Source of the DNA: Gammaproteobacteria bacterium
Lineage (GTDB): Bacteria; Pseudomonadota; Gammaproteobacteria; Xanthomonadales; SZUA-36
Length of the DNA stretch: 64,000 nucleotides
Direction: 5' to 3'
NCBI GenBank assembly: GCA_021772915.1
Contig: JAJFLB010000054.1
Span: forward strand, 1 to 64,000
Below, in pieces: positions 1-64,000 of the stretch. The notes beneath the pieces are model-generated. The model ran no database searches. It was not told where the DNA came from and saw only the letters and a program-made list of their open reading frames with translations. The translations under genes and the position numbers were made by a program. The first letter of the stretch is position 1. Each line of letters begins with the position of its first letter.

Positions 1-489
1 ACTCGCCCCTTTTACACAATGCAGTCAGTCAATATACTCAACTTCCTGCTTACCCCAGCTTGTTCCCCAAGCGTTTAAGTTCATTCACCGGTACCGCTTT
101 ATTTGGCCACTGCCTTGGCAGTTCCGTCAACGGGTGGCGACGACCGTTGTTGGCATTTTGTTTTTTGTGACACGTTTCAAAGGATAAGTTTTGTTGCGTG
201 TCTGCCCTCTTAAGATGCAATAAACGGGCCAAAACCAACACAAAAGCACTATAGTTATATATATCAATGAGATAAGAACAATTATAGGAATTGGAGCAGG
301 TCCTGACGGGGTTTCAGGTTGACACAATATGTCTAATAACTGACAGCAATTGTCACCGTCTTAGTTTCATCACTGTAGAAATGACCGCCCATCACTTGAT
401 AGACCTCAAACTGATCGTAGCCACCTGTATTCGAAACTACCGCGCCATTCACAGGTTTCGATACCGACAAGGTGAATTGATGCTCAGCA
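1..489. other. No intact gene; possible gene debris
   Basis: No open frame here has a convincing start, ribosome site and recognisable protein. On the minus strand, about 333-520 encodes a short stretch with a 'SVSKPVNGAVVSN' look, reminiscent of the secreted repeat type 'VSK.GNG.V.S', but it has no start or partner. It is probably the tail of a decayed secreted protein. Low-complexity AT-rich sequence lies around 250-290. Confidence 0.3.
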
Positions 490-671
490 TCAGGAGAGGG
501 TGCCCTGTGCCACATTAAATACACGGTTCAAAGCTTGCGCCCAGGTATTGGCTGTTGGACGCTCGGCCGGAGCTTGGTCCTCATCAAGTGACTGGGGCTT
601 CTTCGCTTGGCCCCGCTTTGTTGGCGTTTCCAAGAGTACGGTATTTACTGTTGGGGGGCAAAGGCACCGTG
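490..671 (-). pseudogene. IS91-family transposase, C-terminal remnant with frameshifts
   Basis: Read on the minus strand, three frames successively give HGAFAP, then NSKYRTL, then ETPTKRGQAKK, then APAER..ANTWAQALNRVFNV. Joined, this follows the conserved C-terminal half of IS91/IS801-type (HUH, Y2) transposases, which reads roughly HGVFAPNSKYR..VTPAKRG...TPAERR..MTWAQRLKRVFNID. The first shift falls in a run of six C (about 654-659), the second a few codons later, and the zinc-finger-like end after RVFNI is missing. It is therefore a dead fragment, with no terminal ends recognised. The match rests on remembered family consensus, not on an alignment. Confidence 0.55.
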
Positions 672-838
672 AGATCAAGACCACAGCGGCTCGCACGGGA
701 GCAGCCAGCCAGCGCCCGGTGCTGGCTGCAGGCAGTACCCACGAAGCGGATGAGCGGCTGCTAATAAAAGCATCGAATCCTTACGCTTAAGCCCCACAAG
801 GATACGACTACACCATAATCAAGGCATCAAGAAAAGAT

Positions 839-1702
839 CTAAATCCTTCTTTTGCGAACCCCCAACAAGCCCATCATCATGAGCAATACCAACAGTGTGC
901 CGGTTCCCCACACGCCAACCGTGGGAACCGGTTCCGCTGGGCTCCCGCCGATGACAGCATTCGCGCCACCGCCAATGATTACGTTTCGACCGGTGCCGTC
1001 GGTTGCCAGCACGGACAAACTGCCGAGCGAACCGGAAAAACTGCTGTGACAGGGTCCGGCACTTACATCGGCGTTGCTGACACCTGGAAACGCAGCCACC
1101 CCTGCTGTAGTCAGCGTCACTGGTGTTGAACAGCCAGAACTTTCGATAAGACCGGGTATTAACACACTCAGCCAGCCGTAGGCGGTTGTGCCAGAGCCAT
1201 GTGCAAGTACACCACCACCTGAAGCGACGAACGCAGCAATCGCCGCCGCATTGGCAGTCAGTGCTACGCCTTCAGCAGCAACAAGATCATTTGCTGCCCC
1301 CGTGCCCACGATATGGAGCATCTTGGGATTAATGGCTCCGGACGCAAGGTTGGCAAAAAAAGTGGTGATTGCCGCAGCCCCATCATGGTAGGTCACCGTT
1401 TTGCCAAGGGTAACGCCTACCCAGTGCATGGCAGCCCCTGCATTGCCGGAGGTGGCGGTGGAGTCCGTAGCGCCCAGCACCGCGATGCCGGTGGCGCCTG
1501 GCCGCGTCACACCGGCTAGGATGCCGCCGGTGGCATTTTCGATGTACTTCCACCCAAGCAAGTTAACCCCACCTACACGCGAGCCGTGATCGGTAAGATC
1601 ATCTCCACCCAAGATCAAAGGGCCGGCGTAGGTCAAACTTCCCATGACTAAACCAGCCAAGACGACCAGGCCAACCAAAACTTTCCTGCTTATATTTCCC
1701 AT
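839..1702 (-). CDS. Secreted IPTL-CTERM-type sorted protein
   Basis: A 287-residue protein of unknown function. I start it at the ATG at 1702, which has a purine-rich GGGAGAGA ribosome site. A longer frame reaches 1921, but its N-terminal part is Arg/Cys-rich and not protein-like. It has a signal peptide (residues about 5-28, ending ..LTYAGP) and a small-residue-rich Gly/Ala/Thr middle. The tail has a VPTVGVWGTG motif, a hydrophobic helix and final RKRR, the layout of the IPTL-CTERM sorting signal of Proteobacteria. Such tails are processed by an exosortase-like system and usually mark surface or matrix proteins. There is no sorting enzyme in the window. It lies downstream of, and on the same strand as, the microcompartment operon, but 339 bp away, so I infer no functional link. 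Confidence 0.7.
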   Translation of the reverse strand: MGNISRKVLVGLVVLAGLVMGSLTYAGPLILGGDDLTDHGSRVGGVNLLGWKYIENATGGILAGVTRPGATGIAVLGATDSTATSGNAGAAMHWVGVTLGKTVTYHDGAAAITTFFANLASGAINPKMLHIVGTGAANDLVAAEGVALTANAAAIAAFVASGGGVLAHGSGTTAYGWLSVLIPGLIESSGCSTPVTLTTAGVAAFPGVSNADVSAGPCHSSFSGSLGSLSVLATDGTGRNVIIGGGANAVIGGSPAEPVPTVGVWGTGTLLVLLMMMGLLGVRKRRI

Positions 1703-2041
1703 CCTACTATCTCTCCCATAGCATCTACGCAGGCGCACTATCCCTCTACGCAGACATTTCCAACAACGCCCCCAGCGCGCTTGACAAACCCAAACGAAAG
1801 CGTAATTGTAGCATATACTGCATATTCCACTTTGGCTTACTCTTTTGGTGGCATGAACGGCGCTGAGGGTCGCTAAATGCATTCTGGTTAGGCTTGCCCG
1901 GTTGAATGTAACAAACCTCAATACCGCTCATTCAGAATGTTCGGCGTACGGAACAGTCACCCAGGAAATGGCACCAGCATCAGGCAACAACTCAGTGGCT
2001 GTAGCGAATCTGGTGTAATCGGTGATTTCGAAACTCTTTAG
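1703..2041. other. Intergenic, no gene seen
   Basis: The space between the secreted IPTL-tailed protein and the last microcompartment gene. It carries the promoter region expected for the IPTL gene. I see no clear terminator hairpin for the microcompartment operon and no conserved small frame. Confidence 0.4.
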
Positions 2042-2317
2042 TCAGCTAGACTCGAACTCGACTTCGTCGACAATTCCGACGACCAGCGAACGCACCGGTG
2101 CGCTGGCGTCATCGAGTATTTGCCGGGCTCCGCTGCCTTCATCGAGGATCAGAACCGTCTCACCCTTGCCGGCACCGATCGCATCCATCGCTATGAGATA
2201 ACCACCCGCTGGTTCGCCGGCATGGTCAAGCCGCTCGGCGAGGAGCAGTTTGCGACCATTGATTATGGGGTGATGGATGGTCGAGACAACGCTGCCAGTG
2301 ATGCGGGCAAGGATCAT
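2042..2317 (-). CDS. BMC-P shell vertex protein (EutN/CcmL family), copy 1
   Basis: A 91-residue EutN/CcmL-family protein. These form pentamers that cap the twelve vertices of a microcompartment shell. The sequence opens with MILARITGSVVST, the usual first strand, and carries the family's central AIGAGKGETVLILDEGSGAR segment. It ends with IVDEVEF, the usual C-terminal strand. Its ATG overlaps the stop of the gene before it (TGATG), so the two are translationally coupled. It is the last gene of the nine-gene operon. The window has three non-identical BMC-P paralogues, as reported for the Haliangium-type shell; what each contributes cannot be read from sequence. Confidence 0.92.
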   Translation of the reverse strand: MILARITGSVVSTIHHPIINGRKLLLAERLDHAGEPAGGYLIAMDAIGAGKGETVLILDEGSGARQILDDASAPVRSLVVGIVDEVEFESS

Positions 2318-2604
2318 CAGAGAAGGTCCTTCGGATGATAGTTTCTCACTTCATCAACCAACCCGATGATGGCATCATCGACCGGAACGAACCACGGATC
2401 GAGTGCAAGTGCAGCCTCGCGGCTGGCCACCCAATAGATCATTTGACCGGGTCCCGCCATACGGGTGCCGTCGGCACAAACGAGCGGCTCACCATCGGAC
2501 TTACCCTCACGGTCGAGTGGCTGGACCCACAGTAGCGGCGTGGCGGACAACTCGTCCACCAATATCGCCGGAACCACGGTCCCGATTACGCGTCCCAGGA
2601 GCAT
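2317..2604 (-). CDS. BMC-P shell vertex protein (EutN/CcmL family), copy 2
   Basis: A 95-residue pentameric vertex protein of the EutN/CcmL family. It starts MLLGRVIGTVVP and ends IIGLVDEVRNYH, as the family does. The central glycine-rich loop is less canonical (AGPGQMIYWVASREAAL) than in the other two copies, so it may be a specialised vertex. The ATG at 2604 has a strong GAGGAGG site five bases upstream and lies inside the end of the BMC-T gene (18-base overlap). Its stop overlaps the start of the next BMC-P. Confidence 0.9.
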   Translation of the reverse strand: MLLGRVIGTVVPAILVDELSATPLLWVQPLDREGKSDGEPLVCADGTRMAGPGQMIYWVASREAALALDPWFVPVDDAIIGLVDEVRNYHPKDLL

Positions 2605-3206
2605 GCAACCTCCTCGGGGTATTCAGCTCCGGAGGGCTCAACCGCCGGACACATACCAAAACGTGTACCTGAATCAAGTAGAGAACGCAGGTCAGGATCG
2701 AGTCGCGGCAGAAGTGTCCGGGCGAGAAGCTGGTCACCGGCCCGATCTGCGCAGATTCCAAGTGCAGTTTCGGCATCGGTCAGCTTGGCACTCATCAAGG
2801 CCAGCGCGTGACCACCCAGGTCATCACCCAAACGAACCTCACAGAGTGTAACGGGGGTGCTCTTGACGGCTGCATCCACGGCGGCCAATAGCGCGGGCGA
2901 AGAGCGTGTTTCGACCACTGCCAGGGCGTCGCCGGCCAGTTCCAGGCGCGTTCCGAGAACCGCGTCATGTAGGTGCGGGTGAACATCTCCCAGGAATACG
3001 CTGCCACTCAAACACCCCTCGGTCTTGCCCAGTTTCACCCCCGCCGCATATGCCTCCTGGGTGCTGGCGACACTTCCTCCGACAAGCACCAGGAATCGGC
3101 CCGGATGGATAGTTCCACAACGCAGTAATGCGATGGGTGAGTGCTTAACCATAAGGTCACTCGCCAGCACACCGGTGGCAATGGTTTCGAATTCCAGTAA
3201 CGCCAT
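2586..3206 (-). CDS. BMC-T tandem-domain shell protein, copy 1
   Basis: About 206 residues with two BMC folds in tandem (roughly 1-90 and 95-185). Such proteins assemble as pseudohexameric trimers that form shell facets and often carry the larger, gated pores. It begins MALLEFETIATGVLASDLMVK, matching the first strand and helix of BMC domains; the second domain has VTLCEVRLGDDLGGHALALM. I prefer the ATG at 3206 over an in-frame GTG at 3230 because it matches the domain start. The C-terminal 25 residues hold two cysteines and are an extension beyond the fold. It follows the aldehyde dehydrogenase by about 30 bases. Confidence 0.9.
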   Translation of the reverse strand: MALLEFETIATGVLASDLMVKHSPIALLRCGTIHPGRFLVLVGGSVASTQEAYAAGVKLGKTEGCLSGSVFLGDVHPHLHDAVLGTRLELAGDALAVVETRSSPALLAAVDAAVKSTPVTLCEVRLGDDLGGHALALMSAKLTDAETALGICADRAGDQLLARTLLPRLDPDLRSLLDSGTRFGMCPAVEPSGAEYPEEVACSWDA

Positions 3207-3238
3207 GGCCCCGTGTCGCCGCTTCTGCACCGTGCGCC

Positions 3239-4699
3239 TCAGACGATTCGGAAGTGGTCGACCAGGACGCAGCGTCGCAACCGACTGAAAGCGACCGGCC
3301 CGGTAAGACCCTCACCGGTGGGGCTGGCAATGGTAAAACTCGTGTGGCCTTCCCCACCCTCGCCAAGACCGGCGAAAAATGGTCCGTTCTTGGTAAAGAT
3401 ACTGGTGTTGATGGTGCGCGCCATGCGACTCAGTGCATCGATATCACGCGAGTACATCCCCGCCGAGTGACCGAAGCCATGCTCCACTTTCTTGGCCAGC
3501 TCAATGCCAGTATCGACATCGGGAACTGATGTAACCGGAAGTACCGGCATCATCTGCTCGGTCCAGTTCAGGGGGTGGTCATTCGATACTCGCGCAACCA
3601 GAAGTGGGGGGTCACCCGTATATGAAATGCCGGCCCTTGCCAGGATTTCGCCCGCATTCTTGCCGATGAGATCCTTCTCTACCACCGCACGCCGCCGTGG
3701 CCCGCGCTGTTCATTGAAAATCGCCTGCTCCACCCGGTTGAGTTCCCCTTCCGTGAGCAGGTAGGCTCCGTGTTGCCCCATTTGCTGCAACAACTCCCCG
3801 ACGATGCTTTCAACTGCGATGACCTCCTTTTCGTCAACGCACACGATGTTGTTGTCAAACGAGGCACCCGCGATGATGCTACGGGCAGCATGTTCAAGGT
3901 CAGCCGTGGCATCGACCACCACCGGTGGATTCCCCGGGCCTGCGCAGATAGCTCGCTTGCCACTCGTCATTGCCTGGCGCACCACTCCACTGCCCCCGGT
4001 CACAGCGAGGAGACGTACCCCTTCATGGCCCATGAGTGCCTGCGCCGATTCAATGGTGGGCTCGGCGACGGCGGTTACCAGGTTGGCCGGACCACCACCC
4101 CGGATGATCGCGGCGTGCAGGAGACGTATATTGGCCATGGAGCACTCACGGGCATTGGGGTGCACGTTAAAGACAATACTGTTGCCCGCCGCCAGCATGG
4201 CGATCGTGTTACAAATGATGGTGGAGGTCGGGTTGGTCGTCGGCGTAATGGCACCGATCACACCATAGGGTGCGTATTCGGTTAGTGTCAGTCCGTTGTC
4301 ACCGGTAATAGCTTGTGGTGTGAGTACTTCCGTTCCCGAGGTCTTCCTCGTGACCAGGCGATTCTTGATGACCTTGTGCTCAACTCGACCCAGGCCAGTT
4401 TCGCTATGTGCGGACCGGGCCAGTTCCTCGCCATGCTCAAGCATCGACTCACGGATAGAAGCAATGATCTTCCGTCGCCCTTCGAGCGACATGCCGTCCA
4501 GTTCCCTGAAAGCGGCACCCGCCGCCTCAACAGCGTCGTCAACCGTGGCAAAAACCCCTTCGCCCAGTACCAGCCGGGGTGCAATGACCGGCGCCCTGCG
4601 CGGCACGGTTATTGAGGAATTTGCAACCGATGCACCCGAGAGACGTTGGGCAAGACGTGTGGCAATGATGTCTACCTGCGCGTCACTGATTCGCATCAT
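3239..4699 (-). CDS. CoA-acylating aldehyde dehydrogenase of the microcompartment (PduP/EutE type)
   Basis: A 486-residue enzyme converting an aldehyde plus CoA and NAD+ to acyl-CoA; with DeoC upstream the natural substrate is acetaldehyde. It has the PduP/EutE features: TPTTNPTSTIICN, GGSGVV, GPGNPPVVVD and the catalytic Cys287 in DNNIVCVDEKE. Residues 3-20 (ISDAQVDIIATRLAQRL) form an amphipathic helix joined by a Ser/Ala/Pro-rich linker (21-40) to the enzyme, which is what encapsulation peptides of PduP-like cargo look like. Its start overlaps the stop of the preceding BMC-P gene (ATGA). It is the signature enzyme of the metabolosome. Confidence 0.93.
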   Translation of the reverse strand: MMRISDAQVDIIATRLAQRLSGASVANSSITVPRRAPVIAPRLVLGEGVFATVDDAVEAAGAAFRELDGMSLEGRRKIIASIRESMLEHGEELARSAHSETGLGRVEHKVIKNRLVTRKTSGTEVLTPQAITGDNGLTLTEYAPYGVIGAITPTTNPTSTIICNTIAMLAAGNSIVFNVHPNARECSMANIRLLHAAIIRGGGPANLVTAVAEPTIESAQALMGHEGVRLLAVTGGSGVVRQAMTSGKRAICAGPGNPPVVVDATADLEHAARSIIAGASFDNNIVCVDEKEVIAVESIVGELLQQMGQHGAYLLTEGELNRVEQAIFNEQRGPRRRAVVEKDLIGKNAGEILARAGISYTGDPPLLVARVSNDHPLNWTEQMMPVLPVTSVPDVDTGIELAKKVEHGFGHSAGMYSRDIDALSRMARTINTSIFTKNGPFFAGLGEGGEGHTSFTIASPTGEGLTGPVAFSRLRRCVLVDHFRIV

Positions 4700-4998
4700 G
4701 CGTCAGACTCACCTTTGCGATACTTTTCGTCGCCTTCGATTTCCCAGCTGTCAACAATCGCCATGACGACTGCGTCAACCGGTTTATTGTCGGTGCGTTC
4801 GGTTTGGCGGGCAGAAGAGCCACTGGCGAAGAGCACCATTTCACCCACCCCGGCACCGACGGCGTCTACCGCCACCACCGAACCGTTTGCAGGCTTGTTG
4901 TCGTGATCCCAGAGTCCCAGCATCAGGAATCTCAACCCACCCAACTTGGCGTCCTTCTCGGTGGCCACTACGGTGCCGAGCACTTTCGCGAGTTTCAT
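4696..4998 (-). CDS. BMC-P shell vertex protein (EutN/CcmL family), copy 3
   Basis: 100 residues, a standard EutN/CcmL pentamer protein: MKLAKVLGTVVATEKDAKL at the start, VAVDAVGAGVGEMVLFASGSSAR in the middle and VVMAIVDSWEIEG at the end. It looks the most canonical of the three vertex paralogues. A good AGAGGA site precedes the ATG at 4998. It sits between the BMC-H and aldehyde dehydrogenase genes and overlaps the latter by four bases. Confidence 0.93.
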   Translation of the reverse strand: MKLAKVLGTVVATEKDAKLGGLRFLMLGLWDHDNKPANGSVVAVDAVGAGVGEMVLFASGSSARQTERTDNKPVDAVVMAIVDSWEIEGDEKYRKGESDA

Positions 4999-5020
4999 AG
5001 CAGAGTCCTCTCCAGGACCA

Positions 5021-5317
5021 CTATTTCTTCGCCGAATCGGGACCGCGGCCCAGAGGGATTGTCACATCCACCCCGTTGTGAGGACGGGCAATCACATGCA
5101 CCGCAACCACGTCACCAACACGGGCACCGGCGACTCGTCCGGCATCACAAGCCGCCCTGACGGCAGCAACATCACCCCGCACAACTGCAGTTGTATAGCC
5201 ACCGCCCGTTTTTTCGTAACTGACAAACTCGACCTTGGCCGCCTTGACCATAGCATCGGCCGCCTCCACCATGGCCGGAAAGCTCCGGCATTCGATCATT
5301 CCTAATGCTTCTGACAT
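5021..5317 (-). CDS. BMC-H hexameric shell protein
   Basis: 98 residues, the single-domain BMC protein that tiles the shell facets as hexamers and is normally the most abundant shell protein. It reads SEALGMIECRSFPAMVEAADAMVKAA, then the pore-loop region EKTGGGYTTAVVRGDVAAVRAA, then the usual VGDVVAVHVIARP strand. AGGAGCAAGGTA precedes the ATG. It is the only BMC-H gene of the operon and is preceded by a long hairpin (5362-5406), which may serve to raise its yield relative to its neighbours. Confidence 0.95.
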   Translation of the reverse strand: MSEALGMIECRSFPAMVEAADAMVKAAKVEFVSYEKTGGGYTTAVVRGDVAAVRAACDAGRVAGARVGDVVAVHVIARPHNGVDVTIPLGRGPDSAKK

Positions 5318-5361
5318 TACCTTGCTCCTATGAAATCGGGCTTTTGGACCCGGTTAAACTG

Positions 5362-5406
5362 GTGTAGTGTATCGAGTAGATATACGTTCTACTCGATACA
5401 TTACAC
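5362..5406 (-). promoter_or_regulatory. Long intercistronic hairpin between BMC-T and BMC-H
   Basis: Two 19-base arms (5362-5380 and 5388-5406) are complementary at 18 of 19 positions, the exception being a G-T pair, around a seven-base loop. The hairpin starts directly after the BMC-T stop and ends 44 bases before the BMC-H start. It is not followed by a T-run on the coding strand, so it does not look like an intrinsic terminator. A processing or mRNA-stabilising structure that favours the BMC-H message is the likeliest role (inference). Confidence 0.75.
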
Positions 5407-6036
5407 TTATGTTTTCTTCTGTTTCGTCTTGCCCGTTACCGCATTGATGGCCTGTGTTGCCGCCTCCTGGGCAACCACCACATCCCGTTCCTCACCGCCG
5501 ATGTAAACTCGTCCGTAACTCCCCACGGCGCGTACTTCGAGAATATTGATATCCGCTGCCTTTTCCGCCTCGTTGGCAGCTAACGCGGCGTAAGCCGCCG
5601 GCTCGACTTCGAGTACGAAAAGTGTTTGACCCGCAAGAATCATGTTGCCGTGACGGAAGCGGTTGATCAGCATGGTCTGGGTGTCTTCGAGGTGGCGTAC
5701 CACCTGGTTGGCAACGACCCTTGGTTTGTGACGGTCCTTTTCCTCCAGCTCCAGAGAATCAAGAATTGCCTGCCCGGCCTGGCGAACGTCTGCCTGGCTC
5801 TCGGAATGTAATTCGAGCATCCCGTAGTGCCGCTCAACGATTTGCATTCCTGCCGTGACGTCCGTTGACTTGAGTGCAACATCGAGGATCTGGTTGATTG
5901 CCATACCGGGGGCGATCTCGACGAAAAGACTCGCCTGCCCCACTTTGGGTAGGTAACCCTTGGAGATCGTTGCCTGAAAAGAGGCAAATTGCGGCTGCAG
6001 TGAGTCAAGAATAACGTAAGCTCTCAGATCGACCAT
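5407..6036 (-). CDS. BMC-T tandem-domain shell protein, copy 2
   Basis: 209 residues, two BMC-like domains with a divergent first half (VDLRAYVILDSLQPQFASFQ) and a clearer second half (AAADINILEVRAVGSYGRVYIGG-type ending, then ERDVVVAQEAATQAI). Tandem-domain trimers of this kind form facet tiles, and some stack as double layers with gated pores; which kind this is cannot be told here. A GAGGAG site precedes the ATG at 6036. It follows the RpiB-DeoC fusion by 12 bases. The lysine-rich C-terminus (GKTKQKKT) is an exposed tail. Confidence 0.85.
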   Translation of the reverse strand: MVDLRAYVILDSLQPQFASFQATISKGYLPKVGQASLFVEIAPGMAINQILDVALKSTDVTAGMQIVERHYGMLELHSESQADVRQAGQAILDSLELEEKDRHKPRVVANQVVRHLEDTQTMLINRFRHGNMILAGQTLFVLEVEPAAYAALAANEAEKAADINILEVRAVGSYGRVYIGGEERDVVVAQEAATQAINAVTGKTKQKKT

Positions 6037-6048
6037 CGATAAAACTCC

Positions 6049-7362
6049 TCAAGCACTCATGCTTGTCAATTTTGCTTCCTGCACAATACCAATGCTGGCA
6101 CTCGCGCCCAGGCGGGTCGCGCCTGCCTCAATCATGGCCCTGGCGTCGCTGTAGGAACTGATGCCACCGGAAGCCTTTACCTCCATACCTGCACCACGAA
6201 CAACCTCTGCCATCAGTGCCACGTCACTCACGGTTGCACCACCGGTCGAAAACCCGGTTGACGTCTTCACAAAGTTGGCACGGGCGGTGCGCGCAAGCTC
6301 TGATGCACGTCGCTTCTCTTCATCGGTAAGTAGCACTGTCTCCAAAATCACCTTGCATACCGCGTTACCATCAACGCAGTCCTCCACCACGGTCCGGATG
6401 TCCCGCAACACGAGCGCGTCATCCCCGCTTTTAAGCGCCCCGATGTTGATCACCATATCGATTTCTCGAGCGCCGTTGCGAATGGCCCGCCGTGCTTCCA
6501 TGGCCTTTATCGCGGGTTCATTGGCTCCAAGTGGGAACCCGACTACCGTGCAGGTCAGTACGTCACTGCCCCGCAACAACCTCGCCGCCAGTGACACCCA
6601 GGTCGGATTTACGCAAACCGAGCGGAAATTAAACTCGAGGGCCTCGGCACACAGTGTGCGGATTTGCTCCTCAGTACCATTGGGCTTGAGTAAGGTGTGA
6701 TCAATGTAGCGTGCCAGATCCCCGGGAATACTCCCCGGACTCTCTGCCGTGGCAGCACTGGTTAACCCCGTGGCACCGAGCCGGACGAACTCACGGGCGG
6801 TTTGGGGGTTGTCGCCAACAGAGTCACCGTCATGCTCAACGCTGGTCATCGGACCGATGATCTCGTGAAGACGGCTTACGACCCGCTCCAGGTCCTGTTC
6901 TGACAGACTGGAATCCGCGTTTTCCCCATCAAACATCGAAACTCTCTTCAGATGACGTGACTCGGTACATTCTGTGGCCAGCCAGGTGTCTATGATCTGC
7001 TCCGCCAATCCGGTGCCGATCCGCCCGGCACCCAGGGTCAGTACGTTTGCATCATTATGCTCTCGACTGCTGCGTGCACTCGACAAATCGTTGGCAAGCG
7101 CGGCCCTCACACCGGGTGTCTTGTTCGCGACCATGCATGAACCAATCCCCGCGCCGTCAATAATGATGCCGACATCAGCCCGACCCTCCGAAACCGCTTC
7201 CGCGACCGCGCGGGCAAATACCGGATAATCGGCAGCTTCACGAGATGAAGTTCCGAAATCCTCTACCTGGTGACCGGTCTTTCGCAGGTGCGCTGTCAAC
7301 ACGGCTTTCAGGTCAAAGCCACCGTGGTCGGCACCCAATGCAATTCTTCTTGGCGATGTCAT
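6049..7362 (-). CDS. RpiB-DeoC fusion: RpiB-like domain plus deoxyribose-phosphate aldolase
   Basis: 437 residues. Residues about 6-130 are an RpiB fold ([40 protein letters not shown]). The normal active-site CGTGIG is here DGAGIG, with Asp69 in place of the catalytic Cys and Ala for the conserved Thr. Residues about 217-430 are a complete class I DeoC aldolase: IDHTLLKPN, Asp302 in [10 protein letters not shown], Schiff-base Lys366 in NFVKTSTGF and Lys396 in EVKASGGI. DeoC cleaves 2-deoxyribose-5-phosphate to acetaldehyde and glyceraldehyde-3-phosphate. The linker holds an amphipathic helix (about 152-169, [17 protein letters not shown]) that resembles a cargo-targeting peptide. The ATG overlaps the regulator's stop (ATGA). 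RpiB and DeoC are both known from sugar-phosphate-utilising BMC loci; here they are one chain. Confidence 0.92.
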
Positions 7363-7718
7363 GTCCAAACCGCCGAATCATCACGTCGTATAGGACGTTG
7401 AGTGGGTCGCTTCACGGCTTGCTTCGTCTTTTTCTCTGGACTGAGTATGCGCTGCAGCTCCATCACGTAAAGCCTGAGTCTTTCACGTCCCAACTCGGCG
7501 ATACGGAATTCAGTAAGCGTACGCCGGCCCTTCATGACTTTGTTTATTTTGATATAACCTACATCTGCCAACTTGCGGGTCTGTACATGCAGATTGCCGT
7601 CTGACAGACTGGTTGCAGTCTTCATCTCCGTGAAGGAAACGGGTGCTCCCGGTACCAGCGTGGCCAGGATGCCAAGACGGCAGGGGGCGCTGATCATTTC
7701 GTCGAAATTGAAATTCAT
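7359..7718 (-). CDS. Winged-helix transcriptional regulator, first gene of the BMC operon
   Basis: About 119 residues. The N-terminal 85 residues form a small winged helix of the kind often annotated as 'winged helix DNA-binding domain' ([13 protein letters not shown], then [23 protein letters not shown] as the recognition helix region, then the wing [20 protein letters not shown]). It is followed by a dimerisation helix and a basic tail. I use the ATG at 7718; an in-frame TTG lies three codons earlier. As first gene it probably controls its own operon: two near-identical 19-bp sites flank its promoter. A relative, also with a 17-bp palindrome upstream, is at 42536-42850. Confidence 0.85.
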
Positions 7719-7725
7719 GATTCTC

Positions 7726-7744
7726 AACTTTATTTTACGAAGTA
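7726..7744. promoter_or_regulatory. Operator copy 1, overlapping the BMC operon -10 box
   Basis: AACTTTATTTTACGAAGTA, containing the inverted ACTT...AAGT. It overlaps the putative -10 box and lies just upstream of the regulator's ribosome site, the right place for autorepression. It matches the site at 7810-7828 at 18 of 19 bases. Confidence 0.7.
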
Positions 7745-7770
7745 TCTGACACCGAACAGGCTTGTGTCAA
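7741..7770 (-). promoter_or_regulatory. Sigma-70 promoter of the BMC operon
   Basis: On the minus strand a perfect -35 TTGACA (7765-7770) is followed, after 18 bases, by GATACT (7741-7746). It directs transcription into the regulator gene starting at 7718. The -10 box lies inside operator copy 1. Confidence 0.6.
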
Positions 7771-7809
7771 GTTTTATCGAGTGGTTGAGTGATGCAATCT
7801 ACTCATATT

Positions 7810-7828
7810 AACTTTATATTACGAAGTA
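7810..7828. promoter_or_regulatory. Operator copy 2, upstream of the BMC promoter
   Basis: AACTTTATATTACGAAGTA, differing from copy 1 at one base and in the same orientation. The two sites are 84 bp apart start to start, eight turns of B-DNA at 10.5 bp per turn, so dimers at both would face the same side of the helix, compatible with a repression loop. Confidence 0.65.
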
Positions 7829-8125
7829 GAGGGTTTGAATAACGCCTCTATCAAGATCAACCGGTGTGCTGGTTAGTCAGTAATACCACCAGGGGCGGCC
7901 CTCAAGTAACAATCAGCCTGTAAAATCAGGGATGGAACACGGTCACCACGGCTTCGGTGCATCTCCGGCGATTTCGGGGGCTGTTGATTTCTGGCAATAT
8001 GGTGGCTGATTGGCTGACGCCCAACTTCGACAGGCAAGAGCGCAGAACTGGTTTGTTGTCGAATGGTAAAGACCCGGTACCGCAATGGGAGCTTCTTTGG
8101 AACGGACCAATAATGGAAACCACCT
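7829..8125. other. Intergenic, no gene seen
   Basis: The divergent space between the BMC operon and the VOC-fold gene. Open frames here overlap each other on both strands and look non-coding. No further copy of the operator and no hairpin of note was found. Confidence 0.4.
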
Positions 8126-8527
8126 ATGATCAAGCGCATACATCACATTAACTTCATTGTTAAGGACCTCAGCAAGGCCGTGCAGAACTACGGCGCGCTG
8201 TTTGGCGACCCGGTCCATGGGATCGAGACACTGGCTTCGAGAGGCATTCAGCTGGCCCGCTACAAAGTAGGCGAAACCTGGTTGATTCTGATACAGCCGG
8301 TCGCTGACGGGGTACCGGCACGGTATCTGGAGAAACACGGTGAGGGTTTTTTTCTGATTTCCTGCCAGGTTGACAATGTGGCAGAGTCAGCCGCAGTGGC
8401 CGAGGCACAAGGTGTTCGCGCCATGCATGAGCAAGCACGACAAGGACTGGAGGATTGGCAGGTAATGGATCTGAATGCGGATGACCTGTTTGGTGCAAAC
8501 TTTCAACTGCTTGAGTCAGCCAGCTGA
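8126..8527 (+). CDS. VOC-fold (glyoxalase/methylmalonyl-CoA epimerase-like) protein
   Basis: 133 residues with two beta-alpha-beta-beta-beta units of the vicinal oxygen chelate fold. It begins RIHHINFIVKDLSKAVQNY, close to epimerase starts such as HVGIAV.D. Where methylmalonyl-CoA epimerases have GEGLHHIAF this protein has GEGFFLISC, and where they end in a ligand Glu (..ELVE) it has NFQLLE. Two of the expected metal ligands therefore look replaced, and it may be a binding protein or use other ligands. It stands between the BMC operon and the GntR gene with no operon partner; its role is unknown. Confidence 0.75.
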   Translation: MIKRIHHINFIVKDLSKAVQNYGALFGDPVHGIETLASRGIQLARYKVGETWLILIQPVADGVPARYLEKHGEGFFLISCQVDNVAESAAVAEAQGVRAMHEQARQGLEDWQVMDLNADDLFGANFQLLESAS

Positions 8528-8612
8528 CTTATGCATGATTTAGAACAAGCACTTCCATGAGGGCAGCACTCACATATCCACCATCGCAGTTATCCGGCGG
8601 GAGATCGGTCCC

Positions 8613-9425
8613 TTATGAGTCGATATCCAACTCGAGGTCTATGCGGTACTCAAACCGCTGGGGATGATACAGCACGCGAAGATAATCCACCGGGTAGCCC
8701 TCCGAGTGACGGTTTTCAAACGCCAGACGGGTAAGACTGAGTAGCGCCGATCCACGCTCAACACCCAGGGCCCCCGCAGCCTCGGCATTTGCTGAACAGG
8801 CGGTCAATGACTGTTTGATAAACGCTACTTTCAGTCCCTTGCTGCGGAAATAGGACATCCGTGGTGTGTGTTCGAACACACGAATGTCTTCAGGCAGCTC
8901 AACGGACCTTGTCCAGCTGCTGTAGTAGCCGAACCGGAGTTGATCGTACTGTCTGACCCTCCGCAGTTGCAAAATCCTCTGGTCTTCATCCAGTCCAAGC
9001 AATCGCTGGACCTTGCGTGGTGCCCGTTTCATCCGACACTGCAAGACCCTAGCAGTGGAGTTTTGCCCAATTGATTCAATCTCCTGTAACAACCCCACCA
9101 TGGGTGCATACATGGGCTCAGATAAGGCCTCATGCGTAACATGGGTACCACGCCCCCGGTGCCGCTCAACCAGCCCCTCCCGGGCCAACTCATCCAGCGC
9201 GCGTTTGCTGGTGATTCTGGAAACCCCAAAATCTGCGGACAACTGGCCTTCGGTCGGGAGTTGAGATCCATCGGCGAAACTGCCGTCAATAATACCGCTT
9301 TTGAGAAGACTGTATAGCTGAAAATACAACGGCGTTGGCAGGTCCTTGGATAGTGCCCTGGACTGTTTTTGACTGAAAATTGAGTGTGCTTCGATCACTT
9401 TTTGCATATTTACACGGTCAGACAT
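8613..9425 (-). CDS. GntR-family regulator (HutC/FarR type with UTRA domain)
   Basis: 270 residues. A GntR winged helix lies at about residues 28-97 (PLYFQLYSLLKSGIIDGSF, GSQLPTEGQLSADFGVSRITSKRALDELAREG), followed by a UTRA effector domain (about 115-265). This is the HutC/FarR group, whose UTRA pocket binds a small metabolite and releases the repressor from DNA. It is divergent from the CoA-transferase operon and shares its 98-bp promoter region, which holds two strong palindromes. The start at 9425 is kept; an ATG at 9407 is an alternative, and neither has a good ribosome site. It probably controls the catabolic operon and itself. Confidence 0.88.
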   Translation of the reverse strand: MSDRVNMQKVIEAHSIFSQKQSRALSKDLPTPLYFQLYSLLKSGIIDGSFADGSQLPTEGQLSADFGVSRITSKRALDELAREGLVERHRGRGTHVTHEALSEPMYAPMVGLLQEIESIGQNSTARVLQCRMKRAPRKVQRLLGLDEDQRILQLRRVRQYDQLRFGYYSSWTRSVELPEDIRVFEHTPRMSYFRSKGLKVAFIKQSLTACSANAEAAGALGVERGSALLSLTRLAFENRHSEGYPVDYLRVLYHPQRFEYRIDLELDIDS

Positions 9426-9447
9426 TGCAATTAAGTGCTAATTGCAA
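9425..9447. promoter_or_regulatory. Palindrome touching the GntR-type gene start
   Basis: TTGCAATTA / TAATTGCAA, perfect 9-bp arms around AGTGC. It covers the start codon side of the GntR-type gene, so binding here would block that gene's own expression. Confidence 0.65.
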
Positions 9448-9450
9448 TTA

Positions 9451-9472
9451 AATGTTACATTAATATAACATT
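9451..9472. promoter_or_regulatory. GntR-type operator in the divergent promoter region
   Basis: A 22-bp palindrome, 20 of 22 positions symmetric, with arms AATGTTA / TAACATT around a central ATTAAT. It lies between the divergent GntR and CoA-transferase genes. The TGT...ACA outline fits HutC/FarR-type sites. Its neighbour at 9425-9447 is only three bases away. Confidence 0.7.
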
Positions 9473-9522
9473 AAATCTTATTCTTCATATGTTCAAATCC
9501 AAACAAGTGAATTGGCAGTAAT

Positions 9523-10722
9523 ATGAGCAAGGCACTGGCCGGTATCCGGATTCTTGACCTGACCCACATGTTGTCCGGCCCATATGGCGCGATGATACTC
9601 GCGGACCTGGGCGCGGAATTAATCAAGGTCGAACCCCTGCAAGGCGAAGGCACACGCAAGTTAATGGCCAATGACCCCGGCAAATCCCTGGACGGGATGG
9701 GGGCTTATTACATCACTTTGAACCGCAACAAAAAGAGTGTCGCCCTGGATCTGAAGTCCGAAGAAGGGTTGGCGATTTTTTATGACCTCGTACGCGAATC
9801 TGATGTTGTTATCAGCAATTTTAGCGCCAGTGTACCCGCCCGCCTGAAGATTGACTATGAGAGTCTCAAGGAGGTCAACCCCGCCATTATTACCTGTACC
9901 GTCACCGGTTATGGCTCCAAGGGTCCCAGTGCTGATCGACCGGCATTTGACCAGGTCGCACAAGCTACCGGCGGTGGTATGTCCATTACCGGTCATGATG
10001 CTCGGCACCCGGTCCGCGCCGGCATCCCGATTGGGGACCTGGGTGGTGGAATGTTTGCGGTCATGGGTATCCAGGCTGCCCTGTTGGAAAGGCAGCGCAG
10101 CGGCCAGGGTCAGCACGTCGACATCTCCATGCTCGATTGCCAGATTTCCATGCTGAATTACATGGCAACGATGTACTTCCTTTCCGGCAATGATCCCCAA
10201 CCGATCGGCAACGCACATTTTTTTCACGTGCCGTATAACACTTACAAGACGACGACGGGCTATATCGTGATCGCAGTTATCACCGACAATTTCTGGGTCA
10301 ACCTCAAGCGGGTCGTGCAGGTTAAGGCATTTGAAAATAGCCATTACGATAGTCAACCGGGACGCTGGGAAAGCCGTGTCCTGATCAATGCAAAACTGAA
10401 CGAGGTGCTCGGTGAAAACAGTACGGAATACTGGCTGGAAAAACTAAAGGAACAGAAAATCCCGTGTGCACCAGTCAATCGCCTTAGTGAAGCGTTATCC
10501 GATGAACAGGTACTGCACCGCAATATGGTGGTTGAACTAAAACATCCCGATGGCAAGTCCACACGGGGACCAGGAAATCCGGTCAAGCTGTCACGCAATA
10601 ACGAAGAATCATTCAGCCCGGCGCCCAAACTTGGGCAGCACACGGACTCCGTACTGGCGCAATTACTTGAGTATGACCCGGAGCAAATATCCGCGCTCAA
10701 ACAGCAGGGGGTCATTGGCTGA
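9523..10722 (+). CDS. Class III CoA-transferase (CaiB/BaiF family)
   Basis: 399 residues, the usual length for the family. These interlocked dimers move CoA between carboxylic acids through an aspartyl thioester. It shows the family start GIRILDLTHMLSGPYGAMILADLGAELIK, the substrate loop VAQATGGGMSITG and the catalytic Asp in PIGDLGGGMFAVMG (about residue 172). It ends next to the following gene with a TGATG overlap. As first gene of a GntR-controlled catabolic operon it probably activates an imported or hydrolysed acid as its CoA ester for the HMG-CoA-lyase-type enzyme behind it. The substrate is not identifiable from sequence. Confidence 0.9.
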   Translation: MSKALAGIRILDLTHMLSGPYGAMILADLGAELIKVEPLQGEGTRKLMANDPGKSLDGMGAYYITLNRNKKSVALDLKSEEGLAIFYDLVRESDVVISNFSASVPARLKIDYESLKEVNPAIITCTVTGYGSKGPSADRPAFDQVAQATGGGMSITGHDARHPVRAGIPIGDLGGGMFAVMGIQAALLERQRSGQGQHVDISMLDCQISMLNYMATMYFLSGNDPQPIGNAHFFHVPYNTYKTTTGYIVIAVITDNFWVNLKRVVQVKAFENSHYDSQPGRWESRVLINAKLNEVLGENSTEYWLEKLKEQKIPCAPVNRLSEALSDEQVLHRNMVVELKHPDGKSTRGPGNPVKLSRNNEESFSPAPKLGQHTDSVLAQLLEYDPEQISALKQQGVIG

Positions 10723-11663
10723 TGGTCGAAAAAGTCACCATCAATGACGTGGGCCCTCGCGACGGCTTGCAAAACCAACCGGTAAGCTTATCGGTCGAAC
10801 AGCGTGTGGAGCTCATTGGCGCGTTGCTTGGAGCAGGTGTAGGCCATATCGAGGTCGGTAGTTTTGTGTCACCCAAAGCCGTACCGGCGATGGCTGGGAC
10901 CGATCATGTGCTGGCAGCACTGAATAACGGGCAGGAAAATGGCCAGGACGGTTTTTCGGTGCTGGTCCCCAACATGAAGGGCTACGAATTGGCCAGGGAT
11001 GCCGGGGCAAAATGTGTGGTCATGGTGCTGTATGGCACCGACGGCATGGCACAGGCCAATGTCAACATGAGCCGTTCTGACGCGGAGCGGGTCATGGAGC
11101 AAATATTGCGACAGGCTTCAGCCGATGGTGTACGTGTTCTGGGAACGATTTCCGTGTGCTGGGAGTGCCCATTCGACGGACCGGTTGATGCCGGTGTCAT
11201 TGCCGGCATTACCCACAGACTCCTGGATCTCGGTGCCGACCAGGTGACGCTGGCCGACACCATTGGAGCTGCCAGTCCGCAGCGCGTTCGTGATTTAACG
11301 TCTATGCTCGTAAATAAGCATGGGGCAAAACGCCTGGCCTGTCACTTTCATGACACCCGTGCGCTCGGGCTGGCCAATGTGTTTGCTGCGCTGGAGTCCG
11401 GTATCCGGTTTTTTGACGCCTCCATTGGTGGTCTTGGTGGTTGCCCGTTTGCACCGGGCGCATCCGGAAATGTCGCAACCGAGGATGTCGTCATGATGCT
11501 GGAGCAAATGGATTACGACACGGGTATTGATCTGCCGGAGCTGATGAATGCGTCACGACTGGCGGGGCGCCTGACCAATAATGCACCAGGTGGACGTGCA
11601 AAGATCTGGCTGGAGCGACATTTCAACAAAAACAGTGATGCGGGTAAACAAATACACACATGA
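10722..11663 (+). CDS. HMG-CoA lyase family enzyme (MvaB-like)
   Basis: 313 residues of the DRE-TIM metallolyase family. It has the HMG-CoA lyase landmarks: DVGPRDGLQNQ near the start, HFHDTRALGLAN for metal binding and the GLGGCPFAPGASGNVATED loop with the catalytic Cys. The reaction is retro-aldol cleavage of a 3-hydroxy-3-methylacyl-CoA to acetyl-CoA and an oxo product. With a CoA-transferase just upstream, the likely pathway is activation followed by cleavage of a branched hydroxy-acid; whether it is HMG itself is open. Translationally coupled to the CoA-transferase. Confidence 0.88.
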   Translation: MVEKVTINDVGPRDGLQNQPVSLSVEQRVELIGALLGAGVGHIEVGSFVSPKAVPAMAGTDHVLAALNNGQENGQDGFSVLVPNMKGYELARDAGAKCVVMVLYGTDGMAQANVNMSRSDAERVMEQILRQASADGVRVLGTISVCWECPFDGPVDAGVIAGITHRLLDLGADQVTLADTIGAASPQRVRDLTSMLVNKHGAKRLACHFHDTRALGLANVFAALESGIRFFDASIGGLGGCPFAPGASGNVATEDVVMMLEQMDYDTGIDLPELMNASRLAGRLTNNAPGGRAKIWLERHFNKNSDAGKQIHT

Positions 11664-11697
11664 ATCCCTGTCCGACTAATAGAAACTGGAGAGACCG

Positions 11698-13764
11698 ATG
11701 AGTTTTCGCCTGGGTGTAGATGTGGGCGGTACTTTCACCGACCTGCTGCTGATCAATGAAGACAGCGGTGAAACCTATACGGCAAAGGTGCCGTCAACGC
11801 CTGAAGATTCGTCCATCGGCGTATTAAATGGTGTCGCACGAATCTGTCAGGAGTCGGGCACGGACCCCAACTCAATCCACCGCGTCATGCACGGTACAAC
11901 GGTCGCCACCAACTCTGTCCTAACCGGCAAGGGTGCCAGGGTAGGTCTGCTGACCACGCGGGGTTTCAAGCAGGTGCTGCAGGTCGCACGTTCGTTTTGC
12001 CCGGGCGGCCTCGGCGGTTGGGTGAGTTATGTCAAAAAACCCCTGCTTGCCCCCCTGGAGCTGACCATAGAAGCTGACGAACGAATGGCAGCCGACGGCA
12101 GTGTGGTAAAGGCTCTCGACGAGGAAAACCTGCGCCTCGAATTGCAACAATTGAAAGACAAAGACCAGGTTGAGGCCTTAACCATATGTTTCATTAATGC
12201 CTATCTCAATGGTGCCCACGAAACCAGGGCCCGGGAGATCGCCGGTGAGGTTTTTGGTGACCTGCCTGTATCGATTTCCTCTGAAGTGGTCCCTGAAATG
12301 CAGGAATATGAGCGAACTGAGACCACCGTCGTCAACTCCTATGTTGCACCCGAAGTCGCAACCTATATTGGCAACCTGCAATCTTCACTTGAAGAGCAGA
12401 TGGGGGACGGCCTGCAATTATCCATTTTGCGCTCTGACGGAGGTCTCGCCTCATCACGCGCTGCGGCACAATCACCCGTTAACATGTTGATGTCCGGACC
12501 TGCCGGCGGCGTGGCCGGAGCCACCTGGTTTACCGGCCGTACCGGGTACCAGGATGTATTGACTTTTGACATGGGTGGTACCTCAACCGATGTCGCCCTG
12601 ATCCAGAAATCGAAGGCCCGGATTCGTCGCGAGACGCGAATCGGTGACGTTACAGTGCGCGCGCCGTCGGTGGATGTCCGCACCGTGGGTGCCGGCGGTG
12701 GTTCAATTGCATTTGTACCCGAATTGACCAAGGCCTTGCGGGTCGGGCCACAATCAGCGGGCGCCGTCCCGGGTCCGGCAGCGTATATGAAAGGTGGGAC
12801 GGAGCCCACGGTCTGTGACGCCAATGTGGTGCTGGGTTACCTGCCGTCTGACGTTCAGTTGGGCGGTGATATGGCAATTGATAAATCGGCTGCGGAAACC
12901 GCGGTTCAAAAAATTGCCGACGCGATTGGTATTGACCTGATGGAGGCCGCTGAAGGGATTATCAAAGTCGTCAACGAATCCATGTTTGGCGCGCTACGGC
13001 TGGTTTCGATCGAGCAGGGTTTTGATCCACGTGATTTTGCACTCGTCGCCTTTGGTGGCGCGGGACCCTTGCATGGAAATGCAATGGGCGAGCTGACTCA
13101 ATCCTGGCCGGTCATCATACCGCCCGGCCCCGGTGTGTTGTGTGCTTATGGAGAGGCAACAACCCGGGTGCAGGATGAGGCATCCCGCACCTACGTTAAA
13201 CGCGCGGATCAGCTGGAAGTGGATGAACTATTGCGTGACCTTGATGAGTTACGCGCCCGTGCCTCTGTGTCGCTCGATGCAGACGGTATTCCTGCACAGC
13301 AGCAGGAGGTGCACTACCAGGCCGATATTCGCTATGTAGGCCAGGCGTTCCAGATCAGTATGGAGTTCTCGGCTGACGACATCAGGACCAAGGGACTGGC
13401 TTTGCTGACCGAACGATTTGATACAGAGCACGAACAACTATTTACCTTTGCGCTGGGCAAAGACCACGAACTGGTGATGATCCGTGCCGTGGTTCGGGCC
13501 AGCTCCGCAAATATTGAAGAAATTGCGGTGGGGCGCGAGGGCGCTGACCTCGAGGACTGCAAGATTCATGCAACCCGCTTCTATCACAAGGGTGAGTGGC
13601 ACGATGCAACTATCTATGACCGCACGCCTTTGCATTCGGGGCTGGAGATACCGGGTCCGGCGATTGTCAGTGAAATGGACTCTACCACCGTCATTTTGCC
13701 GGGTTATATGGCCCGGGTGGATGCTGTCGGCAACCTGCTGATCAACCCAAAAGGAGCAGACTGA
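11698..13764 (+). CDS. HyuA-type hydantoinase/oxoprolinase/carboxylase subunit A
   Basis: 688 residues. An actin-like ATPase fold is seen in LGVDVGGTFTDLLLI, HGTTVATNSVLTGKGARVGLL, FDMGGTSTDVAL and GAGGGSIAFV, all typical of hydantoinase A. The family covers ATP-dependent hydantoinases, 5-oxoprolinase and the acetone/acetophenone carboxylases, and sequence alone does not separate these here. It is followed with a four-base overlap by HyuB, its usual partner. An isochorismatase-fold hydrolase after HyuB suggests opening of a cyclic imide or hydantoin and removal of the carbamoyl group, as in N-methylhydantoin/N-carbamoylsarcosine breakdown, but a carboxylase role stays possible. Good GGAGAG site before the ATG. 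Confidence 0.88.
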   Translation: MSFRLGVDVGGTFTDLLLINEDSGETYTAKVPSTPEDSSIGVLNGVARICQESGTDPNSIHRVMHGTTVATNSVLTGKGARVGLLTTRGFKQVLQVARSFCPGGLGGWVSYVKKPLLAPLELTIEADERMAADGSVVKALDEENLRLELQQLKDKDQVEALTICFINAYLNGAHETRAREIAGEVFGDLPVSISSEVVPEMQEYERTETTVVNSYVAPEVATYIGNLQSSLEEQMGDGLQLSILRSDGGLASSRAAAQSPVNMLMSGPAGGVAGATWFTGRTGYQDVLTFDMGGTSTDVALIQKSKARIRRETRIGDVTVRAPSVDVRTVGAGGGSIAFVPELTKALRVGPQSAGAVPGPAAYMKGGTEPTVCDANVVLGYLPSDVQLGGDMAIDKSAAETAVQKIADAIGIDLMEAAEGIIKVVNESMFGALRLVSIEQGFDPRDFALVAFGGAGPLHGNAMGELTQSWPVIIPPGPGVLCAYGEATTRVQDEASRTYVKRADQLEVDELLRDLDELRARASVSLDADGIPAQQQEVHYQADIRYVGQAFQISMEFSADDIRTKGLALLTERFDTEHEQLFTFALGKDHELVMIRAVVRASSANIEEIAVGREGADLEDCKIHATRFYHKGEWHDATIYDRTPLHSGLEIPGPAIVSEMDSTTVILPGYMARVDAVGNLLINPKGAD

Positions 13765-15650
13765 TGCCAGCCAGAATAATCGAGACCAACTCAACGCCTT
13801 TCCAACGTATTGAGGTCGATACGGTAAACGTTGACATCATCGAAAACGCCCTCCGCAATGCCCGCGAGGAAATGGACGCCGTACTGTTCCGCACGGCCAT
13901 GAGTCCGGGAATCCGGGAGCAGGGTGATTGCTTTCCCATGATTGCCAATCGCGACGGCAAGATGGTCGTGGGTCAGTTCGGGTCGTTCATTTACGGCTTC
14001 ATGGAGGCCTATGAAGGTGAGCTGGAAGAAGGCGATGTCATCCTGACCAACGATCCATACATGTGTAATGCAGCAGTTTCCCACCTGCCCGACTGGATCG
14101 TGCTCGTGCCTATTTTCAAGGATGGCAGGCACATGGCCTGGTCAGCAATGTTCGGGCACATGTCTGATAACGGTGGCATGGTACCAGGGTCGATCCCCAT
14201 TGAGGCTGAAACCATATTCCAGGAAGGGATCCGCATACCGCCTACAAAGCTGTACAAAAAAGGTGAACTGCAATCTGATTTGCTGGAGTTGATTCTGCAC
14301 AATGTGCGCACCTCGAACTGGAACCGATTTGATCTGAACGCACTGGTGGCCGCGTGTAACACTGCGGCAAGACGGTGTGTGGAAATGGCTGAGCGCTTTG
14401 GTGACGATATTTTCTATTCCACCATGGAAATCATGCTGGAACGAAACTACATGGCAATGAAGGCAATCATCGAGATGATCGTGCCGGAAGACCCGCGCGT
14501 GTTTGAAGATTACGTCTGCGACGATGGTGTCGGTAGGGGCCCCTACAAGATCCGCTGCAAACTCTGGCGGGAAGGATCGACCGCGATCTTCGACTTTGAG
14601 GGTACGGACCCGCAAGCGGCAAGCTCCATCAACTTTTACCTGAACGAAGACATGTTCAAAATGTTTTTCGGCTCATTCACCATCAACCTGATAGACCCGC
14701 AAATCCTGTTCAATGACGGTTTTTACGACCTGGTTGATGTGCGCATCCCACAGGGCACATTGCTCAAACCCAACTTCCCCGCGGCCCTGTCGGGCCGCAC
14801 CCATGTGTTGGGGAGAATTTTCGATGTGATGGGTGGTCTGCTTGGACAGAGCGCACCGGATGCAATGAACGCCGCCGGGTTTTCTGATTCACCTCACCTG
14901 TTTTTTTCTGGCTACGACCAACAGGGCGAATGGTTCCAGTTGTTTCAAATTGGCTTTGGCGGTATTCCAGGCCGGCCGGTTGGTGACGGGCCGGACGGTC
15001 ATTCCCTGTGGCCGGGCTTTACCAATGTCCCGAATGAGTTCATAGAAGCCTATTTCCCACTGCGGATTGAGAAATACGAAACCATCCCGGATTCAGGCGG
15101 GGCCGGACTCCACCGGGGCGGCAATGGCCTGACCGTGGCTTACCGTTTCCTGGTGGACGGTACAATCGCCATCCACGACGAGCGCTGGTTGACCTACCCA
15201 TGGGGTGTACGAGGCGGGCAGCCTGGTATGCGCTCAAGTAAACAACTGGTCAGGGTGGACGGTACCGAAACCTGGCTGGGAGCAAAATCCGACGGAATCC
15301 AGGTGAAGAAGGGAGATTTGCTGTACTTCAATACCTGGGGAGGTGGCGGCTGGGGTGATCCCTACGATCGAGATGCAGAACTCGTGCGCGCCGATGTTGC
15401 AGCCGGTCTGGTAAGTGCGCAGGGCGCGAAGCGCTATGGCGTCGTGATTGCCGACGATGGCTCTGTTGATGGGGCCGCGACCGACGCCTTGCGTGCCGAC
15501 CTGATCCAGGCACGAATGAATGAAACAGATGGTGAGGAACCTGCATTGTTTGATTTTGGTGGAGATATTGAAGATATCCTGGCCCGTTGCAAAGCAGAAA
15601 CCCACCTTGATCCGCCCCGCTCACCCACCTTTGCTGACCGCGCACTTTGA
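13764..15650 (+). CDS. HyuB-type hydantoinase/oxoprolinase/carboxylase subunit B
   Basis: 628 residues, partner of the HyuA upstream. Landmarks are the N-terminal NVDIIENALRNAREEMDAVLFRTAMSP, GDVILTNDPYMCNAAVSHLPDW with candidate metal or substrate ligands, GGAGLHRGGNG, and the C-terminal WGGGGWGDP. The family's usual 'NDPY.GGTHLPD' is NDPYMCNAAVSHLPD here, a small departure near the active site. It starts four bases before the HyuA stop and ends with TGATG into the next gene, so subunit stoichiometry is coupled. Substrate unknown. Confidence 0.88.
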   Translation: MPARIIETNSTPFQRIEVDTVNVDIIENALRNAREEMDAVLFRTAMSPGIREQGDCFPMIANRDGKMVVGQFGSFIYGFMEAYEGELEEGDVILTNDPYMCNAAVSHLPDWIVLVPIFKDGRHMAWSAMFGHMSDNGGMVPGSIPIEAETIFQEGIRIPPTKLYKKGELQSDLLELILHNVRTSNWNRFDLNALVAACNTAARRCVEMAERFGDDIFYSTMEIMLERNYMAMKAIIEMIVPEDPRVFEDYVCDDGVGRGPYKIRCKLWREGSTAIFDFEGTDPQAASSINFYLNEDMFKMFFGSFTINLIDPQILFNDGFYDLVDVRIPQGTLLKPNFPAALSGRTHVLGRIFDVMGGLLGQSAPDAMNAAGFSDSPHLFFSGYDQQGEWFQLFQIGFGGIPGRPVGDGPDGHSLWPGFTNVPNEFIEAYFPLRIEKYETIPDSGGAGLHRGGNGLTVAYRFLVDGTIAIHDERWLTYPWGVRGGQPGMRSSKQLVRVDGTETWLGAKSDGIQVKKGDLLYFNTWGGGGWGDPYDRDAELVRADVAAGLVSAQGAKRYGVVIADDGSVDGAATDALRADLIQARMNETDGEEPALFDFGGDIEDILARCKAETHLDPPRSPTFADRAL

Positions 15651-16264
15651 TGCCCGACCTGCAGCGCCATGAGTTGGGATTGGGCGAACGCCCGGCGCTG
15701 GTTTTGGTGGATGTAATCAATGGTTTTACCGACCCGGCGTGCCCGCTGGGCAGTGACGCCACAGCAGTGGTAGAAGCGTGCAGAGCCTTACTCAAAGTAT
15801 TTCGTAAGCAGGAGTTGCCAGTGTTTTTTACCACCGTGGTCTACCACGATAAAACACAGGCCCGGATTTTCAGACAACGCCTGCCGGCATTGAATGTACT
15901 GGAGCCCGGATCTGAATGGATCAAAATTGATCCGCGTATAGCACCCGTTGAGGGTGAAGCAGTCATCGAAAAACAATGGGCCAGTGGGTTTTTTGATACC
16001 GACCTCGCGCAACGTCTCGACGCTGCACGTGCAGACTCAATCGTCGTCGGCGGTTTGACTACCAGCGGCTGTGTGCGTGCCACTGCGGTGGATGGTCTAC
16101 AGAATAATTATCGGGTTGTCATCGCAAGTGAAGCGACAGGCGACCGTAACCAGGCAGCACATGAGCATAATTTGTTTGATTTGCAGGCAAAGTATGCCGA
16201 TGTGCTGGCGCTGCAGGATATTCTCGATTTCGTCAGCACGATGCAAACGCATCAGACTGACTGA
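15650..16264 (+). CDS. Isochorismatase-fold cysteine hydrolase (N-carbamoylsarcosine amidase-like)
   Basis: 204 residues. The Asp-Lys-Cys triad is visible: Asp in LVLVDVINGF, Lys in VIEKQWASGF and Cys in TTSGCVRATA. The family includes N-carbamoylsarcosine amidohydrolase, nicotinamidase and isochorismatase; the neighbours point to an amidase acting on the product of the HyuAB step. I start at the ATG at 15650, which overlaps the HyuB stop (TGATG), rather than the TTG one codon earlier. A 55-base gap separates it from the TonB receptor. Confidence 0.85.
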   Translation: MPDLQRHELGLGERPALVLVDVINGFTDPACPLGSDATAVVEACRALLKVFRKQELPVFFTTVVYHDKTQARIFRQRLPALNVLEPGSEWIKIDPRIAPVEGEAVIEKQWASGFFDTDLAQRLDAARADSIVVGGLTTSGCVRATAVDGLQNNYRVVIASEATGDRNQAAHEHNLFDLQAKYADVLALQDILDFVSTMQTHQTD

Positions 16265-16319
16265 GTTCACGGGAAATTTCCAGCATTTGGATAGTTCGTA
16301 AAGCCTTGGGAGGCGTAAC

Positions 16320-18905
16320 ATGAAACACTCAAAACTCGGATCAAGCTTGCTGCTCATATTCAGCTTTTTTGCTGTGTGGTCCGCACCGGCTTATAGCCAA
16401 AACAATGCCGATGGCGATTCATTCATCATTGAAGAGATCATCGTAACGGCCCGCCGCAGAGAGGAAAGCCTGCAGGACGTGCCGGGTACGGTAACGGCCT
16501 TTACCACCGCCACCCTGCAAGGTGCCGGTGTGGAACGTGCCGCAGATTTCATCAGTCTGACCCCCGGCGTTTCGATGGTGGATGCTGCTGAAGTCGGCGA
16601 TACCCAGGTGAATATTCGCGGTATCAACGGTGCGCGGGATGCGGAAAACAGTTTTGCATACGTGCTGGACGGTGTGCTCTACACCAACCCGGCAGCGTTC
16701 AATCGTGAATACACGGACCTGGCGCAAATAGAAGTGTTCAAAGGACCCCAAGGCGCCATCTACGGTCGTAATGCTGCGGCTGGTGCCATTATTGTGACCA
16801 CCACCACACCCAACAATGAAAGCAGCTCAAACTTTACCGTGAGTGCCGCCGAAGACGCGACCTACCTGATCAAGGGTTCAACTTCCGGCGCCCTGATAGA
16901 AGACGAGCTGTTCTTCCGGATCTCGGGTGACTATCGTGAATCTGATGGCTTTTACCGCAACAGCTTCCAGGGTGACGCGCCCATCGTCGATGCTTATGAG
17001 GGATTCAACATCAAAGGCCGGCTGGTATGGCAGGCCAGTGAGAACTTGCGTATCGATTCAAAACTACGCTACGGGGAGGTGGATGCTTCTTCCATCACCT
17101 TTAACTCGACTTTTAATCTCCCGGTTTTTGCCACCGCATTTGGCCAACCGCCTGCGTTTCAGGACGTTAATGACTTTGATTTCCTGTTCCACGCAAACAC
17201 GATTTCAGACAATGATCAGGAGTCGCTGGAATTTTCAACAAAATTTGACTATGAGATGGAGGGGAAAAACCTGACAGCCTGGCTTCTTTACAGTGATATT
17301 GAGAACAACCTGATGTCAGATGGCACCTCGGCAGCCTTTGGATTCTATAACTTTGACTCAGCCTGCCAACAATCGGTCACCAATCTCAATGCCGCCGGTC
17401 AGCCACTGTTACCGCCGCAATTCATCGGTACCTCGCCGGTAGGTGTGATATTTGACCCCAACGGTTCATTCCTGGGTGCTTATACACCAACCACCTGCGA
17501 CGGTATCCAGGAACAGGTCCGCAACCAGAAAGACATTAGCCTTGAACTGCGTCTGGCCTCCGACAACGATGGTCCGCTAAGCTGGATGGTGGGTGGATAT
17601 TTCCTCGATATCGACCGCGAAGTCGGGGTTTCATTGAACCGCGACAGCGGCGCTACACCTGTTCGCGGATTGTTTCAGGCAGGGGGGCCTAATGCGACAG
17701 CTTCCCTGGCTCATGACCAGTTTGACAGTCAAGTTTTTGCAGTATTCGGCCAGGTTCAATACGATGTGAGTGATGACGTCGAAGTCTCACTGGCGTTGCG
17801 CTACGACCGCGAGAAACGTGAAGTCTCCAGCTTGGTACCAACTGATGCCAGGCAGTCGGTCATTGACCTCAATTTTGACACTGTTTTTAACGATCCACTC
17901 AATCCTGCGTTAAGCAGTTTGATCAATACTACGGGTACGATTCCGGACAAGAATGAAACTTTCAAGGAGTTTCAACCGAAAGTATCTTTCACCTGGGATG
18001 CCAATGATGCCCTAACCCTCTTCGGTAGTTGGGGTGTTGGATTCAAGGCCGGTGGATTTAACAACTCAGGCAGTGCAGCAACGGTGAATATTTTCATCAA
18101 CGGTTTTATCAATGGCGGTATCGGCATCAACTTTGCAGACAACATGGGTGTACCACTACCGGTTATTACGGATGACTTTAGAAAAGAGACATCCAGCGCT
18201 TTTGAAGTGGGTTTCAAATCCAACCTGATGGGTGGCCGGGTGCAGTTGCACGGTGCGGCTTATCACACCGATGTTGATGACATGCAGTTCTTTGAGTTCC
18301 TGGTTGGAACATTCGGTCTGCTGCGGGTTGTTTCCAACCTTGACGAGGTGGAAATTAACGGCTTCGAATTGGGTGCCACGGTGCATGCAACTGATCATAT
18401 ACGCTTCTATGCCGGTGGGGACTTTGTTGACACCGAGATCAAAGCCAATAGTTCACGACCGGACACCGTTGGCAATGAAGCGCCTTATACGCCTGAATAC
18501 ACCGTCAATATCGGGGCAGATGTTGATTTCCCGATCACTGACTCACTTACAGGCTTTGCCCGCGTTGACGCGCAATTTGTAGGGAAAACCTGGTTCCATA
18601 CCGTGCAGGAAGGCCAGCGTCCGACCATCTTCATGCCATTGTTTGAACTTGGTTTTGGTGCATTCTTTCCCGACGCGGGTAACCTGGGTATCGCTGATTT
18701 TTCCAGTTCGCAACGTGATGCCTATGAAACCATTGACGTACGTGTCGGCATCCGGGGTGAAAAGTGGACCCTGACTGGTTTTGCCGCAAACATCACGGAT
18801 GAAAAGTACCTGGAAGAGGTTATCCCGGCACCGGAGTTCGGTGGTTCCTTTGACCATCCTGGCTCGCAACGCCGTTATGGCGTGGAAGTCAGCTTCCGGT
18901 TCTAG
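16320..18905 (+). CDS. TonB-dependent outer-membrane receptor
   Basis: 861 residues. A signal peptide (1-26, ..WSAPAYSQ) is followed by a TonB-box-like IIEEIIVTARRREE, a plug domain (VPGTVTAF, VNIRGINGARD, YVLDGVLYTNP, IEVFKGPQGAIYGRNAAAGAI) and a 22-strand barrel ending YGVEVSFRF. Such receptors take up scarce substrates across the outer membrane with TonB energy. The subfamily is the one common in sphingomonads and marine gammaproteobacteria, often for organic substrates rather than iron. Being last in the GntR-controlled operon, it probably imports the compound the operon degrades. A terminator follows directly. Confidence 0.92.
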   Translation: MKHSKLGSSLLLIFSFFAVWSAPAYSQNNADGDSFIIEEIIVTARRREESLQDVPGTVTAFTTATLQGAGVERAADFISLTPGVSMVDAAEVGDTQVNIRGINGARDAENSFAYVLDGVLYTNPAAFNREYTDLAQIEVFKGPQGAIYGRNAAAGAIIVTTTTPNNESSSNFTVSAAEDATYLIKGSTSGALIEDELFFRISGDYRESDGFYRNSFQGDAPIVDAYEGFNIKGRLVWQASENLRIDSKLRYGEVDASSITFNSTFNLPVFATAFGQPPAFQDVNDFDFLFHANTISDNDQESLEFSTKFDYEMEGKNLTAWLLYSDIENNLMSDGTSAAFGFYNFDSACQQSVTNLNAAGQPLLPPQFIGTSPVGVIFDPNGSFLGAYTPTTCDGIQEQVRNQKDISLELRLASDNDGPLSWMVGGYFLDIDREVGVSLNRDSGATPVRGLFQAGGPNATASLAHDQFDSQVFAVFGQVQYDVSDDVEVSLALRYDREKREVSSLVPTDARQSVIDLNFDTVFNDPLNPALSSLINTTGTIPDKNETFKEFQPKVSFTWDANDALTLFGSWGVGFKAGGFNNSGSAATVNIFINGFINGGIGINFADNMGVPLPVITDDFRKETSSAFEVGFKSNLMGGRVQLHGAAYHTDVDDMQFFEFLVGTFGLLRVVSNLDEVEINGFELGATVHATDHIRFYAGGDFVDTEIKANSSRPDTVGNEAPYTPEYTVNIGADVDFPITDSLTGFARVDAQFVGKTWFHTVQEGQRPTIFMPLFELGFGAFFPDAGNLGIADFSSSQRDAYETIDVRVGIRGEKWTLTGFAANITDEKYLEEVIPAPEFGGSFDHPGSQRRYGVEVSFRF

Positions 18906-18928
18906 TCTTTCCAACTATGTAACAAAGA

Positions 18929-18955
18929 GGGGCGCCACCTGGCGTCCCTTTTTTT
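18929..18955 (+). terminator. Intrinsic terminator of the catabolic operon
   Basis: A nine-base-pair stem (GGGGCGCCA with TGGCGTCCC, one G-T pair) with a two-base loop, followed by seven to eight T. It lies 24 bases after the TonB receptor stop. Confidence 0.85.
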
Positions 18956-19108
18956 GTGCCTTCTGGTCCCGTTTCTAGTACTCAAGTCTACCAAGAGCTT
19001 TCTCCGATAAGGCTGTCAGAAAATAATATAACCACCCTCTAACCCAAGGATTCTGGCGCAGCTTGTTTTGTAAGCCAACAGCGTGCCAAATGGCCGCTGC
19101 GGGAGTGC

Positions 19109-19196
19109 AGTATCTCGCTTCAGGACCCGCCGTGAACCCTTCCCAGGGGGCTTGGATGAAACTTCCCTGTTTCATACAGTCCTGAAGCGAGATACT
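19109..19196 (+). repeat. Structured repeat, copy 1 (forward)
   Basis: A perfect 18-bp outer stem (19109-19126 with 19179-19196) encloses CGCCGTGAACCC...GGGGGCT, which can form a first hairpin. A second hairpin follows with stem ATGAAAC/GTTTCAT and loop TTCCCT. Three further copies occur in the window (19282, 49195, 49378). Outer and inner stems differ in sequence between copies but remain paired, and the loop is always NTCCCT. Confidence 0.75.
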
Positions 19197-19281
19197 ACAC
19201 CCCCACTGCTACTTCAATGCAGACCGAATGCTGGCTCTTTTGAGGTAAATCAAAGAACGGCGGTGACGCCAAAGCCGGGTT

Positions 19282-19371
19282 GGGTGTTTACTTCCGGGAC
19301 CGTGAGTTTCAGGGATGAAACGACCGAGCCCCCAGGGAAGGGTTCACGGCGGGTCCCGGAAGTAAATACCC
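19282..19371 (-). repeat. Structured repeat, copy 2 (reverse)
   Basis: Outer arms of 20 bp with one mismatch (19282-19301 with 19352-19371), unrelated in most of their sequence to those of copy 1. Read on the minus strand the core is again CCGCCGTGAACCCTTCCC..GGGGGCT, then a hairpin GTTTC/GAAAC with loop ATCCCT. It faces copy 1 head to head. Confidence 0.75.
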
Positions 19372-19544
19372 GGCACTGCGCCCCAATGTATTAGGTGGGA
19401 TAGCGGCGGGTTTCTGGTAATATAGCGTCTGACTCTAGCCATACCCTTAAAACGCTATAAAAGACAATAACTCAATGATTTTGAACGCAAATTAGGCGAG
19501 TCCGGCGCATACCGGAAATCCCCTTGTCTAAGGACGGAAAGGCA

Positions 19545-21128
19545 ATGTCAAAAATCCCCAGTTTTGCGACCATAGACCCCTTTAATGGAATGACATCGGA
19601 TGACCCGGGATTGGCCCGTTGTCTTGTTGCGGGTACTTGGATTGAAAATACCAATTATCTGCCAAATGTTCCCGACCCCATGTCGGGTGCAGCATTTCTC
19701 GGAATTCCGGACACGACGAACATCGATCCGTTTGTTCAAAGTCTCAAGTCCTGCCCCAAATCGGGTCTGCATAACCCTCAAAAAAATCAACAACGCTACG
19801 TTGAACTCGGTCGGGTGTGCGCAAAGGCGGCAGCGCTGCTTGCCGAACCAGAGGTCAGTGACTATTTCACCAAACTGATCCAGCGGGTAATGCCGAAAAG
19901 CTGGAATCAATGCAAAGGTGAAGTCACCGTTACCCGCGTGTTTCTGGAAAACTTTGCGGGCGATGGTGTTCGTTTCCTTGGGCGAGGTTTTTCCAATCCG
20001 GGTGACTACCCTGGTCAGGAATCCCGTGGTTACAGATGGCCATATGGCCCTGTAGTCATTGTTGCTCCATTCAATTTTCCTCTTGAAATACCTGCCCTGC
20101 AGTTAATGGGTGCCCTGTTTATGGGCAATAGGCCTTTGATCAAGGCGGCCACAACGGTATGTGTGGTCATCGAGCAATTTCTGCGTTTATTGATTCATGC
20201 AGGTTTGTCACCAGCGGATGTTGATTTGATCCATTGCCGGGGCTCCGTTATGGGAAGATTGTTTGAGCGGGCCAAAGATGATGTGCGATTGGTGCAGTTC
20301 ACCGGATCCACTGAAATCGCTGAGCAGACTTCAAAAACCGTCAATGGCGCAGTCAGGCTCGAAGACGCGGGCTTTGACTGGAAAGTTATTGGTCCGGATT
20401 TCCAGCCCGACTGGCTGGATTATGTAGCCTGGCAAAGTGATGAGGACGCCTACAACGCATCGGGTCAAAAGTGCTCCGCACAGAGCATACTTTTTGTACA
20501 TGAAAGCTGGTCAGAAGCGCTGTTACCCCGCTTGAAAAACCTGGCTGAGCGCAGGGAGCTCGAGAATCTGTCATTGGGCCCGGTGCTGAGCTGGACCAAT
20601 CAGGAAATAAAATCACATATCGATGCAGTACTGGCCATACCGGGGGCCAGCTTGCTGTTTGGGGGGCAGGCGTTGGAAGGCCATGATATTCCGGACTGCT
20701 ATGGCGCCTGGCAGGCTACGGCGGCCCAGGTCCCACTTGAGGCAGTGGCAGGAGAGCACTTCGAAATTGTTACGACCGAGGTGTTCGGCCCATTCCAGGT
20801 GATCACCGTGTACAACGATGATGAAATCCCCCTGGTACTCGATATTCTTGAACGCATGTCACACCATCTGACGGCGGCCGTCGTCAGCGCCGATGTTAAC
20901 TTTCAGAACCGCATTCTGGGCGCGACCGTGAACGGCACGAGCTACTGCGGCATGCGCGCCCGCACGACCGGCGCACCTCAGAACCACTGGTTCGGACCCT
21001 GCGGTGACCCGAGGGCTGCGGGGATCGGGACCACTGAAGCCATTATCAGTACCTGGAGTGGCCACCGGGAGATCGTTATGGATCAGGGTCCCCTGCCTGG
21101 AGACTGGTCCACACCGGAATCTGCTTAG
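19545..21128 (+). CDS. ALDH12-like delta-1-pyrroline-5-carboxylate dehydrogenase
   Basis: 527 residues of the aldehyde dehydrogenase superfamily. The catalytic Cys lies in NASGQKCSAQS. Instead of the usual LELGGK motif it has RLEDAGFDWKVIGPD, the signature I know from plant-type ALDH12 P5C dehydrogenases (EDAGFDWK.LGPD). The expected reaction is oxidation of glutamate-semialdehyde/P5C to glutamate, the last step of proline breakdown. I use the ATG at 19545, which has GGAAAGG in front; an in-frame TTG lies seven codons earlier. No proline dehydrogenase is nearby, so it stands alone. Confidence 0.8.
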   Translation: MSKIPSFATIDPFNGMTSDDPGLARCLVAGTWIENTNYLPNVPDPMSGAAFLGIPDTTNIDPFVQSLKSCPKSGLHNPQKNQQRYVELGRVCAKAAALLAEPEVSDYFTKLIQRVMPKSWNQCKGEVTVTRVFLENFAGDGVRFLGRGFSNPGDYPGQESRGYRWPYGPVVIVAPFNFPLEIPALQLMGALFMGNRPLIKAATTVCVVIEQFLRLLIHAGLSPADVDLIHCRGSVMGRLFERAKDDVRLVQFTGSTEIAEQTSKTVNGAVRLEDAGFDWKVIGPDFQPDWLDYVAWQSDEDAYNASGQKCSAQSILFVHESWSEALLPRLKNLAERRELENLSLGPVLSWTNQEIKSHIDAVLAIPGASLLFGGQALEGHDIPDCYGAWQATAAQVPLEAVAGEHFEIVTTEVFGPFQVITVYNDDEIPLVLDILERMSHHLTAAVVSADVNFQNRILGATVNGTSYCGMRARTTGAPQNHWFGPCGDPRAAGIGTTEAIISTWSGHREIVMDQGPLPGDWSTPESA

Positions 21129-21271
21129 AAAACGGCCTTGTCAGGCACCGCACCCCGCCAAAAAGCTTGCAAGGATCGGCCAGTTTATCCGGTCCATTCT
21201 CTTTTGCAGCTTGCAAAGTTTTCCGAAATGCCCTTATTCTCGGGGATTCGGCGGGGAGGGTAACTGACCAA

Positions 21272-24200
21272 ATGAGAGAATTTTCTAGATTAGTTTTGAC
21301 ATTCAGCCAGGCTGTCATCGGTAGAAAAACCAAAGCTCCGAGTTGGGTTGCATTGGCATTCCAGGTCGCGATCCTGTTCGCGCCGGCAATGGCCGGGGCG
21401 CAGGCAAAAGACATCGGACATCCTGCGTTTATGAGTCCGCACGCCTCACCGATTGTCGTGGGGGGTGGTCTGGTTTTTGTTACAAACACACCAGCCGACA
21501 CACTTGATGTTATCGATGCGGACAGCCGCACTCTCGTCGCGCGAATCAACGTCGGAATAGATCCAGTCGGTGTTGCACTCAGACCCGATGGAAAGGAACT
21601 CTGGGTTTCAAACCACGTCTCGGATTCGGTGAGTGTGATCGACACCGATCCTGCGAACCCCACCTACCTGCAGGTCATTGCCACGGTGCAGGACCTTGAC
21701 CCCATTACCCGGGCTACCCGTTTTGACGAACCTGTGGGAATCGCTTTCGCCAGCAATGACAAAGCTTACGTTGCTCTGTCTTCGGAAAATCAGATCGCCG
21801 TGGTCAATGTGGCCACTCGCCAGGTGGATAAGAAACTAATCATCACGGCGCAGGACCCCCGTGCGATTGTGGTTCGGGGTGATCGGCTTTACGTGATCCC
21901 TTTCGAGTCCAATAACCAGACCCAGATTTCGGGCTGTGTCGCCCCACTTGTGGGTGATCTGTGTACCTTTGATGCCGTCCAGCATGTCATCACCAACAAC
22001 AATGTCCTGTCGCAATTTGCGGTTGTAGATATCATCAAAAACCCGCAGGTCCCCGACCGGGACCTGTATATTTTTGATACCACGAACGATCAACTTACCG
22101 AGACTGTCAGCACGCTGGGCACCTTGCTCTATGGCCTCGCCGTCGATTCCAACGGGCGTGTTTTCATCGCCCAGACGGACGCACGCAACGACACCAACGG
22201 CCGTTCCGGCACATTCGGGGACGGTCTTGCAGAATTGGAGAATCGCGCTTTTTTGAACCAGATTACGCGCATTGACTGTGGCGGCTTTTGTGGCGCACCG
22301 CAGTTTATTGGACTGGAGCCGTTACCACCACTGCAGCCAGCTCCGGGCAGGGCACTGGCCACACCGTTTGCGATTGAAATCAGCGCTGACGACAGGACCC
22401 TGCTGGTGTCGGCCGCCGGTTCGAACAAGCTCTTTACCATCGATGCGGCAAGTGGTAACTTGCTGGGCCGTGTAGAGGTTGGAAAGGTACCACGGGGTAT
22501 CGCTCTTGAGTCAAACGATGCAGGCCAACCTGCACAAGCCTGGGTCCTCAATTCAGTCTCAAATACGGTTTCCCTGGTCGATGTGTCCGACCCAATCAGC
22601 CCCCAGGTGATCGACACTGTGACCCTGGATGATCCTACGCATCCCCAGGTCAAACGTGGACGCATTGCATTCAACGATGCCAATGCCTCAACCACCGGTA
22701 CTTTTTCCTGCGAGAGTTGTCACCCTGATGGCCACACCGATCAATTGCTCTGGGTGCTGAACACACCACCCTGTGATCTACCGGGTTGTACCCAGATCCC
22801 TCCGCGTATCACTATGCCGATTCGTGGTCTGCGCGACACGGCCCCCTATCACTGGGATGGAATACCCGGCGACCCATACGGTGGTAACAACACTTCCAAC
22901 ATCCGGGGCTTCGACCAGCCTAATTGCTCCCGGACAGAACCTGAAAGCTGCACCCTGGTCATCGTGGATGGGGGACTTGCCAACACCATGTGTGAGATGG
23001 GGAATTGTCCGGTCAATGAAGAGGACAAAGGTGGTGCCCTGACCGCAGCCGAGCGCGATGACATGGCGAAGTTCCTGTTGAGCGTACCCTACCCACCGGC
23101 GCAAAAACGAGCCTACGACAACGTCCTGTCCAGCCAGGCCCAGAGCGGATTCAAACTTTTCCACGTCGATGGTGATATAGGGGGAACTGTATCACCCAAT
23201 GTCTGTGGTAATTGTCACCGTATGCCGTATTGGGTGAGCACCAATACACCCGGAACCGGTATGGAAGCTCCCACCTGGCGTGGTGCGTACGATCGCTGGC
23301 TGATCCTGCCACAGGGAAGGCTGAACCTGATAGGTTTCAATTTTTATCGGAATATCACCGCACTCGGTACCCCGGAACAGAACGTGTGGAGGTTATCGTG
23401 GGCTTCAAGGCCACGCTTCAACCCGGTATGGAACATGGTGATCGAAGGCAGCACTGGCTTTGACGGGGCCTTCGCCAGACAGGTCACACTCAATCAGGAG
23501 TCCGCCGCCTCCGAACTGACGAGCAATCTGCTGGATGCGTTGGAAAAATCCGCTGCTGGCGGAGGCATTGTGCTGCAGGGTGAAGGCGTCTTGCTTGAAG
23601 ACAGCGTTCAAAACATCACTGAAAGTCACACCAAAGCCGTGACTGCAACACCGCTTAGCTTACAGTACGATCACCAGTTGAATGGCGGCAGCTATGTTGA
23701 CCACGCGGATGGGTCCAGGGCGTTCACCCGGGATGAGCTGATTTCACTTGCGGCACAGGGCACCCTCGTTGGCACACTAACCGCACGCCTGGGGGCTAAA
23801 GTGGATGTCGATAACCCACAACCTGCGCTCTGGAGCCGGGGGCCAATTGAGGTACAGCGAGGACCACAGGTATTCCCGAGCCTGGCAGGTGACCCCATCA
23901 CCATTTTTCTCAGCGGGCGACACGTTCGCAAGGGTGCCAACGTCTATATTGACGGACAGCGCGTGGCCGGCACAGTGCGCTGCCAGACAGGTGAGCTGCC
24001 CGATTGCCAAGACGAGGTCCTCGAGGTACTGCTGCCTGCCCGTCCAGTTCCCGGGGGCATGCATTTTTTGCAGGTTCAAAACCCACAGGGATTGGTCAGC
24101 AACGAATTCATTATCAACACCACTGACATGGTGCAGGATAACTGTCCTGACATTCCCAACCCGGATCAAAAGGACACTGACAATGACGGCATTGGCGACC

Positions 24201-25054
24201 GTTGTGACGAAGATGCTTTCAGTTTCGCAATCACCCCGGGCATCAGTGGCACGTGGTTCGACCCCAGTCACTCCGGTGAAGGCTGGTTCGTACAATTGCT
24301 GGATGAGAATAGGGCGGTGGTTTACTGGTTTACCTACACACCACCGGCCGTGGGTGGTGACCAGGCCCAGGCCTGGGTCGGAGGTGTGGGGAAAATCGTC
24401 GGTTCCAGCATTGTTGTGCCAGAAGCCGAAGCAATGATTACCAATGGCCCGCCTTTCGGACCGGGTTTCGATCCGGGCAAAGTAATCCGACGCTCCTGGG
24501 GCAAGTTCGTACTCAGCTTTTCAGACTGCGACAACGGTGTGATGTACTACCGGTCGAAAGACCCGGACTATGGCAATGGCAGCCTTGACCTGAGTCGTCT
24601 GACCTCTGTCGGCTCGCTGGATTGTTCGGGTATTGCAAAGTCGACAGCGAAGCCACAGGCGGATGACCCATTCGTGGTCTCATCTGCGTTGAGCGGCGCC
24701 TGGTTTGATCCAAGTCATAACGGTGAAGGCTGGTTGCTGGAGGTGCGGGATGATGGGACGGCTGTGCTCGCCTGGTTCAGCTATGACCCGCAAGGCAAGC
24801 AGGCATGGTTTATGAGTACTGGTGTCGTTGAGGGTAATACGATCAGGTTTGATCTGTTGATTCCGTCGGGGACCGACTTTGGTCCGACCTTCGATAAGAA
24901 CGCCGTGAATCAACCACCCTGGGGTACCGTCACTTTCACATTCAACAGCTGTAATTCAGGAACAATGACCTACAGCTCTAACCTTGCAGGTTACGGTTCG
25001 GGGAGTCTCAACCTGACTCGTTTGACCAATCTCTTGGGACTGGAGTGTCAGTGA
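21272..25054 (+). CDS. Large secreted beta-propeller/diheme protein with TSP3 segment
   Basis: 1260 residues. The signal sequence is long (hydrophobic part about residues 24-45, ..FAPAMAGAQA). Residues about 50-450 are YVTN-type propeller repeats (GIDPVGVALRPDGKELWVSN, VGKVPRGIALESND). Two c-type haem motifs follow, CESCH (about 480) and CGNCH (about 645), in a di-haem cytochrome-like part. Then come an IPT-like beta domain, a thrombospondin-3-like calcium segment (DNCPDIPNPDQKDTDNDGIGDRC, about 956) and two copies of a ~149-residue C-terminal module starting G.WFDPSH.GEGW (about 993 and 1142). I start at the ATG at 21272. It is probably periplasmic or surface-exposed and redox-active; substrate unknown. 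Confidence 0.8.
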   Translation: MREFSRLVLTFSQAVIGRKTKAPSWVALAFQVAILFAPAMAGAQAKDIGHPAFMSPHASPIVVGGGLVFVTNTPADTLDVIDADSRTLVARINVGIDPVGVALRPDGKELWVSNHVSDSVSVIDTDPANPTYLQVIATVQDLDPITRATRFDEPVGIAFASNDKAYVALSSENQIAVVNVATRQVDKKLIITAQDPRAIVVRGDRLYVIPFESNNQTQISGCVAPLVGDLCTFDAVQHVITNNNVLSQFAVVDIIKNPQVPDRDLYIFDTTNDQLTETVSTLGTLLYGLAVDSNGRVFIAQTDARNDTNGRSGTFGDGLAELENRAFLNQITRIDCGGFCGAPQFIGLEPLPPLQPAPGRALATPFAIEISADDRTLLVSAAGSNKLFTIDAASGNLLGRVEVGKVPRGIALESNDAGQPAQAWVLNSVSNTVSLVDVSDPISPQVIDTVTLDDPTHPQVKRGRIAFNDANASTTGTFSCESCHPDGHTDQLLWVLNTPPCDLPGCTQIPPRITMPIRGLRDTAPYHWDGIPGDPYGGNNTSNIRGFDQPNCSRTEPESCTLVIVDGGLANTMCEMGNCPVNEEDKGGALTAAERDDMAKFLLSVPYPPAQKRAYDNVLSSQAQSGFKLFHVDGDIGGTVSPNVCGNCHRMPYWVSTNTPGTGMEAPTWRGAYDRWLILPQGRLNLIGFNFYRNITALGTPEQNVWRLSWASRPRFNPVWNMVIEGSTGFDGAFARQVTLNQESAASELTSNLLDALEKSAAGGGIVLQGEGVLLEDSVQNITESHTKAVTATPLSLQYDHQLNGGSYVDHADGSRAFTRDELISLAAQGTLVGTLTARLGAKVDVDNPQPALWSRGPIEVQRGPQVFPSLAGDPITIFLSGRHVRKGANVYIDGQRVAGTVRCQTGELPDCQDEVLEVLLPARPVPGGMHFLQVQNPQGLVSNEFIINTTDMVQDNCPDIPNPDQKDTDNDGIGDRCDEDAFSFAITPGISGTWFDPSHSGEGWFVQLLDENRAVVYWFTYTPPAVGGDQAQAWVGGVGKIVGSSIVVPEAEAMITNGPPFGPGFDPGKVIRRSWGKFVLSFSDCDNGVMYYRSKDPDYGNGSLDLSRLTSVGSLDCSGIAKSTAKPQADDPFVVSSALSGAWFDPSHNGEGWLLEVRDDGTAVLAWFSYDPQGKQAWFMSTGVVEGNTIRFDLLIPSGTDFGPTFDKNAVNQPPWGTVTFTFNSCNSGTMTYSSNLAGYGSGSLNLTRLTNLLGLECQ

Positions 25055-25090
25055 GACCTGTGCCCTGAAGGGCACCAGATTAGATCGGAG

Positions 25091-26122
25091 TCAACCCGCA
25101 GGTTGCTGCTGGGTAATGCAGTGGATCCCACCACCGCCATAGGCTATGTGGTTAATGTAAATTTGCACGACCTGCCGGTCCGGGTAACAACGGCTGACGA
25201 TTTCGTTGGCTGCCTCGTCACTCTCACCCCCATAGGCGGGCATGACAATACCGCCGTTGGCAATATAGAAATTGATCGTGGACCGACAAAACCGGTCACC
25301 CAGTTCATCGACCCCCGTGACGGTGGGCAGGATGTGAACTTTGAGCGGTCTTCCCCTGGCGTCGGTGGCCGTTTCAAGCACTCGAATGTTTTCCTCCATG
25401 GCCTCGTGATGTGCTGTGCCGGGTGTGGCATCAGGATCGGTCTCAGCCAGCACCACACCCGGGCGAACAAAACAGGCCAGACCATCGACGTGGCCATCGG
25501 TTTCGGTGTCATTGGGGTCCCCCATCAGCCAGACGACCTTCTCCAGACCCAGGGCATCACACAGTTCCGTCTCTGCATTCTCCAGTGAGATACCGGGGTT
25601 GCGGTTCGCATTCAGAATGCATTGCCTGGTGGTCAGCAGTGTCCCCTCACCATCGACGTTAAGACCTCCGCCCTCCATGAAAATCGGCGATGAAAAGGTA
25701 CGTATACCCATGGTCTCTGCAAGCCGGTGACCCACAGCCGCATCTTTTCGATAGCAGGTGTATTTGTGCCCCCAGGCATTGAAGTGAAATACTGAAGCCG
25801 CCAGTTCGCCCTGCTCATTTATCAGAAAATTTGGCCCCATATCACGCATCCAGGCATCGTCCAGATCCCAGTCGATGATCTCCACCGCCTCACCGCACAG
25901 TGAGCGCGCTGATTGCTGACCGTCTGGTGGCGTGAGCATTCTTACCGGTTCAAATGCGGCGATTGCATTGGCCACGTTGGCAAATCCCTGTCGGGTCATT
26001 GGCAGGTAATCACCCCAGACCGCTTCTGAGCAGGGCCAGGCCATCCAACAACAACTGTGCGGCTCCCACTCAGCGGGCATTCTAAAACCCGCTTCAAGTG
26101 CAGATTGGTGTCGAAACTCCAT
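25091..26122 (-). CDS. aguA: Agmatine deiminase
   Basis: 343 residues of the peptidyl-arginine/agmatine deiminase family. It converts agmatine to N-carbamoylputrescine and ammonia. Landmarks are MPAEWEPHSCCWMAWP, DAWMRDMGPNF, MEGGGLNVDGEGT, GDPNDTETDGHVDG and the C-terminal catalytic Cys in GGGGIHCITQQQPAG. The usual family start MPAEWEPH is residue 15, so a shorter start is possible. It overlaps the stop of the aguB gene upstream (TAATG), making a two-gene operon that turns agmatine into putrescine. Confidence 0.95.
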   Translation of the reverse strand: MEFRHQSALEAGFRMPAEWEPHSCCWMAWPCSEAVWGDYLPMTRQGFANVANAIAAFEPVRMLTPPDGQQSARSLCGEAVEIIDWDLDDAWMRDMGPNFLINEQGELAASVFHFNAWGHKYTCYRKDAAVGHRLAETMGIRTFSSPIFMEGGGLNVDGEGTLLTTRQCILNANRNPGISLENAETELCDALGLEKVVWLMGDPNDTETDGHVDGLACFVRPGVVLAETDPDATPGTAHHEAMEENIRVLETATDARGRPLKVHILPTVTGVDELGDRFCRSTINFYIANGGIVMPAYGGESDEAANEIVSRCYPDRQVVQIYINHIAYGGGGIHCITQQQPAG

Positions 26123-26994
26123 TAGCCCACATCCCCGTCCAGGGTCAGGAGATGACCATACAGGTCGGGTCTGCGGTCGCGGAATACTCCCCAGGCCACA
26201 CGCGCCTGACGAATTTCATCCAGGTCAAATTCTGCGGTGATGACGGCGGACGATTCACGGTCAGCCTCGGCCAACTTGGCACCGGTATGATCTGTAATGA
26301 AGGATGAACCATAGAAATCCAGCGAACAGCTCTCACCGTCTTCATGGCCGATGCGGTTCGAGGTAATGACCGGCAACAGGTTAGCGCCCGCGTGACCCTG
26401 CATAACCCGCTGCCAGTGGTCTCGTGAATCGAAGTTTTCGAGATGTGGCTCAGAGCCGATGGCGGTGGGATAGAGCAGGGCTTCTGCACCCATCAATGCC
26501 ATGGCCCTCGCCGCTTCAGGAAACCACTGATCCCAGCAGATGCCTGTGCCGATGCGTGCATAAGCCGTATCCCATACCCTGAAACCAGTATCTCCGGGAG
26601 AAAAGTAAAACTTTTCCGAGTAACCCGGGCCATCGGGAATATGTGACTTGCGGTAAACACCTAACACTTTGCCATCCGCATCAATCACAGCCAGTGAATT
26701 AAAAAAACTGTTGCCACTGTTTTCATAAAAGCTGATGGGAAGTACGACTTCGAGTTCCTTTGCAAGCTTCTGGAACTTCTGTATCAGGGGGTTATTAGCA
26801 ACAGGGTGTGAAAGCTCAAAATATTTTTCAAGTTTATCCTTGCAAAAATACGGCGTTTCGAACAGCTCTTGCAACAGGATGACCTGCGCACCGAGCGCTG
26901 CCGCCTCACGGACCAGCTGTTCAGCACGGTCCACGTTTTGCTCAGTGTCCCAGCTACACGCCATTTGGGTCGCTGCAACTTTCAGTTTTGCCAT
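26122..26994 (-). CDS. aguB: N-carbamoylputrescine amidase
   Basis: 290 residues of the nitrilase superfamily. It hydrolyses N-carbamoylputrescine to putrescine, CO2 and ammonia. The Glu-Lys-Cys triad is visible: Glu in LLQELFETPYFC, Lys in VYRKSHIPDG and Cys in GTGICWDQWFPE. GPGYSEKFYFSPGDTGF is the family's substrate loop. It is the first gene of the aguBA pair and divergent from the MFS transporter. Confidence 0.95.
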   Translation of the reverse strand: MAKLKVAATQMACSWDTEQNVDRAEQLVREAAALGAQVILLQELFETPYFCKDKLEKYFELSHPVANNPLIQKFQKLAKELEVVLPISFYENSGNSFFNSLAVIDADGKVLGVYRKSHIPDGPGYSEKFYFSPGDTGFRVWDTAYARIGTGICWDQWFPEAARAMALMGAEALLYPTAIGSEPHLENFDSRDHWQRVMQGHAGANLLPVITSNRIGHEDGESCSLDFYGSSFITDHTGAKLAEADRESSAVITAEFDLDEIRQARVAWGVFRDRRPDLYGHLLTLDGDVG

Positions 26995-27143
26995 TTCGGT
27001 TGCTCCCTTGTAAAGCTGTCCCGCGTTCGATTATCAGAAGCATTCAGCAGAAACGCAAGCGCGGCCAGTTCGGTAAACCGAGGTGCTATGCTTGCGCCAC
27101 AATCAGGCGTCGGTCACAGAATCTTGAGCAAGACAGCAAATAC

Positions 27144-28292
27144 ATGAAGGACTCGCTTAGAAGAACCGTCCTGCTCGCCCTGCTGGGGTCCATTTCCCTG
27201 ATGACATTGCTGGTGCTGCCGGTAATGGTTGGAGCCTATGTCGATCATTTGGGCTTGTCTGAGAGTGAGGCCGGCTGGCTCGCTGCCGCGGGCTTTTTGG
27301 GCACGGCCACGGGCGCAATACTATTCGCCCTGCGCATTCACCACCTTGACTTACACAAGATAGCCCTGATGGGTCTGTCCCTGATGATCGTCTGTGATGC
27401 GGCCAGCATTGGGGCAGTGGGTTTGCCTATCGCACTGTTAACGGCACTCAGAATCGCTGCCGGATTTGGCAGTGCTGCGGTCTATGCCGCGGTCATGACC
27501 ACCTATGCACGTCGCCAGGAGCCGGATCGGGCTTACGGTCTGTTCATGGCGATGCAATTCGTATTCAGTGCATTGGGGCTTTTTGTCCTCCCATGGGTTG
27601 TGCCAGACATTGGTGTCACCGGGCTGTTCGCTATTTTTATGGTCCTGGATCTGGCAGCTTTGATGCTGGTGGGGCAACTCCCTTACCGTCATGAAAGATT
27701 GGGACAGGTAGGCGGAACACGTCTGGAATGGAATGTCCTGCTTACCAGAGCCTCCGTCGCCTGTCTGCTGGGTATCGGACTGTTTGAATCCTACAACATG
27801 GCGCAGTTTACCTACGTCGAACGTATGGGCCAGTCCATGGGTCTGGATGCTGATCAAATCGGCATGACGCTGGGCATTTCGACCTTGATGGGAATCCCCG
27901 GGGGCTTTGGTGTAACCCTGCTGGGTGTGCGTTTTGGACACTTCAAGCCGATCCTTATTGCTGTTCTTGCCCAGGTAATCGCCTTTTGCCTGTTGCTGTA
28001 TGGCAGCACGCTGGGTAGCTATTTCCTGGCCATGTGCCTGTTGGGCATGGCCTGGGGGTTCACACTGCCTTATTTTCAGGCCATTGAGGCCGACATTGAC
28101 CGGGGCGGAACAGTGGTTGTGGCCGGCAGCTTCGCAACCGGGTTAGCCGGCTTTGCCGGTCCGGCGGTCGCGGCCAGCCTCGTGAAGCCGGGAGACTATT
28201 CAGTCATGCTGATGAGCTGCATCGTGGTCGGGCTGGTGGTCATATTGCTGGCTCGCTATGTTACCTCCCGGGTTAAGCCTATTGGCCGGTAG
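27144..28292 (+). CDS. MFS transporter
   Basis: 382 residues, twelve predicted membrane helices, with an MFS-like loop after helix 4 (MTTYARRQEPDRAYG). I start at the ATG at 27144 (MKDSLRRTVLL), because the 52 codons before it in frame are basic and not membrane-like. It is divergent from aguBA with 149 bases between, so polyamine or agmatine transport is a possible role, but nothing in the sequence fixes the substrate. Confidence 0.8.
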   Translation: MKDSLRRTVLLALLGSISLMTLLVLPVMVGAYVDHLGLSESEAGWLAAAGFLGTATGAILFALRIHHLDLHKIALMGLSLMIVCDAASIGAVGLPIALLTALRIAAGFGSAAVYAAVMTTYARRQEPDRAYGLFMAMQFVFSALGLFVLPWVVPDIGVTGLFAIFMVLDLAALMLVGQLPYRHERLGQVGGTRLEWNVLLTRASVACLLGIGLFESYNMAQFTYVERMGQSMGLDADQIGMTLGISTLMGIPGGFGVTLLGVRFGHFKPILIAVLAQVIAFCLLLYGSTLGSYFLAMCLLGMAWGFTLPYFQAIEADIDRGGTVVVAGSFATGLAGFAGPAVAASLVKPGDYSVMLMSCIVVGLVVILLARYVTSRVKPIGR

Positions 28293-28347
28293 GTTGTAAT
28301 AAGCCACGCAGAGACCGGGCCCGAAAAGACCCGGTCCGGATCGAATT

Positions 28348-29169
28348 TCAATCGCCGGATTTGCGTACAATAATCTTGCCATGCAGCGTATCAAACCGGA
28401 CGCTTGGTCCACCACCGTTGATGAGGGCAACCAGTTCCTGTGCCAGTTCCACACGGTAAATTTTGTTGCCGTCACGTCTCGATACTTTGGGCTCGGTTGG
28501 CATAATCTCCACATCAAAGTCCGAAACAATTTCATCCTGCCGGGTCACCAGGTGCAGTTCGGCTGCATAGCTTGCCGGAAAACTGACGTCAATATTGCCG
28601 TGCACAGTGCTGAAGGCCATTGGCTTGTCACTGGTTTCCAGCAACTCTACTCTGACCTCCCCGTGAACAGTTTCGGCGATGACACTTCCACGGATACCGG
28701 TCGCGGTGATCGGTCCATGGACATTGCCCAATTCCAGTTCACCGGTGATGTTTTCCACCTCGATATTGCCGTTATGAACTGTTTCCAGATTAAGACTGGC
28801 CGTCCGGGGCATACGGATCTCAAGCTGCATGGAACTGTCGTTATGGTCTGTATCGACCTCTATCCGGTTGTTGCGCTCCTGCACGTCAAGACCAAAGCTG
28901 GTGATTGGTATGACTTGCGAACCCTTGGGGGTAAGAATTCGACGTTTGCTGTCACCCCGGGTGCTGACCGTAAAACTAACATCTTCACGATCCTCACCAA
29001 CCACCCGCACCGCACCGGAAATCAGTTCCACGTTAAGAACCACGGGCTCTCCGGGATTGGTAAGCGGCACGACAAAGGTCCGTGGGTCGCTGTTCTTGTC
29101 CTGGGCCAGTGCCTGGCCCATAGTGACGGCAAGCAAACTGACCGCCAGAAAATAAGATTTACTGTTCAT
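28348..29169 (-). CDS. Secreted DUF4097-type beta-repeat protein, copy 1
   Basis: 273 residues. Signal peptide (1-22, ..MGQALAQ), then a right-handed beta-strand-rich domain of the DUF4097 type with short repeats such as NLETVHNGNIEVENITGELELGNVHGPITATGI and GSVIAETVHGEVRVELLE. These occur downstream of ECF sigma factors in many Proteobacteria; their function is unknown and probably envelope-related. It is the last gene of a four-gene sigma operon and paralogous to its upstream neighbour. Confidence 0.85.
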   Translation of the reverse strand: MNSKSYFLAVSLLAVTMGQALAQDKNSDPRTFVVPLTNPGEPVVLNVELISGAVRVVGEDREDVSFTVSTRGDSKRRILTPKGSQVIPITSFGLDVQERNNRIEVDTDHNDSSMQLEIRMPRTASLNLETVHNGNIEVENITGELELGNVHGPITATGIRGSVIAETVHGEVRVELLETSDKPMAFSTVHGNIDVSFPASYAAELHLVTRQDEIVSDFDVEIMPTEPKVSRRDGNKIYRVELAQELVALINGGGPSVRFDTLHGKIIVRKSGD

Positions 29170-29180
29170 ACTGTGTACTC

Positions 29181-30029
29181 CTAGTGATTCTGATCGATTC
29201 TTATGTCGCCGTTAAGCGACTCAAATTTGAAATTAGCACCGCCCGGGCCCAGTCTTAACCCGGTGGCTCTGGAAATTCGATAGTGGGTGCCACCCTGCCG
29301 TGATGGACTTTTTTCGATCGCTACAGGTTGTGGAATCGCCGTTAGCTCGAATTCGCTGCTGATGTCGCCGTGACCCAGATCCAGGTTCAGATCCGCACCG
29401 GCGTTCGCCGGCAAGCGCGTGGTAATGTCACCATTGATTGTCTTGAACTGGCACTCTCCTTTGGGTGTGTGGGAAAAAGCTACTTCTATTTCACCATTGA
29501 TAGTCTTGAAGTCGCCACACTGACTAATACCGGCAACCGTTACATCACCATTGATATTGCTGGCGTCGACCCGACCATCAACACCCTCGACGAAAACCTC
29601 CCCGTCATTGATCGTACTCACATCGAGATTGGCAGAGGCCGGTACCTGGATGTCAAACTGAAGCTCCAGGCGACAACCACGGCAATCCCGCCAGCGCCCA
29701 CTGCAGCGGTTAATCCCATCGACGACCAGTTTAAGCTGGTCCTCACTTTGCCTGATATCCAAAAATAGCAAATCATACGACCGATCTAATTCCTTCTGGT
29801 TATGCGCGATGCGGGTTTCACGCACCGACACCTTGAAGGTTTTGCCGCGATGGGTGGTGACCCTGACATCACCCCAAATATTTTCCACGACCAGAAGTGG
29901 ATCAGTACCACGTTCAAACTCGTATTCTCGCTGCCAGGTTTCTGTTTCACTGATTGCCAGCAACTGCTGGCCGTACAGTAATCCACCTAGCAATATCCCA
30001 AGGGTCATTTTGCTTTTCATTTCAGGCAC
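29181..30029 (-). CDS. Secreted DUF4097-type beta-repeat protein, copy 2
   Basis: 282 residues with a signal peptide (1-25) and the same beta-helix style repeats (SANLDVSTINDGEVFVEGVDGRVDASNINGDVTVAGI). A Cys-containing insert (NRCSGRWRDCRGCRLELQFD) with four cysteines distinguishes it from copy 1 and may form disulfides. It overlaps the anti-sigma-like gene by eight bases and is 11 bases before copy 1. Confidence 0.85.
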   Translation of the reverse strand: MPEMKSKMTLGILLGGLLYGQQLLAISETETWQREYEFERGTDPLLVVENIWGDVRVTTHRGKTFKVSVRETRIAHNQKELDRSYDLLFLDIRQSEDQLKLVVDGINRCSGRWRDCRGCRLELQFDIQVPASANLDVSTINDGEVFVEGVDGRVDASNINGDVTVAGISQCGDFKTINGEIEVAFSHTPKGECQFKTINGDITTRLPANAGADLNLDLGHGDISSEFELTAIPQPVAIEKSPSRQGGTHYRISRATGLRLGPGGANFKFESLNGDIRIDQNH

Positions 30030-30750
30030 TCATCCTTTTTACTTTTTCAATTACATAGCGCTCAACATCCGCCAACAGCCGGCCGTCTTCTGCCGCTTTC
30101 ACCAAGGCTCTCAGTTGTTGGCTGTCACCCCAGCGCATCACCAATTCGGCAAATGCAAGCTGCACCTGGGGAGAACTGCTTTCCAGCATCATTCTCTGGA
30201 CCTCAGAAGCCACGCCCGGGTCACGTAGTTGAGGCCCCAGCGCACCAATAGCAGCCGAGCGTACCGAGCGATTTGAATCACTGGCAGCACGTTGCAACAG
30301 GGCCTGGGTAATCCGTGGACTGTCACTGATCATTGGGATGGCCACATCCACACCCCTCAGGCGTTCACCGGCTGATTGTTTCTGCATCAGTGACAGGGCC
30401 ACCGTGGCGTTAAGGGTCGCAACCTCGGCTCGCAGGCTTTCAATCCTGCCTTCGTCCCGGGTGCTGACACCAAGCTGGTTGCCGATGAGCAACCCGACGA
30501 ATAAACCGACGATCAGGGTGGCCATGGCCGGTAGCAGAGGCTGTGCCAGCCATTCCAACCATCCGTGTTTCTTCGCCCGCTGTTGATCGTGTTCAGTTTC
30601 GACCTGGCCCAGCCGCCGATAAAATGTCCGGCGCAGCCGTTTTGATGGTTGAAGTTCGGGCAATGAACCCAGCTGATCGAACAGCTCGTGTTCTAACTGC
30701 TCCTCGGTTTCCAGGTTGACGCCACTGGGGTCTTTTGGCTTGTCAGGCAT
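30022..30750 (-). CDS. Putative membrane anti-sigma factor with HEAT-like repeats
   Basis: 242 residues: a cytoplasmic N-terminal segment (1-70), one membrane helix (about 72-94), a short coiled coil (about 99-125) and a periplasmic part of HEAT-like helical pairs (ITQALLQRAASDSNRSVRSAAIGALG; VQLAFAELVMRWGD). It overlaps the ECF sigma gene by eight bases. Position and topology are those of an anti-sigma factor; the sensory half being HEAT repeats is less usual. It has no ZAS zinc motif. Confidence 0.65.
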   Translation of the reverse strand: MPDKPKDPSGVNLETEEQLEHELFDQLGSLPELQPSKRLRRTFYRRLGQVETEHDQQRAKKHGWLEWLAQPLLPAMATLIVGLFVGLLIGNQLGVSTRDEGRIESLRAEVATLNATVALSLMQKQSAGERLRGVDVAIPMISDSPRITQALLQRAASDSNRSVRSAAIGALGPQLRDPGVASEVQRMMLESSSPQVQLAFAELVMRWGDSQQLRALVKAAEDGRLLADVERYVIEKVKRMSA

Positions 30751-31315
30751 TGGCTGAGTCCTCGCTTAAGTGCAGAAATGCTTCCCGCAGTTGTTTCATG
30801 GCCCGATGCATTCGCACGCGGGCGGTCCCGGCCGAACAGTCCAGCGCCTGGCCCAGTTCGGTGTAACCGTCAAAGTGAAACCGGCCAAGCCAGATCACTT
30901 CGCGTGCCGCGGTGGGTAGAAGTCCCAGCGCCTTGTGTAGCAATTGGCCACCCTGATGATCGGCAACGGTTTTGTCAGGACCGGGCTCGAGGCCGGGTTG
31001 TTGATCACGTTGCTGGTCATCCATGGGTTGCAGACGCTTTTCCCTGCGCATGTGGTCATACATCAGATTTCGTGCAATGTTGAACATCCACCCCCGAAAA
31101 CTGCCGTCACCCCGAAAGCTTGCGCTCGCCTTGAGCATGCGCAGGAATGTTTCCTGAACAATGTCCTCCGCCAACGCCGTGTTACGGCTGAGCTGCAGAC
31201 AGAAGTTATAAAGAGCGACGTGATGACGCTCGAACAGGGTCCCCAGGCAGGACTTGTCACCGGCCGCGATCCAGCGGATTAATTGTTTGTCACTAACCAA
31301 TTCCATCGCATTCAT
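30743..31315 (-). CDS. ECF-type RNA polymerase sigma factor
   Basis: 190 residues. Region 2 is seen in YNFCLQLSRNTALAEDIVQETFLRMLKASASFRG and GWMFNIARNLMYDHMRREKR, region 4 in LPTAAREVIWLGRFHFDGYTELGQALDCSAGTARVRMHRAMKQL. It heads the operon with the anti-sigma-like gene and two DUF4097 proteins. It probably directs an envelope response and its own operon, though I found no clear -35/-10 pair to prove this. Confidence 0.92.
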   Translation of the reverse strand: MNAMELVSDKQLIRWIAAGDKSCLGTLFERHHVALYNFCLQLSRNTALAEDIVQETFLRMLKASASFRGDGSFRGWMFNIARNLMYDHMRREKRLQPMDDQQRDQQPGLEPGPDKTVADHQGGQLLHKALGLLPTAAREVIWLGRFHFDGYTELGQALDCSAGTARVRMHRAMKQLREAFLHLSEDSANA

Positions 31316-31441
31316 CTTGTTGCTTCTGTTGGTAATGACTCCGTTGTCCGGTCTTCGTTACACACTTAATTGGAACCGCTCTCCATGACGGGGCAAAGCA
31401 ACGGCTGTCCCAGGGCAGAAACCTGTGGACAGAAGGGTGGG

Positions 31442-31642
31442 TTATCCGCCTGCGTCAAACTTAAATACTTCTTCAATACTCAACTTAAACGAACGTGCCA
31501 CGTCATGAGCCAGTTGCAAGGAAGGATTGTATTTGCCTTTTTCGAGATACACGATGGTTTCCCGCCGTACGCCGACCCTCTTTGCAAGCTCCTCCTGGGT
31601 CACGCCATGAGCAGCCCTCAGCTCCTTAATCCTGGTTTTCAT
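31442..31642 (-). CDS. Short XRE-family HTH regulator
   Basis: 66 residues, a single Cro/CI-type helix-turn-helix ([45 protein letters not shown]) with a short tail. This is the small 'YozG-like' group usually paired with a membrane protein, as here, where its start overlaps the end of that gene by 17 bases. It probably represses the pair through the palindromes at 32060-32085. Confidence 0.9.
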
Positions 31643-32033
31643 GATACGTTCGGGTCAAGTAACTCTTGATAACAATTGCCAGAACAGCGGATAACAATAT
31701 TCCGGCACCCAGCATGGTTTCGATGTCTGGAAAGTGATCGTGGAATAGGAAAATAAATAACCACAGGTACATGGAGGCCATAAAAGCATGATGGCCGGCC
31801 TTGTACTTTATCCGTGTACTCATTTCATCTTCCGCCGGAAAACCGGCCTGAATATCTTTGTGTTTCTTCATCTGCCCAACAAAGGCGTAGCCACCGCCAA
31901 TCAGGATGAGTATGAAAATAAAGACGTCAAGGCCGGTTGGAATGAACCCCGCACGGTAGGCAAAAATAAATCCCCAAATAATAAGCATGACCAATATTGA
32001 AACGGGGACCAGCTTGCTTTTTGGGATTTTCAT
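31626..32033 (-). CDS. Four-helix membrane protein paired with XRE regulator
   Basis: 135 residues with four predicted membrane helices (about 8-25, 31-48, 75-95 and 103-122) and a cytoplasmic loop [32 protein letters not shown]. The loop 'EDE.S.RI..KA' is typical of DUF2178-like proteins that accompany small XRE regulators. I start at the ATG at 32033 (MKIPKSKL), preceded by AGG; the longer frame reads through the promoter. Function unknown. Confidence 0.8.
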
Positions 32034-32059
32034 GATATTTGACCTAATGTGATATATTT

Positions 32060-32096
32060 CTAACATAATGTTAGAACAATCTAACATTCGTGTCAA
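32060..32096 (-). promoter_or_regulatory. Promoter and operator of the membrane protein/XRE pair
   Basis: A -35 TTGACA (32091-32096) and a -10 TAACAT (32068-32073), 17 bases apart on the minus strand. Two overlapping palindromes share a half-site: CTAACAT/ATGTTAG (32060-32074) and GTTAGA/TCTAAC (32070-32085). Both cover the promoter, fitting repression by the XRE protein. Confidence 0.7.
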
Positions 32097-32179
32097 GTAA
32101 ACTATGGACTTGTCTTTTGGCGCAAGAAGCTTTTACAGACGCCCTGCATCAACGGCTTTTTACAGATGCAGTTTAGGGA

Positions 32180-33754
32180 CTACTCGGGGAAACTCTTGAT
32201 GATTTTCTCGTACCTTGGATGCTGGCGGATATTATCCATATCTGAGTCGTGTAACAGCCACTCCCGACTGATATTGCCTACCTTGATCAGGCAGTTCTCC
32301 AGACAATCCAAAGCCTGCTCCACTTCACCCGCCAGTGCGAAAAAGCAAGCCCCGTTGTACTGGATGATGGAATCCATGGGTGCATTTTGCATGGAAGCAG
32401 TCATCCACTCCTTGGCCTCTTCTTTTTCGTCGAGACGCAGTAAGGCAAATGCCCCCATATTCAGGGCCCGATTATCATCCGGATTGAGTTCCAGCACGAC
32501 CCTGACCTTTTCAATACCCTTGCGGGTAACCGCAATGGCCTTGTCCTGTTCGCCAAGACTCGTATATAACTGGGCCTGTAGCAGCACGCTTTGGAAATCC
32601 TCCGGTCGGACTTTGGAAGTCCGTTCAAACAGTTTCAGCGCCCTGGCCAGGTCCCCTTCGTGTACTTTGGCGCGCGCAAAAAAATACCAGGCCTCGTAAT
32701 TCTTGGGATCCAGTTCGATGGCCTTCTCAAACTCGGCTTCAGCCTGCTTGTACTCCTGGCTCATGCAATGTGCAATACCGGATGATACGTGCGACTCGGC
32801 AAGTTCCGGCGAGAGCTCAAGTGCCCGCTCACTGGTTCGTTTGGCCTCATTGCGGTTCACGTCAGTGGCATTGAAGTAAAGGTATTCAAAACCGTAGGTA
32901 TATGCCAAACCGGCCCACGTTCGTCCGAATGATGGCTCGATCTCGGCGGCCTGGCGAAACATCTGCCGTGCGTATACATTGTCCTGGGTCGTGTGCCTGG
33001 CAAAATAGCTCAAGCCACGCAGGAAAAAATCATAGGCTTTCGGGTCTACTTGTTGCTGATCATCATCACGAACGCGCTTCAGAGAAACACTCAAGGAACT
33101 GGCAATCGAGTTCGCAATTTCTTCCTGAATTTCGAAAATATCTTCCAACCGCCGGTCATATTGTCGTGACCAGAGATGGTACCCGTCAAAAGTATTAACG
33201 AGTTGCGCGGTTATACGCAGATTATCACCGGACTTACGTACACTGCCTTCCAGTATGGTTTGCACTTTGAGCTTTTCGCCGACTGCCTTAACATCTGCCT
33301 GTTTAGAGCCAAACTGAAAGGCGGCCATACGCGAAACAACCCTCAAGTTGGCTATTTTGCATAGTGCATTAAGAATTTCTTCTGCAATACCCTCACAAAA
33401 ATAGGCCTGATCACCCCCTTCGCTCAGGTCATCAAATGGCAGTACCGCAATGGATGGCGCACTTCCCGTTTGATCACTAAACCTCGTGACGGCTTCGATA
33501 TGGCCGGCCGGATCTTTTCGGACACCCTGCGGAGTCAACTCGTACGCCCAGGCCAGCACGAGGGCAAGGGGAAACCCAAGTAGCACAAAAACGACAAGCA
33601 GGGTGAGCGCCCAGGGCGGCAGACCAAGGGCCTCGAAAGACGCCTCACCAATCTGCATCAAAATCCAGCCAACAACGACGTAAGCCAGCGCAACGCGAGT
33701 TACCTTGCGCTCTTTTAACTGACCCCAAAAATTCTTGGCCCTTAATCCACCCAT
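32180..33754 (-). CDS. Membrane-anchored TolB-like/TPR protein
   Basis: 524 residues from the ATG at 33754 (MGGLRAKNFWGQL); the 85 codons upstream in frame look non-coding. The order is a short cytoplasmic start, two membrane helices (about 20-70), a FlgO/TolB-like domain (IAVLPFDDLSEGGDQAYFCEGIAEEILNALC) and about seven TPR units ending near the C-terminus. The same layout occurs in proteins annotated as adenylate-cyclase-like or winged-helix TolB/TPR proteins, but here the catalytic or DNA-binding part is missing. It is probably a scaffold or stress-related membrane protein. Confidence 0.85.
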   Translation of the reverse strand: MGGLRAKNFWGQLKERKVTRVALAYVVVGWILMQIGEASFEALGLPPWALTLLVVFVLLGFPLALVLAWAYELTPQGVRKDPAGHIEAVTRFSDQTGSAPSIAVLPFDDLSEGGDQAYFCEGIAEEILNALCKIANLRVVSRMAAFQFGSKQADVKAVGEKLKVQTILEGSVRKSGDNLRITAQLVNTFDGYHLWSRQYDRRLEDIFEIQEEIANSIASSLSVSLKRVRDDDQQQVDPKAYDFFLRGLSYFARHTTQDNVYARQMFRQAAEIEPSFGRTWAGLAYTYGFEYLYFNATDVNRNEAKRTSERALELSPELAESHVSSGIAHCMSQEYKQAEAEFEKAIELDPKNYEAWYFFARAKVHEGDLARALKLFERTSKVRPEDFQSVLLQAQLYTSLGEQDKAIAVTRKGIEKVRVVLELNPDDNRALNMGAFALLRLDEKEEAKEWMTASMQNAPMDSIIQYNGACFFALAGEVEQALDCLENCLIKVGNISREWLLHDSDMDNIRQHPRYEKIIKSFPE

Positions 33755-34027
33755 GACTAAACTTCGACAGCCATAAACAGTAATAGTTGGCAGGTGGAAT
33801 TGGTGATTCCGGTCATCGGGAAGGTCCTCGTCGTGGAAATGACGTCGCTCATCGCAAATTCTCCCAGTTCCTGGCGAACCAGTCGTCGATTCCGCGGTTA
33901 GCCCGCACACCGGGTTTGGGACGGGGTGCTTCCGGTGTAATGCCGTCTCCAGTACATTGTACAGGAATAAGCTGCCCACCATTGTTAAAACCAGGATCGA
34001 AGACGCCATGTTCGCGATCTGTCTTCT
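33755..34027. other. Intergenic, no gene seen
   Basis: Upstream of the TolB/TPR gene, up to the MITE-like element. Short frames on both strands lack family features. The promoter of the TPR gene should be here but no clear boxes were found. Confidence 0.4.
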
Positions 34028-34315
34028 AGTGTACTGTCACCCTTATAACGTTAGATCAGCGAGTACACAAGCTGTTAGCTGCAAGGCAGCGCTTCGAAGG
34101 CATAGTGGTTCTACGCCAAGCAGCGTTAACGCAGCAGATGACGGCTTGAGTGCTCGCCCTGCGGGTGTTCACCAGAACGTCCATCACGGCGTCGCCTAAG
34201 GGCGCCTACTCTTGGCACACTCGCTTGGCATAGAACCACTATTCCGGCGCGAATGTGCCTTGTGCTAAACGTTCTGGTGAACACTGATCTTACGTTATAA
34301 GGGTGACAGTACACT
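34028..34315. mobile_element. MITE-like element with 32-bp terminal inverted repeats
   Basis: A 288-bp non-coding unit. The ends are inverted repeats of about 32 bp with one mismatch, beginning AGTGTACTGTCACCCTTATA. Inside are two more long inverted pairs: 34102-34120 with 34224-34242 (one mismatch) and 34165-34180 with 34269-34284 (perfect). The pairs interleave rather than nest. No transposase lies inside and I cannot see a clear target-site duplication, so the parent transposon is unknown. Confidence 0.65.
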
Positions 34316-34424
34316 TGCCGACGCCTATCTGAATTGGCGAGCACGGGGAGCTTGATAGACACCAAGTGCGCAACGCTCTTGTTTTGCGTAAACTACCCGT
34401 CCTCAACGTGATCCGGGACTCCAA

Positions 34425-37400
34425 ATGAACCCTACCAGACTGTTTGCTTCACTGCTTATCAGCGCCACCCTTAGTTTGCCCGTAACCAGCCTGGCAGCTG
34501 AGCACCCACTGACCGGAATTCCACTCAGATCAATTGGCCCGGCGTTGACATCCGGAAGGGTATCGGATTTCGCATTTCACCCGGACAGGGCGCAGATGTT
34601 CTATGTGTCCATGGCCAGTGGAGGTGTCTGGAAAACCCAAAACAACGGCATCACCTGGAAACCGGTTTTCGACAAAGAGGGCTCTTTTGCCGTCGGTGTC
34701 GTCGAACTGGACCCCAATAACCCAAACATCGTCTGGGTGGGCAGTGGTGAGAACAACGCCCAGCGTAGTGTGGGTTACGGTGACGGTGTGTACAAATCTG
34801 TTGATGGTGGCAAGAAATGGCGGCACATGGGTTTACGCGATTCGGGTCATATTTCCATGATCCGCTTTCATCCCAGTGACAGCAACACCGTTTACGTGGC
34901 AGCCCAGGGGCCGCTTTGGAACTCAGGTGGTGATCGGGGGTTGTACCGCTCTACCGATGGCGGTGAAAACTGGCAACGTATCCTGGAAATCGACGAGCAC
35001 ACCGGTATTAATGAGTTTCTGATCGACCCGTCAAACCCGGATGTGATGGTGGCCTCCAGTTACCAGCGCCGGCGTCATGTGTGGACCTTGATCAATGGTG
35101 GACCAGGCGGTGGTATTCACAAAACCACTGACGGTGGTACCACCTGGCGCAAGCTCGGCGGGGGGTTACCGCAAGGTGACCTTGGGCGTATAGGACTGGC
35201 AGGCGCCCCCTCAGAACCCAACACACTATATGCCATTATTGAGGCTGACAAGAAGAGTCAGGGTGTCTACCGCAGCAACAATTTTGGCGAGAGCTGGGAG
35301 AAGCGTTCAGACCACATGACGAGCAGCCCCCAGTATTACAACGAACTCTATGTTGACCCCAAACACCCACAGCGGGTTTACTCGGTCGACACCTTTACCC
35401 AGGTGTCCGAGGACGGCGGCAAAACCTGGGCCAAACTCTCCTTCAAGAACCGCCATGTGGATGACCACGCACTGTGGATCGACCCGGAAAACACCAACCA
35501 CCTGTTTATCGGTGGCGATGGCGGTGTATACGAGAGTTGGGATCGTGGCCAGTTGTGGCGTCATGTACGCAACCTGCCGGTGACACAATTCTACCGCGCC
35601 ACTCCGGATAACGACCTGCCGTTTTACAACGTCTGTGCCGGGACCCAGGATAATTTCACCCTCTGCGGAACCAGCCGTAATACCTACACCGACGGTATTA
35701 CCAACGTGGACTGGTGGATAGCCCAGTTTGGTGACGGCTTCAAAGCGCAGATCGACCCCACGGATGCCAACGTGGTCTATGCCCAGGCGCAATACGGGAG
35801 CCTTGGGCGCTTTGACCGCGTTACGGGTGAGCGTTTACAGATCACACCAATGCCCGGGGCCGGCGAAAATGACTACAACTGGAATTGGAATGCGCCTCTG
35901 ATCATTTCGCCACACAACTCCAACAGGCTGTACTACGGTGCAGAGCGTTTGTTCCGTTCCGACAACCGTGGCGAGAGTTGGGTAACCGTCTCCGGCGACT
36001 TGAGCCGGAAAATCGACCGTAACAAACTCGAGGTCATGGACCGCGTGTGGAGTGTCGATGCCATTGCAAAAAACAGATCGACGTCGATCTACGGTAATCT
36101 TGTCGCAGTGGCTGAAAGCCCTGTTATCGAGGGCCTGATCTATGCCGGCACCGATGATGGTCTTATCCATGTCAGCGAGGACGGTGGTGCCAACTGGCAC
36201 AAGGTTGATTCCTTCCGCGGTGTTCCCGACATGGCTTTGGTCGAAGACATTATCGCCTCACACCACGACGCGGACATCGCATACGCGGTGATCGACAACC
36301 ACAAGCGTGGCGACTACAAACCCTACGTGCTCAAAACCAAAAACCGGGGCCGCAGTTGGACCCTGATCAGCAATAACCTGCCCGAGCGCGGCTCGGCACA
36401 CACCATTATCGAAGATCATGTTGACGCCAGCTTGTTGTTCGCCGGGACGGAGTTCGGACTGTTTTTCAGCAATGATGGCGGAGAAAACTGGAGCAAGCTC
36501 AGCTCGCTGCCAACCGTTGCGGTGCGCGACCTGGAAATTCAACGCCGTGAAGGTGATCTGGTCGTCGGCACATTTGGACGTGGCATTTACATCCTGGATG
36601 ACTATTCGCCTTTACGCACAGACGCGGCAAAACTACAGACGGAAGCAACCCTGTTCACGGTCCGCGATGCCTGGCTCTATGTTCCGGACAACCGCCGGGG
36701 ATGGGGCGGCAAAGGTGACTGGGGCGTCGGTCGATATGCAGCTGATAATCCGCCCTACGGTGCCGTGTTTGCCTATTACCTTGCCAAGGACCTGCAATCT
36801 CTGAAAAAGCAGCGCCGACAGGAAGAAAAGAAACTTGCCAAAGACGGTGGTGATAATCCATACCCGAGCTGGGACCAACTGCGGCGCGAGGACCGCGAAG
36901 AGGCACCTTCCATCACCCTCACCGTACGTGACGCGGCGGGTAACATCGTGCAGCGGCTCGATGGGCCTGCCGGCAAGGGGTTTCACCGTGTGGCCTGGAA
37001 CATGCGCTACCCCGCACCAGACCCGGTTAACCTGAAACCCCGCACTGATTACGCCCCCTGGCAGAGTCCGCCGCAGGGCCCGATGGCAACGCCCGGCGAA
37101 TACAACGTAACCCTGTCAAAACGTGTGGAGGGCAAAATGGCTGAGATTTCCACACCGCAAGCCTTCGCCCTCAAGCCGTTGTTTACAGGTGGTCTGGTTA
37201 CGAATGACCTCAAGGCGTTGCTCGATTTTGAGTTGCAATCCAGTACTTTGTACCGAGCAGTGATGGGTGCCAATCGCGCCGAGAGTGAAATCCAGACCCG
37301 CATCGATCACCTGCTGCAAGCCGTCACTGACACGCCGTCGTCCAGCGAAGCACATGCAACGTCACTCAGGGCACTGAATGCACGGATGCAGGACCTCCAG

Positions 37401-37673
37401 GTCAAGCTCGGCGGCGATCGAGTACTTGCAAGCCGGGCCGAGCCGGTGCCCATGTCTATCACCGGACGAATTAGAAATATTGTGGGTGGTCATTGGGACA
37501 GTCAATCGGCAGTCACCGGCAATTATCGCGACTCCTATGCCATTGCGGAACGTGAGTTCCGCGTTGCACTGGATGAACTAAAGGCCATCTCTGCGGATCT
37601 TGTAAAGGTTGAGGCTGAATTACAGGCTGAGGGTGCACCGTGGACACCGGGCCGGATTCCGGACTGGCCATAG
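34425..37673 (+). CDS. Secreted BNR/sortilin-type beta-propeller protein
   Basis: 1082 residues. Signal peptide (1-24, ..VTSLAAEH). Residues about 30-700 are BNR/Asp-box repeats of the VPS10/sortilin type (SGGVWKTQNNGITWKPVFD, YKSVDGGKKWRHMGL, HVSEDGGANWHKV, FFSNDGGENWSKL), enough for one large or two propellers. The rest has a beta-sandwich (SITLTVRDAAGNIVQRLDGPAGKG) and a helical tail. Databases often call this family 'glycosyl hydrolase', but no catalytic residues can be assigned; binding or peptidase-accessory roles are equally possible. Stand-alone gene. Confidence 0.85.
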   Translation: MNPTRLFASLLISATLSLPVTSLAAEHPLTGIPLRSIGPALTSGRVSDFAFHPDRAQMFYVSMASGGVWKTQNNGITWKPVFDKEGSFAVGVVELDPNNPNIVWVGSGENNAQRSVGYGDGVYKSVDGGKKWRHMGLRDSGHISMIRFHPSDSNTVYVAAQGPLWNSGGDRGLYRSTDGGENWQRILEIDEHTGINEFLIDPSNPDVMVASSYQRRRHVWTLINGGPGGGIHKTTDGGTTWRKLGGGLPQGDLGRIGLAGAPSEPNTLYAIIEADKKSQGVYRSNNFGESWEKRSDHMTSSPQYYNELYVDPKHPQRVYSVDTFTQVSEDGGKTWAKLSFKNRHVDDHALWIDPENTNHLFIGGDGGVYESWDRGQLWRHVRNLPVTQFYRATPDNDLPFYNVCAGTQDNFTLCGTSRNTYTDGITNVDWWIAQFGDGFKAQIDPTDANVVYAQAQYGSLGRFDRVTGERLQITPMPGAGENDYNWNWNAPLIISPHNSNRLYYGAERLFRSDNRGESWVTVSGDLSRKIDRNKLEVMDRVWSVDAIAKNRSTSIYGNLVAVAESPVIEGLIYAGTDDGLIHVSEDGGANWHKVDSFRGVPDMALVEDIIASHHDADIAYAVIDNHKRGDYKPYVLKTKNRGRSWTLISNNLPERGSAHTIIEDHVDASLLFAGTEFGLFFSNDGGENWSKLSSLPTVAVRDLEIQRREGDLVVGTFGRGIYILDDYSPLRTDAAKLQTEATLFTVRDAWLYVPDNRRGWGGKGDWGVGRYAADNPPYGAVFAYYLAKDLQSLKKQRRQEEKKLAKDGGDNPYPSWDQLRREDREEAPSITLTVRDAAGNIVQRLDGPAGKGFHRVAWNMRYPAPDPVNLKPRTDYAPWQSPPQGPMATPGEYNVTLSKRVEGKMAEISTPQAFALKPLFTGGLVTNDLKALLDFELQSSTLYRAVMGANRAESEIQTRIDHLLQAVTDTPSSSEAHATSLRALNARMQDLQVKLGGDRVLASRAEPVPMSITGRIRNIVGGHWDSQSAVTGNYRDSYAIAEREFRVALDELKAISADLVKVEAELQAEGAPWTPGRIPDWP

Positions 37674-37690
37674 CAAGGAACCCTGTAGGA

Positions 37691-37710
37691 CCGACGAGCT
37701 TGCTCGTCGG
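37691..37710. repeat. REP-like hairpin
   Basis: CCGACGAGC/GCTCGTCGG, a perfect 9-bp stem with a TT loop, preceded by TGTAGG. The GTAG head plus hairpin is the pattern of REP sequences linked to RAYT transposases in Pseudomonas and relatives. It lies in the space between two convergent genes, the usual place, and may also help end transcription. Only one copy was noticed. Confidence 0.6.
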
Positions 37711-37810
37711 GAACCCTTCGGTCTCGCACAAAACACCAGCATGGCCGGTGCGGTGTATCCTACCGATTAACGTCAAGGTTTAGTAATCCAGACGAACGGG
37801 CTTGTTGGTT

Positions 37811-39040
37811 CTACTCGTAGCGAAGTGCATCGATCGGGTCGAGTTGCGCCGCCTTGGCGGCCGGGACGATACCAAAAATAACACCCACAGCAGCACAGAA
37901 GCCAAAACTCAGCGTCACGGCCCAAAGCGGGACATGGGCCGCCGGGAACCCGGGCAGCAGGGTCGCTACCAGAGCACCCAGGCCATAACCGAAGGCGACA
38001 CCTACCAGGCCGCCGAACATGCACAGGGTTAAGGCCTCGATCAGGAACTGCAGCAAGATATCCTGCCGTGTTGCACCCAGGGCTTTGAGGATTCCAATTT
38101 CGCGTGTTCGCTCTGTTACCGACACCAGCATGATGTTCATAATGCCGATGCCACCCACCAACAATGAAATACCGACAATGCCGGCGGATACGGCGGTGAT
38201 GGTGTTAATGACCGTGTTAAATGATTCGGTCAATTGCTCTGCGGTCTGTACTTTGAAGTCGTCTGGCTCACCCGATTTGAGTCCATGTTCCTGCCGCAGC
38301 ACGCGACGTATCCGGTCCTTCACTTCATCCTGGCGGTTCATGTCGTCAACCAGTAACTGAATTTGGATGTCCAGGTCTCTGGAGGCACCCATGATGCGCT
38401 TGGACGTGCCGTAGGGCAGCAATACGTAGTCATCCTGTGAAAAGCCGAGCAGTTCGCCACGCTTTTCAATAACCCCGACTATTTTGCACCACTCGTCTCC
38501 TAGCCGAAAGAATTCACCAACGGCATCATCCGGCATTTTCAGGTTTTCGATCACATCAACACCTACCGCACAAACCAACCGTCTGCGGGCATCGTCGTCT
38601 GCGGTGAAGAAACGACCTTGTTGTGGATAAACACCATTGACTTCGAGGTAGCTGGGACCAATTCCCAGCACCCGGGAAAAGGCGGATTGTGAGCGATAAC
38701 TGATCAAACCCTGTCTGCCGGTTTGGGTAAACAAAACCGGCGTGATATGAGAAATTCCGTCAATACGCCGTGAAATGGCCTGCATATCGCTGTCTCTCAG
38801 CTTGGCAAGACGTCCTTGCAGTTGCTTTTTAAACGGTGTGTAAGAACGCACGGTGAGCGAATTACCGCCCAGACCCGCAAATTGTGCATTGATGGTATAG
38901 GACAGGCCCTGCACGATAGATACAACCGCGATCACCGAGGTCACGCCGATGATGATACCCAGCGAAGTGAGCAGAGAACGGAAGCTGTGGGCCCGAATCG
39001 ACTCAAGTGCTGAGCGCAAACTTTCAAAGAGGGTGAACAT
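37811..39040 (-). CDS. MacB-type ABC transporter permease
   Basis: 409 residues with an N-terminal helix, a large periplasmic MacB-core domain (about 45-280) and three C-terminal helices of the FtsX kind (GISLLVGGIGIMNIMLVSVTERTREIGILKALGA). Unlike true MacB it lacks the fused ATPase, which is a separate gene just upstream. With the adaptor it forms a MacAB-like mechanotransmission exporter for a peptide, lipid or lipoprotein. It starts within the four-base overlap with the ATPase gene and is the last gene of the operon. Confidence 0.92.
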   Translation of the reverse strand: MFTLFESLRSALESIRAHSFRSLLTSLGIIIGVTSVIAVVSIVQGLSYTINAQFAGLGGNSLTVRSYTPFKKQLQGRLAKLRDSDMQAISRRIDGISHITPVLFTQTGRQGLISYRSQSAFSRVLGIGPSYLEVNGVYPQQGRFFTADDDARRRLVCAVGVDVIENLKMPDDAVGEFFRLGDEWCKIVGVIEKRGELLGFSQDDYVLLPYGTSKRIMGASRDLDIQIQLLVDDMNRQDEVKDRIRRVLRQEHGLKSGEPDDFKVQTAEQLTESFNTVINTITAVSAGIVGISLLVGGIGIMNIMLVSVTERTREIGILKALGATRQDILLQFLIEALTLCMFGGLVGVAFGYGLGALVATLLPGFPAAHVPLWAVTLSFGFCAAVGVIFGIVPAAKAAQLDPIDALRYE

Positions 39041-39756
39041 CAGCGCGTAGTACCTTCCTGGTACGTATCAGATGCAACTTTACCGTCTTCCAGCCCTATG
39101 ATTCGATTGCAGTGCCCGGCGATATCGGGTTCGTGGGTGACCATGATGATGGTCTGGCCATCCTGGTGCAGTTGGTCAATTAAAGTCATGATTTCCTGGC
39201 TGGTCTTACTGTCCAGGTTACCCGTAGGTTCATCGGCAAGCAGAATCGCGGGACGACCTACCAAAGCACGCGCTATTGCAACCCGCTGGCGCTGGCCACC
39301 AGATAACTCATTGGGCAGATGATCCATGCGGTCATCGAGGCCGACGTGGCCCAGTGCCTCGCTGGCAATGCGTTTGCGTTCTGCTCGCCCAATGCCACGA
39401 TATACCAATGGCTGCATGACATTTTTGAGTGCAGACGCCCGTGACAACAGGTTGAAGCTCTGGAACACGAATCCGATTTCGCGGTTACGGGCCTTGGCCA
39501 GTTCCACCTCGCTCATATCACCAACATTGGTGTTGTTGAGCAGGTAGTCCCCCTGGGTAGCTTGGTCCAGACAACCAATGATGTTCATCAGTGTAGACTT
39601 GCCGGAACCAGAAGCGCCAACGATGGCAATGTATTCATTCCGCAATACATCAACATCTACACCGTCCAGCGCATTGAGTACCTGGTCGCCCATGGTATAA
39701 GTCCGGTAAACGTCCTGTAACTGAATGACTGGTGGTTCTTTCTCACCCGCTAGCAT
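39040..39756 (-). CDS. ABC transporter ATP-binding protein (LolD/MacB type)
   Basis: 238 residues. It has Walker A GASGSGKST, Q-loop FVFQSFNLL, signature LSGGQRQRVAIARAL, Walker B ILLADEPTGNLD and the switch His in IMVTHEPD. It powers the MacB-type permease downstream. It overlaps both neighbours by the ATGA pattern, so adaptor, ATPase and permease are translated as a coupled set. Confidence 0.95.
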   Translation of the reverse strand: MLAGEKEPPVIQLQDVYRTYTMGDQVLNALDGVDVDVLRNEYIAIVGASGSGKSTLMNIIGCLDQATQGDYLLNNTNVGDMSEVELAKARNREIGFVFQSFNLLSRASALKNVMQPLVYRGIGRAERKRIASEALGHVGLDDRMDHLPNELSGGQRQRVAIARALVGRPAILLADEPTGNLDSKTSQEIMTLIDQLHQDGQTIIMVTHEPDIAGHCNRIIGLEDGKVASDTYQEGTTR

Positions 39757-40976
39757 CAGCTCTCATCGTCTCCGTTCTTATCGTCTTCGTCCTGCTCGTC
39801 TTTTTCTTCGACCCCTTCGCCGTCACTCAGATCGCGTAGCGTCCTGAATGGCCCGGAGATGACTTGCTCGCCTTCCTTTAAGCCGGCGACAATCTCCTGA
39901 TCACTGTCACTGGAAATACCGGTTTTCACATCCTTACGCACAGCCTTGTCATCTTCGAACACAAAAACATAGGTCTGCTCCTCCTGGCCTTCTTTATTTC
40001 CATCTTTATCCACATCTTCGTCATAGAGCACGGCCTGCACCGGTACGGCCAGTGTTTCATCGCTACTTTGGGTATAGATGTCCGCCCGCACACTCATTCC
40101 AGGACGTATGGCCAGGGTAATTTGCTCGTCCAGTAAAATTTTCACCAGGAAAGACAAGCTCTGCTGACCCTGTTTTTTACGGGCGACAGTTGCAATGGAT
40201 TGAATTGATCCCAAAAGTGCAGTCTCCGGGAATGCAGCTGCATAAATGTCGGCATTCTGGTTTACCCGCACCTGGGCAATATCCGCCTCGTCTACCTGGA
40301 CCTCGGTCAGTGTCTCTGAAGGGTCGGCGATCACCATCATTGTGGAGCCGGGAATATTCGTGGTTCCGGCAATCACGGTTTCACCGACCTTGATATCAAC
40401 CTGGATAACAACCCCATCAATCGGCGAACGAATTCGGGTCTTTTCCAACAACTCCACCGCCTGGTCGAGTGCCGCGCGGGACTGTGATAATGATTCCTGT
40501 AGTGAACGCAGATCCACCCGTGCCAAGGAGAGCTCACTTCGTAGATTTTCGAAGCTATCTTCATCCACCAGCTTATTGGCGAACATGGTTTCCTGTCGCT
40601 CAAAACGATTTTCGAGGTTATCTATCAACAACCGTTGCCGCTCTATGGCAATTTGCTGAATTCGAACCCGTGCTTCCGCCTGCTCTACCTGGGCCTGGTA
40701 TGTTTTGGGATCCAATGTAATAACAAGATCACCTTTTTTAACGGGGTTTGCTTCCTCGACATGCAGATCGATGACCTTACCGATTACTTCAGAGCGCAGT
40801 TGTACCTGTTCGCGATAAGCCAGGGTGCCAGAGGCCAGGATCGAGCTTTTGATCAGCTTGAGCTCAACTTTTACAAGCTCAACTTGCTTCGCGTCACTGC
40901 CACCGGTGAATTTTGCAATCAAAGGCAAGCCGACGAGTAGCACCGCCAGGCCTGAAAATATAAGGATCTTTTTCAT
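39756..40976 (-). CDS. Periplasmic adaptor (MacA/RND membrane-fusion type)
   Basis: 406 residues: an N-terminal signal anchor (1-20), a lipoyl half (VIGKVIDLHVEEANPVKKGDLVITLDP), a long coiled-coil hairpin (about 75-165), the second lipoyl half (IRSPIDGVVIQVDIKVGETV) and beta-barrel/membrane-proximal domains. It joins the inner-membrane exporter to an outer-membrane channel not encoded here. The C-terminal 25 residues are almost all Asp/Glu/Lys (EEKDEQDEDDKNGDDES), an unusual acidic tail. Confidence 0.92.
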   Translation of the reverse strand: MKKILIFSGLAVLLVGLPLIAKFTGGSDAKQVELVKVELKLIKSSILASGTLAYREQVQLRSEVIGKVIDLHVEEANPVKKGDLVITLDPKTYQAQVEQAEARVRIQQIAIERQRLLIDNLENRFERQETMFANKLVDEDSFENLRSELSLARVDLRSLQESLSQSRAALDQAVELLEKTRIRSPIDGVVIQVDIKVGETVIAGTTNIPGSTMMVIADPSETLTEVQVDEADIAQVRVNQNADIYAAAFPETALLGSIQSIATVARKKQGQQSLSFLVKILLDEQITLAIRPGMSVRADIYTQSSDETLAVPVQAVLYDEDVDKDGNKEGQEEQTYVFVFEDDKAVRKDVKTGISSDSDQEIVAGLKEGEQVISGPFRTLRDLSDGEGVEEKDEQDEDDKNGDDES

Positions 40977-40991
40977 TGTCGAAGGCTTCCG

Positions 40992-41696
40992 TCAGACCAA
41001 CAAGGCCCAAATTCCGAAAACAAGCGCCCAGGGAAAGACCGCGATGACGGTAGACTTCACCATCGAGGCACCAGTCCAGCGGGCATAACCCATGCTAGCC
41101 AGGTACAGCATCCAGAAATTGATCAGGCTGAGCGAGTTGGCCCACCTAAACCAGGGCTCGCCCACACTGGCGTGCACCAGCAAGGAATTCAATGACAGCA
41201 CTTGCAGATTTTCTGCCGGTAGCTGGTTTGTGTCTGCGGTGAAGATAACTACAAATGCCGCTACAGAACCGAACACCGCCACAAAGCCCGTCCAGGTGGA
41301 AAATGAAAACCACTGGCCAAAACCGATCTCTGCGCCGGTAGTGAGCTTGTTAACAAGGTGAAAATAGGTTGACTGGATCGTGTAGATTAACACTGTCATC
41401 ACCACAACACCCACCAGAGTCATCCACATGGTTCCCTCAGGGGTCATGAATTTCCGGATACCATCCGCGCTTTCAGCACGCGATTCTATGGGTTGCTGGC
41501 GGATGGTTTCTTCCACCAACCATGCAAAATCCACCCAGTTGTAGTAATAGATGAGCATTCCTGCAGCCAGCGCCATACTGGCCAGTAAAGGCCACCACAG
41601 CCAGGCAGTATGTTGTTTGACTTCATCCAGTGCTTTGCCTGGTGAGGAGACGATATCGGTCATCGCATTAAACACGGAATAAGCTCTATCAGACAT
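40992..41696 (-). CDS. YIP1-family membrane protein
   Basis: 234 residues with five predicted membrane helices. It begins MSDRAYSVFNAMTDIVSSPGKALDEVK, the usual Yip1-domain start in bacteria. I use the ATG at 41696, which has a GGGAGAAAG site; the frame runs 14 codons further. It lies 15 bases before the exporter's adaptor gene and is probably first in that operon. Role unknown; perhaps membrane handling linked to the exporter. Confidence 0.8.
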   Translation of the reverse strand: MSDRAYSVFNAMTDIVSSPGKALDEVKQHTAWLWWPLLASMALAAGMLIYYYNWVDFAWLVEETIRQQPIESRAESADGIRKFMTPEGTMWMTLVGVVVMTVLIYTIQSTYFHLVNKLTTGAEIGFGQWFSFSTWTGFVAVFGSVAAFVVIFTADTNQLPAENLQVLSLNSLLVHASVGEPWFRWANSLSLINFWMLYLASMGYARWTGASMVKSTVIAVFPWALVFGIWALLV

Positions 41697-41890
41697 TATC
41701 TTTCTCCCATTGCAACCGTATTCTGAAAGGCATTGCACAATTCGAACCGGTTGTTATTGACCTGTATCGCAGTATCTGCAGTTTCGGCAACGCTGAACAG
41801 GGCCATTAGTTTACTTGTATGAATTCTGATACCCATTCTTACCAACGCTGGAAATCCATAAGCAAACACTTTTTAATGTTGTCATCCTAT

Positions 41891-41907
41891 AGTTTATACT
41901 ATAAACT
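41891..41907. promoter_or_regulatory. 17-bp palindrome upstream of the second winged-helix regulator operon
   Basis: AGTTTAT-ACT-ATAAACT, perfect 7-bp arms. It lies 38 bases before the start of the 41946 gene and in the divergent space with the YIP1/exporter operon. It agrees at 12 of 17 positions with the ACTT...AAGT site of the BMC operon, whose regulator is of the same family. Confidence 0.6.
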
Positions 41908-41945
41908 TATTTATATAACAAATATATTCACGAAAGGAACACATT

Positions 41946-42539
41946 ATGAGCAACCCCATTGAACAACTTGAACGCAAGGTGTTTCAATCATTCTGGGACG
42001 ACGGTCTGATGGATAGCATGCTGGGTTTCGCGTTGAGCGCGATCGGGTTTGCATGGTGGCAGGATGCGTTTATCTGGGGCATTTTCTTTCCACCGCTGTG
42101 TGCGACGTTGTGGTTTCCACTGCGTAAGCGTGTCGTTGAACCACGTATCGGTTATGTGGAATTCAGTGGTACACGCGAGCTCAAGGGGCGTGGCTTCCGC
42201 ATGAACATGATCGCATTGCTGGCCGGGACCATGCTGCTGGGCGTGTTTCTTTTTCTTAGCGGCAGCATACCTGATACCGATCTGCCAAGAACCCTGGTAC
42301 CTGGATTACCGGCATTCTTGCTGGCATTAATGGCGCTACCCCTCGCCTTCTTCACCGGTTGCAGGCGCTTTTTCATTTATGCCCTGGTTCTGCTGGCAGT
42401 CTCAACATCAACTATTTACCTGGGACTTGACCCCGGCTTGCCGATACTGGTTGGTGGTGCCGTCATTCTTGTTAACGGCTTGACCATCCTGATTCGATTT
42501 CTCACGGCCCACCCACTCGATTCGGGTACCTCGGTGTGA
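41946..42539 (+). CDS. Membrane protein in a winged-helix regulator operon
   Basis: 197 residues with about six hydrophobic helices arranged in pairs, and an N-terminal amphipathic segment (EQLERKVFQSFWDDGLMDSMLG). A basic loop RKRVVEPRIGYVEFSGTRELKGRG lies after helix 2. I recognise it only as the unnamed membrane partner that often precedes small winged-helix regulators. It overlaps the regulator gene by four bases (GTGA). An AAAGGA site precedes the ATG. Confidence 0.75.
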   Translation: MSNPIEQLERKVFQSFWDDGLMDSMLGFALSAIGFAWWQDAFIWGIFFPPLCATLWFPLRKRVVEPRIGYVEFSGTRELKGRGFRMNMIALLAGTMLLGVFLFLSGSIPDTDLPRTLVPGLPAFLLALMALPLAFFTGCRRFFIYALVLLAVSTSTIYLGLDPGLPILVGGAVILVNGLTILIRFLTAHPLDSGTSV

Positions 42540-42850
42540 CTCAGAAAGCCGTAATTTCCGGAGACGACCCGGACCGCTTATTGCACGAGCCTGCCAGGTT
42601 GCGTCTGCTGGCCAACCTTGCCGTCGTGAGAAGGGCAGACTTTACCTGGCTGCTACAGCAAACGGGTTTAACCCGCGGCAACCTTTCCGTACAAATGAGT
42701 CGTCTGGCCGAAGCGGAATTGGTGACCGTGGAAAAAATGTTTCGCGACAACCGACCTCGTACGCTTTATGAACTAACCAATAAAGGCAGAGATGCTTTAC
42801 GCCAGTACAAGAAGAACATGCACAAGATCCTGGCGGTTTTACCTGATTGA
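42536..42850 (+). CDS. Winged-helix transcriptional regulator, second copy
   Basis: 104 residues from a GTG that overlaps the membrane gene's stop. It has the same fold as the BMC regulator: LLHEPARLRLLANLAVVRRADFTWLLQQTGLTRGNLSVQMSRLAEAELVTVEK, followed by a wing with RTLYELTNKGRDAL and a C-terminal helix. It probably autoregulates through the 17-bp palindrome at 41891. Confidence 0.88.
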   Translation: MTQKAVISGDDPDRLLHEPARLRLLANLAVVRRADFTWLLQQTGLTRGNLSVQMSRLAEAELVTVEKMFRDNRPRTLYELTNKGRDALRQYKKNMHKILAVLPD

Positions 42851-42938
42851 CTTGTGATCATATCCTCACAATTCCGGTCGTCTAGTGCTGTGTAACACGT
42901 AAATGGTGTGTATTTCGCAATCTCTCAAGGAAAACGTG

Positions 42939-43481
42939 ATGAAAAGGCTGTTAATCGTGCTGGTAGTGGCCCTGGTGGCGCTACCGGTTTATGGGGGCGA
43001 TCTCTCTGCACCACCGTTCGCCCTCGCTGATGACCGTGGTAGCGAGGTCAGCCTGCCGCACAAGCAGGAAGGGGTGGAAATCCTGTTGTTCTGGGCCAGT
43101 TGGTGTCCCTATTGCAACGCATTGATGCCACACCTGCAAAGCATACAGATTGAGTACGGTGACAAGGTCAGGGTCTACGCCTTGAATATTCGTGACGACG
43201 AGGACCCCAGGGAATTCCTGGACAAGCGAGGTTACGACTTCGTCCTGTTACCCAATGCGGACCCGGTCATGAAACCCTATGGTGTCAGGGGAACACCCGG
43301 TTTATTCCTGATCGATGACAAGGGACTCATTCGTTTTAACCTGTACGAGGTGAGTTTTGCCCGCAGCAGCGAGTACAAAAAACTTAACAACCGCGGCAAG
43401 GCGGGCCGTTTGGCGCCTTACTGGGCCGCTCAAATTCGCAAGCAAATCGACCAGATCCTCAAAGAAGCCAGTGCGGACTGA
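42939..43481 (+). CDS. Secreted TlpA-like thioredoxin
   Basis: 180 residues. Signal peptide (1-20, ..ALPVYGG) then a thioredoxin fold with the active-site CPYC in LFWASWCPYCN and the cis-Pro loop YGVRGTPGLFLID. A periplasmic thiol oxidoreductase, probably reducing or guarding cysteines for cytochrome or enzyme maturation. I start at the ATG at 42939, preceded by AAGGA. It lies between the winged-helix operon and the desulfurase, 88 bases after the former. Confidence 0.88.
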   Translation: MKRLLIVLVVALVALPVYGGDLSAPPFALADDRGSEVSLPHKQEGVEILLFWASWCPYCNALMPHLQSIQIEYGDKVRVYALNIRDDEDPREFLDKRGYDFVLLPNADPVMKPYGVRGTPGLFLIDDKGLIRFNLYEVSFARSSEYKKLNNRGKAGRLAPYWAAQIRKQIDQILKEASAD

Positions 43482-43632
43482 TGCTGGCAGCACCACATCA
43501 CCAGTGATAAGACGAACCACTTCACTTGATGAAGTGGGTGGTGGAATCCGTTACATTACCTGACAGAACCCTGCCTGATGGGACATTCATGGCCGGTCAT
43601 GTTGCCCGGCGACAAACACAACAAGTAAGTAT

Positions 43633-44778
43633 ATGTCAGCAACACCAAAACCCGTTTATCTTGATCACAATGCCACGACACCCGTTTTACCGGAGGTTGT
43701 CGATGCCATGCTGCCCTGGCTCAGAGAGCACTTTGGCAATCCATCCAGCAATCACGCCTACGGTTACCGAACCCGGGATGCCGTAGCCGCAGCAAGATCA
43801 CAGGTTGCTGAATTGATCGGTTGCCAACCACCAGAGGTTTTCTTCACCTCGGGTGGTACCGAAGCCAACAACCTGGCCATTCGTGGTGTCGCTGCCGCGA
43901 ATCGGGAACGTAACCATATTGTCACTTCTGTGATCGAGCACCCGGCGACCGAGATGCCCTGTGCACTGCTGGAAAAACAAGGCTATGAAATCACCCGCCT
44001 GGGCGTGGATGAAGTCGGAATGACCAGTCTGAGTGAACTTGGCCCCGTATTGTGCGTGAACACGGCACTGGTAACCGTCATGCATGCCAACAGTGAGACC
44101 GGCACCTTGCAGCCCATCGAAAACATCGCAGCCGCCGCACACGAGCTGGGTGCCATGGTGCATACCGATGCAGCACAAACTACCGGCAAGATTGCTTTCA
44201 CGGTCAATGAGCTGGGTGTGGATTTACTCTCAATCGTCGGCCATAAAATGTACGCACCCAAAGGGATCGGAGCCCTTTATGTACGCAGTGGCACCACCGT
44301 TGCACCCCAGTTACTGGGTGGAGGACATGAGCAGGGTCTGCGTTCTGGTACGGAAAATGTACCGTATATCGTCGCCCTGGGAATGGCCTGTGAAATTGCC
44401 CAGCGTGATGCGGACACGGCGAATGAGAGGATCATGCAATTACGTGACGCTCTATGGAGGGCACTGAGTGAGGCGATTCCAGGGCTGCTACTCAATGGCC
44501 ATCCAACCCTCAGGTTACCCAACACCCTTAACATCCGCTTCCCGGGTGTATCCGGAAATTCTATCCTGGCGAATGCGCCGGAGATCGCGGCCTCTACTGG
44601 CTCCGCCTGTCACGCGGAGGACGAGTCTGCATCCGCGGTAATAAGAGCGATGGGTTTAGCGGAGAGCGAGGCGTTGGGGTCGGTGCGTTTGACACTTGGC
44701 CGTGGCACGACCGGGGCCGATGTAGACATCGCCGTTAAATCCCTGCTACAAGCCCACCGGATTGAGTCCCGGAGCTGA
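43633..44778 (+). CDS. Cysteine desulfurase (NifS/IscS family)
   Basis: 381 residues, PLP-dependent. It has LDHNATTPVLPEVVDAML, HNS-type HANSETGTLQPIENI, the PLP lysine in SIVGHKMYAPKGIGALYV and the catalytic Cys in STGSACHAEDES. It transfers sulfur from cysteine for Fe-S clusters or cofactors. It sits 200 bases before the molybdenum enzyme hcrCAB; a desulfurase next to such genes is often used to add the sulfido ligand to the molybdenum cofactor. General Fe-S supply is the alternative. Confidence 0.93.
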   Translation: MSATPKPVYLDHNATTPVLPEVVDAMLPWLREHFGNPSSNHAYGYRTRDAVAAARSQVAELIGCQPPEVFFTSGGTEANNLAIRGVAAANRERNHIVTSVIEHPATEMPCALLEKQGYEITRLGVDEVGMTSLSELGPVLCVNTALVTVMHANSETGTLQPIENIAAAAHELGAMVHTDAAQTTGKIAFTVNELGVDLLSIVGHKMYAPKGIGALYVRSGTTVAPQLLGGGHEQGLRSGTENVPYIVALGMACEIAQRDADTANERIMQLRDALWRALSEAIPGLLLNGHPTLRLPNTLNIRFPGVSGNSILANAPEIAASTGSACHAEDESASAVIRAMGLAESEALGSVRLTLGRGTTGADVDIAVKSLLQAHRIESRS

Positions 44779-44931
44779 CTCGGGACCAGGCCACCAGCGG
44801 TCATTATAGCTGCCACCTACTCATGCCAATGGCGACGGCAACGAATACACTCACCCCAAAGCGAGTATCTAATTTGACACGACTCCGGGCGACCTGGGTT
44901 GCTACCGGCAACTAATCCTGCCGCCCGCTAA

Positions 44932-44978
44932 TTGACATCATTCTACGATCGATATATTGTAAGGTTCCCTAACAATAT
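44932..44978 (+). promoter_or_regulatory. hcr promoter with MarR-type operator
   Basis: TTGACA (44932-44937), 17 bases, TATTGT (44955-44960). A 25-bp palindrome (44954-44978) with arms ATATTGTAAGG/CCTAACAATAT and a 3-bp centre covers the -10. It agrees at 22 of 25 positions with the site at 63494-63518 next to the marR gene, so the MarR protein there probably represses this promoter. Confidence 0.75.
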
Positions 44979-44999
44979 TTGGATGAAAGCGGAATTTTG

Positions 45000-45545
45000 G
45001 TGAAAGCGCGATCAACGACAACTACTGCCGTGCTCAAAATCAACGACGAAGACCATGCAGTTGCCTTTCCGGTTCACCACACGCTGTTGGAAGTGTTGCG
45101 TGAGGAGTGTGGTCTGACGGGCACCAAGCACGGCTGTGAACTGGGTGAGTGCGGCGCCTGTGCGGTACTTGTCGATGGTGAGCCGGTGCTGTCCTGCCTG
45201 ATGCTGGCAGCCGAAGCGGGTGATAGGAATATCGAGACCATTGAGGGCCTGCAACGGAATAATGACCTTCATCCTTTGCAAACGGCATTCGCCGACCTGG
45301 GCGCCACCCAGTGCGGGTACTGCATTCCCGGTATTCTGATGCTGGCAAAGGCCTTGCTAGAGCGTGAACCGGATCCGAGTGAGGGTCAGATTCGTGAAGC
45401 ACTGTCCGGTAATCTCTGCCGCTGCACCGGCTACAACCGGATCGTATTGGCCGTCCAGTGGGCAGCAGCCATGGCCAGAGGTGATGACTGGCGGCCACCC
45501 CCAGAGGCCTTTCATAGCACGTCTTTACCCCAGGCGTCCGCTTGA
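45000..45545 (+). CDS. hcrC: 4-Hydroxybenzoyl-CoA reductase, [2Fe-2S] gamma subunit
   Basis: 181 residues, the small iron-sulfur subunit of the xanthine-oxidase family. A plant-type [2Fe-2S] site is seen in HGCELGECGACAVLVDG...C, and the second cluster in QCGYCIPG...GNLCRCTGY. I prefer the GTG at 45000, preceded by GCGGA, over the TTG at 44979, which overlaps the operator. It precedes the large subunit with the stop and start closely spaced. Electron path: ferredoxin to FeS clusters to molybdenum. Confidence 0.88.
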   Translation: MKARSTTTTAVLKINDEDHAVAFPVHHTLLEVLREECGLTGTKHGCELGECGACAVLVDGEPVLSCLMLAAEAGDRNIETIEGLQRNNDLHPLQTAFADLGATQCGYCIPGILMLAKALLEREPDPSEGQIREALSGNLCRCTGYNRIVLAVQWAAAMARGDDWRPPPEAFHSTSLPQASA

Positions 45546-45565
45546 GTTCGGCCACGGGAAAGGTA

Positions 45566-48124
45566 ATGCCAAAATCAGATTCAAAACCTGCTGTAAAAGC
45601 TTCGAAAGACAATCCTGAACTTAGATTGATTGGCACCCCGTTTCGGCGTGTCGATGGCCGCACCAAGGTCACCGGGCAACTGCAATTCGCCGATGACCTG
45701 AGCTTTCCCCGGATGGTGTATGTGAAACTCGTGCGCAGCACCGTGCCACACGCAAACATCAAGAACATCGATTGTTCCGAGGCCCGGAAGATGCCCGGTG
45801 TGGTGGATATCATGCTGGGTGAGGAGTTGCCGGTGCCCTATGGCATCCTGCCGGTTTCAAGGGATGAGCACGCACTGGCCATCAACAAGGTGCGTTTTGT
45901 GGGTGACCCGGTTGCAGCAGTGGCTGCTTTGACCGAAGACCAGGCCCACGAAGCGGCACTAGCAGTTAAGGTTAAATACGAAGTTTTACCCACCATTGAC
46001 AGTATCCAGACTGCTCTCAAGACCCCAGAGCCACGCATCCATGAGTACGGCGACGAGGGTAATCTGCACAAGAAAGTATCGCTTGAGTTTGGCGCAGTAG
46101 ATGAGGGCTTTGAGCAGGCTGATGTTGTCCTTGAAGACACCGTATTCTTCCAGGGCAATACCCACCTGCCCATTGAGCAGCATGCAGCAGTTGCCGTGGC
46201 TGAGGACGAGGATCGAGTCACGCTTTATTCCTCAACCCAGACACCCCACTATGTTCACCGGGCACTGGCACGAGTGCTGCAAATACCCGCATCACGAATT
46301 CGGGTTATTGCCTGCTCGGTCGGCGGTGGTTTTGGTGGTAAAACCGATCCCTTTAATCACGAGATCATCGTCACCAAATTGGCATTGAAGCTAGGTCGCC
46401 CAGTCAAGGCCACCCTGACGCGTGAGGAAGTATTCTATTGCCATCGTGGCCGTCACCCGGTGTTGATGAACCTGCGTACCGGATTTCGAAAAGACGGCAG
46501 TATGACGGCGCAACACCTGCGAACCGCACTGGATGGCGGCGGCTACGGCAGCTATGGCGTCGCAAGCACGTTTTACACCGGTGCCCTGCAAACCACGACC
46601 TACACATTGCCGGCCTACCGCTTCGAAGCGGTGCGGGCATTTACCAACAAACCCCCTTGTGGGCCAAAACGTGGGCATGGTACACCACAGCCCCGCTTTG
46701 CTTATGAGATACACCTGGATAAAGCGGCTGAGAAGCTGAGAATCGATCCCGCAGAATTGCGTTTGCGCAATCTGCTGCCCGCCAACAGCGTCACGGCCAA
46801 CTGGCTGGAGGTGGGTTCGACCGGTCTACGCCAGTGCATTGAGGCCGTGGTGGCCGGCAGTGGCTGGAAGGAGCGCTACGGCAAGCTACCCGAGGGACGT
46901 GGGCTTGGCCTCGCCTGCGGGGCCTACATGTGCGGGGCAGGTTTACCCATCTACTGGAACCACATGCCGCAGTCTGGTGTGCAACTCAAGCTCGACCGCA
47001 GTGGTGGTGTCGCGATTTTCTGTGGCCAGGCTGAAGTTGGTCAAGGTTCGGACAGTGTCCTGGCGGCCATTGTCGCGGAAATCCTGGGTATCAGCCTGGC
47101 GGACGTGCGCTTATGCGTGGCAGATACCGATCTGACACCGGTTGATCTTGGCAGTTATTCATCACGGGTAACCCTGATGATGGGACAAGCAGCCATGCAG
47201 GCCGCCGAGCGTGCACGTGAGCTGATCGCCAAGGCTGTGGGTGCTCAACTGGAGATCCCCGAAAACTACCTTGTATTTGCCGATAACCGCGTTTTCTACA
47301 GTGGTGATCCCGACAAGGGTCTCAGCTTTTCCGAGGCCGTCATTGCGGCGGAAGCACGCTTTGGGACCCTGGGCACCACCGGTTCATATACTCCCCCGCG
47401 TGCACCGGGACGCTACCGTGGTGCGGGTGTCGGTCCCTCGCCAACCTACTCTTTTACTGCCGCGATACTGGAAGTCGAGGTCGACCCACAAACCGGGCTC
47501 TACAACGTCGATCACGTGTGGCTGGCACATGATATTGGCCGGGCCATTAACCCGGTACTGGTGCTGGGTCAGATTGAAGGCAGTGTGTATATGGGTCTCG
47601 GCGAGGCCATTATGGAAGAGCAGGAGTTTCGCCGTCTGCCCAAGCGGCTATCACCCTCTTTGGTGCACAAAATGCCGTCGCTTCTGGAATACAAGAGCCC
47701 GGGTTTCCATGACATGCCGGAAATCACCAGTTACCTGGTTGAAACGGATGACGAACGTGGTCCGTTTGGTGCCAAGGAAGTGGGTCAGGGTCCGTTGCTA
47801 CCGATCATGCCCGCATTGGCCAACGCCGTTTACGATGCGGTGGGTGTACGCGTCGACCAGGTGCCCATCCGCCCGGATCTGGTGCTTAAAGGATTACAGG
47901 CAAAAGCCAAGGGTAAGGAAGCACGGGTCGGACCAGCAAACTTCCCTGAAATAGATTTCGGTGACCCAGTGCTGGTGCATACACCGGAGCAGGGTGGCGA
48001 CGGTCGTGCCGTCGATGACCCCAAGGCCAAGAGACGCACAGGGGTTGGTTCCAGTACCGGCACCATGAAGGAGCGTGACCAGGCCCTCAAGGAGAAGGAC
48101 AGTGCTGCGCTTACCACCAATTGA
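45566..48124 (+). CDS. hcrA: 4-Hydroxybenzoyl-CoA reductase, molybdenum alpha subunit
   Basis: 852 residues, the molybdopterin-binding subunit. Landmarks are FRRVDGRTKVTGQLQFADD, GGGFGGKTDPFNHEI, the NKPPCGPKRGHGTPQPRFAYE loop that I associate with HcrA-type enzymes, CGQAEVGQGSDSV and GPFGAKEVGQGP with the catalytic Glu. The enzyme reductively removes the para-hydroxyl of 4-hydroxybenzoyl-CoA, giving benzoyl-CoA, with electrons from ferredoxin. The ATG at 45566 has GGAAAGG; an in-frame TTG eight codons earlier overlaps hcrC. The C-terminal 60 residues are a charged tail beyond the domain. Confidence 0.87.
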   Translation: MPKSDSKPAVKASKDNPELRLIGTPFRRVDGRTKVTGQLQFADDLSFPRMVYVKLVRSTVPHANIKNIDCSEARKMPGVVDIMLGEELPVPYGILPVSRDEHALAINKVRFVGDPVAAVAALTEDQAHEAALAVKVKYEVLPTIDSIQTALKTPEPRIHEYGDEGNLHKKVSLEFGAVDEGFEQADVVLEDTVFFQGNTHLPIEQHAAVAVAEDEDRVTLYSSTQTPHYVHRALARVLQIPASRIRVIACSVGGGFGGKTDPFNHEIIVTKLALKLGRPVKATLTREEVFYCHRGRHPVLMNLRTGFRKDGSMTAQHLRTALDGGGYGSYGVASTFYTGALQTTTYTLPAYRFEAVRAFTNKPPCGPKRGHGTPQPRFAYEIHLDKAAEKLRIDPAELRLRNLLPANSVTANWLEVGSTGLRQCIEAVVAGSGWKERYGKLPEGRGLGLACGAYMCGAGLPIYWNHMPQSGVQLKLDRSGGVAIFCGQAEVGQGSDSVLAAIVAEILGISLADVRLCVADTDLTPVDLGSYSSRVTLMMGQAAMQAAERARELIAKAVGAQLEIPENYLVFADNRVFYSGDPDKGLSFSEAVIAAEARFGTLGTTGSYTPPRAPGRYRGAGVGPSPTYSFTAAILEVEVDPQTGLYNVDHVWLAHDIGRAINPVLVLGQIEGSVYMGLGEAIMEEQEFRRLPKRLSPSLVHKMPSLLEYKSPGFHDMPEITSYLVETDDERGPFGAKEVGQGPLLPIMPALANAVYDAVGVRVDQVPIRPDLVLKGLQAKAKGKEARVGPANFPEIDFGDPVLVHTPEQGGDGRAVDDPKAKRRTGVGSSTGTMKERDQALKEKDSAALTTN

Positions 48125-49127
48125 TTATCGAAGCCCGCAGCGGCTCGAAGAGGTCATTGCTACGCTGGCTTCCGAAAACGTTCGCCTGGTGGCCGGAGGA
48201 ACCGATCTGTGGCCGAACATGAAACGTCGTCACCAACTGGCAGACACCGTAGTCAGCCTGATGTCAGTACCCGGTTTACGGGGTATCGAACACGGTAAAG
48301 ATGGTGTAAAGATTGGTGCCCTTACCTCACTGGCAGATATCGTTCGCGATGACAAAATGCGGGCACTCTGGCCGGCGTTTACACGCGCGGTCGCGTCCAT
48401 TTCATCCCCACCACTGCGTAGCATGGCAACCATTGGTGGCAATCTGTGTGTGGACACACGTTGCACCTACTATAACCAGACCGAGGAATGGCGTCGCTCC
48501 ATCGACTACTGCCTCAAGGAAAAAGGCACGATCTGCTGGGTAGCCACCAAATCCCCGCGTTGTTGGGCGCACTCAGCCAGTGATTCGGCCCCCATCCTGT
48601 GCGCCCTGGATGCACAAGTTAAGCTGATCGGACCGGACGGTGAACGTGTGATCCCAGTCAGTGCACTGTTTCGCGATGATGGCATCGATTATCTTTGTAA
48701 AAAATCAGATGAAATCCTCACGGAGTTGCTAATCCCCGCCGGTTCTGATCAGGACCATTGCCGCTCAGCCTTCTGGAAGCTCCGGCGTCGCGGTTCAATA
48801 GACTTCGCAGTTTTGTCCGTAGCCGCTGCCGTTTGGACCGATACCAAAAACACCGTTACCCGTGCCACGGTCTACCTTGGTGCTGTGGGCTCCAGCCCGG
48901 TGTCGATTGATGTTGAGTCCTTGCTGGTTGGCCAACCATTGAACGAAGACCTGATCAAGCAGGTCGCTCAGCGCGCACAAAAAGCGGCCACACCGATGGA
49001 CAATACGGACTTTGCCGCCGCTTGGCGGGGCAAGATGGCCAACAACTACACCCACGCTGCTTTGAATGAAATCGCCGGATTACCCGTGCGCTGCGCACCG
49101 CCCAAACACGGACTGACGGTGGTTTGA
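48102..49127 (+). CDS. hcrB: 4-Hydroxybenzoyl-CoA reductase, FAD beta subunit with [4Fe-4S] insert
   Basis: 341 residues, an FAD-binding medium subunit (VRLVAGGTDLWPNMKR, GALTSLADIVRD, MATIGGNLCVDTRC). After NLC it has an insert with further cysteines (DTRCTYYNQ, DYCLKEKGTICW, SPRCWA). This insert holds the extra [4Fe-4S] cluster found in 4-hydroxybenzoyl-CoA reductase and absent from xanthine dehydrogenases, and it decides the assignment of the operon. The GTG at 48102 (AAGGAGAAGGA in front) starts inside the end of hcrA. Confidence 0.9.
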   Translation: MLRLPPIDYRSPQRLEEVIATLASENVRLVAGGTDLWPNMKRRHQLADTVVSLMSVPGLRGIEHGKDGVKIGALTSLADIVRDDKMRALWPAFTRAVASISSPPLRSMATIGGNLCVDTRCTYYNQTEEWRRSIDYCLKEKGTICWVATKSPRCWAHSASDSAPILCALDAQVKLIGPDGERVIPVSALFRDDGIDYLCKKSDEILTELLIPAGSDQDHCRSAFWKLRRRGSIDFAVLSVAAAVWTDTKNTVTRATVYLGAVGSSPVSIDVESLLVGQPLNEDLIKQVAQRAQKAATPMDNTDFAAAWRGKMANNYTHAALNEIAGLPVRCAPPKHGLTVV

Positions 49128-49194
49128 GAAAAAAAAGGGATCGAGGCAAAGGGGTCGGATCCACTGCTGTCCCACTTAATCCAGTGGGGGTCGC

Positions 49195-49297
49195 TGGGGT
49201 GGATACTCACTCCCGGGACTCGCCGTGAACCCATCCATGGGGGGCTCGGATGTTTCCTCCCTGAAACATACGGTCCCAGGAGAGATTACCCACCCCA
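49195..49297 (+). repeat. Structured repeat, copy 3 (forward)
   Basis: Outer arms of 25 bases (49195-49219 with 49273-49297), 21 paired. The core is CGCCGTGAACCCATCCATGGGGGGCTCGG, the second hairpin ATGTTTC/GAAACAT with loop CTCCCT. Same design as copies at 19109 and 19282. Confidence 0.75.
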
Positions 49298-49377
49298 GCT
49301 TCAAGTGCTCAGTCACCAGAACCAGTTAGAATCAACGACATTAAGCGGTCAAGTTAATGGAATGCGAGTCAGGTGAG

Positions 49378-49514
49378 TGTCCTGTCTTCATTCAGGACCG
49401 TATGAAATAGGGACATTTCATCCGAGCCCCCATGGAGTAGGGTGAGAGCGGTGACCGGTCGAGAGGCTGGCCTGGGCCATGGGTTCACGGCGAGTCCTGA
49501 AGGAAGACAGGGCA
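49378..49514 (-). repeat. Structured repeat, copy 4 (reverse, expanded loop)
   Basis: Outer arms of 21 bases (49378-49398 with 49494-49514), 19 paired. Read on the minus strand: CGCCGTGAACCCATGG, an extra stretch of about 40 bases in the first hairpin, CCATGGGGGCTCGG, then ATGAAAT/ATTTCAT with loop GTCCCT. It faces copy 3 head to head, 80 bases away. Confidence 0.7.
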
Positions 49515-49810
49515 TTCGCGTGGCGTATCCAAGCCACCTGCTTTCATGTCCCACCACCACACAATGGGGCAAAACCCGCCACGTTCCCAAGACTCAACCC
49601 AATGGATGGAAATTAAGTGGGACAGCAGTGGGTCGGATCCCTTTTTCGATTTAATTGGATCCGACCCCTTTTTGGACTTACCGGTAATTGATCTGCGTCA
49701 TGGCACACCTTCCGGCACGTCCTATACTTGCTAGTCGGGGCAGTGTGACTTTTATTCTGCTGGGTGTAAGCCCCTGTCAAACGGCTGAAACCAGCGAGGA
49801 GGACGGGAAC

Positions 49811-50137
49811 GTGGATCCAACATCGAATGAAGTAGGCGTGGCAATCACATTGGTAAGCACCACCATTGTGCTGGTCGTATGGTTTCTTTACTACAAAGCT
49901 TCGGGTACCAGAAGACGCATGCGAGGTATGCTGCTGAGGGCTGGACTTGACCCCAGCATTGAAACCGATGCTGACAAGAAAGCGGTAACCAAAGGGATTC
50001 GGCAACGTTGCAAGAAATGCCAGACCGAGGATGTTTGCGAGAGATGGCTTGCACATAAGATAACAGGCGATAACTACTTTTGTCCCAATGCAGAAATTTT
50101 TGAACTCTTGAGAGAGCGGAACATAAGGACTGCCTGA
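49811..50137 (+). CDS. Small membrane-anchored DUF6455-like protein
   Basis: 108 residues from the GTG at 49811, preceded by GAGGAGG at good spacing; the frame extends 41 codons further without a better start. One N-terminal membrane helix (about 10-30), then a cytoplasmic part with RCKKCQTEDVCERWLAHK and NYFCPNAEIFELL. The C-x2-C-x5-C..C pattern is that of the DUF6455 family. Possibly metal-binding; function unknown. It precedes an alpha/beta hydrolase by 17 bases. Confidence 0.72.
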   Translation: MDPTSNEVGVAITLVSTTIVLVVWFLYYKASGTRRRMRGMLLRAGLDPSIETDADKKAVTKGIRQRCKKCQTEDVCERWLAHKITGDNYFCPNAEIFELLRERNIRTA

Positions 50138-50154
50138 AAAGTGTGCGGATTTGA

Positions 50155-51111
50155 ATGAAAATGCAGGACTACCCGTGCGCTAAGCCCCGTCCAGGCACAC
50201 GCATGAATTACAACGAGCACCGATATACCTCACATGACGGACTATCCCTTTACTGTCGTGAATATGGCCGAGGCGAAGAAACCATAATCTGCCTACCCGG
50301 GTTGTCGCGAAACAGCAAGGATTTCCACGATTTTGCAAACCGTCAGTCTGGCAGTTACCAAGTGCTGTGCCCGGACTTAAGGGGCAGGGGACAATCTGAC
50401 CGGGACCCGAACTGGCGTCATTATCACCCCGGAAACTATGCCAAAGATATCTGGAAGTTGGCGGATGAGTTGGGGATTGAACGCTTCATCATTATCGGGA
50501 CTTCCCTTGGTGGCCTGATCGCAATGATCATGGCCTATCAACGAGCTGAACGGCTACGGGCGATTGTACTGAATGACATCGGTCCCGAAGTAGACCCGGT
50601 GGGTTACGCCCGAATTCTGGGGTACGCCGGAAAACAGGCTGCAGTATCAAACTGGCAGGAAGCGGCAGCACAATGTAAAGAAACTCACGAGTCCTCAATG
50701 CCTGATGCGCCCCCGGAATACTGGGATACCCTGGCCCGGCAGACCTACCGGGAAACTACGGACGGCACACCGGTAATTGATACGGATCCCAATATCAGCC
50801 TGGCGATCCGCAGGAGTGTGGGTTTTGGGCGTGTTCTGACCAGACTCAGGAAGCTTGGCATTATGCGACAAATTGCTGGTATGGCAATCGACCCATGGGA
50901 TTCATTCAGGGCGGTCAGCATGCCGTGTCTGGTGCTGCGGGGGGAAATCTCCGATATCCTTTCCGCTGAGATCGTGGATCATATGACTGCCGCAAAACCT
51001 GACCTCGTTCAAGCAACCATTCCAAACCGTGGTCATGCGCCGCTGCTTGATGAGCCAGAGTCTCTGGCTGCAATTGATGGGTTTCTGGGTAGCTTAGATA
51101 GGTTTACTTAA
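50155..51111 (+). CDS. Alpha/beta-fold hydrolase
   Basis: 318 residues. Nucleophile Ser in GTSLGG, oxyanion region CLPGLSRNSKDFHDF, acid Asp in LRGEISDIL and His in NRGHAPLLDEP are all present. It resembles carboxylic-ester or C-C bond hydrolases of the same size; the substrate is unknown. A second ATG (50203, MNYNEHRYTSHDG) fits the family start better and may be the true one. It lies behind the DUF6455-like gene, probably co-transcribed. Confidence 0.85.
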   Translation: MKMQDYPCAKPRPGTRMNYNEHRYTSHDGLSLYCREYGRGEETIICLPGLSRNSKDFHDFANRQSGSYQVLCPDLRGRGQSDRDPNWRHYHPGNYAKDIWKLADELGIERFIIIGTSLGGLIAMIMAYQRAERLRAIVLNDIGPEVDPVGYARILGYAGKQAAVSNWQEAAAQCKETHESSMPDAPPEYWDTLARQTYRETTDGTPVIDTDPNISLAIRRSVGFGRVLTRLRKLGIMRQIAGMAIDPWDSFRAVSMPCLVLRGEISDILSAEIVDHMTAAKPDLVQATIPNRGHAPLLDEPESLAAIDGFLGSLDRFT

Positions 51112-51186
51112 AGAAAAAAGGATAACCATTTCGGCAATTCAAAGAGCGCCACCCAAACAGTGCGACTCAGATTTTTTACGTCGTGG

Positions 51187-52365
51187 TTACCACACCGACA
51201 ACCATGGTCCGGACAGTTCAGCCATCGAGTCTTTTAATTCATCCGGGGCATGGGCTGATAGCGTGTCGAGAATCTCTTTTTTTGTAGAAGCATAAGGCGG
51301 CTCCATGATTCTCAGCGTGGTCGATCCTCCACTCACCTCAAGAACTTTCGCCAGCTTACGGGGTGCGAAAATTCCACTAACTCGTCGCGCCGAATAGAAT
51401 TCGGCCAGGTGAATGTCTTCAACAGCGGACCAGTTCAGCGCCTTCTGTCCGAACAAGCCACTCACAGAAACACCCTGCCGGGTAATCAGCACGGACTGCA
51501 GACCCGTTGCCGTGGTGAACACGGCTATAACAGGAATCGCAATTACCAGCCAGAAAACGCCCATGAATGTGGCCATTTGCACATCGCCAAATTGAACTGC
51601 CGTCTGAAAATACTTCGCCAGCAACGAATCCAGCAGGCCCCAGATGAACACCACACCAATTCCGATGGTGATGACATCCCACATTATCATGCCCGAGCGT
51701 TTACCGATTTGAATTCCGCCGGAGGGTGGCTTATACAGACCACGTACAGCAAGCAATCCCAGCAGCAGAAATACACCGCCTGTGGCCTTGCTAATGAGTC
51801 TGAGGTTTTTTACCTCAACATCGACCAGGACCGGGGTCGCTTTTATATGGCCTTTGAAAATTCGGTTTCCGTACTGGAAATTGGCGGCACCGCTATTACC
51901 TGACACCGATATTGTAAGGGTCTTCCACGTCTCAATGGAGACGTGAGCCAGACGCTTCACACGGCTGCGCGTCTGCTTCTGGAGCGCGATCATTCGCACC
52001 ATGTCCTCGACCGCTTCACCGAGTGCCGGGTAAGGTGCCAGGTCCTCTGCGGCCAGCACAGGGTACCCGTATGGATTGGTAATGGTTGCCTCTTCAGAGA
52101 ATAGCTTCTGCATGTCCTCAAGCTGCTTGTTCAGGGCTTGCATTGCCTCGTCAGAAGACTCGTCTACAGGTGGCAGGGAATCTGGCTCCGAAATCACCTC
52201 TGCCACCAGTGTTTCGTTGATAGCCAGAAACACGAAATTCTTGTCCATCTGCTCCGTGCGATGGGTATTGAGCGGCAGGATCAACAGCACCAGTGCTGTA
52301 GGGACAATGAAATAGGCCAAGCCTCTTTTTAGTAGTGTTGACAAACCGTTATTACTCCGAGGCAA
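51187..52365 (-). CDS. Membrane protein of unknown function
   Basis: 392 residues. One N-terminal helix (about 15-32), a periplasmic part with a coiled-coil-like segment (DEAMQALNKQLEDMQKLFSEE), then three helices (about 195-215, 228-250 and 268-292) and a cytoplasmic C-terminal domain (VLITRQGVSVSGLFGQKALNWSAVEDIHLAE), a PH-like pattern. No family recognised. Divergent from the 52580 gene. Confidence 0.7.
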   Translation of the reverse strand: MPRSNNGLSTLLKRGLAYFIVPTALVLLILPLNTHRTEQMDKNFVFLAINETLVAEVISEPDSLPPVDESSDEAMQALNKQLEDMQKLFSEEATITNPYGYPVLAAEDLAPYPALGEAVEDMVRMIALQKQTRSRVKRLAHVSIETWKTLTISVSGNSGAANFQYGNRIFKGHIKATPVLVDVEVKNLRLISKATGGVFLLLGLLAVRGLYKPPSGGIQIGKRSGMIMWDVITIGIGVVFIWGLLDSLLAKYFQTAVQFGDVQMATFMGVFWLVIAIPVIAVFTTATGLQSVLITRQGVSVSGLFGQKALNWSAVEDIHLAEFYSARRVSGIFAPRKLAKVLEVSGGSTTLRIMEPPYASTKKEILDTLSAHAPDELKDSMAELSGPWLSVW

Positions 52366-52579
52366 TCGGCCACTTTCACAGCTTTCTATATTGGTGTTTG
52401 CTGCTGAATCATGGCCTTTCTTATCGTTGACATGATAGCGGTCGCAGAAAACACGTGGATTGATCTACATCAATTGGTGGTGTCATTGGTTTTGATAGCA
52501 TAAAAGTGGGGTGGCGCGCTTTTGGGAAGCCATTGGTTCTCTGAGCGATTTACAGAGTATTTTCCAGTCAGGTGCGCCG

Positions 52580-53758
52580 ATGAGTAAGCCAGAGACAGGT
52601 TGTCCAAACAACGAGTCACCAACCCTCGGTGAAGGCAAAGCGGGCGCGCTCCCAAATACACACCTCGTAAGTTCCCTGCTTTTTTGCTTGTTTTTATCAA
52701 CAGATTTACTCCCAGCCAATTCGCCATCTGACAAAGGCTTTTACCAGGGCCCGCAATACAGCGCCCTCTATGATCAGTTGCTCAATCTGGAAGAGAAAGG
52801 TGACCTCCTGGCAGCTCTGAGAATGGTCCCGAAAATTTACGCGTCCGAAATTCCCGTTGAAACTTTTCATACCACTCTCGAAAACAAAAGGCAGCAATTG
52901 CTGGAGGCTGTTGTCCAGCAGGAAACACTATTTCACATTGGTGAAGACGAAGTCACTTGCTCAGACCTTCTGAGACTGTTCACGGATCTCTACATGGGCA
53001 AACCGGATACTTATAACTTCCTTGTTCCCGTTCCAGGCAGCCTTGAACACAACCGTTTCTGTTATCTGCTGATTGTGGAAGGGCAATCTCAACAGGCCTC
53101 ACGTAACTCGATTTTGATTCCATCAACCTCCAAGTTTAACCTGAAATCTGCTTTGGACAGTGCAGACCCATGGCTGGTCTCTGCGGCCTTGTTTTTCGCT
53201 CGCAAGCAGAAAACTCCAACCATAACCGCACAGGCAGTTATTGACCGCTGGCAGGCACGTCCTGACCTGTGGGATGAGGAAAGCACCCGGCAAGCCTTGC
53301 ATTTTATTGCCCAGTTCGATTCCAGAGCCTACCGAGAACTGCAGATATCCAATGAAGACGTACGCATGGCGCTTGAAGACCTTCAGCCAGTGCGCAACTG
53401 CAAAAGTTACCTTTCCCCTCTGCTGTTTTCCTCCAGGGGGAAACAGCTCCCAACCATGGGAGACTCGACCGGAATAACATTGATTGAGCTAAGGGAAAGC
53501 GAGAAAAAAATCGGGGTCATAAAGCGCTGGGCCGGTGACGATAATCACTACTCAAAACTCGAACCAGTGAGTGAGAGGAAAATCACCGAAGCCGACCTTG
53601 AATATGGAGCCATTGTTGTGACACCGGGGGTCTATCGGATCGTATTCAATTCCGTTCACGGCACCCCCCCTTCGGGCTACTACGGCAAGAGCATTATCGT
53701 TACAGCACAGGGGGGTAATTTTGTCGTTGTTCCGGTCTCTCTTTTTGCGGCAATTTGA
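52580..53758 (+). CDS. Secreted protein of unknown function
   Basis: About 392 residues from the ATG at 52580 (MSKPETGC); the frame opens 23 codons earlier. A hydrophobic segment (about 30-47, SSLLFCLFLSTDLLPANS) looks like a signal peptide. The middle is helical and the end is beta-rich (LEYGAIVVTPGVYRIVFNSVHG...NFVVVPVSLFA), suggesting a small C-terminal sandwich. No catalytic motif and no family recognised. First of three unusual secreted proteins in a row on this strand. Confidence 0.65.
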   Translation: MSKPETGCPNNESPTLGEGKAGALPNTHLVSSLLFCLFLSTDLLPANSPSDKGFYQGPQYSALYDQLLNLEEKGDLLAALRMVPKIYASEIPVETFHTTLENKRQQLLEAVVQQETLFHIGEDEVTCSDLLRLFTDLYMGKPDTYNFLVPVPGSLEHNRFCYLLIVEGQSQQASRNSILIPSTSKFNLKSALDSADPWLVSAALFFARKQKTPTITAQAVIDRWQARPDLWDEESTRQALHFIAQFDSRAYRELQISNEDVRMALEDLQPVRNCKSYLSPLLFSSRGKQLPTMGDSTGITLIELRESEKKIGVIKRWAGDDNHYSKLEPVSERKITEADLEYGAIVVTPGVYRIVFNSVHGTPPSGYYGKSIIVTAQGGNFVVVPVSLFAAI

Positions 53759-53981
53759 TGCTGGAGACATCATTGAATCAGTCTGGCAAGCCGGCATGTC
53801 GATAACGAGGCGCTTCCAGGGCCGACCGAGGTGGCGTCCCGTGTTCGTATGAACTATTTCAATTTGGGTAGGAGTTAAAAGTGATTCCAGTATGCTAAAC
53901 ATGACAGCCTGTGAGTTTTGTTCGGTTAAAACACGTTGGCTTCAGTCTTTCGGGTCATTTTTCTTTGATGGAAGAAAGGAC

Positions 53982-56153
53982 ATGCGTAACTCAAGCGCGA
54001 TTGTGCTGCCGCTTCTTATTTTTGTTTCCTTTTCCAGTTTCGCACAACAGCAGAAACTCGGAACAACCAGCTATCCCGCTCTATGCGGAGAGCTCGACAA
54101 AAGCATTACGAGTCAGATTCTACCGCCGGGCACCTACAAATTGATTCCCAAGCTGCGGCCAGGCCAGACCGTGGCTTCTGTAACGGTAAATCTCATGGAA
54201 ACAGGATCAATTACCATGCCTCCAGCACAGGATGCACCGGACGCTGATAAGGATGTCGAGCCGGGTAATACGGGTATTGTCACTACACCAATAAAGGAAC
54301 CTGAAGAGAAGCCTTCCACGCCTGTTGGTCCCGAATCCAGTTGTGAATTCGGTTTACCCAGCCGAACGGGAGGGCCCAGCGTACTTCAACTTACCGAGGC
54401 AGACTTACCGGCAGGTGCGCATTTCTCTGACGCCAACCTGCGCGGGAACATAAACGACCCTTGCGTGGTTAACCAGCATATTCTTTTCGGAGAGGATCCG
54501 GCGAATATGGTTGAGTTCCATGTCAGCCCCTGGACCGGGTCTGAACGCTACTTCGACCGCAAGCACAGAATGCTCGCCACGGGTCAGTTCAATCAGCTGT
54601 ACATTCCGCCTGCGCGACCCGGACACGCAATGTTGGGTACACAGCAGTTGTACGTACACGATAAGACCAGCAACAACAAGCAGCTTCTCATGCAGGTGGG
54701 CAACTATTTTGTCGAGATGCACCGGCCGGCAGTGGGGGGGGTAACCCAGCAGTCGGACCCGATCAGCAAGGAGAGATTCGAAGCCATAGGCAAGGCCGGC
54801 GAAAGCAGGATCGCGGCTGTGGCGGGGATCCCAGACGGGCAAATGCTTGACGACAATCCCTCTGAGTTTGAGTGGAGGGGTGCGACTAGAACTGTTGTAT
54901 GGCCAGTCAGCTTCGTGAACGGAATACTGAAAGTCCAAGGCGCCGGAAAGCCTAAGTGGGGAACCGAATGGACTGTTGTTGATATGGGCGTAAAAAGTTA
55001 CCGCGGTAAGGGAACAGGAGCCGGGCCGGTGGTGACCTACACGAAGGACAACAAGCGCTGGACAGTTGTCACACTTAACCACAATACCGGGAGCAAAGGC
55101 AACGATCGTGGTTTCGACGCCCGTGTGAGTATCATGACGGTGGGTAAATTCGGGGCCACGCTGCGTGTCGGAAGCACGTGTTACGACTATAGCTGGAAGC
55201 ACTTGAAGATAATTAGCTGTGGCTCTGGCAACTTCATTCCGGGAGGTCAAACCAATAAGCCCGGAACGGATGATCCGAAACCGACCCAGGACAATAAGGA
55301 CCCGGAAGACGTTACGTCCACGACCGGGACCGGACAGAATACAGGATCGGGCGGGACCGTCATTAAAGCGCCACTGATACTACATCTGTCGCAGACGAAA
55401 CCCGAACCAGAGACATGGCTTACCAGTCCTTCGGACGTGGACATGTCATGTCCGGAGTTCCCTACCTCGCACATCAAGCGTTTTCTGCCCGGAGTACTTA
55501 TTTTACAGGTAGGGTGGGCTCAGCGCTTCGCACCACGGACCGAGACTAAGGAAATACCGGGTGGGTTCATTGGGTTCGTGAATAGTCGCACCGGCAAAGA
55601 GAGCAATATTGGGTATTTTGAAGGGAATGAAATTGTTGCTGAGAACCCGGGATGCCAATGGGTGGCTTTTGCGCACCCCAATTACCCAACAACAGCTTGG
55701 CTTATCAAAGTTGTTCCAGCAGTTGAGGATCCTCCCCCCATAAATAAACCATGGAGCACCTCGTCCGAAGAACTCCTCTTTGGTCGGGTGTATGTCATGA
55801 AAAAAGCAGGGCGAGAGTACCTCAACAAGGTTCGGATTTCATTGAACCGCGTGGATGGGCGAAACCTGGAGACGCAGAGCAATACGGGAAAGAACCTGGC
55901 GGGACAGAATGAGGAAGGACACTACGGATTTACCGGAATTGAGCTTGGTCGTCTACCTGCAGGAACCTACTCGATCCGCGCCTATAAGCGAACCGGTGCC
56001 CTGTCCACCGATTTGTGGCAGAAGAAGCCAGAGCACCGTGTGAAATTACCTTTCAAGCCGGGGGAAAAGTTCACACAGGACATTGAGCTGGACACGGCCG
56101 GTGATCATTGGGAATACGATCTGAATGAGATAGACAAGAGGCTGAATCAATGA
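53982..56153 (+). CDS. Large secreted protein of unknown function
   Basis: 723 residues from the ATG at 53982 (MRNSSAIVLPLLIFVSFSSFAQQ, a clear signal peptide, AAAGGA in front). A Pro/Glu/Asp-rich linker (about 70-115) joins an N-terminal part to a beta-rich domain (ANMVEFHVSPWTGSERYFDRKHRML). A second Gly/Asp/Thr-rich linker (about 420-465) joins it to a C-terminal half ending with a carboxypeptidase-regulatory-like sandwich (GFTGIELGRLPAGTYSIRAYKRTG). The stop overlaps the next start by four bases, so it is coupled with the 1294-residue protein. Function unknown; probably surface-associated. Confidence 0.7.
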   Translation: MRNSSAIVLPLLIFVSFSSFAQQQKLGTTSYPALCGELDKSITSQILPPGTYKLIPKLRPGQTVASVTVNLMETGSITMPPAQDAPDADKDVEPGNTGIVTTPIKEPEEKPSTPVGPESSCEFGLPSRTGGPSVLQLTEADLPAGAHFSDANLRGNINDPCVVNQHILFGEDPANMVEFHVSPWTGSERYFDRKHRMLATGQFNQLYIPPARPGHAMLGTQQLYVHDKTSNNKQLLMQVGNYFVEMHRPAVGGVTQQSDPISKERFEAIGKAGESRIAAVAGIPDGQMLDDNPSEFEWRGATRTVVWPVSFVNGILKVQGAGKPKWGTEWTVVDMGVKSYRGKGTGAGPVVTYTKDNKRWTVVTLNHNTGSKGNDRGFDARVSIMTVGKFGATLRVGSTCYDYSWKHLKIISCGSGNFIPGGQTNKPGTDDPKPTQDNKDPEDVTSTTGTGQNTGSGGTVIKAPLILHLSQTKPEPETWLTSPSDVDMSCPEFPTSHIKRFLPGVLILQVGWAQRFAPRTETKEIPGGFIGFVNSRTGKESNIGYFEGNEIVAENPGCQWVAFAHPNYPTTAWLIKVVPAVEDPPPINKPWSTSSEELLFGRVYVMKKAGREYLNKVRISLNRVDGRNLETQSNTGKNLAGQNEEGHYGFTGIELGRLPAGTYSIRAYKRTGALSTDLWQKKPEHRVKLPFKPGEKFTQDIELDTAGDHWEYDLNEIDKRLNQ

Positions 56154-59100
56154 AGACATCACGAAGAAGATGTTTTGGTCGTCTGTCGCTGATCTCTTTA
56201 TTTGCAGCAACCGTCTGCCTTTCTTACCCGGCGCAAGCCGAAACCGTCAAGCTTTGGGGAAAGACGACCCCTTCCGGCGTGGAGGGCAACACCATCACGC
56301 TGAAAAACCCCGCCACTATCGTGGGCATTGAAGGTGATGCCCTGGAATACTGCATCTGGCGGGTAGAGCCAGGAGGACAGGATGTATCGGTACCACAAAT
56401 TCCCGATCATACAGATGGCCAACCAACAGGTGATGGGCCTCCTGACTCGACAGGTTCAACACCAGGACAACAGAGTATATCGCTTGCAGGTAATTGGTTG
56501 GGCATAGTGCATCGGCACATCGTGTCAATTGCACAAAATGGTCAAGAACTCACAGTAATACCTACAGGAAATAAGGGGTTTGTAGGGTGGAAGAGAGCAA
56601 CCGGCGTATTGAAGAAAGACATAGTTCACATGAGTTTTGACGATATCAAACTAACTGGAACCATTACACCAAAGGGCGATAAAATATCCTGGTCCAATAA
56701 TTCCATATGGATTCGCCAACGTTCGACTGCGGATACTGCCCCCACTGACGAACCAGCTACAAAGTGTGGTTTGGGGACAAGATGGGACGATGAAACAGCG
56801 GGCTGGAAAGGGGTTTGGGTCCGGCGTGGACAGAGCAACGTTTTCGACGCCAATTGGACACGGGGTAGCCTGACGGAAAAAGCAGTACTAACCGTCAACA
56901 TTCATGGAAATACCGTGGACGTGCAGCGGAGGCAGGTTGCTGGAGGGTCGCACCTCGGGCAGGGGTGTGTCTCTCACGGCACTGTCGCTGCCGATAAGGT
57001 GACAGTCACGGGTACGGTCAGTTGCGACTGGTCTCCGGGTCCCCACAACTGGCGATCCACTATCAGATGCGATGACACGATAGATTCAGACCCCAATAAT
57101 GGCATCGAATTTCCACCAGATTCTGAACCACCACATGGGAATGGGTCGGGCACCCCCGATCCAATAACTCACGGCCAGAACGAGCCCAGTGGGGGTCTCT
57201 CCCCAATAGCCGACTCCCACGTCTATTCCTATGACTACCGCAACTGGAACAAGGCCAACTGGGGGAAATACAACATCCTGGGTGCCGGTTGGCACCCACA
57301 AGGTGGAGAGAAACGAACATTTCTCAAATTCGACCTGGCCGGGCTTAATGCCAACAGTATCAGCAGAGTCAGGCTGAAGTTGTTTCACTATCACACCGGC
57401 GGCGGCAATAACCGGTTGAATCTTGGCGTATACGGGATCACTCAGCCCTGGCGGGAGGGCAAGGATACTTATCACTCAGGCCAGATGGAAAAAACGGCGG
57501 CCCCAGGAGAAATTAGCTGGGTCAATCAGCCCTCATTTAATTTTGACCCGATAGCACAATTTAATCCCGGGCCGGGGACCAACAAGTTTGTCGAGGTGGA
57601 TATTACCCCACTGGTGATGGCATGGCTTACTGGGAAACCCAATTACGGTTTGGTGATCAAGCCGGTTGGAATTATGTCTGGCAGGGCAGCAGAAACACAA
57701 TATGGTTTTCGTTCCCGCGAGTTCGATGAGACTGAAAAACGCCCTGCCCTGGTGCTGTCTGGTGCCGGGTCAACAGGACAACCGGGTGAGCCGGGTGGAG
57801 GATTGGGTGGTGATGTCATCGATGATGATGACTGGACGTCCACTCAACAGCCTGACAGTAAAAGCACGTTTTCCTGTGAAAATAAAGACAATGAAGAAAA
57901 TGGCTGCTGCTGCTTCAAGGGAGCCCATACGTATCGGTTTGGTTCACGGCCGGTCACAAATGTCCTCGCCAGGTTTGACACCGGTAGAACAGTTAATTGC
58001 CGCAGTACAGTGAGCCTCGATGTTGATCATGGAAATGGATGGGAAACGGTGCAATCCATACAGGCCAACTCATCCAGGGAGGGCAGCGAGGTGGCCCCTA
58101 CAGATGTGTTGGTGCCGATAAACGGTGCCATAGAAGGTTTCAGGATATCGGACGGTTGTGTGTGCTGTATTGATGCATCGGAGATATCGCTTAATGCAGG
58201 CTCTTCCGGTGGAGGGTTGGGTGGTGATGTCATCGACGGTGAAACTGTAGGGGTATCGCGATGGTGGCATTCAATAGACAAGGATTGGATAACTTTAGCT
58301 GATGGCGAAATTTCAGATTCACAAATGCATTCCTGGGGATACACCAAGAAGCAATTTCAATTCTTTGGATCAAAAGCCAAAACACTCAATAGTGTGGCAG
58401 TACATCGATGGTGGCACAGTGCAGACAAGGATTGGATATCTTTAGCGGACGGAGAGATTTCAGATTCACAAATGCATTCCTGGGGATATGCCAAGAAGCA
58501 ATTTCAATTCTTTGGATCAAAAGCCAAAACACCCAATAGTGTGGCAGTACATCGATGGTGGCACAGCGCAGACAAGGATTGGATATCTATAGCTGATGGC
58601 GAGATTTCAGATTCACAAATGCACGCCTTGGGATATGCCAAGAAAAAGCTCCAGTTCTACAGTTGGCAATCCGGAAAACCGGGAGGTGGTTCGGGCGCTG
58701 GCATTGGTACTGGAATAGGCAGTGGTACGGGTAGCGGAAGCAGCGAAACCCAAAAATGCGGATTAGGAATGAGATGGGATGAGGTCGAAGTTTCGGGCTG
58801 GACGGGTGTTTGGACCCGAAGGGGAGCTAGTAACGTGTTCGATGCCCACTGGACATTGGGCGGGAAGCAGGACAGGGCGACGCTCAAGATCAGCATGCAG
58901 GGAAACACTGTGAATATAAATCGACAGCAAACTGATAGTGGGTCTTCCAATCCAGGGCAGGAATGCAGATATAAAGGCACTCTCGCTGCCGATAATGTGA
59001 CAGTGACCGGATCCTATGGTTGCGATTGGGCTGCAGGTCCCTACAATTGGCGCGCTACTATCAGCTGCAACAGCGGTGGATCTGGCATCGGAACGGGTAC

Positions 59101-60034
59101 TGGAGTTGGTGGCGGAACCGGCGGAGGCTCCACATCGTCAGGTTCATCAAGTAGTGGCCCTTCCATATCGTCGGATTCATCAAACGGTGGCTTTTCCGCT
59201 TCAACAAAAGAGCACTATAGCTGGGCAGACTGGGAGTTGATTTGTCCACAACCGTGGAAACTGGTCGAATCTACTGGTCCTACTATTATCGGCACGAGAA
59301 AACTCTATCGCTGTGCCTACCGAGGCTTAAGCGCAATTCTACGAGCAGTCGAGACTCGAAAAGATGGAACACCTGGGAGTGATTCTTACAACGTCGTTTT
59401 TTTCTACGACACGAATAATCCACAAAGTCTGACAAGCAGGAACGTCAGAGACTTGTTATTTGGTGCCAATGGGAACCCGGGTTCAGAAACACTCAAAGAC
59501 ATATATTTGAATGCTACGAAAAATCGCTGGGAATCCGTAAACAGACAATATGTTCGGTGGACGAGTACTGGCAGTAAAGATGAAGAATTGAACTATTTCA
59601 ATCTACAACATCACAGTGGCATTTGGGATGCTCCGGTAAAGACCCACTCCAAATGGTATCCGAATGGTGCTCTTTCATATGAAAAAAAATATGAAGCGGT
59701 CGAAGACCCTGACCATTGGCGTTCAGTTGTTGTATCAAGTGTCTCTTATGGGCCTGATAAACGTATAAGTAAGCGTTATAAAGACTTTGTCATTAGACAG
59801 AATTCAGATGGATATTGGAACAGCTTTGCTACTCACGTTATGACCTGGGCTGGTAATCCATCTTTTAAGAATGGTGAATTTTTTTATAAAGTTGTGCAGC
59901 AACCATCGGGGGTATGGACAAGTTTTGAAATGAAATATCTCACTTATAGCAAGAATGGTGATGCACGCATCGAAAGACTTCACGAAATTTATTTCGAAGC
60001 CACCTGTAACTGTTACAAGTCGAAACGTATCTAA
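56150..60034 (+). CDS. Giant mosaic secreted protein with DNRLRE and tandem repeats
   Basis: 1294 residues with a signal peptide (1-30, ..SYPAQAE). In order: a KCGLG.RWD..GW.GVW.RRG module (about 204-305), a DNRLRE-type beta domain (about 345-540, SHVYSYDYRNWNKANWG, DITPLVMAWL), a Cys-rich domain (about 575-680), and three 49-residue repeats RWWHS.DKDWI.LADGEISDSQMH (about 704-840). A second copy of the first module follows (about 865-970), then a Gly/Ser linker and a C-terminal domain with CPQPWKL, RKLYRCAYRG and many Tyr/Trp (about 1020-1294). Glycine linkers GGLGGDVIDD/GGLGGDVIDG repeat. Built by internal duplication; likely a surface or matrix protein. Not recognised as a whole. Confidence 0.75.
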   Translation: MKTSRRRCFGRLSLISLFAATVCLSYPAQAETVKLWGKTTPSGVEGNTITLKNPATIVGIEGDALEYCIWRVEPGGQDVSVPQIPDHTDGQPTGDGPPDSTGSTPGQQSISLAGNWLGIVHRHIVSIAQNGQELTVIPTGNKGFVGWKRATGVLKKDIVHMSFDDIKLTGTITPKGDKISWSNNSIWIRQRSTADTAPTDEPATKCGLGTRWDDETAGWKGVWVRRGQSNVFDANWTRGSLTEKAVLTVNIHGNTVDVQRRQVAGGSHLGQGCVSHGTVAADKVTVTGTVSCDWSPGPHNWRSTIRCDDTIDSDPNNGIEFPPDSEPPHGNGSGTPDPITHGQNEPSGGLSPIADSHVYSYDYRNWNKANWGKYNILGAGWHPQGGEKRTFLKFDLAGLNANSISRVRLKLFHYHTGGGNNRLNLGVYGITQPWREGKDTYHSGQMEKTAAPGEISWVNQPSFNFDPIAQFNPGPGTNKFVEVDITPLVMAWLTGKPNYGLVIKPVGIMSGRAAETQYGFRSREFDETEKRPALVLSGAGSTGQPGEPGGGLGGDVIDDDDWTSTQQPDSKSTFSCENKDNEENGCCCFKGAHTYRFGSRPVTNVLARFDTGRTVNCRSTVSLDVDHGNGWETVQSIQANSSREGSEVAPTDVLVPINGAIEGFRISDGCVCCIDASEISLNAGSSGGGLGGDVIDGETVGVSRWWHSIDKDWITLADGEISDSQMHSWGYTKKQFQFFGSKAKTLNSVAVHRWWHSADKDWISLADGEISDSQMHSWGYAKKQFQFFGSKAKTPNSVAVHRWWHSADKDWISIADGEISDSQMHALGYAKKKLQFYSWQSGKPGGGSGAGIGTGIGSGTGSGSSETQKCGLGMRWDEVEVSGWTGVWTRRGASNVFDAHWTLGGKQDRATLKISMQGNTVNINRQQTDSGSSNPGQECRYKGTLAADNVTVTGSYGCDWAAGPYNWRATISCNSGGSGIGTGTGVGGGTGGGSTSSGSSSSGPSISSDSSNGGFSASTKEHYSWADWELICPQPWKLVESTGPTIIGTRKLYRCAYRGLSAILRAVETRKDGTPGSDSYNVVFFYDTNNPQSLTSRNVRDLLFGANGNPGSETLKDIYLNATKNRWESVNRQYVRWTSTGSKDEELNYFNLQHHSGIWDAPVKTHSKWYPNGALSYEKKYEAVEDPDHWRSVVVSSVSYGPDKRISKRYKDFVIRQNSDGYWNSFATHVMTWAGNPSFKNGEFFYKVVQQPSGVWTSFEMKYLTYSKNGDARIERLHEIYFEATCNCYKSKRI
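58259..58699 (+). repeat. Three 147-bp tandem coding repeats
   Basis: Units begin at 58259, 58406 and 58553 (CGATGGTGGCA), each 147 bp, 49 codons. Units 2 and 3 and much of unit 1 are nearly identical at DNA level; the end of the third has drifted. Near-identity suggests recent duplication or gene conversion. Confidence 0.85.
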
Positions 60035-60103
60035 AAAAGATCAATGCCGCTATTAGCTGCATTGTCCGAATGACGGTGTGGGAATGGACGGCGCTTGTGA
60101 ATT

Positions 60104-61099
60104 CTACTCCACCCTCCAGGTATTCCTGCTATTGATGACATCCTGTACCCGCGCAGTGCGGGTCAGCCCCGTAGGGTGATTGGCATAGAATTTATCCTCA
60201 AAACTCTGCTCTGACCGGCGGTGGATGACACCCAACGCCATGGGAAACTCCGGTGTTTGCATACCCAACAGCAACTGCGCGAGCACCGGGCTGGTCTCAT
60301 CATGCTGCAAAATTTCATCCGCGTGGTTTTCAGTATCGACAACTTCCAGCTGCATCCGCTGCTGAACAAAGCGCAGACCTTTCGACCCCCCCTCACCAAA
60401 TACCAGGGGGGCGCCATGTTGTACATGTAGTTGCCCATCTACGGTCTTCGTCTTGTCGGTAAAGGACCCGAATATCTGGTCGTTGTAGACGATGCAGTTT
60501 TGAAAAAGCTCCACGAAAGCTGTGCCGTTGTACGCATGTACCGCTTTCAAAACTGGTTCGAGACGGGTCTTGTCCGTATCGACAGCACGGGCGATGAAGC
60601 GGGCACCGGCACCGAGCGCAAATAACCCGGCTGATAGCGGCGTATCCGTTGAACCCAGCGGCGTAGTGGGTGAGCGTGTGCCCGGCCTTGATGTCGGCGA
60701 GTACTGACCCTTGGTCAGACCGTAGATCTCGTTGTTGAACAGCAACACCTTCAAGCCGACATTTCGCCGCAGGGTGTGCAACATGTGATTCCCACCGATG
60801 GATAAGCCATCACCGTCACCCGTGACTACCCACACGTCAAGACCAGGATTGGCAAGCTTGAGCCCGGTGGCCACGGCGGGTGCCCGACCATGGATGGTGT
60901 GAAACCCGTAGGCATTCATGTAGTAGGGAAATCGCGAGGAGCAACCAATACCTGAAATAAATACCGTCGATTCCGGTTTTGCTCCCACCTCCGCCAGGGT
61001 ACGTTGCACCGACTTGAGAATCGCATAGTCACCGCAACCGGGACACCAACGTACTTCCTGCGAGGTCTCAAAATCCTTGAAGGTCAGCTCCGCGCTCAT
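60104..61099 (-). CDS. korB: 2-Oxoacid:ferredoxin oxidoreductase, beta subunit
   Basis: 331 residues. Thiamine-pyrophosphate site GDGDGLSIGGNHMLHTLRRN..NNEIYGLTKGQ. Four cysteines for the [4Fe-4S] cluster: WCPGCGDY (two), IGCSSRF and FQNCIVYND. With KorA it oxidises a 2-oxoacid, probably 2-oxoglutarate, plus CoA to acyl-CoA and reduces ferredoxin. Its start overlaps the end of korA by four bases. Last gene of the marR-korA-korB operon and convergent with the giant secreted protein gene. Confidence 0.93.
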   Translation of the reverse strand: MSAELTFKDFETSQEVRWCPGCGDYAILKSVQRTLAEVGAKPESTVFISGIGCSSRFPYYMNAYGFHTIHGRAPAVATGLKLANPGLDVWVVTGDGDGLSIGGNHMLHTLRRNVGLKVLLFNNEIYGLTKGQYSPTSRPGTRSPTTPLGSTDTPLSAGLFALGAGARFIARAVDTDKTRLEPVLKAVHAYNGTAFVELFQNCIVYNDQIFGSFTDKTKTVDGQLHVQHGAPLVFGEGGSKGLRFVQQRMQLEVVDTENHADEILQHDETSPVLAQLLLGMQTPEFPMALGVIHRRSEQSFEDKFYANHPTGLTRTARVQDVINSRNTWRVE

Positions 61100-62985
61100 A
61101 AGCTGGCCTCCCGTGGTGTCGGGGTGTCTGGTTCGCTCGAAGATTGCGGCAATTGTGCACGGATTGCATCGACCAGGTCCGCCACCCTGAAAGGCTGTCC
61201 GGTGACATTGTTCAGCGGTACAACCTCAAAACCAAACCTTGCCCTGATCAGGGTCGATAACTGCCCCATGTTCATTTCCGGAATCAACAGCCGGTCAAAC
61301 CCGGCGAGCAGAGACTCGAGATTTTCGGGAAACGGATTGAGCTGACGGATGTGCACATGACTAACCGGGTAGCCGGTGTCACGCAAGCGGCGCACGGCCT
61401 GGTAGATCGGTCCATATGTCGAGCCCCAGCCCACCACCCCAAGTTCACCTTGATCAGGACCCAGAGCGACTTTCTGTGGTGCTAGAAACTTTGCCACCGA
61501 GGCAACCTTGTCCGCCCGCATTTGTGACATGTGTTGATGGTTTTCAGCGTTGTTGGAAAGGTGTCCGGTTTCAATATTCGTCTCCAGACCTCCCAGGCGA
61601 TGCATCAGCTCAGGTGTTCCCGGGACCACCCACGGACGACCAAAACTCACCGGGTCACGCTGGAAGGCAATCGATTCCCCGTCCGCACCCGCCGTCAGGA
61701 GTGGGGGCTGGTTACACTCTATTGGAGCATAGTCGCCCATGTCCGGTAAGGCCCACGGCTCGGCTGCGTTGGTAAGGTAACCGTCGGTCAGGATTATCAC
61801 GGGTGTCATGTGACGCAACGCGACCCGCACGGCTTCAATGGCCACCTCGAAACAATCACTGGGTGATGCGGGCGCCAATACGGGTACCGGTGTGTCTGCG
61901 TTGCGGCCAAACACCGCCTGGTAAAGGTCGGACTGCTCGGTCTTGGTTGGCAAACCCGTCGCTGGTCCACCTCGTTGTGAGTTGATCACGACCAGGGGAA
62001 TCTCGGCACTGACAGCCAATCCAATGGCCTCCGTTTTAAGGGCAATCCCCGGTCCGGAGCTCGAGGTAACACCGATTGCACCGCCATAGGACGCCCCAAT
62101 GGCCGCACAGGCGGCCGCGATTTCATCCTCGGCCTGAAAAATGCCAACCCCCAGTTGTGACAGTCGCACCAGGTGATGCAAAAGAGATGACGCCGGGGTG
62201 ATCGGGTACGAACAAAATAACAAACGCCGGTCCGCCAGTTCACCCGCAGCAGCGAGCCCCAGGGCCAGCACCTCACTGCCGGTTGCGCCACGGTACTGGC
62301 CGGGTGCAAAGTCGGCTGCTTGCAGCTCAACCCGTTGAGGTGGAGCCGATAACTCGGCCGTTTCAGCATAAGCATTGCCCGCTCTCAACGCTGCAAGGTT
62401 CGCCTTGACCAGCAACTTGTTTTTCTTGAATTTCCCGGCGATGTAGCCCTCAATCGGTGTGAGTTCACGATCGAACATCCACAATAATAACCCCAGTGCC
62501 CAGAAATTTTTACAACGCCCGGCACTGGTTTTGGTGAGATCAAGGTCTGCTACCGCTTCAAGGGTGCGCTGGCTGATCTCAACCTCCAGTACGCGGTAAC
62601 CGTCAAGTTCACCAGTCTCCCGGGGATCCTTCTCAAAACCAGCTTTGGCCAGATTGCGGCGGGTAAAACTGTTGGTATTGATAATGATCAGCGCCCCCTC
62701 CGCGAGTAAGGGTCTGCTGACCTTCAGGGCCGCCGGATTGAAGGCCACCAAAACCTGTGGGTCGTCGCCCGACGTGGTAATTGGCCCGGCGCCGAGGTTG
62801 ACCTGGTAGGCGGAAACCCCAAAAGTACTGCCCAGGGGTGCGCGAATCTCGGCAGGAAAATCCTGAAAAGTAGTGAAGTCACTGCCCGCATAGGCACTCG
62901 AGGCAACAAACTGCGACCCCATCAACTGCACGCCGTCTCCCGAATCACCGGCGATCCGCAGAACAATGGACTCTCTTTCACCCAT
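61096..62985 (-). CDS. korA: 2-Oxoacid:ferredoxin oxidoreductase, fused gamma-alpha subunit
   Basis: 629 residues. The N-terminal gamma part (1-190, AGDSGDGVQLMGSQF) is fused to the alpha part (from about 225), with YPITPASSLLHHLV, EDEIAAACAAIGASYGGA, TSSSGPGIALKTEAIGLA and a C-terminal GWGSTYGPIYQAVRRLRD. This two-gene layout is the one of KorAB that feeds ferredoxin-dependent reductases in anaerobic aromatic degraders. It lies ten bases after marR, so it is in the same transcript. Confidence 0.93.
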   Translation of the reverse strand: MGERESIVLRIAGDSGDGVQLMGSQFVASSAYAGSDFTTFQDFPAEIRAPLGSTFGVSAYQVNLGAGPITTSGDDPQVLVAFNPAALKVSRPLLAEGALIIINTNSFTRRNLAKAGFEKDPRETGELDGYRVLEVEISQRTLEAVADLDLTKTSAGRCKNFWALGLLLWMFDRELTPIEGYIAGKFKKNKLLVKANLAALRAGNAYAETAELSAPPQRVELQAADFAPGQYRGATGSEVLALGLAAAGELADRRLLFCSYPITPASSLLHHLVRLSQLGVGIFQAEDEIAAACAAIGASYGGAIGVTSSSGPGIALKTEAIGLAVSAEIPLVVINSQRGGPATGLPTKTEQSDLYQAVFGRNADTPVPVLAPASPSDCFEVAIEAVRVALRHMTPVIILTDGYLTNAAEPWALPDMGDYAPIECNQPPLLTAGADGESIAFQRDPVSFGRPWVVPGTPELMHRLGGLETNIETGHLSNNAENHQHMSQMRADKVASVAKFLAPQKVALGPDQGELGVVGWGSTYGPIYQAVRRLRDTGYPVSHVHIRQLNPFPENLESLLAGFDRLLIPEMNMGQLSTLIRARFGFEVVPLNNVTGQPFRVADLVDAIRAQLPQSSSEPDTPTPREASL

Positions 62986-62994
62986 GCCGTTTGC

Positions 62995-63456
62995 TCACTG
63001 TGCAACAAGCCTTTTTAGCAAACCTATCAGGGTCTTCAGCTCCCGGGCTGACAGCGGCTTACTGAATTCTTGCTCGTGTGCTTCGACGTCCGGCATGACC
63101 TGCTCCAGAAAGCGGCGACCCCTTTTTGTTGCGTGAATTGCATGAATGCGACGATCGCTCGGCGACGGTCTTCTCTCTACCAGTTTTTGATTTTCGAATC
63201 GATCAATAAACTCCCCGAGCGTGGAACGTTCCACGCCGATTTCCTTGGCCAGTGCGGACTGGCTTACACCGGGATTACAATGGATCAACACCAGCAAGCC
63301 CAATTGACCGGGCGTGATACCATGATGCTTCAGGTAGGTTGCAAAATGATGAAAAGCGGCACCCTGTACCCGCCGCAAATGATAGCCTAGCAAACCATCC
63401 AGCGGACCGCTGTGCAGCTGTTTCGTATTGGCTGATGATTCAGTACTGGCCTGCAT
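62995..63456 (-). CDS. MarR-family regulator of kor, gst and probably hcr
   Basis: 153 residues. A winged helix (LLVLIHCNPGVSQSALAKEIGVERSTLGEFIDRFENQKLVERRPSPSDRRIHAIHATKRG) between dimerisation helices. MarR proteins usually repress and are released by a small ligand, often an aromatic acid or its CoA ester. It is the first gene of the korAB operon, with a near-perfect 25-bp palindrome 38 bases upstream of its start. The same palindrome lies on the hcr promoter. Confidence 0.9.
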   Translation of the reverse strand: MQASTESSANTKQLHSGPLDGLLGYHLRRVQGAAFHHFATYLKHHGITPGQLGLLVLIHCNPGVSQSALAKEIGVERSTLGEFIDRFENQKLVERRPSPSDRRIHAIHATKRGRRFLEQVMPDVEAHEQEFSKPLSARELKTLIGLLKRLVAQ

Positions 63457-63493
63457 TCACGCACCGTCAGTTAGCCGGGTCTCGCAGTCTAGC

Positions 63494-63518
63494 ATATTGT
63501 AAGGTTTCCTTACAATAA
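63494..63518. promoter_or_regulatory. MarR-type operator between marR-korAB and gst
   Basis: ATATTGTAAGG-TTT-CCTTACAATAA, arms paired at 10 of 11 positions. It lies in the 142-bp divergent space and could control both sides. It matches the hcr operator at 22 of 25 positions. Confidence 0.8.
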
Positions 63519-63598
63519 ATGGCCGGAAGTGGTGTCTTTACACTGCCGAACAAGTGATGTCCGAAACCCCAAAAAGAACACAAGAAGGAGCGTAGATC

Positions 63599-64000
63599 AT
63601 GATCACCCTCTACACAGCAGCAACCCCGAACGGTCGGAAGGCCTCAATCATGCTGGAAGAGTGTGCACTCGACTATAAGGTGCATTCGTTGGCGCTGGGG
63701 AAAATGGAACAGAAAGAGGATTGGTTTTTGCAAATCAATCCGAACGGCCGTATCCCTGCCATTGTGGATCATGACAATGACGACTTTGCCGTATTTGAGT
63801 CCGGGGCCATTATGATCTACCTGGCCGAAAAGACCGGCCAGTTGCTGTCGCCAGATACACCAGAGTGCCGAAACGTCCGTTCCGAAGTGATGCAGTGGCT
63901 CATGTTCCAGATGGGCGGACTGGGACCCATGATGGGTCAGGCCAATGTGTTCTTCAGGTACGCGGAGGAGAAGATTCCTTATGCAATAGAACGATACCAG
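63599..64000 (+). CDS. Nu-class glutathione S-transferase (YfcG-like), partial
   Basis: The first 134 residues of a gene that runs off the window. It begins with an N-terminal thioredoxin-like domain ([56 protein letters not shown]), followed by the start of the helical domain ([28 protein letters not shown]). These motifs closely resemble E. coli YfcG and YghU, which act as glutathione-dependent disulfide reductases. AAGGAG precedes the ATG at 63599. Divergent from marR-korAB and sharing its operator. Confidence 0.88.

Follow-up and report, generated by a model that had tools for sequence, protein, structure and literature searches.

A microcompartment operon of the sugar-phosphate type with an RpiB-DeoC fusion, an internal encapsulation-peptide-like helix and an altered RpiB active site

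The 64,000-nucleotide stretch of DNA analysed here (the window) carries a nine-gene operon that is likely to specify a catabolic microcompartment of the sugar-phosphate-utilising (SPU) type, in which RpiB and DeoC would be packaged together around one internal encapsulation peptide and 2-deoxyribose-5-phosphate (dR5P) would be converted inside the shell to acetaldehyde and then to acetyl-CoA. The RpiB domain has an altered active site, in which the catalytic Cys is replaced by Asp and the proton-shuttling Thr by Ala. All nine genes lie on the minus strand between positions 7718 and 2042, with neighbours abutting or overlapping in the list of open reading frames of the 64-kb window, and Pfam and NCBIfam identify them in order as regulator, RpiB-DeoC, CcmP-like BMC-T, BMC-H, BMC-P, CoA-acylating aldehyde dehydrogenase, PduT-like BMC-T, BMC-P and BMC-P; every gene of the microcompartment operon set out in the original prediction is thus present, on one strand. 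The features are:

7359..7718, minus strand: winged-helix regulator (HTH_34; Pfam PF13601, 63 bits)
6049..7368, minus strand: RpiB-DeoC fusion (LacAB_rpiB and DeoC in one frame; Pfam, NCBIfam), 439 aa, TTG start
6928..7347, minus strand: RpiB domain, residues 8-147 (PF02502, 169 bits; AlphaFold model close to 3he8)
7150..7158, minus strand: altered active site, D71-G72-A73 for Cys-Gly-Thr (alignment to solved RpiBs)
6721..6927, minus strand: linker, residues 148-216, two helices in the model (AlphaFold block mean pLDDT 39-69, low to moderate confidence)
6856..6900, minus strand: encapsulation-peptide-like amphipathic helix in the linker, residues 157-171 (AlphaFold block pLDDT 62-69)
6073..6720, minus strand: DeoC (2-deoxyribose-5-phosphate aldolase) domain, residues 217-432 (TIGR00126, 270 bits, cut-off 117)
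5407..6036, minus strand: BMC-T, CcmP-like (NF053796 CcmP, 301 bits, under the cut-off of 340)
5021..5317, minus strand: BMC-H (PF00936, 97 bits)
4696..4998, minus strand: BMC-P (pentamer) 1 (PF03319, EutN_CcmL, 99 bits)
3239..4699, minus strand: CoA-acylating aldehyde dehydrogenase (Aldedh; NCBIfam PRK15398 'aldehyde dehydrogenase', 622 bits, cut-off 403)
4634..4699, minus strand: helix-like N-terminal leader of the dehydrogenase, MMRISDAQVDIIATRLAQRLSG (alignment with five relatives)
2586..3230, minus strand: tandem BMC-T, PduT-like (two PF00936 stretches)
2317..2604, minus strand: BMC-P 2 (PF03319, EutN_CcmL, 55 bits)
2042..2317, minus strand: BMC-P 3 (PF03319, EutN_CcmL, 89 bits)

The regulator is read from an ATG at 7718 (the mechanical open reading frame extends to a TTG at 7727), and in 20 of 80 related loci a relative is encoded upstream of RpiB. 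No RNA features were found in the window at gathering thresholds. Among the shell proteins, the CcmP-like BMC-T has as its top PDB matches CcmP (5lsr and 4ht5), followed by other BMC-T chains including HO-5816, and by resemblance would be of the dimerising-trimer type. The BMC-H matches an engineered tandem best and HO-5815 next; the nearest PDB relative of the first BMC-P is the BMC-P of 5v74, presumably the shell of Haliangium ochraceum; and the natural PDB relatives of the PduT-like BMC-T are PduT chains and the shell protein 3pac, then 5dih.

A PF01791 aldolase and a PF02502 isomerase are reported to be common to all seven SPU subtypes (Sutter 2021, PMC8217296). Both are encoded here, together with BMC-H, BMC-P, BMC-T and an aldehyde dehydrogenase, and by this gene content the locus is an SPU microcompartment locus, as had been predicted. 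Like the SPU loci in the available accounts of Axen 2014 (PMC4207490) and Sutter 2021 (PMC8217296), it brings together a PF02502 RpiB-like protein, a PF01791 DeoC, an aldehyde dehydrogenase and shell genes; it differs from them in its host, for which the closest relatives with a name are MAGs of Gammaproteobacteria, and in a genome without PduL. There is also a likeness to the HO microcompartment of H. ochraceum, which has three BMC-P genes and one BMC-H (Axen 2014, PMC4207490) and whose BMC-H and 5v74 BMC-P are the closest solved natural relatives of those in the operon. In some HO genomes, however, the pfam01791 enzyme is encoded elsewhere (Sutter 2021, PMC8217296), whereas here a single RpiB-DeoC chain heads the operon.

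The fusion runs through 439 codons, and its two halves score over cut-off with the TIGR00126 deoC model given above and with PRK05571 for RpiB (161 bits, cut-off 135). A stop between the domains, the weak point named in the original prediction, occurs neither in this frame nor in the relatives, and the fusion is genuine. As far as contigs reach, the operon recurs, patchily, in five other genomes of the order, and it is therefore neither a chance arrangement nor a sequencing artefact; four of these carry the fusion at 77-85% identity (three end to end, one from residue 7), and the fifth, cut by the end of its contig, retains the final third at 87% identity. That the fusion arose newly in this genome is likewise rejected. 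RpiB and DeoC are described in Marinimicrobia as proteins that 'occur as a fusion protein' (Axen 2014, PMC4207490), and of the 80 loci compared, all related, 38 carry the fusion, 38 have separate RpiB and DeoC genes and 4 are cut by contig ends. In a quick tree the fused forms lie on one side of a single branch (support 89, not starred), with one change needed. The fusion itself is thus not new, having been reported earlier from another lineage, and the view with which this analysis began, that the two enzymes are known in SPU loci as separate genes, is not supported as an exclusive statement, in view of both that report and the wide occurrence of the fusion. A fusion that is common and was described before is also the outcome that the original prediction itself had given as grounds for refutation. 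The gene order from the fusion to the last BMC-P is kept in 28 of the 38 fused loci, and the corresponding order from RpiB-DeoC is found in four separate-gene loci.

Wider searches scored the best few candidates per genome, and their counts are lower bounds. In a 398-genome sample of the phylum, this genome alone had a match to both domains among the matches listed (at least one, then), the next-best match being to DeoC only; in the 396 genomes of the L099 phylum (titled Acidobacteria), at least 7 have a stop-free match to both domains and at least 13 more have one with one or two stops, representing neighbouring genes in one frame. A viral origin was rejected, as a scan of viral contigs gave ten loci, all with the DeoC part only. 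Plasmid records matching the fusion query number 802, and none spans 80% of it in one place.

The linker helix is similar to the one at the N-terminus of stand-alone SPU DeoCs, and the amphipathicity of its most amphipathic 14-mer is reached by 0 of 300 shuffles. Such an encapsulation-peptide-like helix is N-terminal in 35 of 37 separate DeoCs (2.6 expected from shuffles) and internal, within the linker, in 33 of 38 fusions (1.2 expected); a leader of this kind was found at the RpiB N-terminus in 0 of the 38 fused proteins, and the C-terminal tails of RpiBs from separate genes (n=38) are at most 17 residues long. In five of the 38 fusions the linker does not fit the strict helix pattern, and in four the amphipathicity is no higher than that of 10% of their own shuffles. 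The sequences thus bear out the expectation of one targeting signal for both enzymes and support a single internal encapsulation-like helix as the element predicted to serve RpiB and DeoC alike. The simplest origin would be the in-frame joining of RpiB to the peptide-bearing N-terminus of DeoC, by which one signal would come to serve both. Encapsulation peptides have been described at the N- or C-terminus (Sutter 2021, PMC8217296), and the available portions of Axen 2014 (PMC4207490) and Sutter 2021 (PMC8217296) contain no description of an internal targeting helix or of the Asp/Ala RpiB site.

By HMM profile and by the fold of its AlphaFold model the DeoC domain is identified as a DERA, with 63% identity to DERA 6d33 and a TM of 0.95 by target. 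The motifs of D304, K368 and K398, residues that we take to be catalytic, are present. In the aldehyde dehydrogenase the leader is kept in six aligned rows (the window and five relatives) and followed by a variable stretch, and it is likely an encapsulation peptide. The enzyme is presumably of the EutE/PduP type, to which we assign PRK15398, and acetaldehyde-CoA dehydrogenase models are its next-best NCBIfam matches. SPU aldehyde dehydrogenases are reported to group with acetaldehyde-processing ones (Sutter 2021, PMC8217296).

The RpiB domain belongs to its family by profile (in addition to PRK05571, TIGR01120 at 143 bits, cut-off 139) and by fold (TM 0.92 by target to 3he8). It shares with EcRpiB, TcRpiB, LdRpiB and MtRpiB the phosphate-binding Arg and ring-opening His, but it has Asp in place of the catalytic Cys (Cys66 in Ec, Cys69 in Ld) and Ala in place of Thr71, an arrangement that is neither the Cys type nor the Glu75 type of M. 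tuberculosis; column 77 is Ser here and Glu in the two sequences resembling the latter. Asp occupies the Cys position in 80 of 80 related loci, as it does in all 25 RpiBs found in 30 fetched loci of the L099-phylum set, and Ala the Thr position in 83 of 84 alignment rows. The 37 other RpiBs encoded in 40 of these genomes (four of which, G707, G711, G718 and G726, also belong to the L099-phylum set) have Cys in 35 cases, Gly in 2 and Asp in none. Every Asp-type RpiB retains, wherever the column is present, the ring-opening His104 and His139, the phosphate-binding Arg138/Arg142, and Asp14/His15, their roles being assigned through alignment to the residues described in PMC4783025. With the catalytic Cys and Thr replaced and the ring-opening and phosphate-binding residues kept, the name 'ribose-5-phosphate isomerase' appears doubtful for the fused RpiB; RpiA is present in the same genome.

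Lacking a 2-hydroxyl, dR5P is not open to the normal reaction of an aldose-ketose isomerase, and for this reason the role of SPU RpiB has had no clear answer. It is possible, if somewhat doubtful, that the domain still interconverts aldoses and ketoses, with Asp71 taking over from Cys as the base and with ribose-5-phosphate or a different pentose phosphate as substrate; the compartment would then handle both ribose and deoxyribose. The retained His, Arg and Asp14/His15 residues agree with this, and Glu75 of M. tuberculosis RpiB is a precedent for a carboxylate base (PMC4783025). However, the Thr responsible for proton transfer between O1 and O2 has also been replaced, almost without exception, and the genome's own RpiA covers that job. 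Moreover, ribulose-5-phosphate is not, to our knowledge, a substrate of DeoC. The loss of both proton-transfer residues might be expected of a catalytically dead domain kept as a structural or ligand-sensing partner, but this is quite improbable given that the Asp and Ala pair is nearly fixed over at least ten phyla (by record labels) and that the remaining active site is tightly conserved, as dead sites rarely are. We propose that the RpiB domain acts on dR5P, perhaps by opening the sugar ring for DeoC. In a fuller version, which we regard as rather unlikely, SPU RpiB would be a distinct paralogue without aldose-ketose interconversion that opens the furanose ring of dR5P and passes the free aldehyde to DeoC, the fusion tethering ring-opener to aldolase around one internal targeting helix. 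The His for ring opening and the phosphate pocket are retained, whereas the lost C2 base (Cys to Asp) and the lost shuttling of a proton between O1 and O2 (Thr to Ala) would not be needed for a sugar that has no 2-hydroxyl.

The compartment probably breaks down deoxyribose from DNA. Deoxynucleosides would be split in the cytosol by DeoA and DeoD, and dR5P would pass into the shell, with the CcmP-like gated trimer as a possible entry point; the co-packaged dehydrogenase would convert the resulting acetaldehyde to acetyl-CoA, so that the aldehyde stays inside the shell. The deoxynucleoside setting foreseen at the outset is upheld by a DeoD gene beside the operon in 6 of the 80 loci by clustering (two were tested by profile, both over cut-off) and by DeoA and DeoD genes in this genome, both over cut-off, which adjoin each other elsewhere than at the operon. 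Five loci of Neomarinimicrobiota have a DeoR-like repressor gene upstream of RpiB, as does L080, which comes from an unclassified marine MAG; the L080 gene, the only one tested, scores 363 bits, below the cut-off of 420. Against this reading, DeoB phosphopentomutase, which would supply dR5P from dR1P, was not found in this genome (98% complete, 71 contigs) and is over cut-off in only 13 of 37 related genomes. Nor was there a match to PduL phosphotransacylase (PF06130) in this genome, with E. coli and T. maritima positive as controls; the complete metabolosome core, with PduL for CoA recycling, is therefore not seen, and either CoA would be regenerated by another route or acetyl-CoA would be exported. 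The true substrate could be another sugar phosphate and the reading from DNA debris wrong, as the lack of DeoB here, the 24 of 37 relatives with none over cut-off and an RpiB domain unlike known isomerases might suggest; this is nonetheless unlikely, as DeoC scores as DERA and nucleoside phosphorylases adjoin the operon in six relatives.

SPU microcompartments are reported to be among the most prevalent types (Sutter 2021, PMC8217296), and the fixed change in the RpiB active site, seen in 0 of 37 other RpiBs of the 40 genomes, makes the role of SPU RpiB a question that can be put directly to an enzyme assay. The fusion with its internal encapsulation-like helix would constitute a natural one-chain cargo of fixed ratio, and as such may be of use in shell engineering.

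Gene calls place the following feature in the window:

7718 to 2042, minus strand: nine-gene operon

This is a real, conserved sugar-phosphate-utilisation (SPU) operon, as the original prediction had proposed. By Pfam and NCBIfam matches it encodes a winged-helix regulator, the RpiB-DeoC fusion (439 codons, stop-free), a CcmP-like BMC-T (Tdp), a BMC-H (H), a BMC-P (P), a CoA-acylating aldehyde dehydrogenase (AldDH), a PduT-like BMC-T (Ts) and two further BMC-P, with several overlaps of a few bases between adjacent genes. In the source genome the fusion is the sole match to the RpiB family, a search with it matched a single place (four of seven candidates were scored), and PF00936 (BMC-H and BMC-T) matches are confined to the operon; RpiA is present in this genome and PduL is absent from it. 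Within the order, five other genomes show this gene content and gene order up to their contig ends; three of them match the whole fusion and a fourth matches it from residue 7 onwards (77-85% identity); the fifth matches its last third only, at a contig end (87% identity). Since a CcmP-like BMC-T occurs in 6 of 299 genomes of the order, the source genome counted, and the source genome alone of a 398-genome phylum sample matches both fusion domains among the matches listed, the distribution of the fusion and operon is patchy.

The genes at 8613-15650 form a cluster separate from the microcompartment operon, with consecutive class III CoA-transferase, HMG-CoA-lyase-like, and hydantoinase A and B genes at 9523-15650 (plus strand) and a GntR/UTRA regulator gene on the opposite strand (8613-9425, minus). 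An open reading frame at 839-1921 (minus strand) has no Pfam or NCBIfam match and ends in a hydrophobic stretch and basic residues, resembling a PEP-CTERM-type surface protein.

Named genome contigs were scanned with RpiB plus the linker as query (alignment A3, five fusions), and the best 80 of 506 confirmed loci form a sample skewed to close relatives. RpiB and DeoC lie in one open frame in 38 of these 80 and RpiB is separate in 38, including one (L126) without DeoC in reach; the contig ends inside RpiB in three (L072, L078, L118) and inside the linker in one (L080). By record title, fused loci among the best 80 derive from Gammaproteobacteria (Woeseiaceae, Lysobacterales and others), an alphaproteobacterial MAG, Acidobacteriota, Verrucomicrobiota, Neomarinimicrobiota, Planctomycetota, Krumholzibacteriota, Eisenbacteria, a Myxococcales MAG, and MAGs titled Gemmatimonas and Fibrobacter; these last two (L065 and L071) are near-identical, so that a binning error could account for one of the titles. 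The gene order RpiB-DeoC, BMC-Tdp, H, P, AldDH, Ts, P, P is complete in 28 of the 38 fused loci, 12 of which also have the regulator upstream, and recurs with separate genes in four of the 80 (L113, L114, L129, L135). Seven of the ten other fused loci reach a contig end, L107 is without a Tdp match, L130 has two Tdp, and L092 has no shell genes in its flanks.

A tree of RpiB plus DeoC, with 76 rows (the window and the 75 loci having both; five without a DeoC match were left out), divides all 39 fused rows from all 37 separate rows at one branch, a single change; the branch has a support of 89, not starred, by a quick tree method. The tree is unrooted and would fit either one fusion event with later spread between phyla or one split event. 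Ten loci on IMG/VR viral contigs (L036-L045), several apparently copies of each other, encode a DeoC-like protein.

Sutter 2021 (PMC8217296) describes encapsulation peptides (EPs) as amphipathic helices of 15-20 residues at cargo termini. Stand-alone DeoCs of the related loci begin with an N-terminal extension whose amphipathic helix resembles known EPs; a strict pattern finds it in 35 of 37, against 2.6 expected from shuffles. A rule counting only leaders after an ATG finds such an N-terminal helix in 11 of 38 stand-alone RpiBs (0.6 expected), and more carry one by eye; their C-terminal tails do not exceed 17 residues. Under the same rule none of the 38 fusions has an EP-like RpiB leader (leader length 0-19), and an EP-like helix lies in the linker of 33 of 38 (1.2 expected). 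The hydrophobic moment of 34 of 38 linkers is above at least 90% of their own shuffles, the exceptions being L076, L107, L112 and L130. In the model of the window fusion (mean pLDDT 84, pTM 0.53) the helix spans residues 157-171 (pLDDT 62-69), flanked by low-confidence stretches; at this pTM the model does not define how the two domains sit relative to each other. From its likeness to EPs (PMC8217296, PMC12339742) we infer that the linker helix is a targeting signal. In the simplest history, RpiB would have been joined onto the EP-bearing N-terminus of DeoC, the signal thereby becoming internal.

A cysteine-rich stretch, possibly a metal or Fe-S site, follows the EP-like helix in many separate DeoCs (L082, with CAEGICVQTC, L085, L087, L102, L109 and others); it is also present in the linkers of Neomarinimicrobiota fusions (L076, L079, L083) and absent from gammaproteobacterial fusions. 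Some separate SPU RpiBs (L102, L109, L121, L134, L136 and others) have, in place of the short targeting helix, a longer N-terminal region with a common TPLA...R.I.LV-like stretch.

The isomerase site is altered, with D-G-A-G in the window aligned to C-G-T-G in three solved RpiBs. According to PMC4783025, this Cys is the base that removes the C2 proton, the Thr shifts a proton from O2 to O1, the C69S enzyme is inactive, and M. tuberculosis RpiB has Glu75 in place of Cys, an arrangement that PMC3755991 presents as an exception among known RpiBs. Asp occupies the catalytic Cys position in all 80 of the best 80 of 506 loci, from a scan that began with the window's own RpiB rather than with each SPU subtype; the position lies outside both search patterns. 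Of the 77 RpiB family matches in 40 genomes chosen from the 80, 40 carry Asp; the other 37 have Cys in 35 cases and Gly in two, the Gly pair resembling the M. tuberculosis type. All 18 RpiBs taken from the phylum sample have Cys. Columns 71 (D), 73 (A), 77 (S), 100 (N) and 111 (T) separate the Asp form from the others, and D14, H15, D47-Y48-P49, H104, N105, R138, H139 and R142 are invariant, where the column is present, in all 84 Asp sequences (those of the 80 loci and of L053-L056; L053 and L056 have contigs as long as those of L057 and L059 and are probably the same). No shell gene is seen in 15 of the best 80 loci. Twelve whole genomes, those of ten of the 15 and of L106 and L117, were searched with PF00936; because 11 of the 12 have a match, the exception being the 2.2-Mb L124 genome, the Asp form is, in this sample, closely associated with microcompartment genomes.

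SPU loci comprise seven subtypes proposed by Sutter 2021 (PMC8217296) to use products of DNA degradation, a proposal repeated in PMC8156839. Several features argue for deoxyribose as the putative substrate. The DeoC domain is a DERA by profile and by fold. Among the best 80 loci, DeoD-type phosphorylase genes (assigned by clustering) adjoin the operon in L061, L062, L063, L064, L078 and L058, where the gene is downstream on the opposite strand; the two that were scored, in L061 and L063, exceed the deoD cut-off. RpiB has a DeoR-like repressor gene upstream in five Neomarinimicrobiota loci and in L080, from an unclassified marine MAG; the L080 gene, the sole one scored, reaches 363 bits, under the cut-off of 420. 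Another contig of the source genome (L217, 4244-6341) encodes adjacent DeoA (thymidine phosphorylase) and DeoD-type phosphorylase. Possibly counting against this substrate, DeoB has no match in the source genome (98% complete); it exceeds the cut-off in 13 of 37 related genomes of unstated completeness, including gammaproteobacterial L058, L061, L063 and L064, and L057 is among those without such a match. The L217 pair adjoins genes encoding ribonucleotide reductase and TSCPD-domain proteins. Four relatives (L060, L061, L063 and L064) have a gene for a PfkB-like sugar or nucleoside kinase downstream of the operon or close to it, that of L063, the only one scored, falling under every family cut-off.

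We recognised no description of an Asp active site or of an internal targeting helix in an RpiB-DeoC fusion in the portions of the open-licence literature consulted. The fusion itself is already known in kind, having been reported in Marinimicrobia (Axen 2014, PMC4207490), and what is added here is how widely it occurs, the single targeting-like helix inside it and its altered isomerase site.
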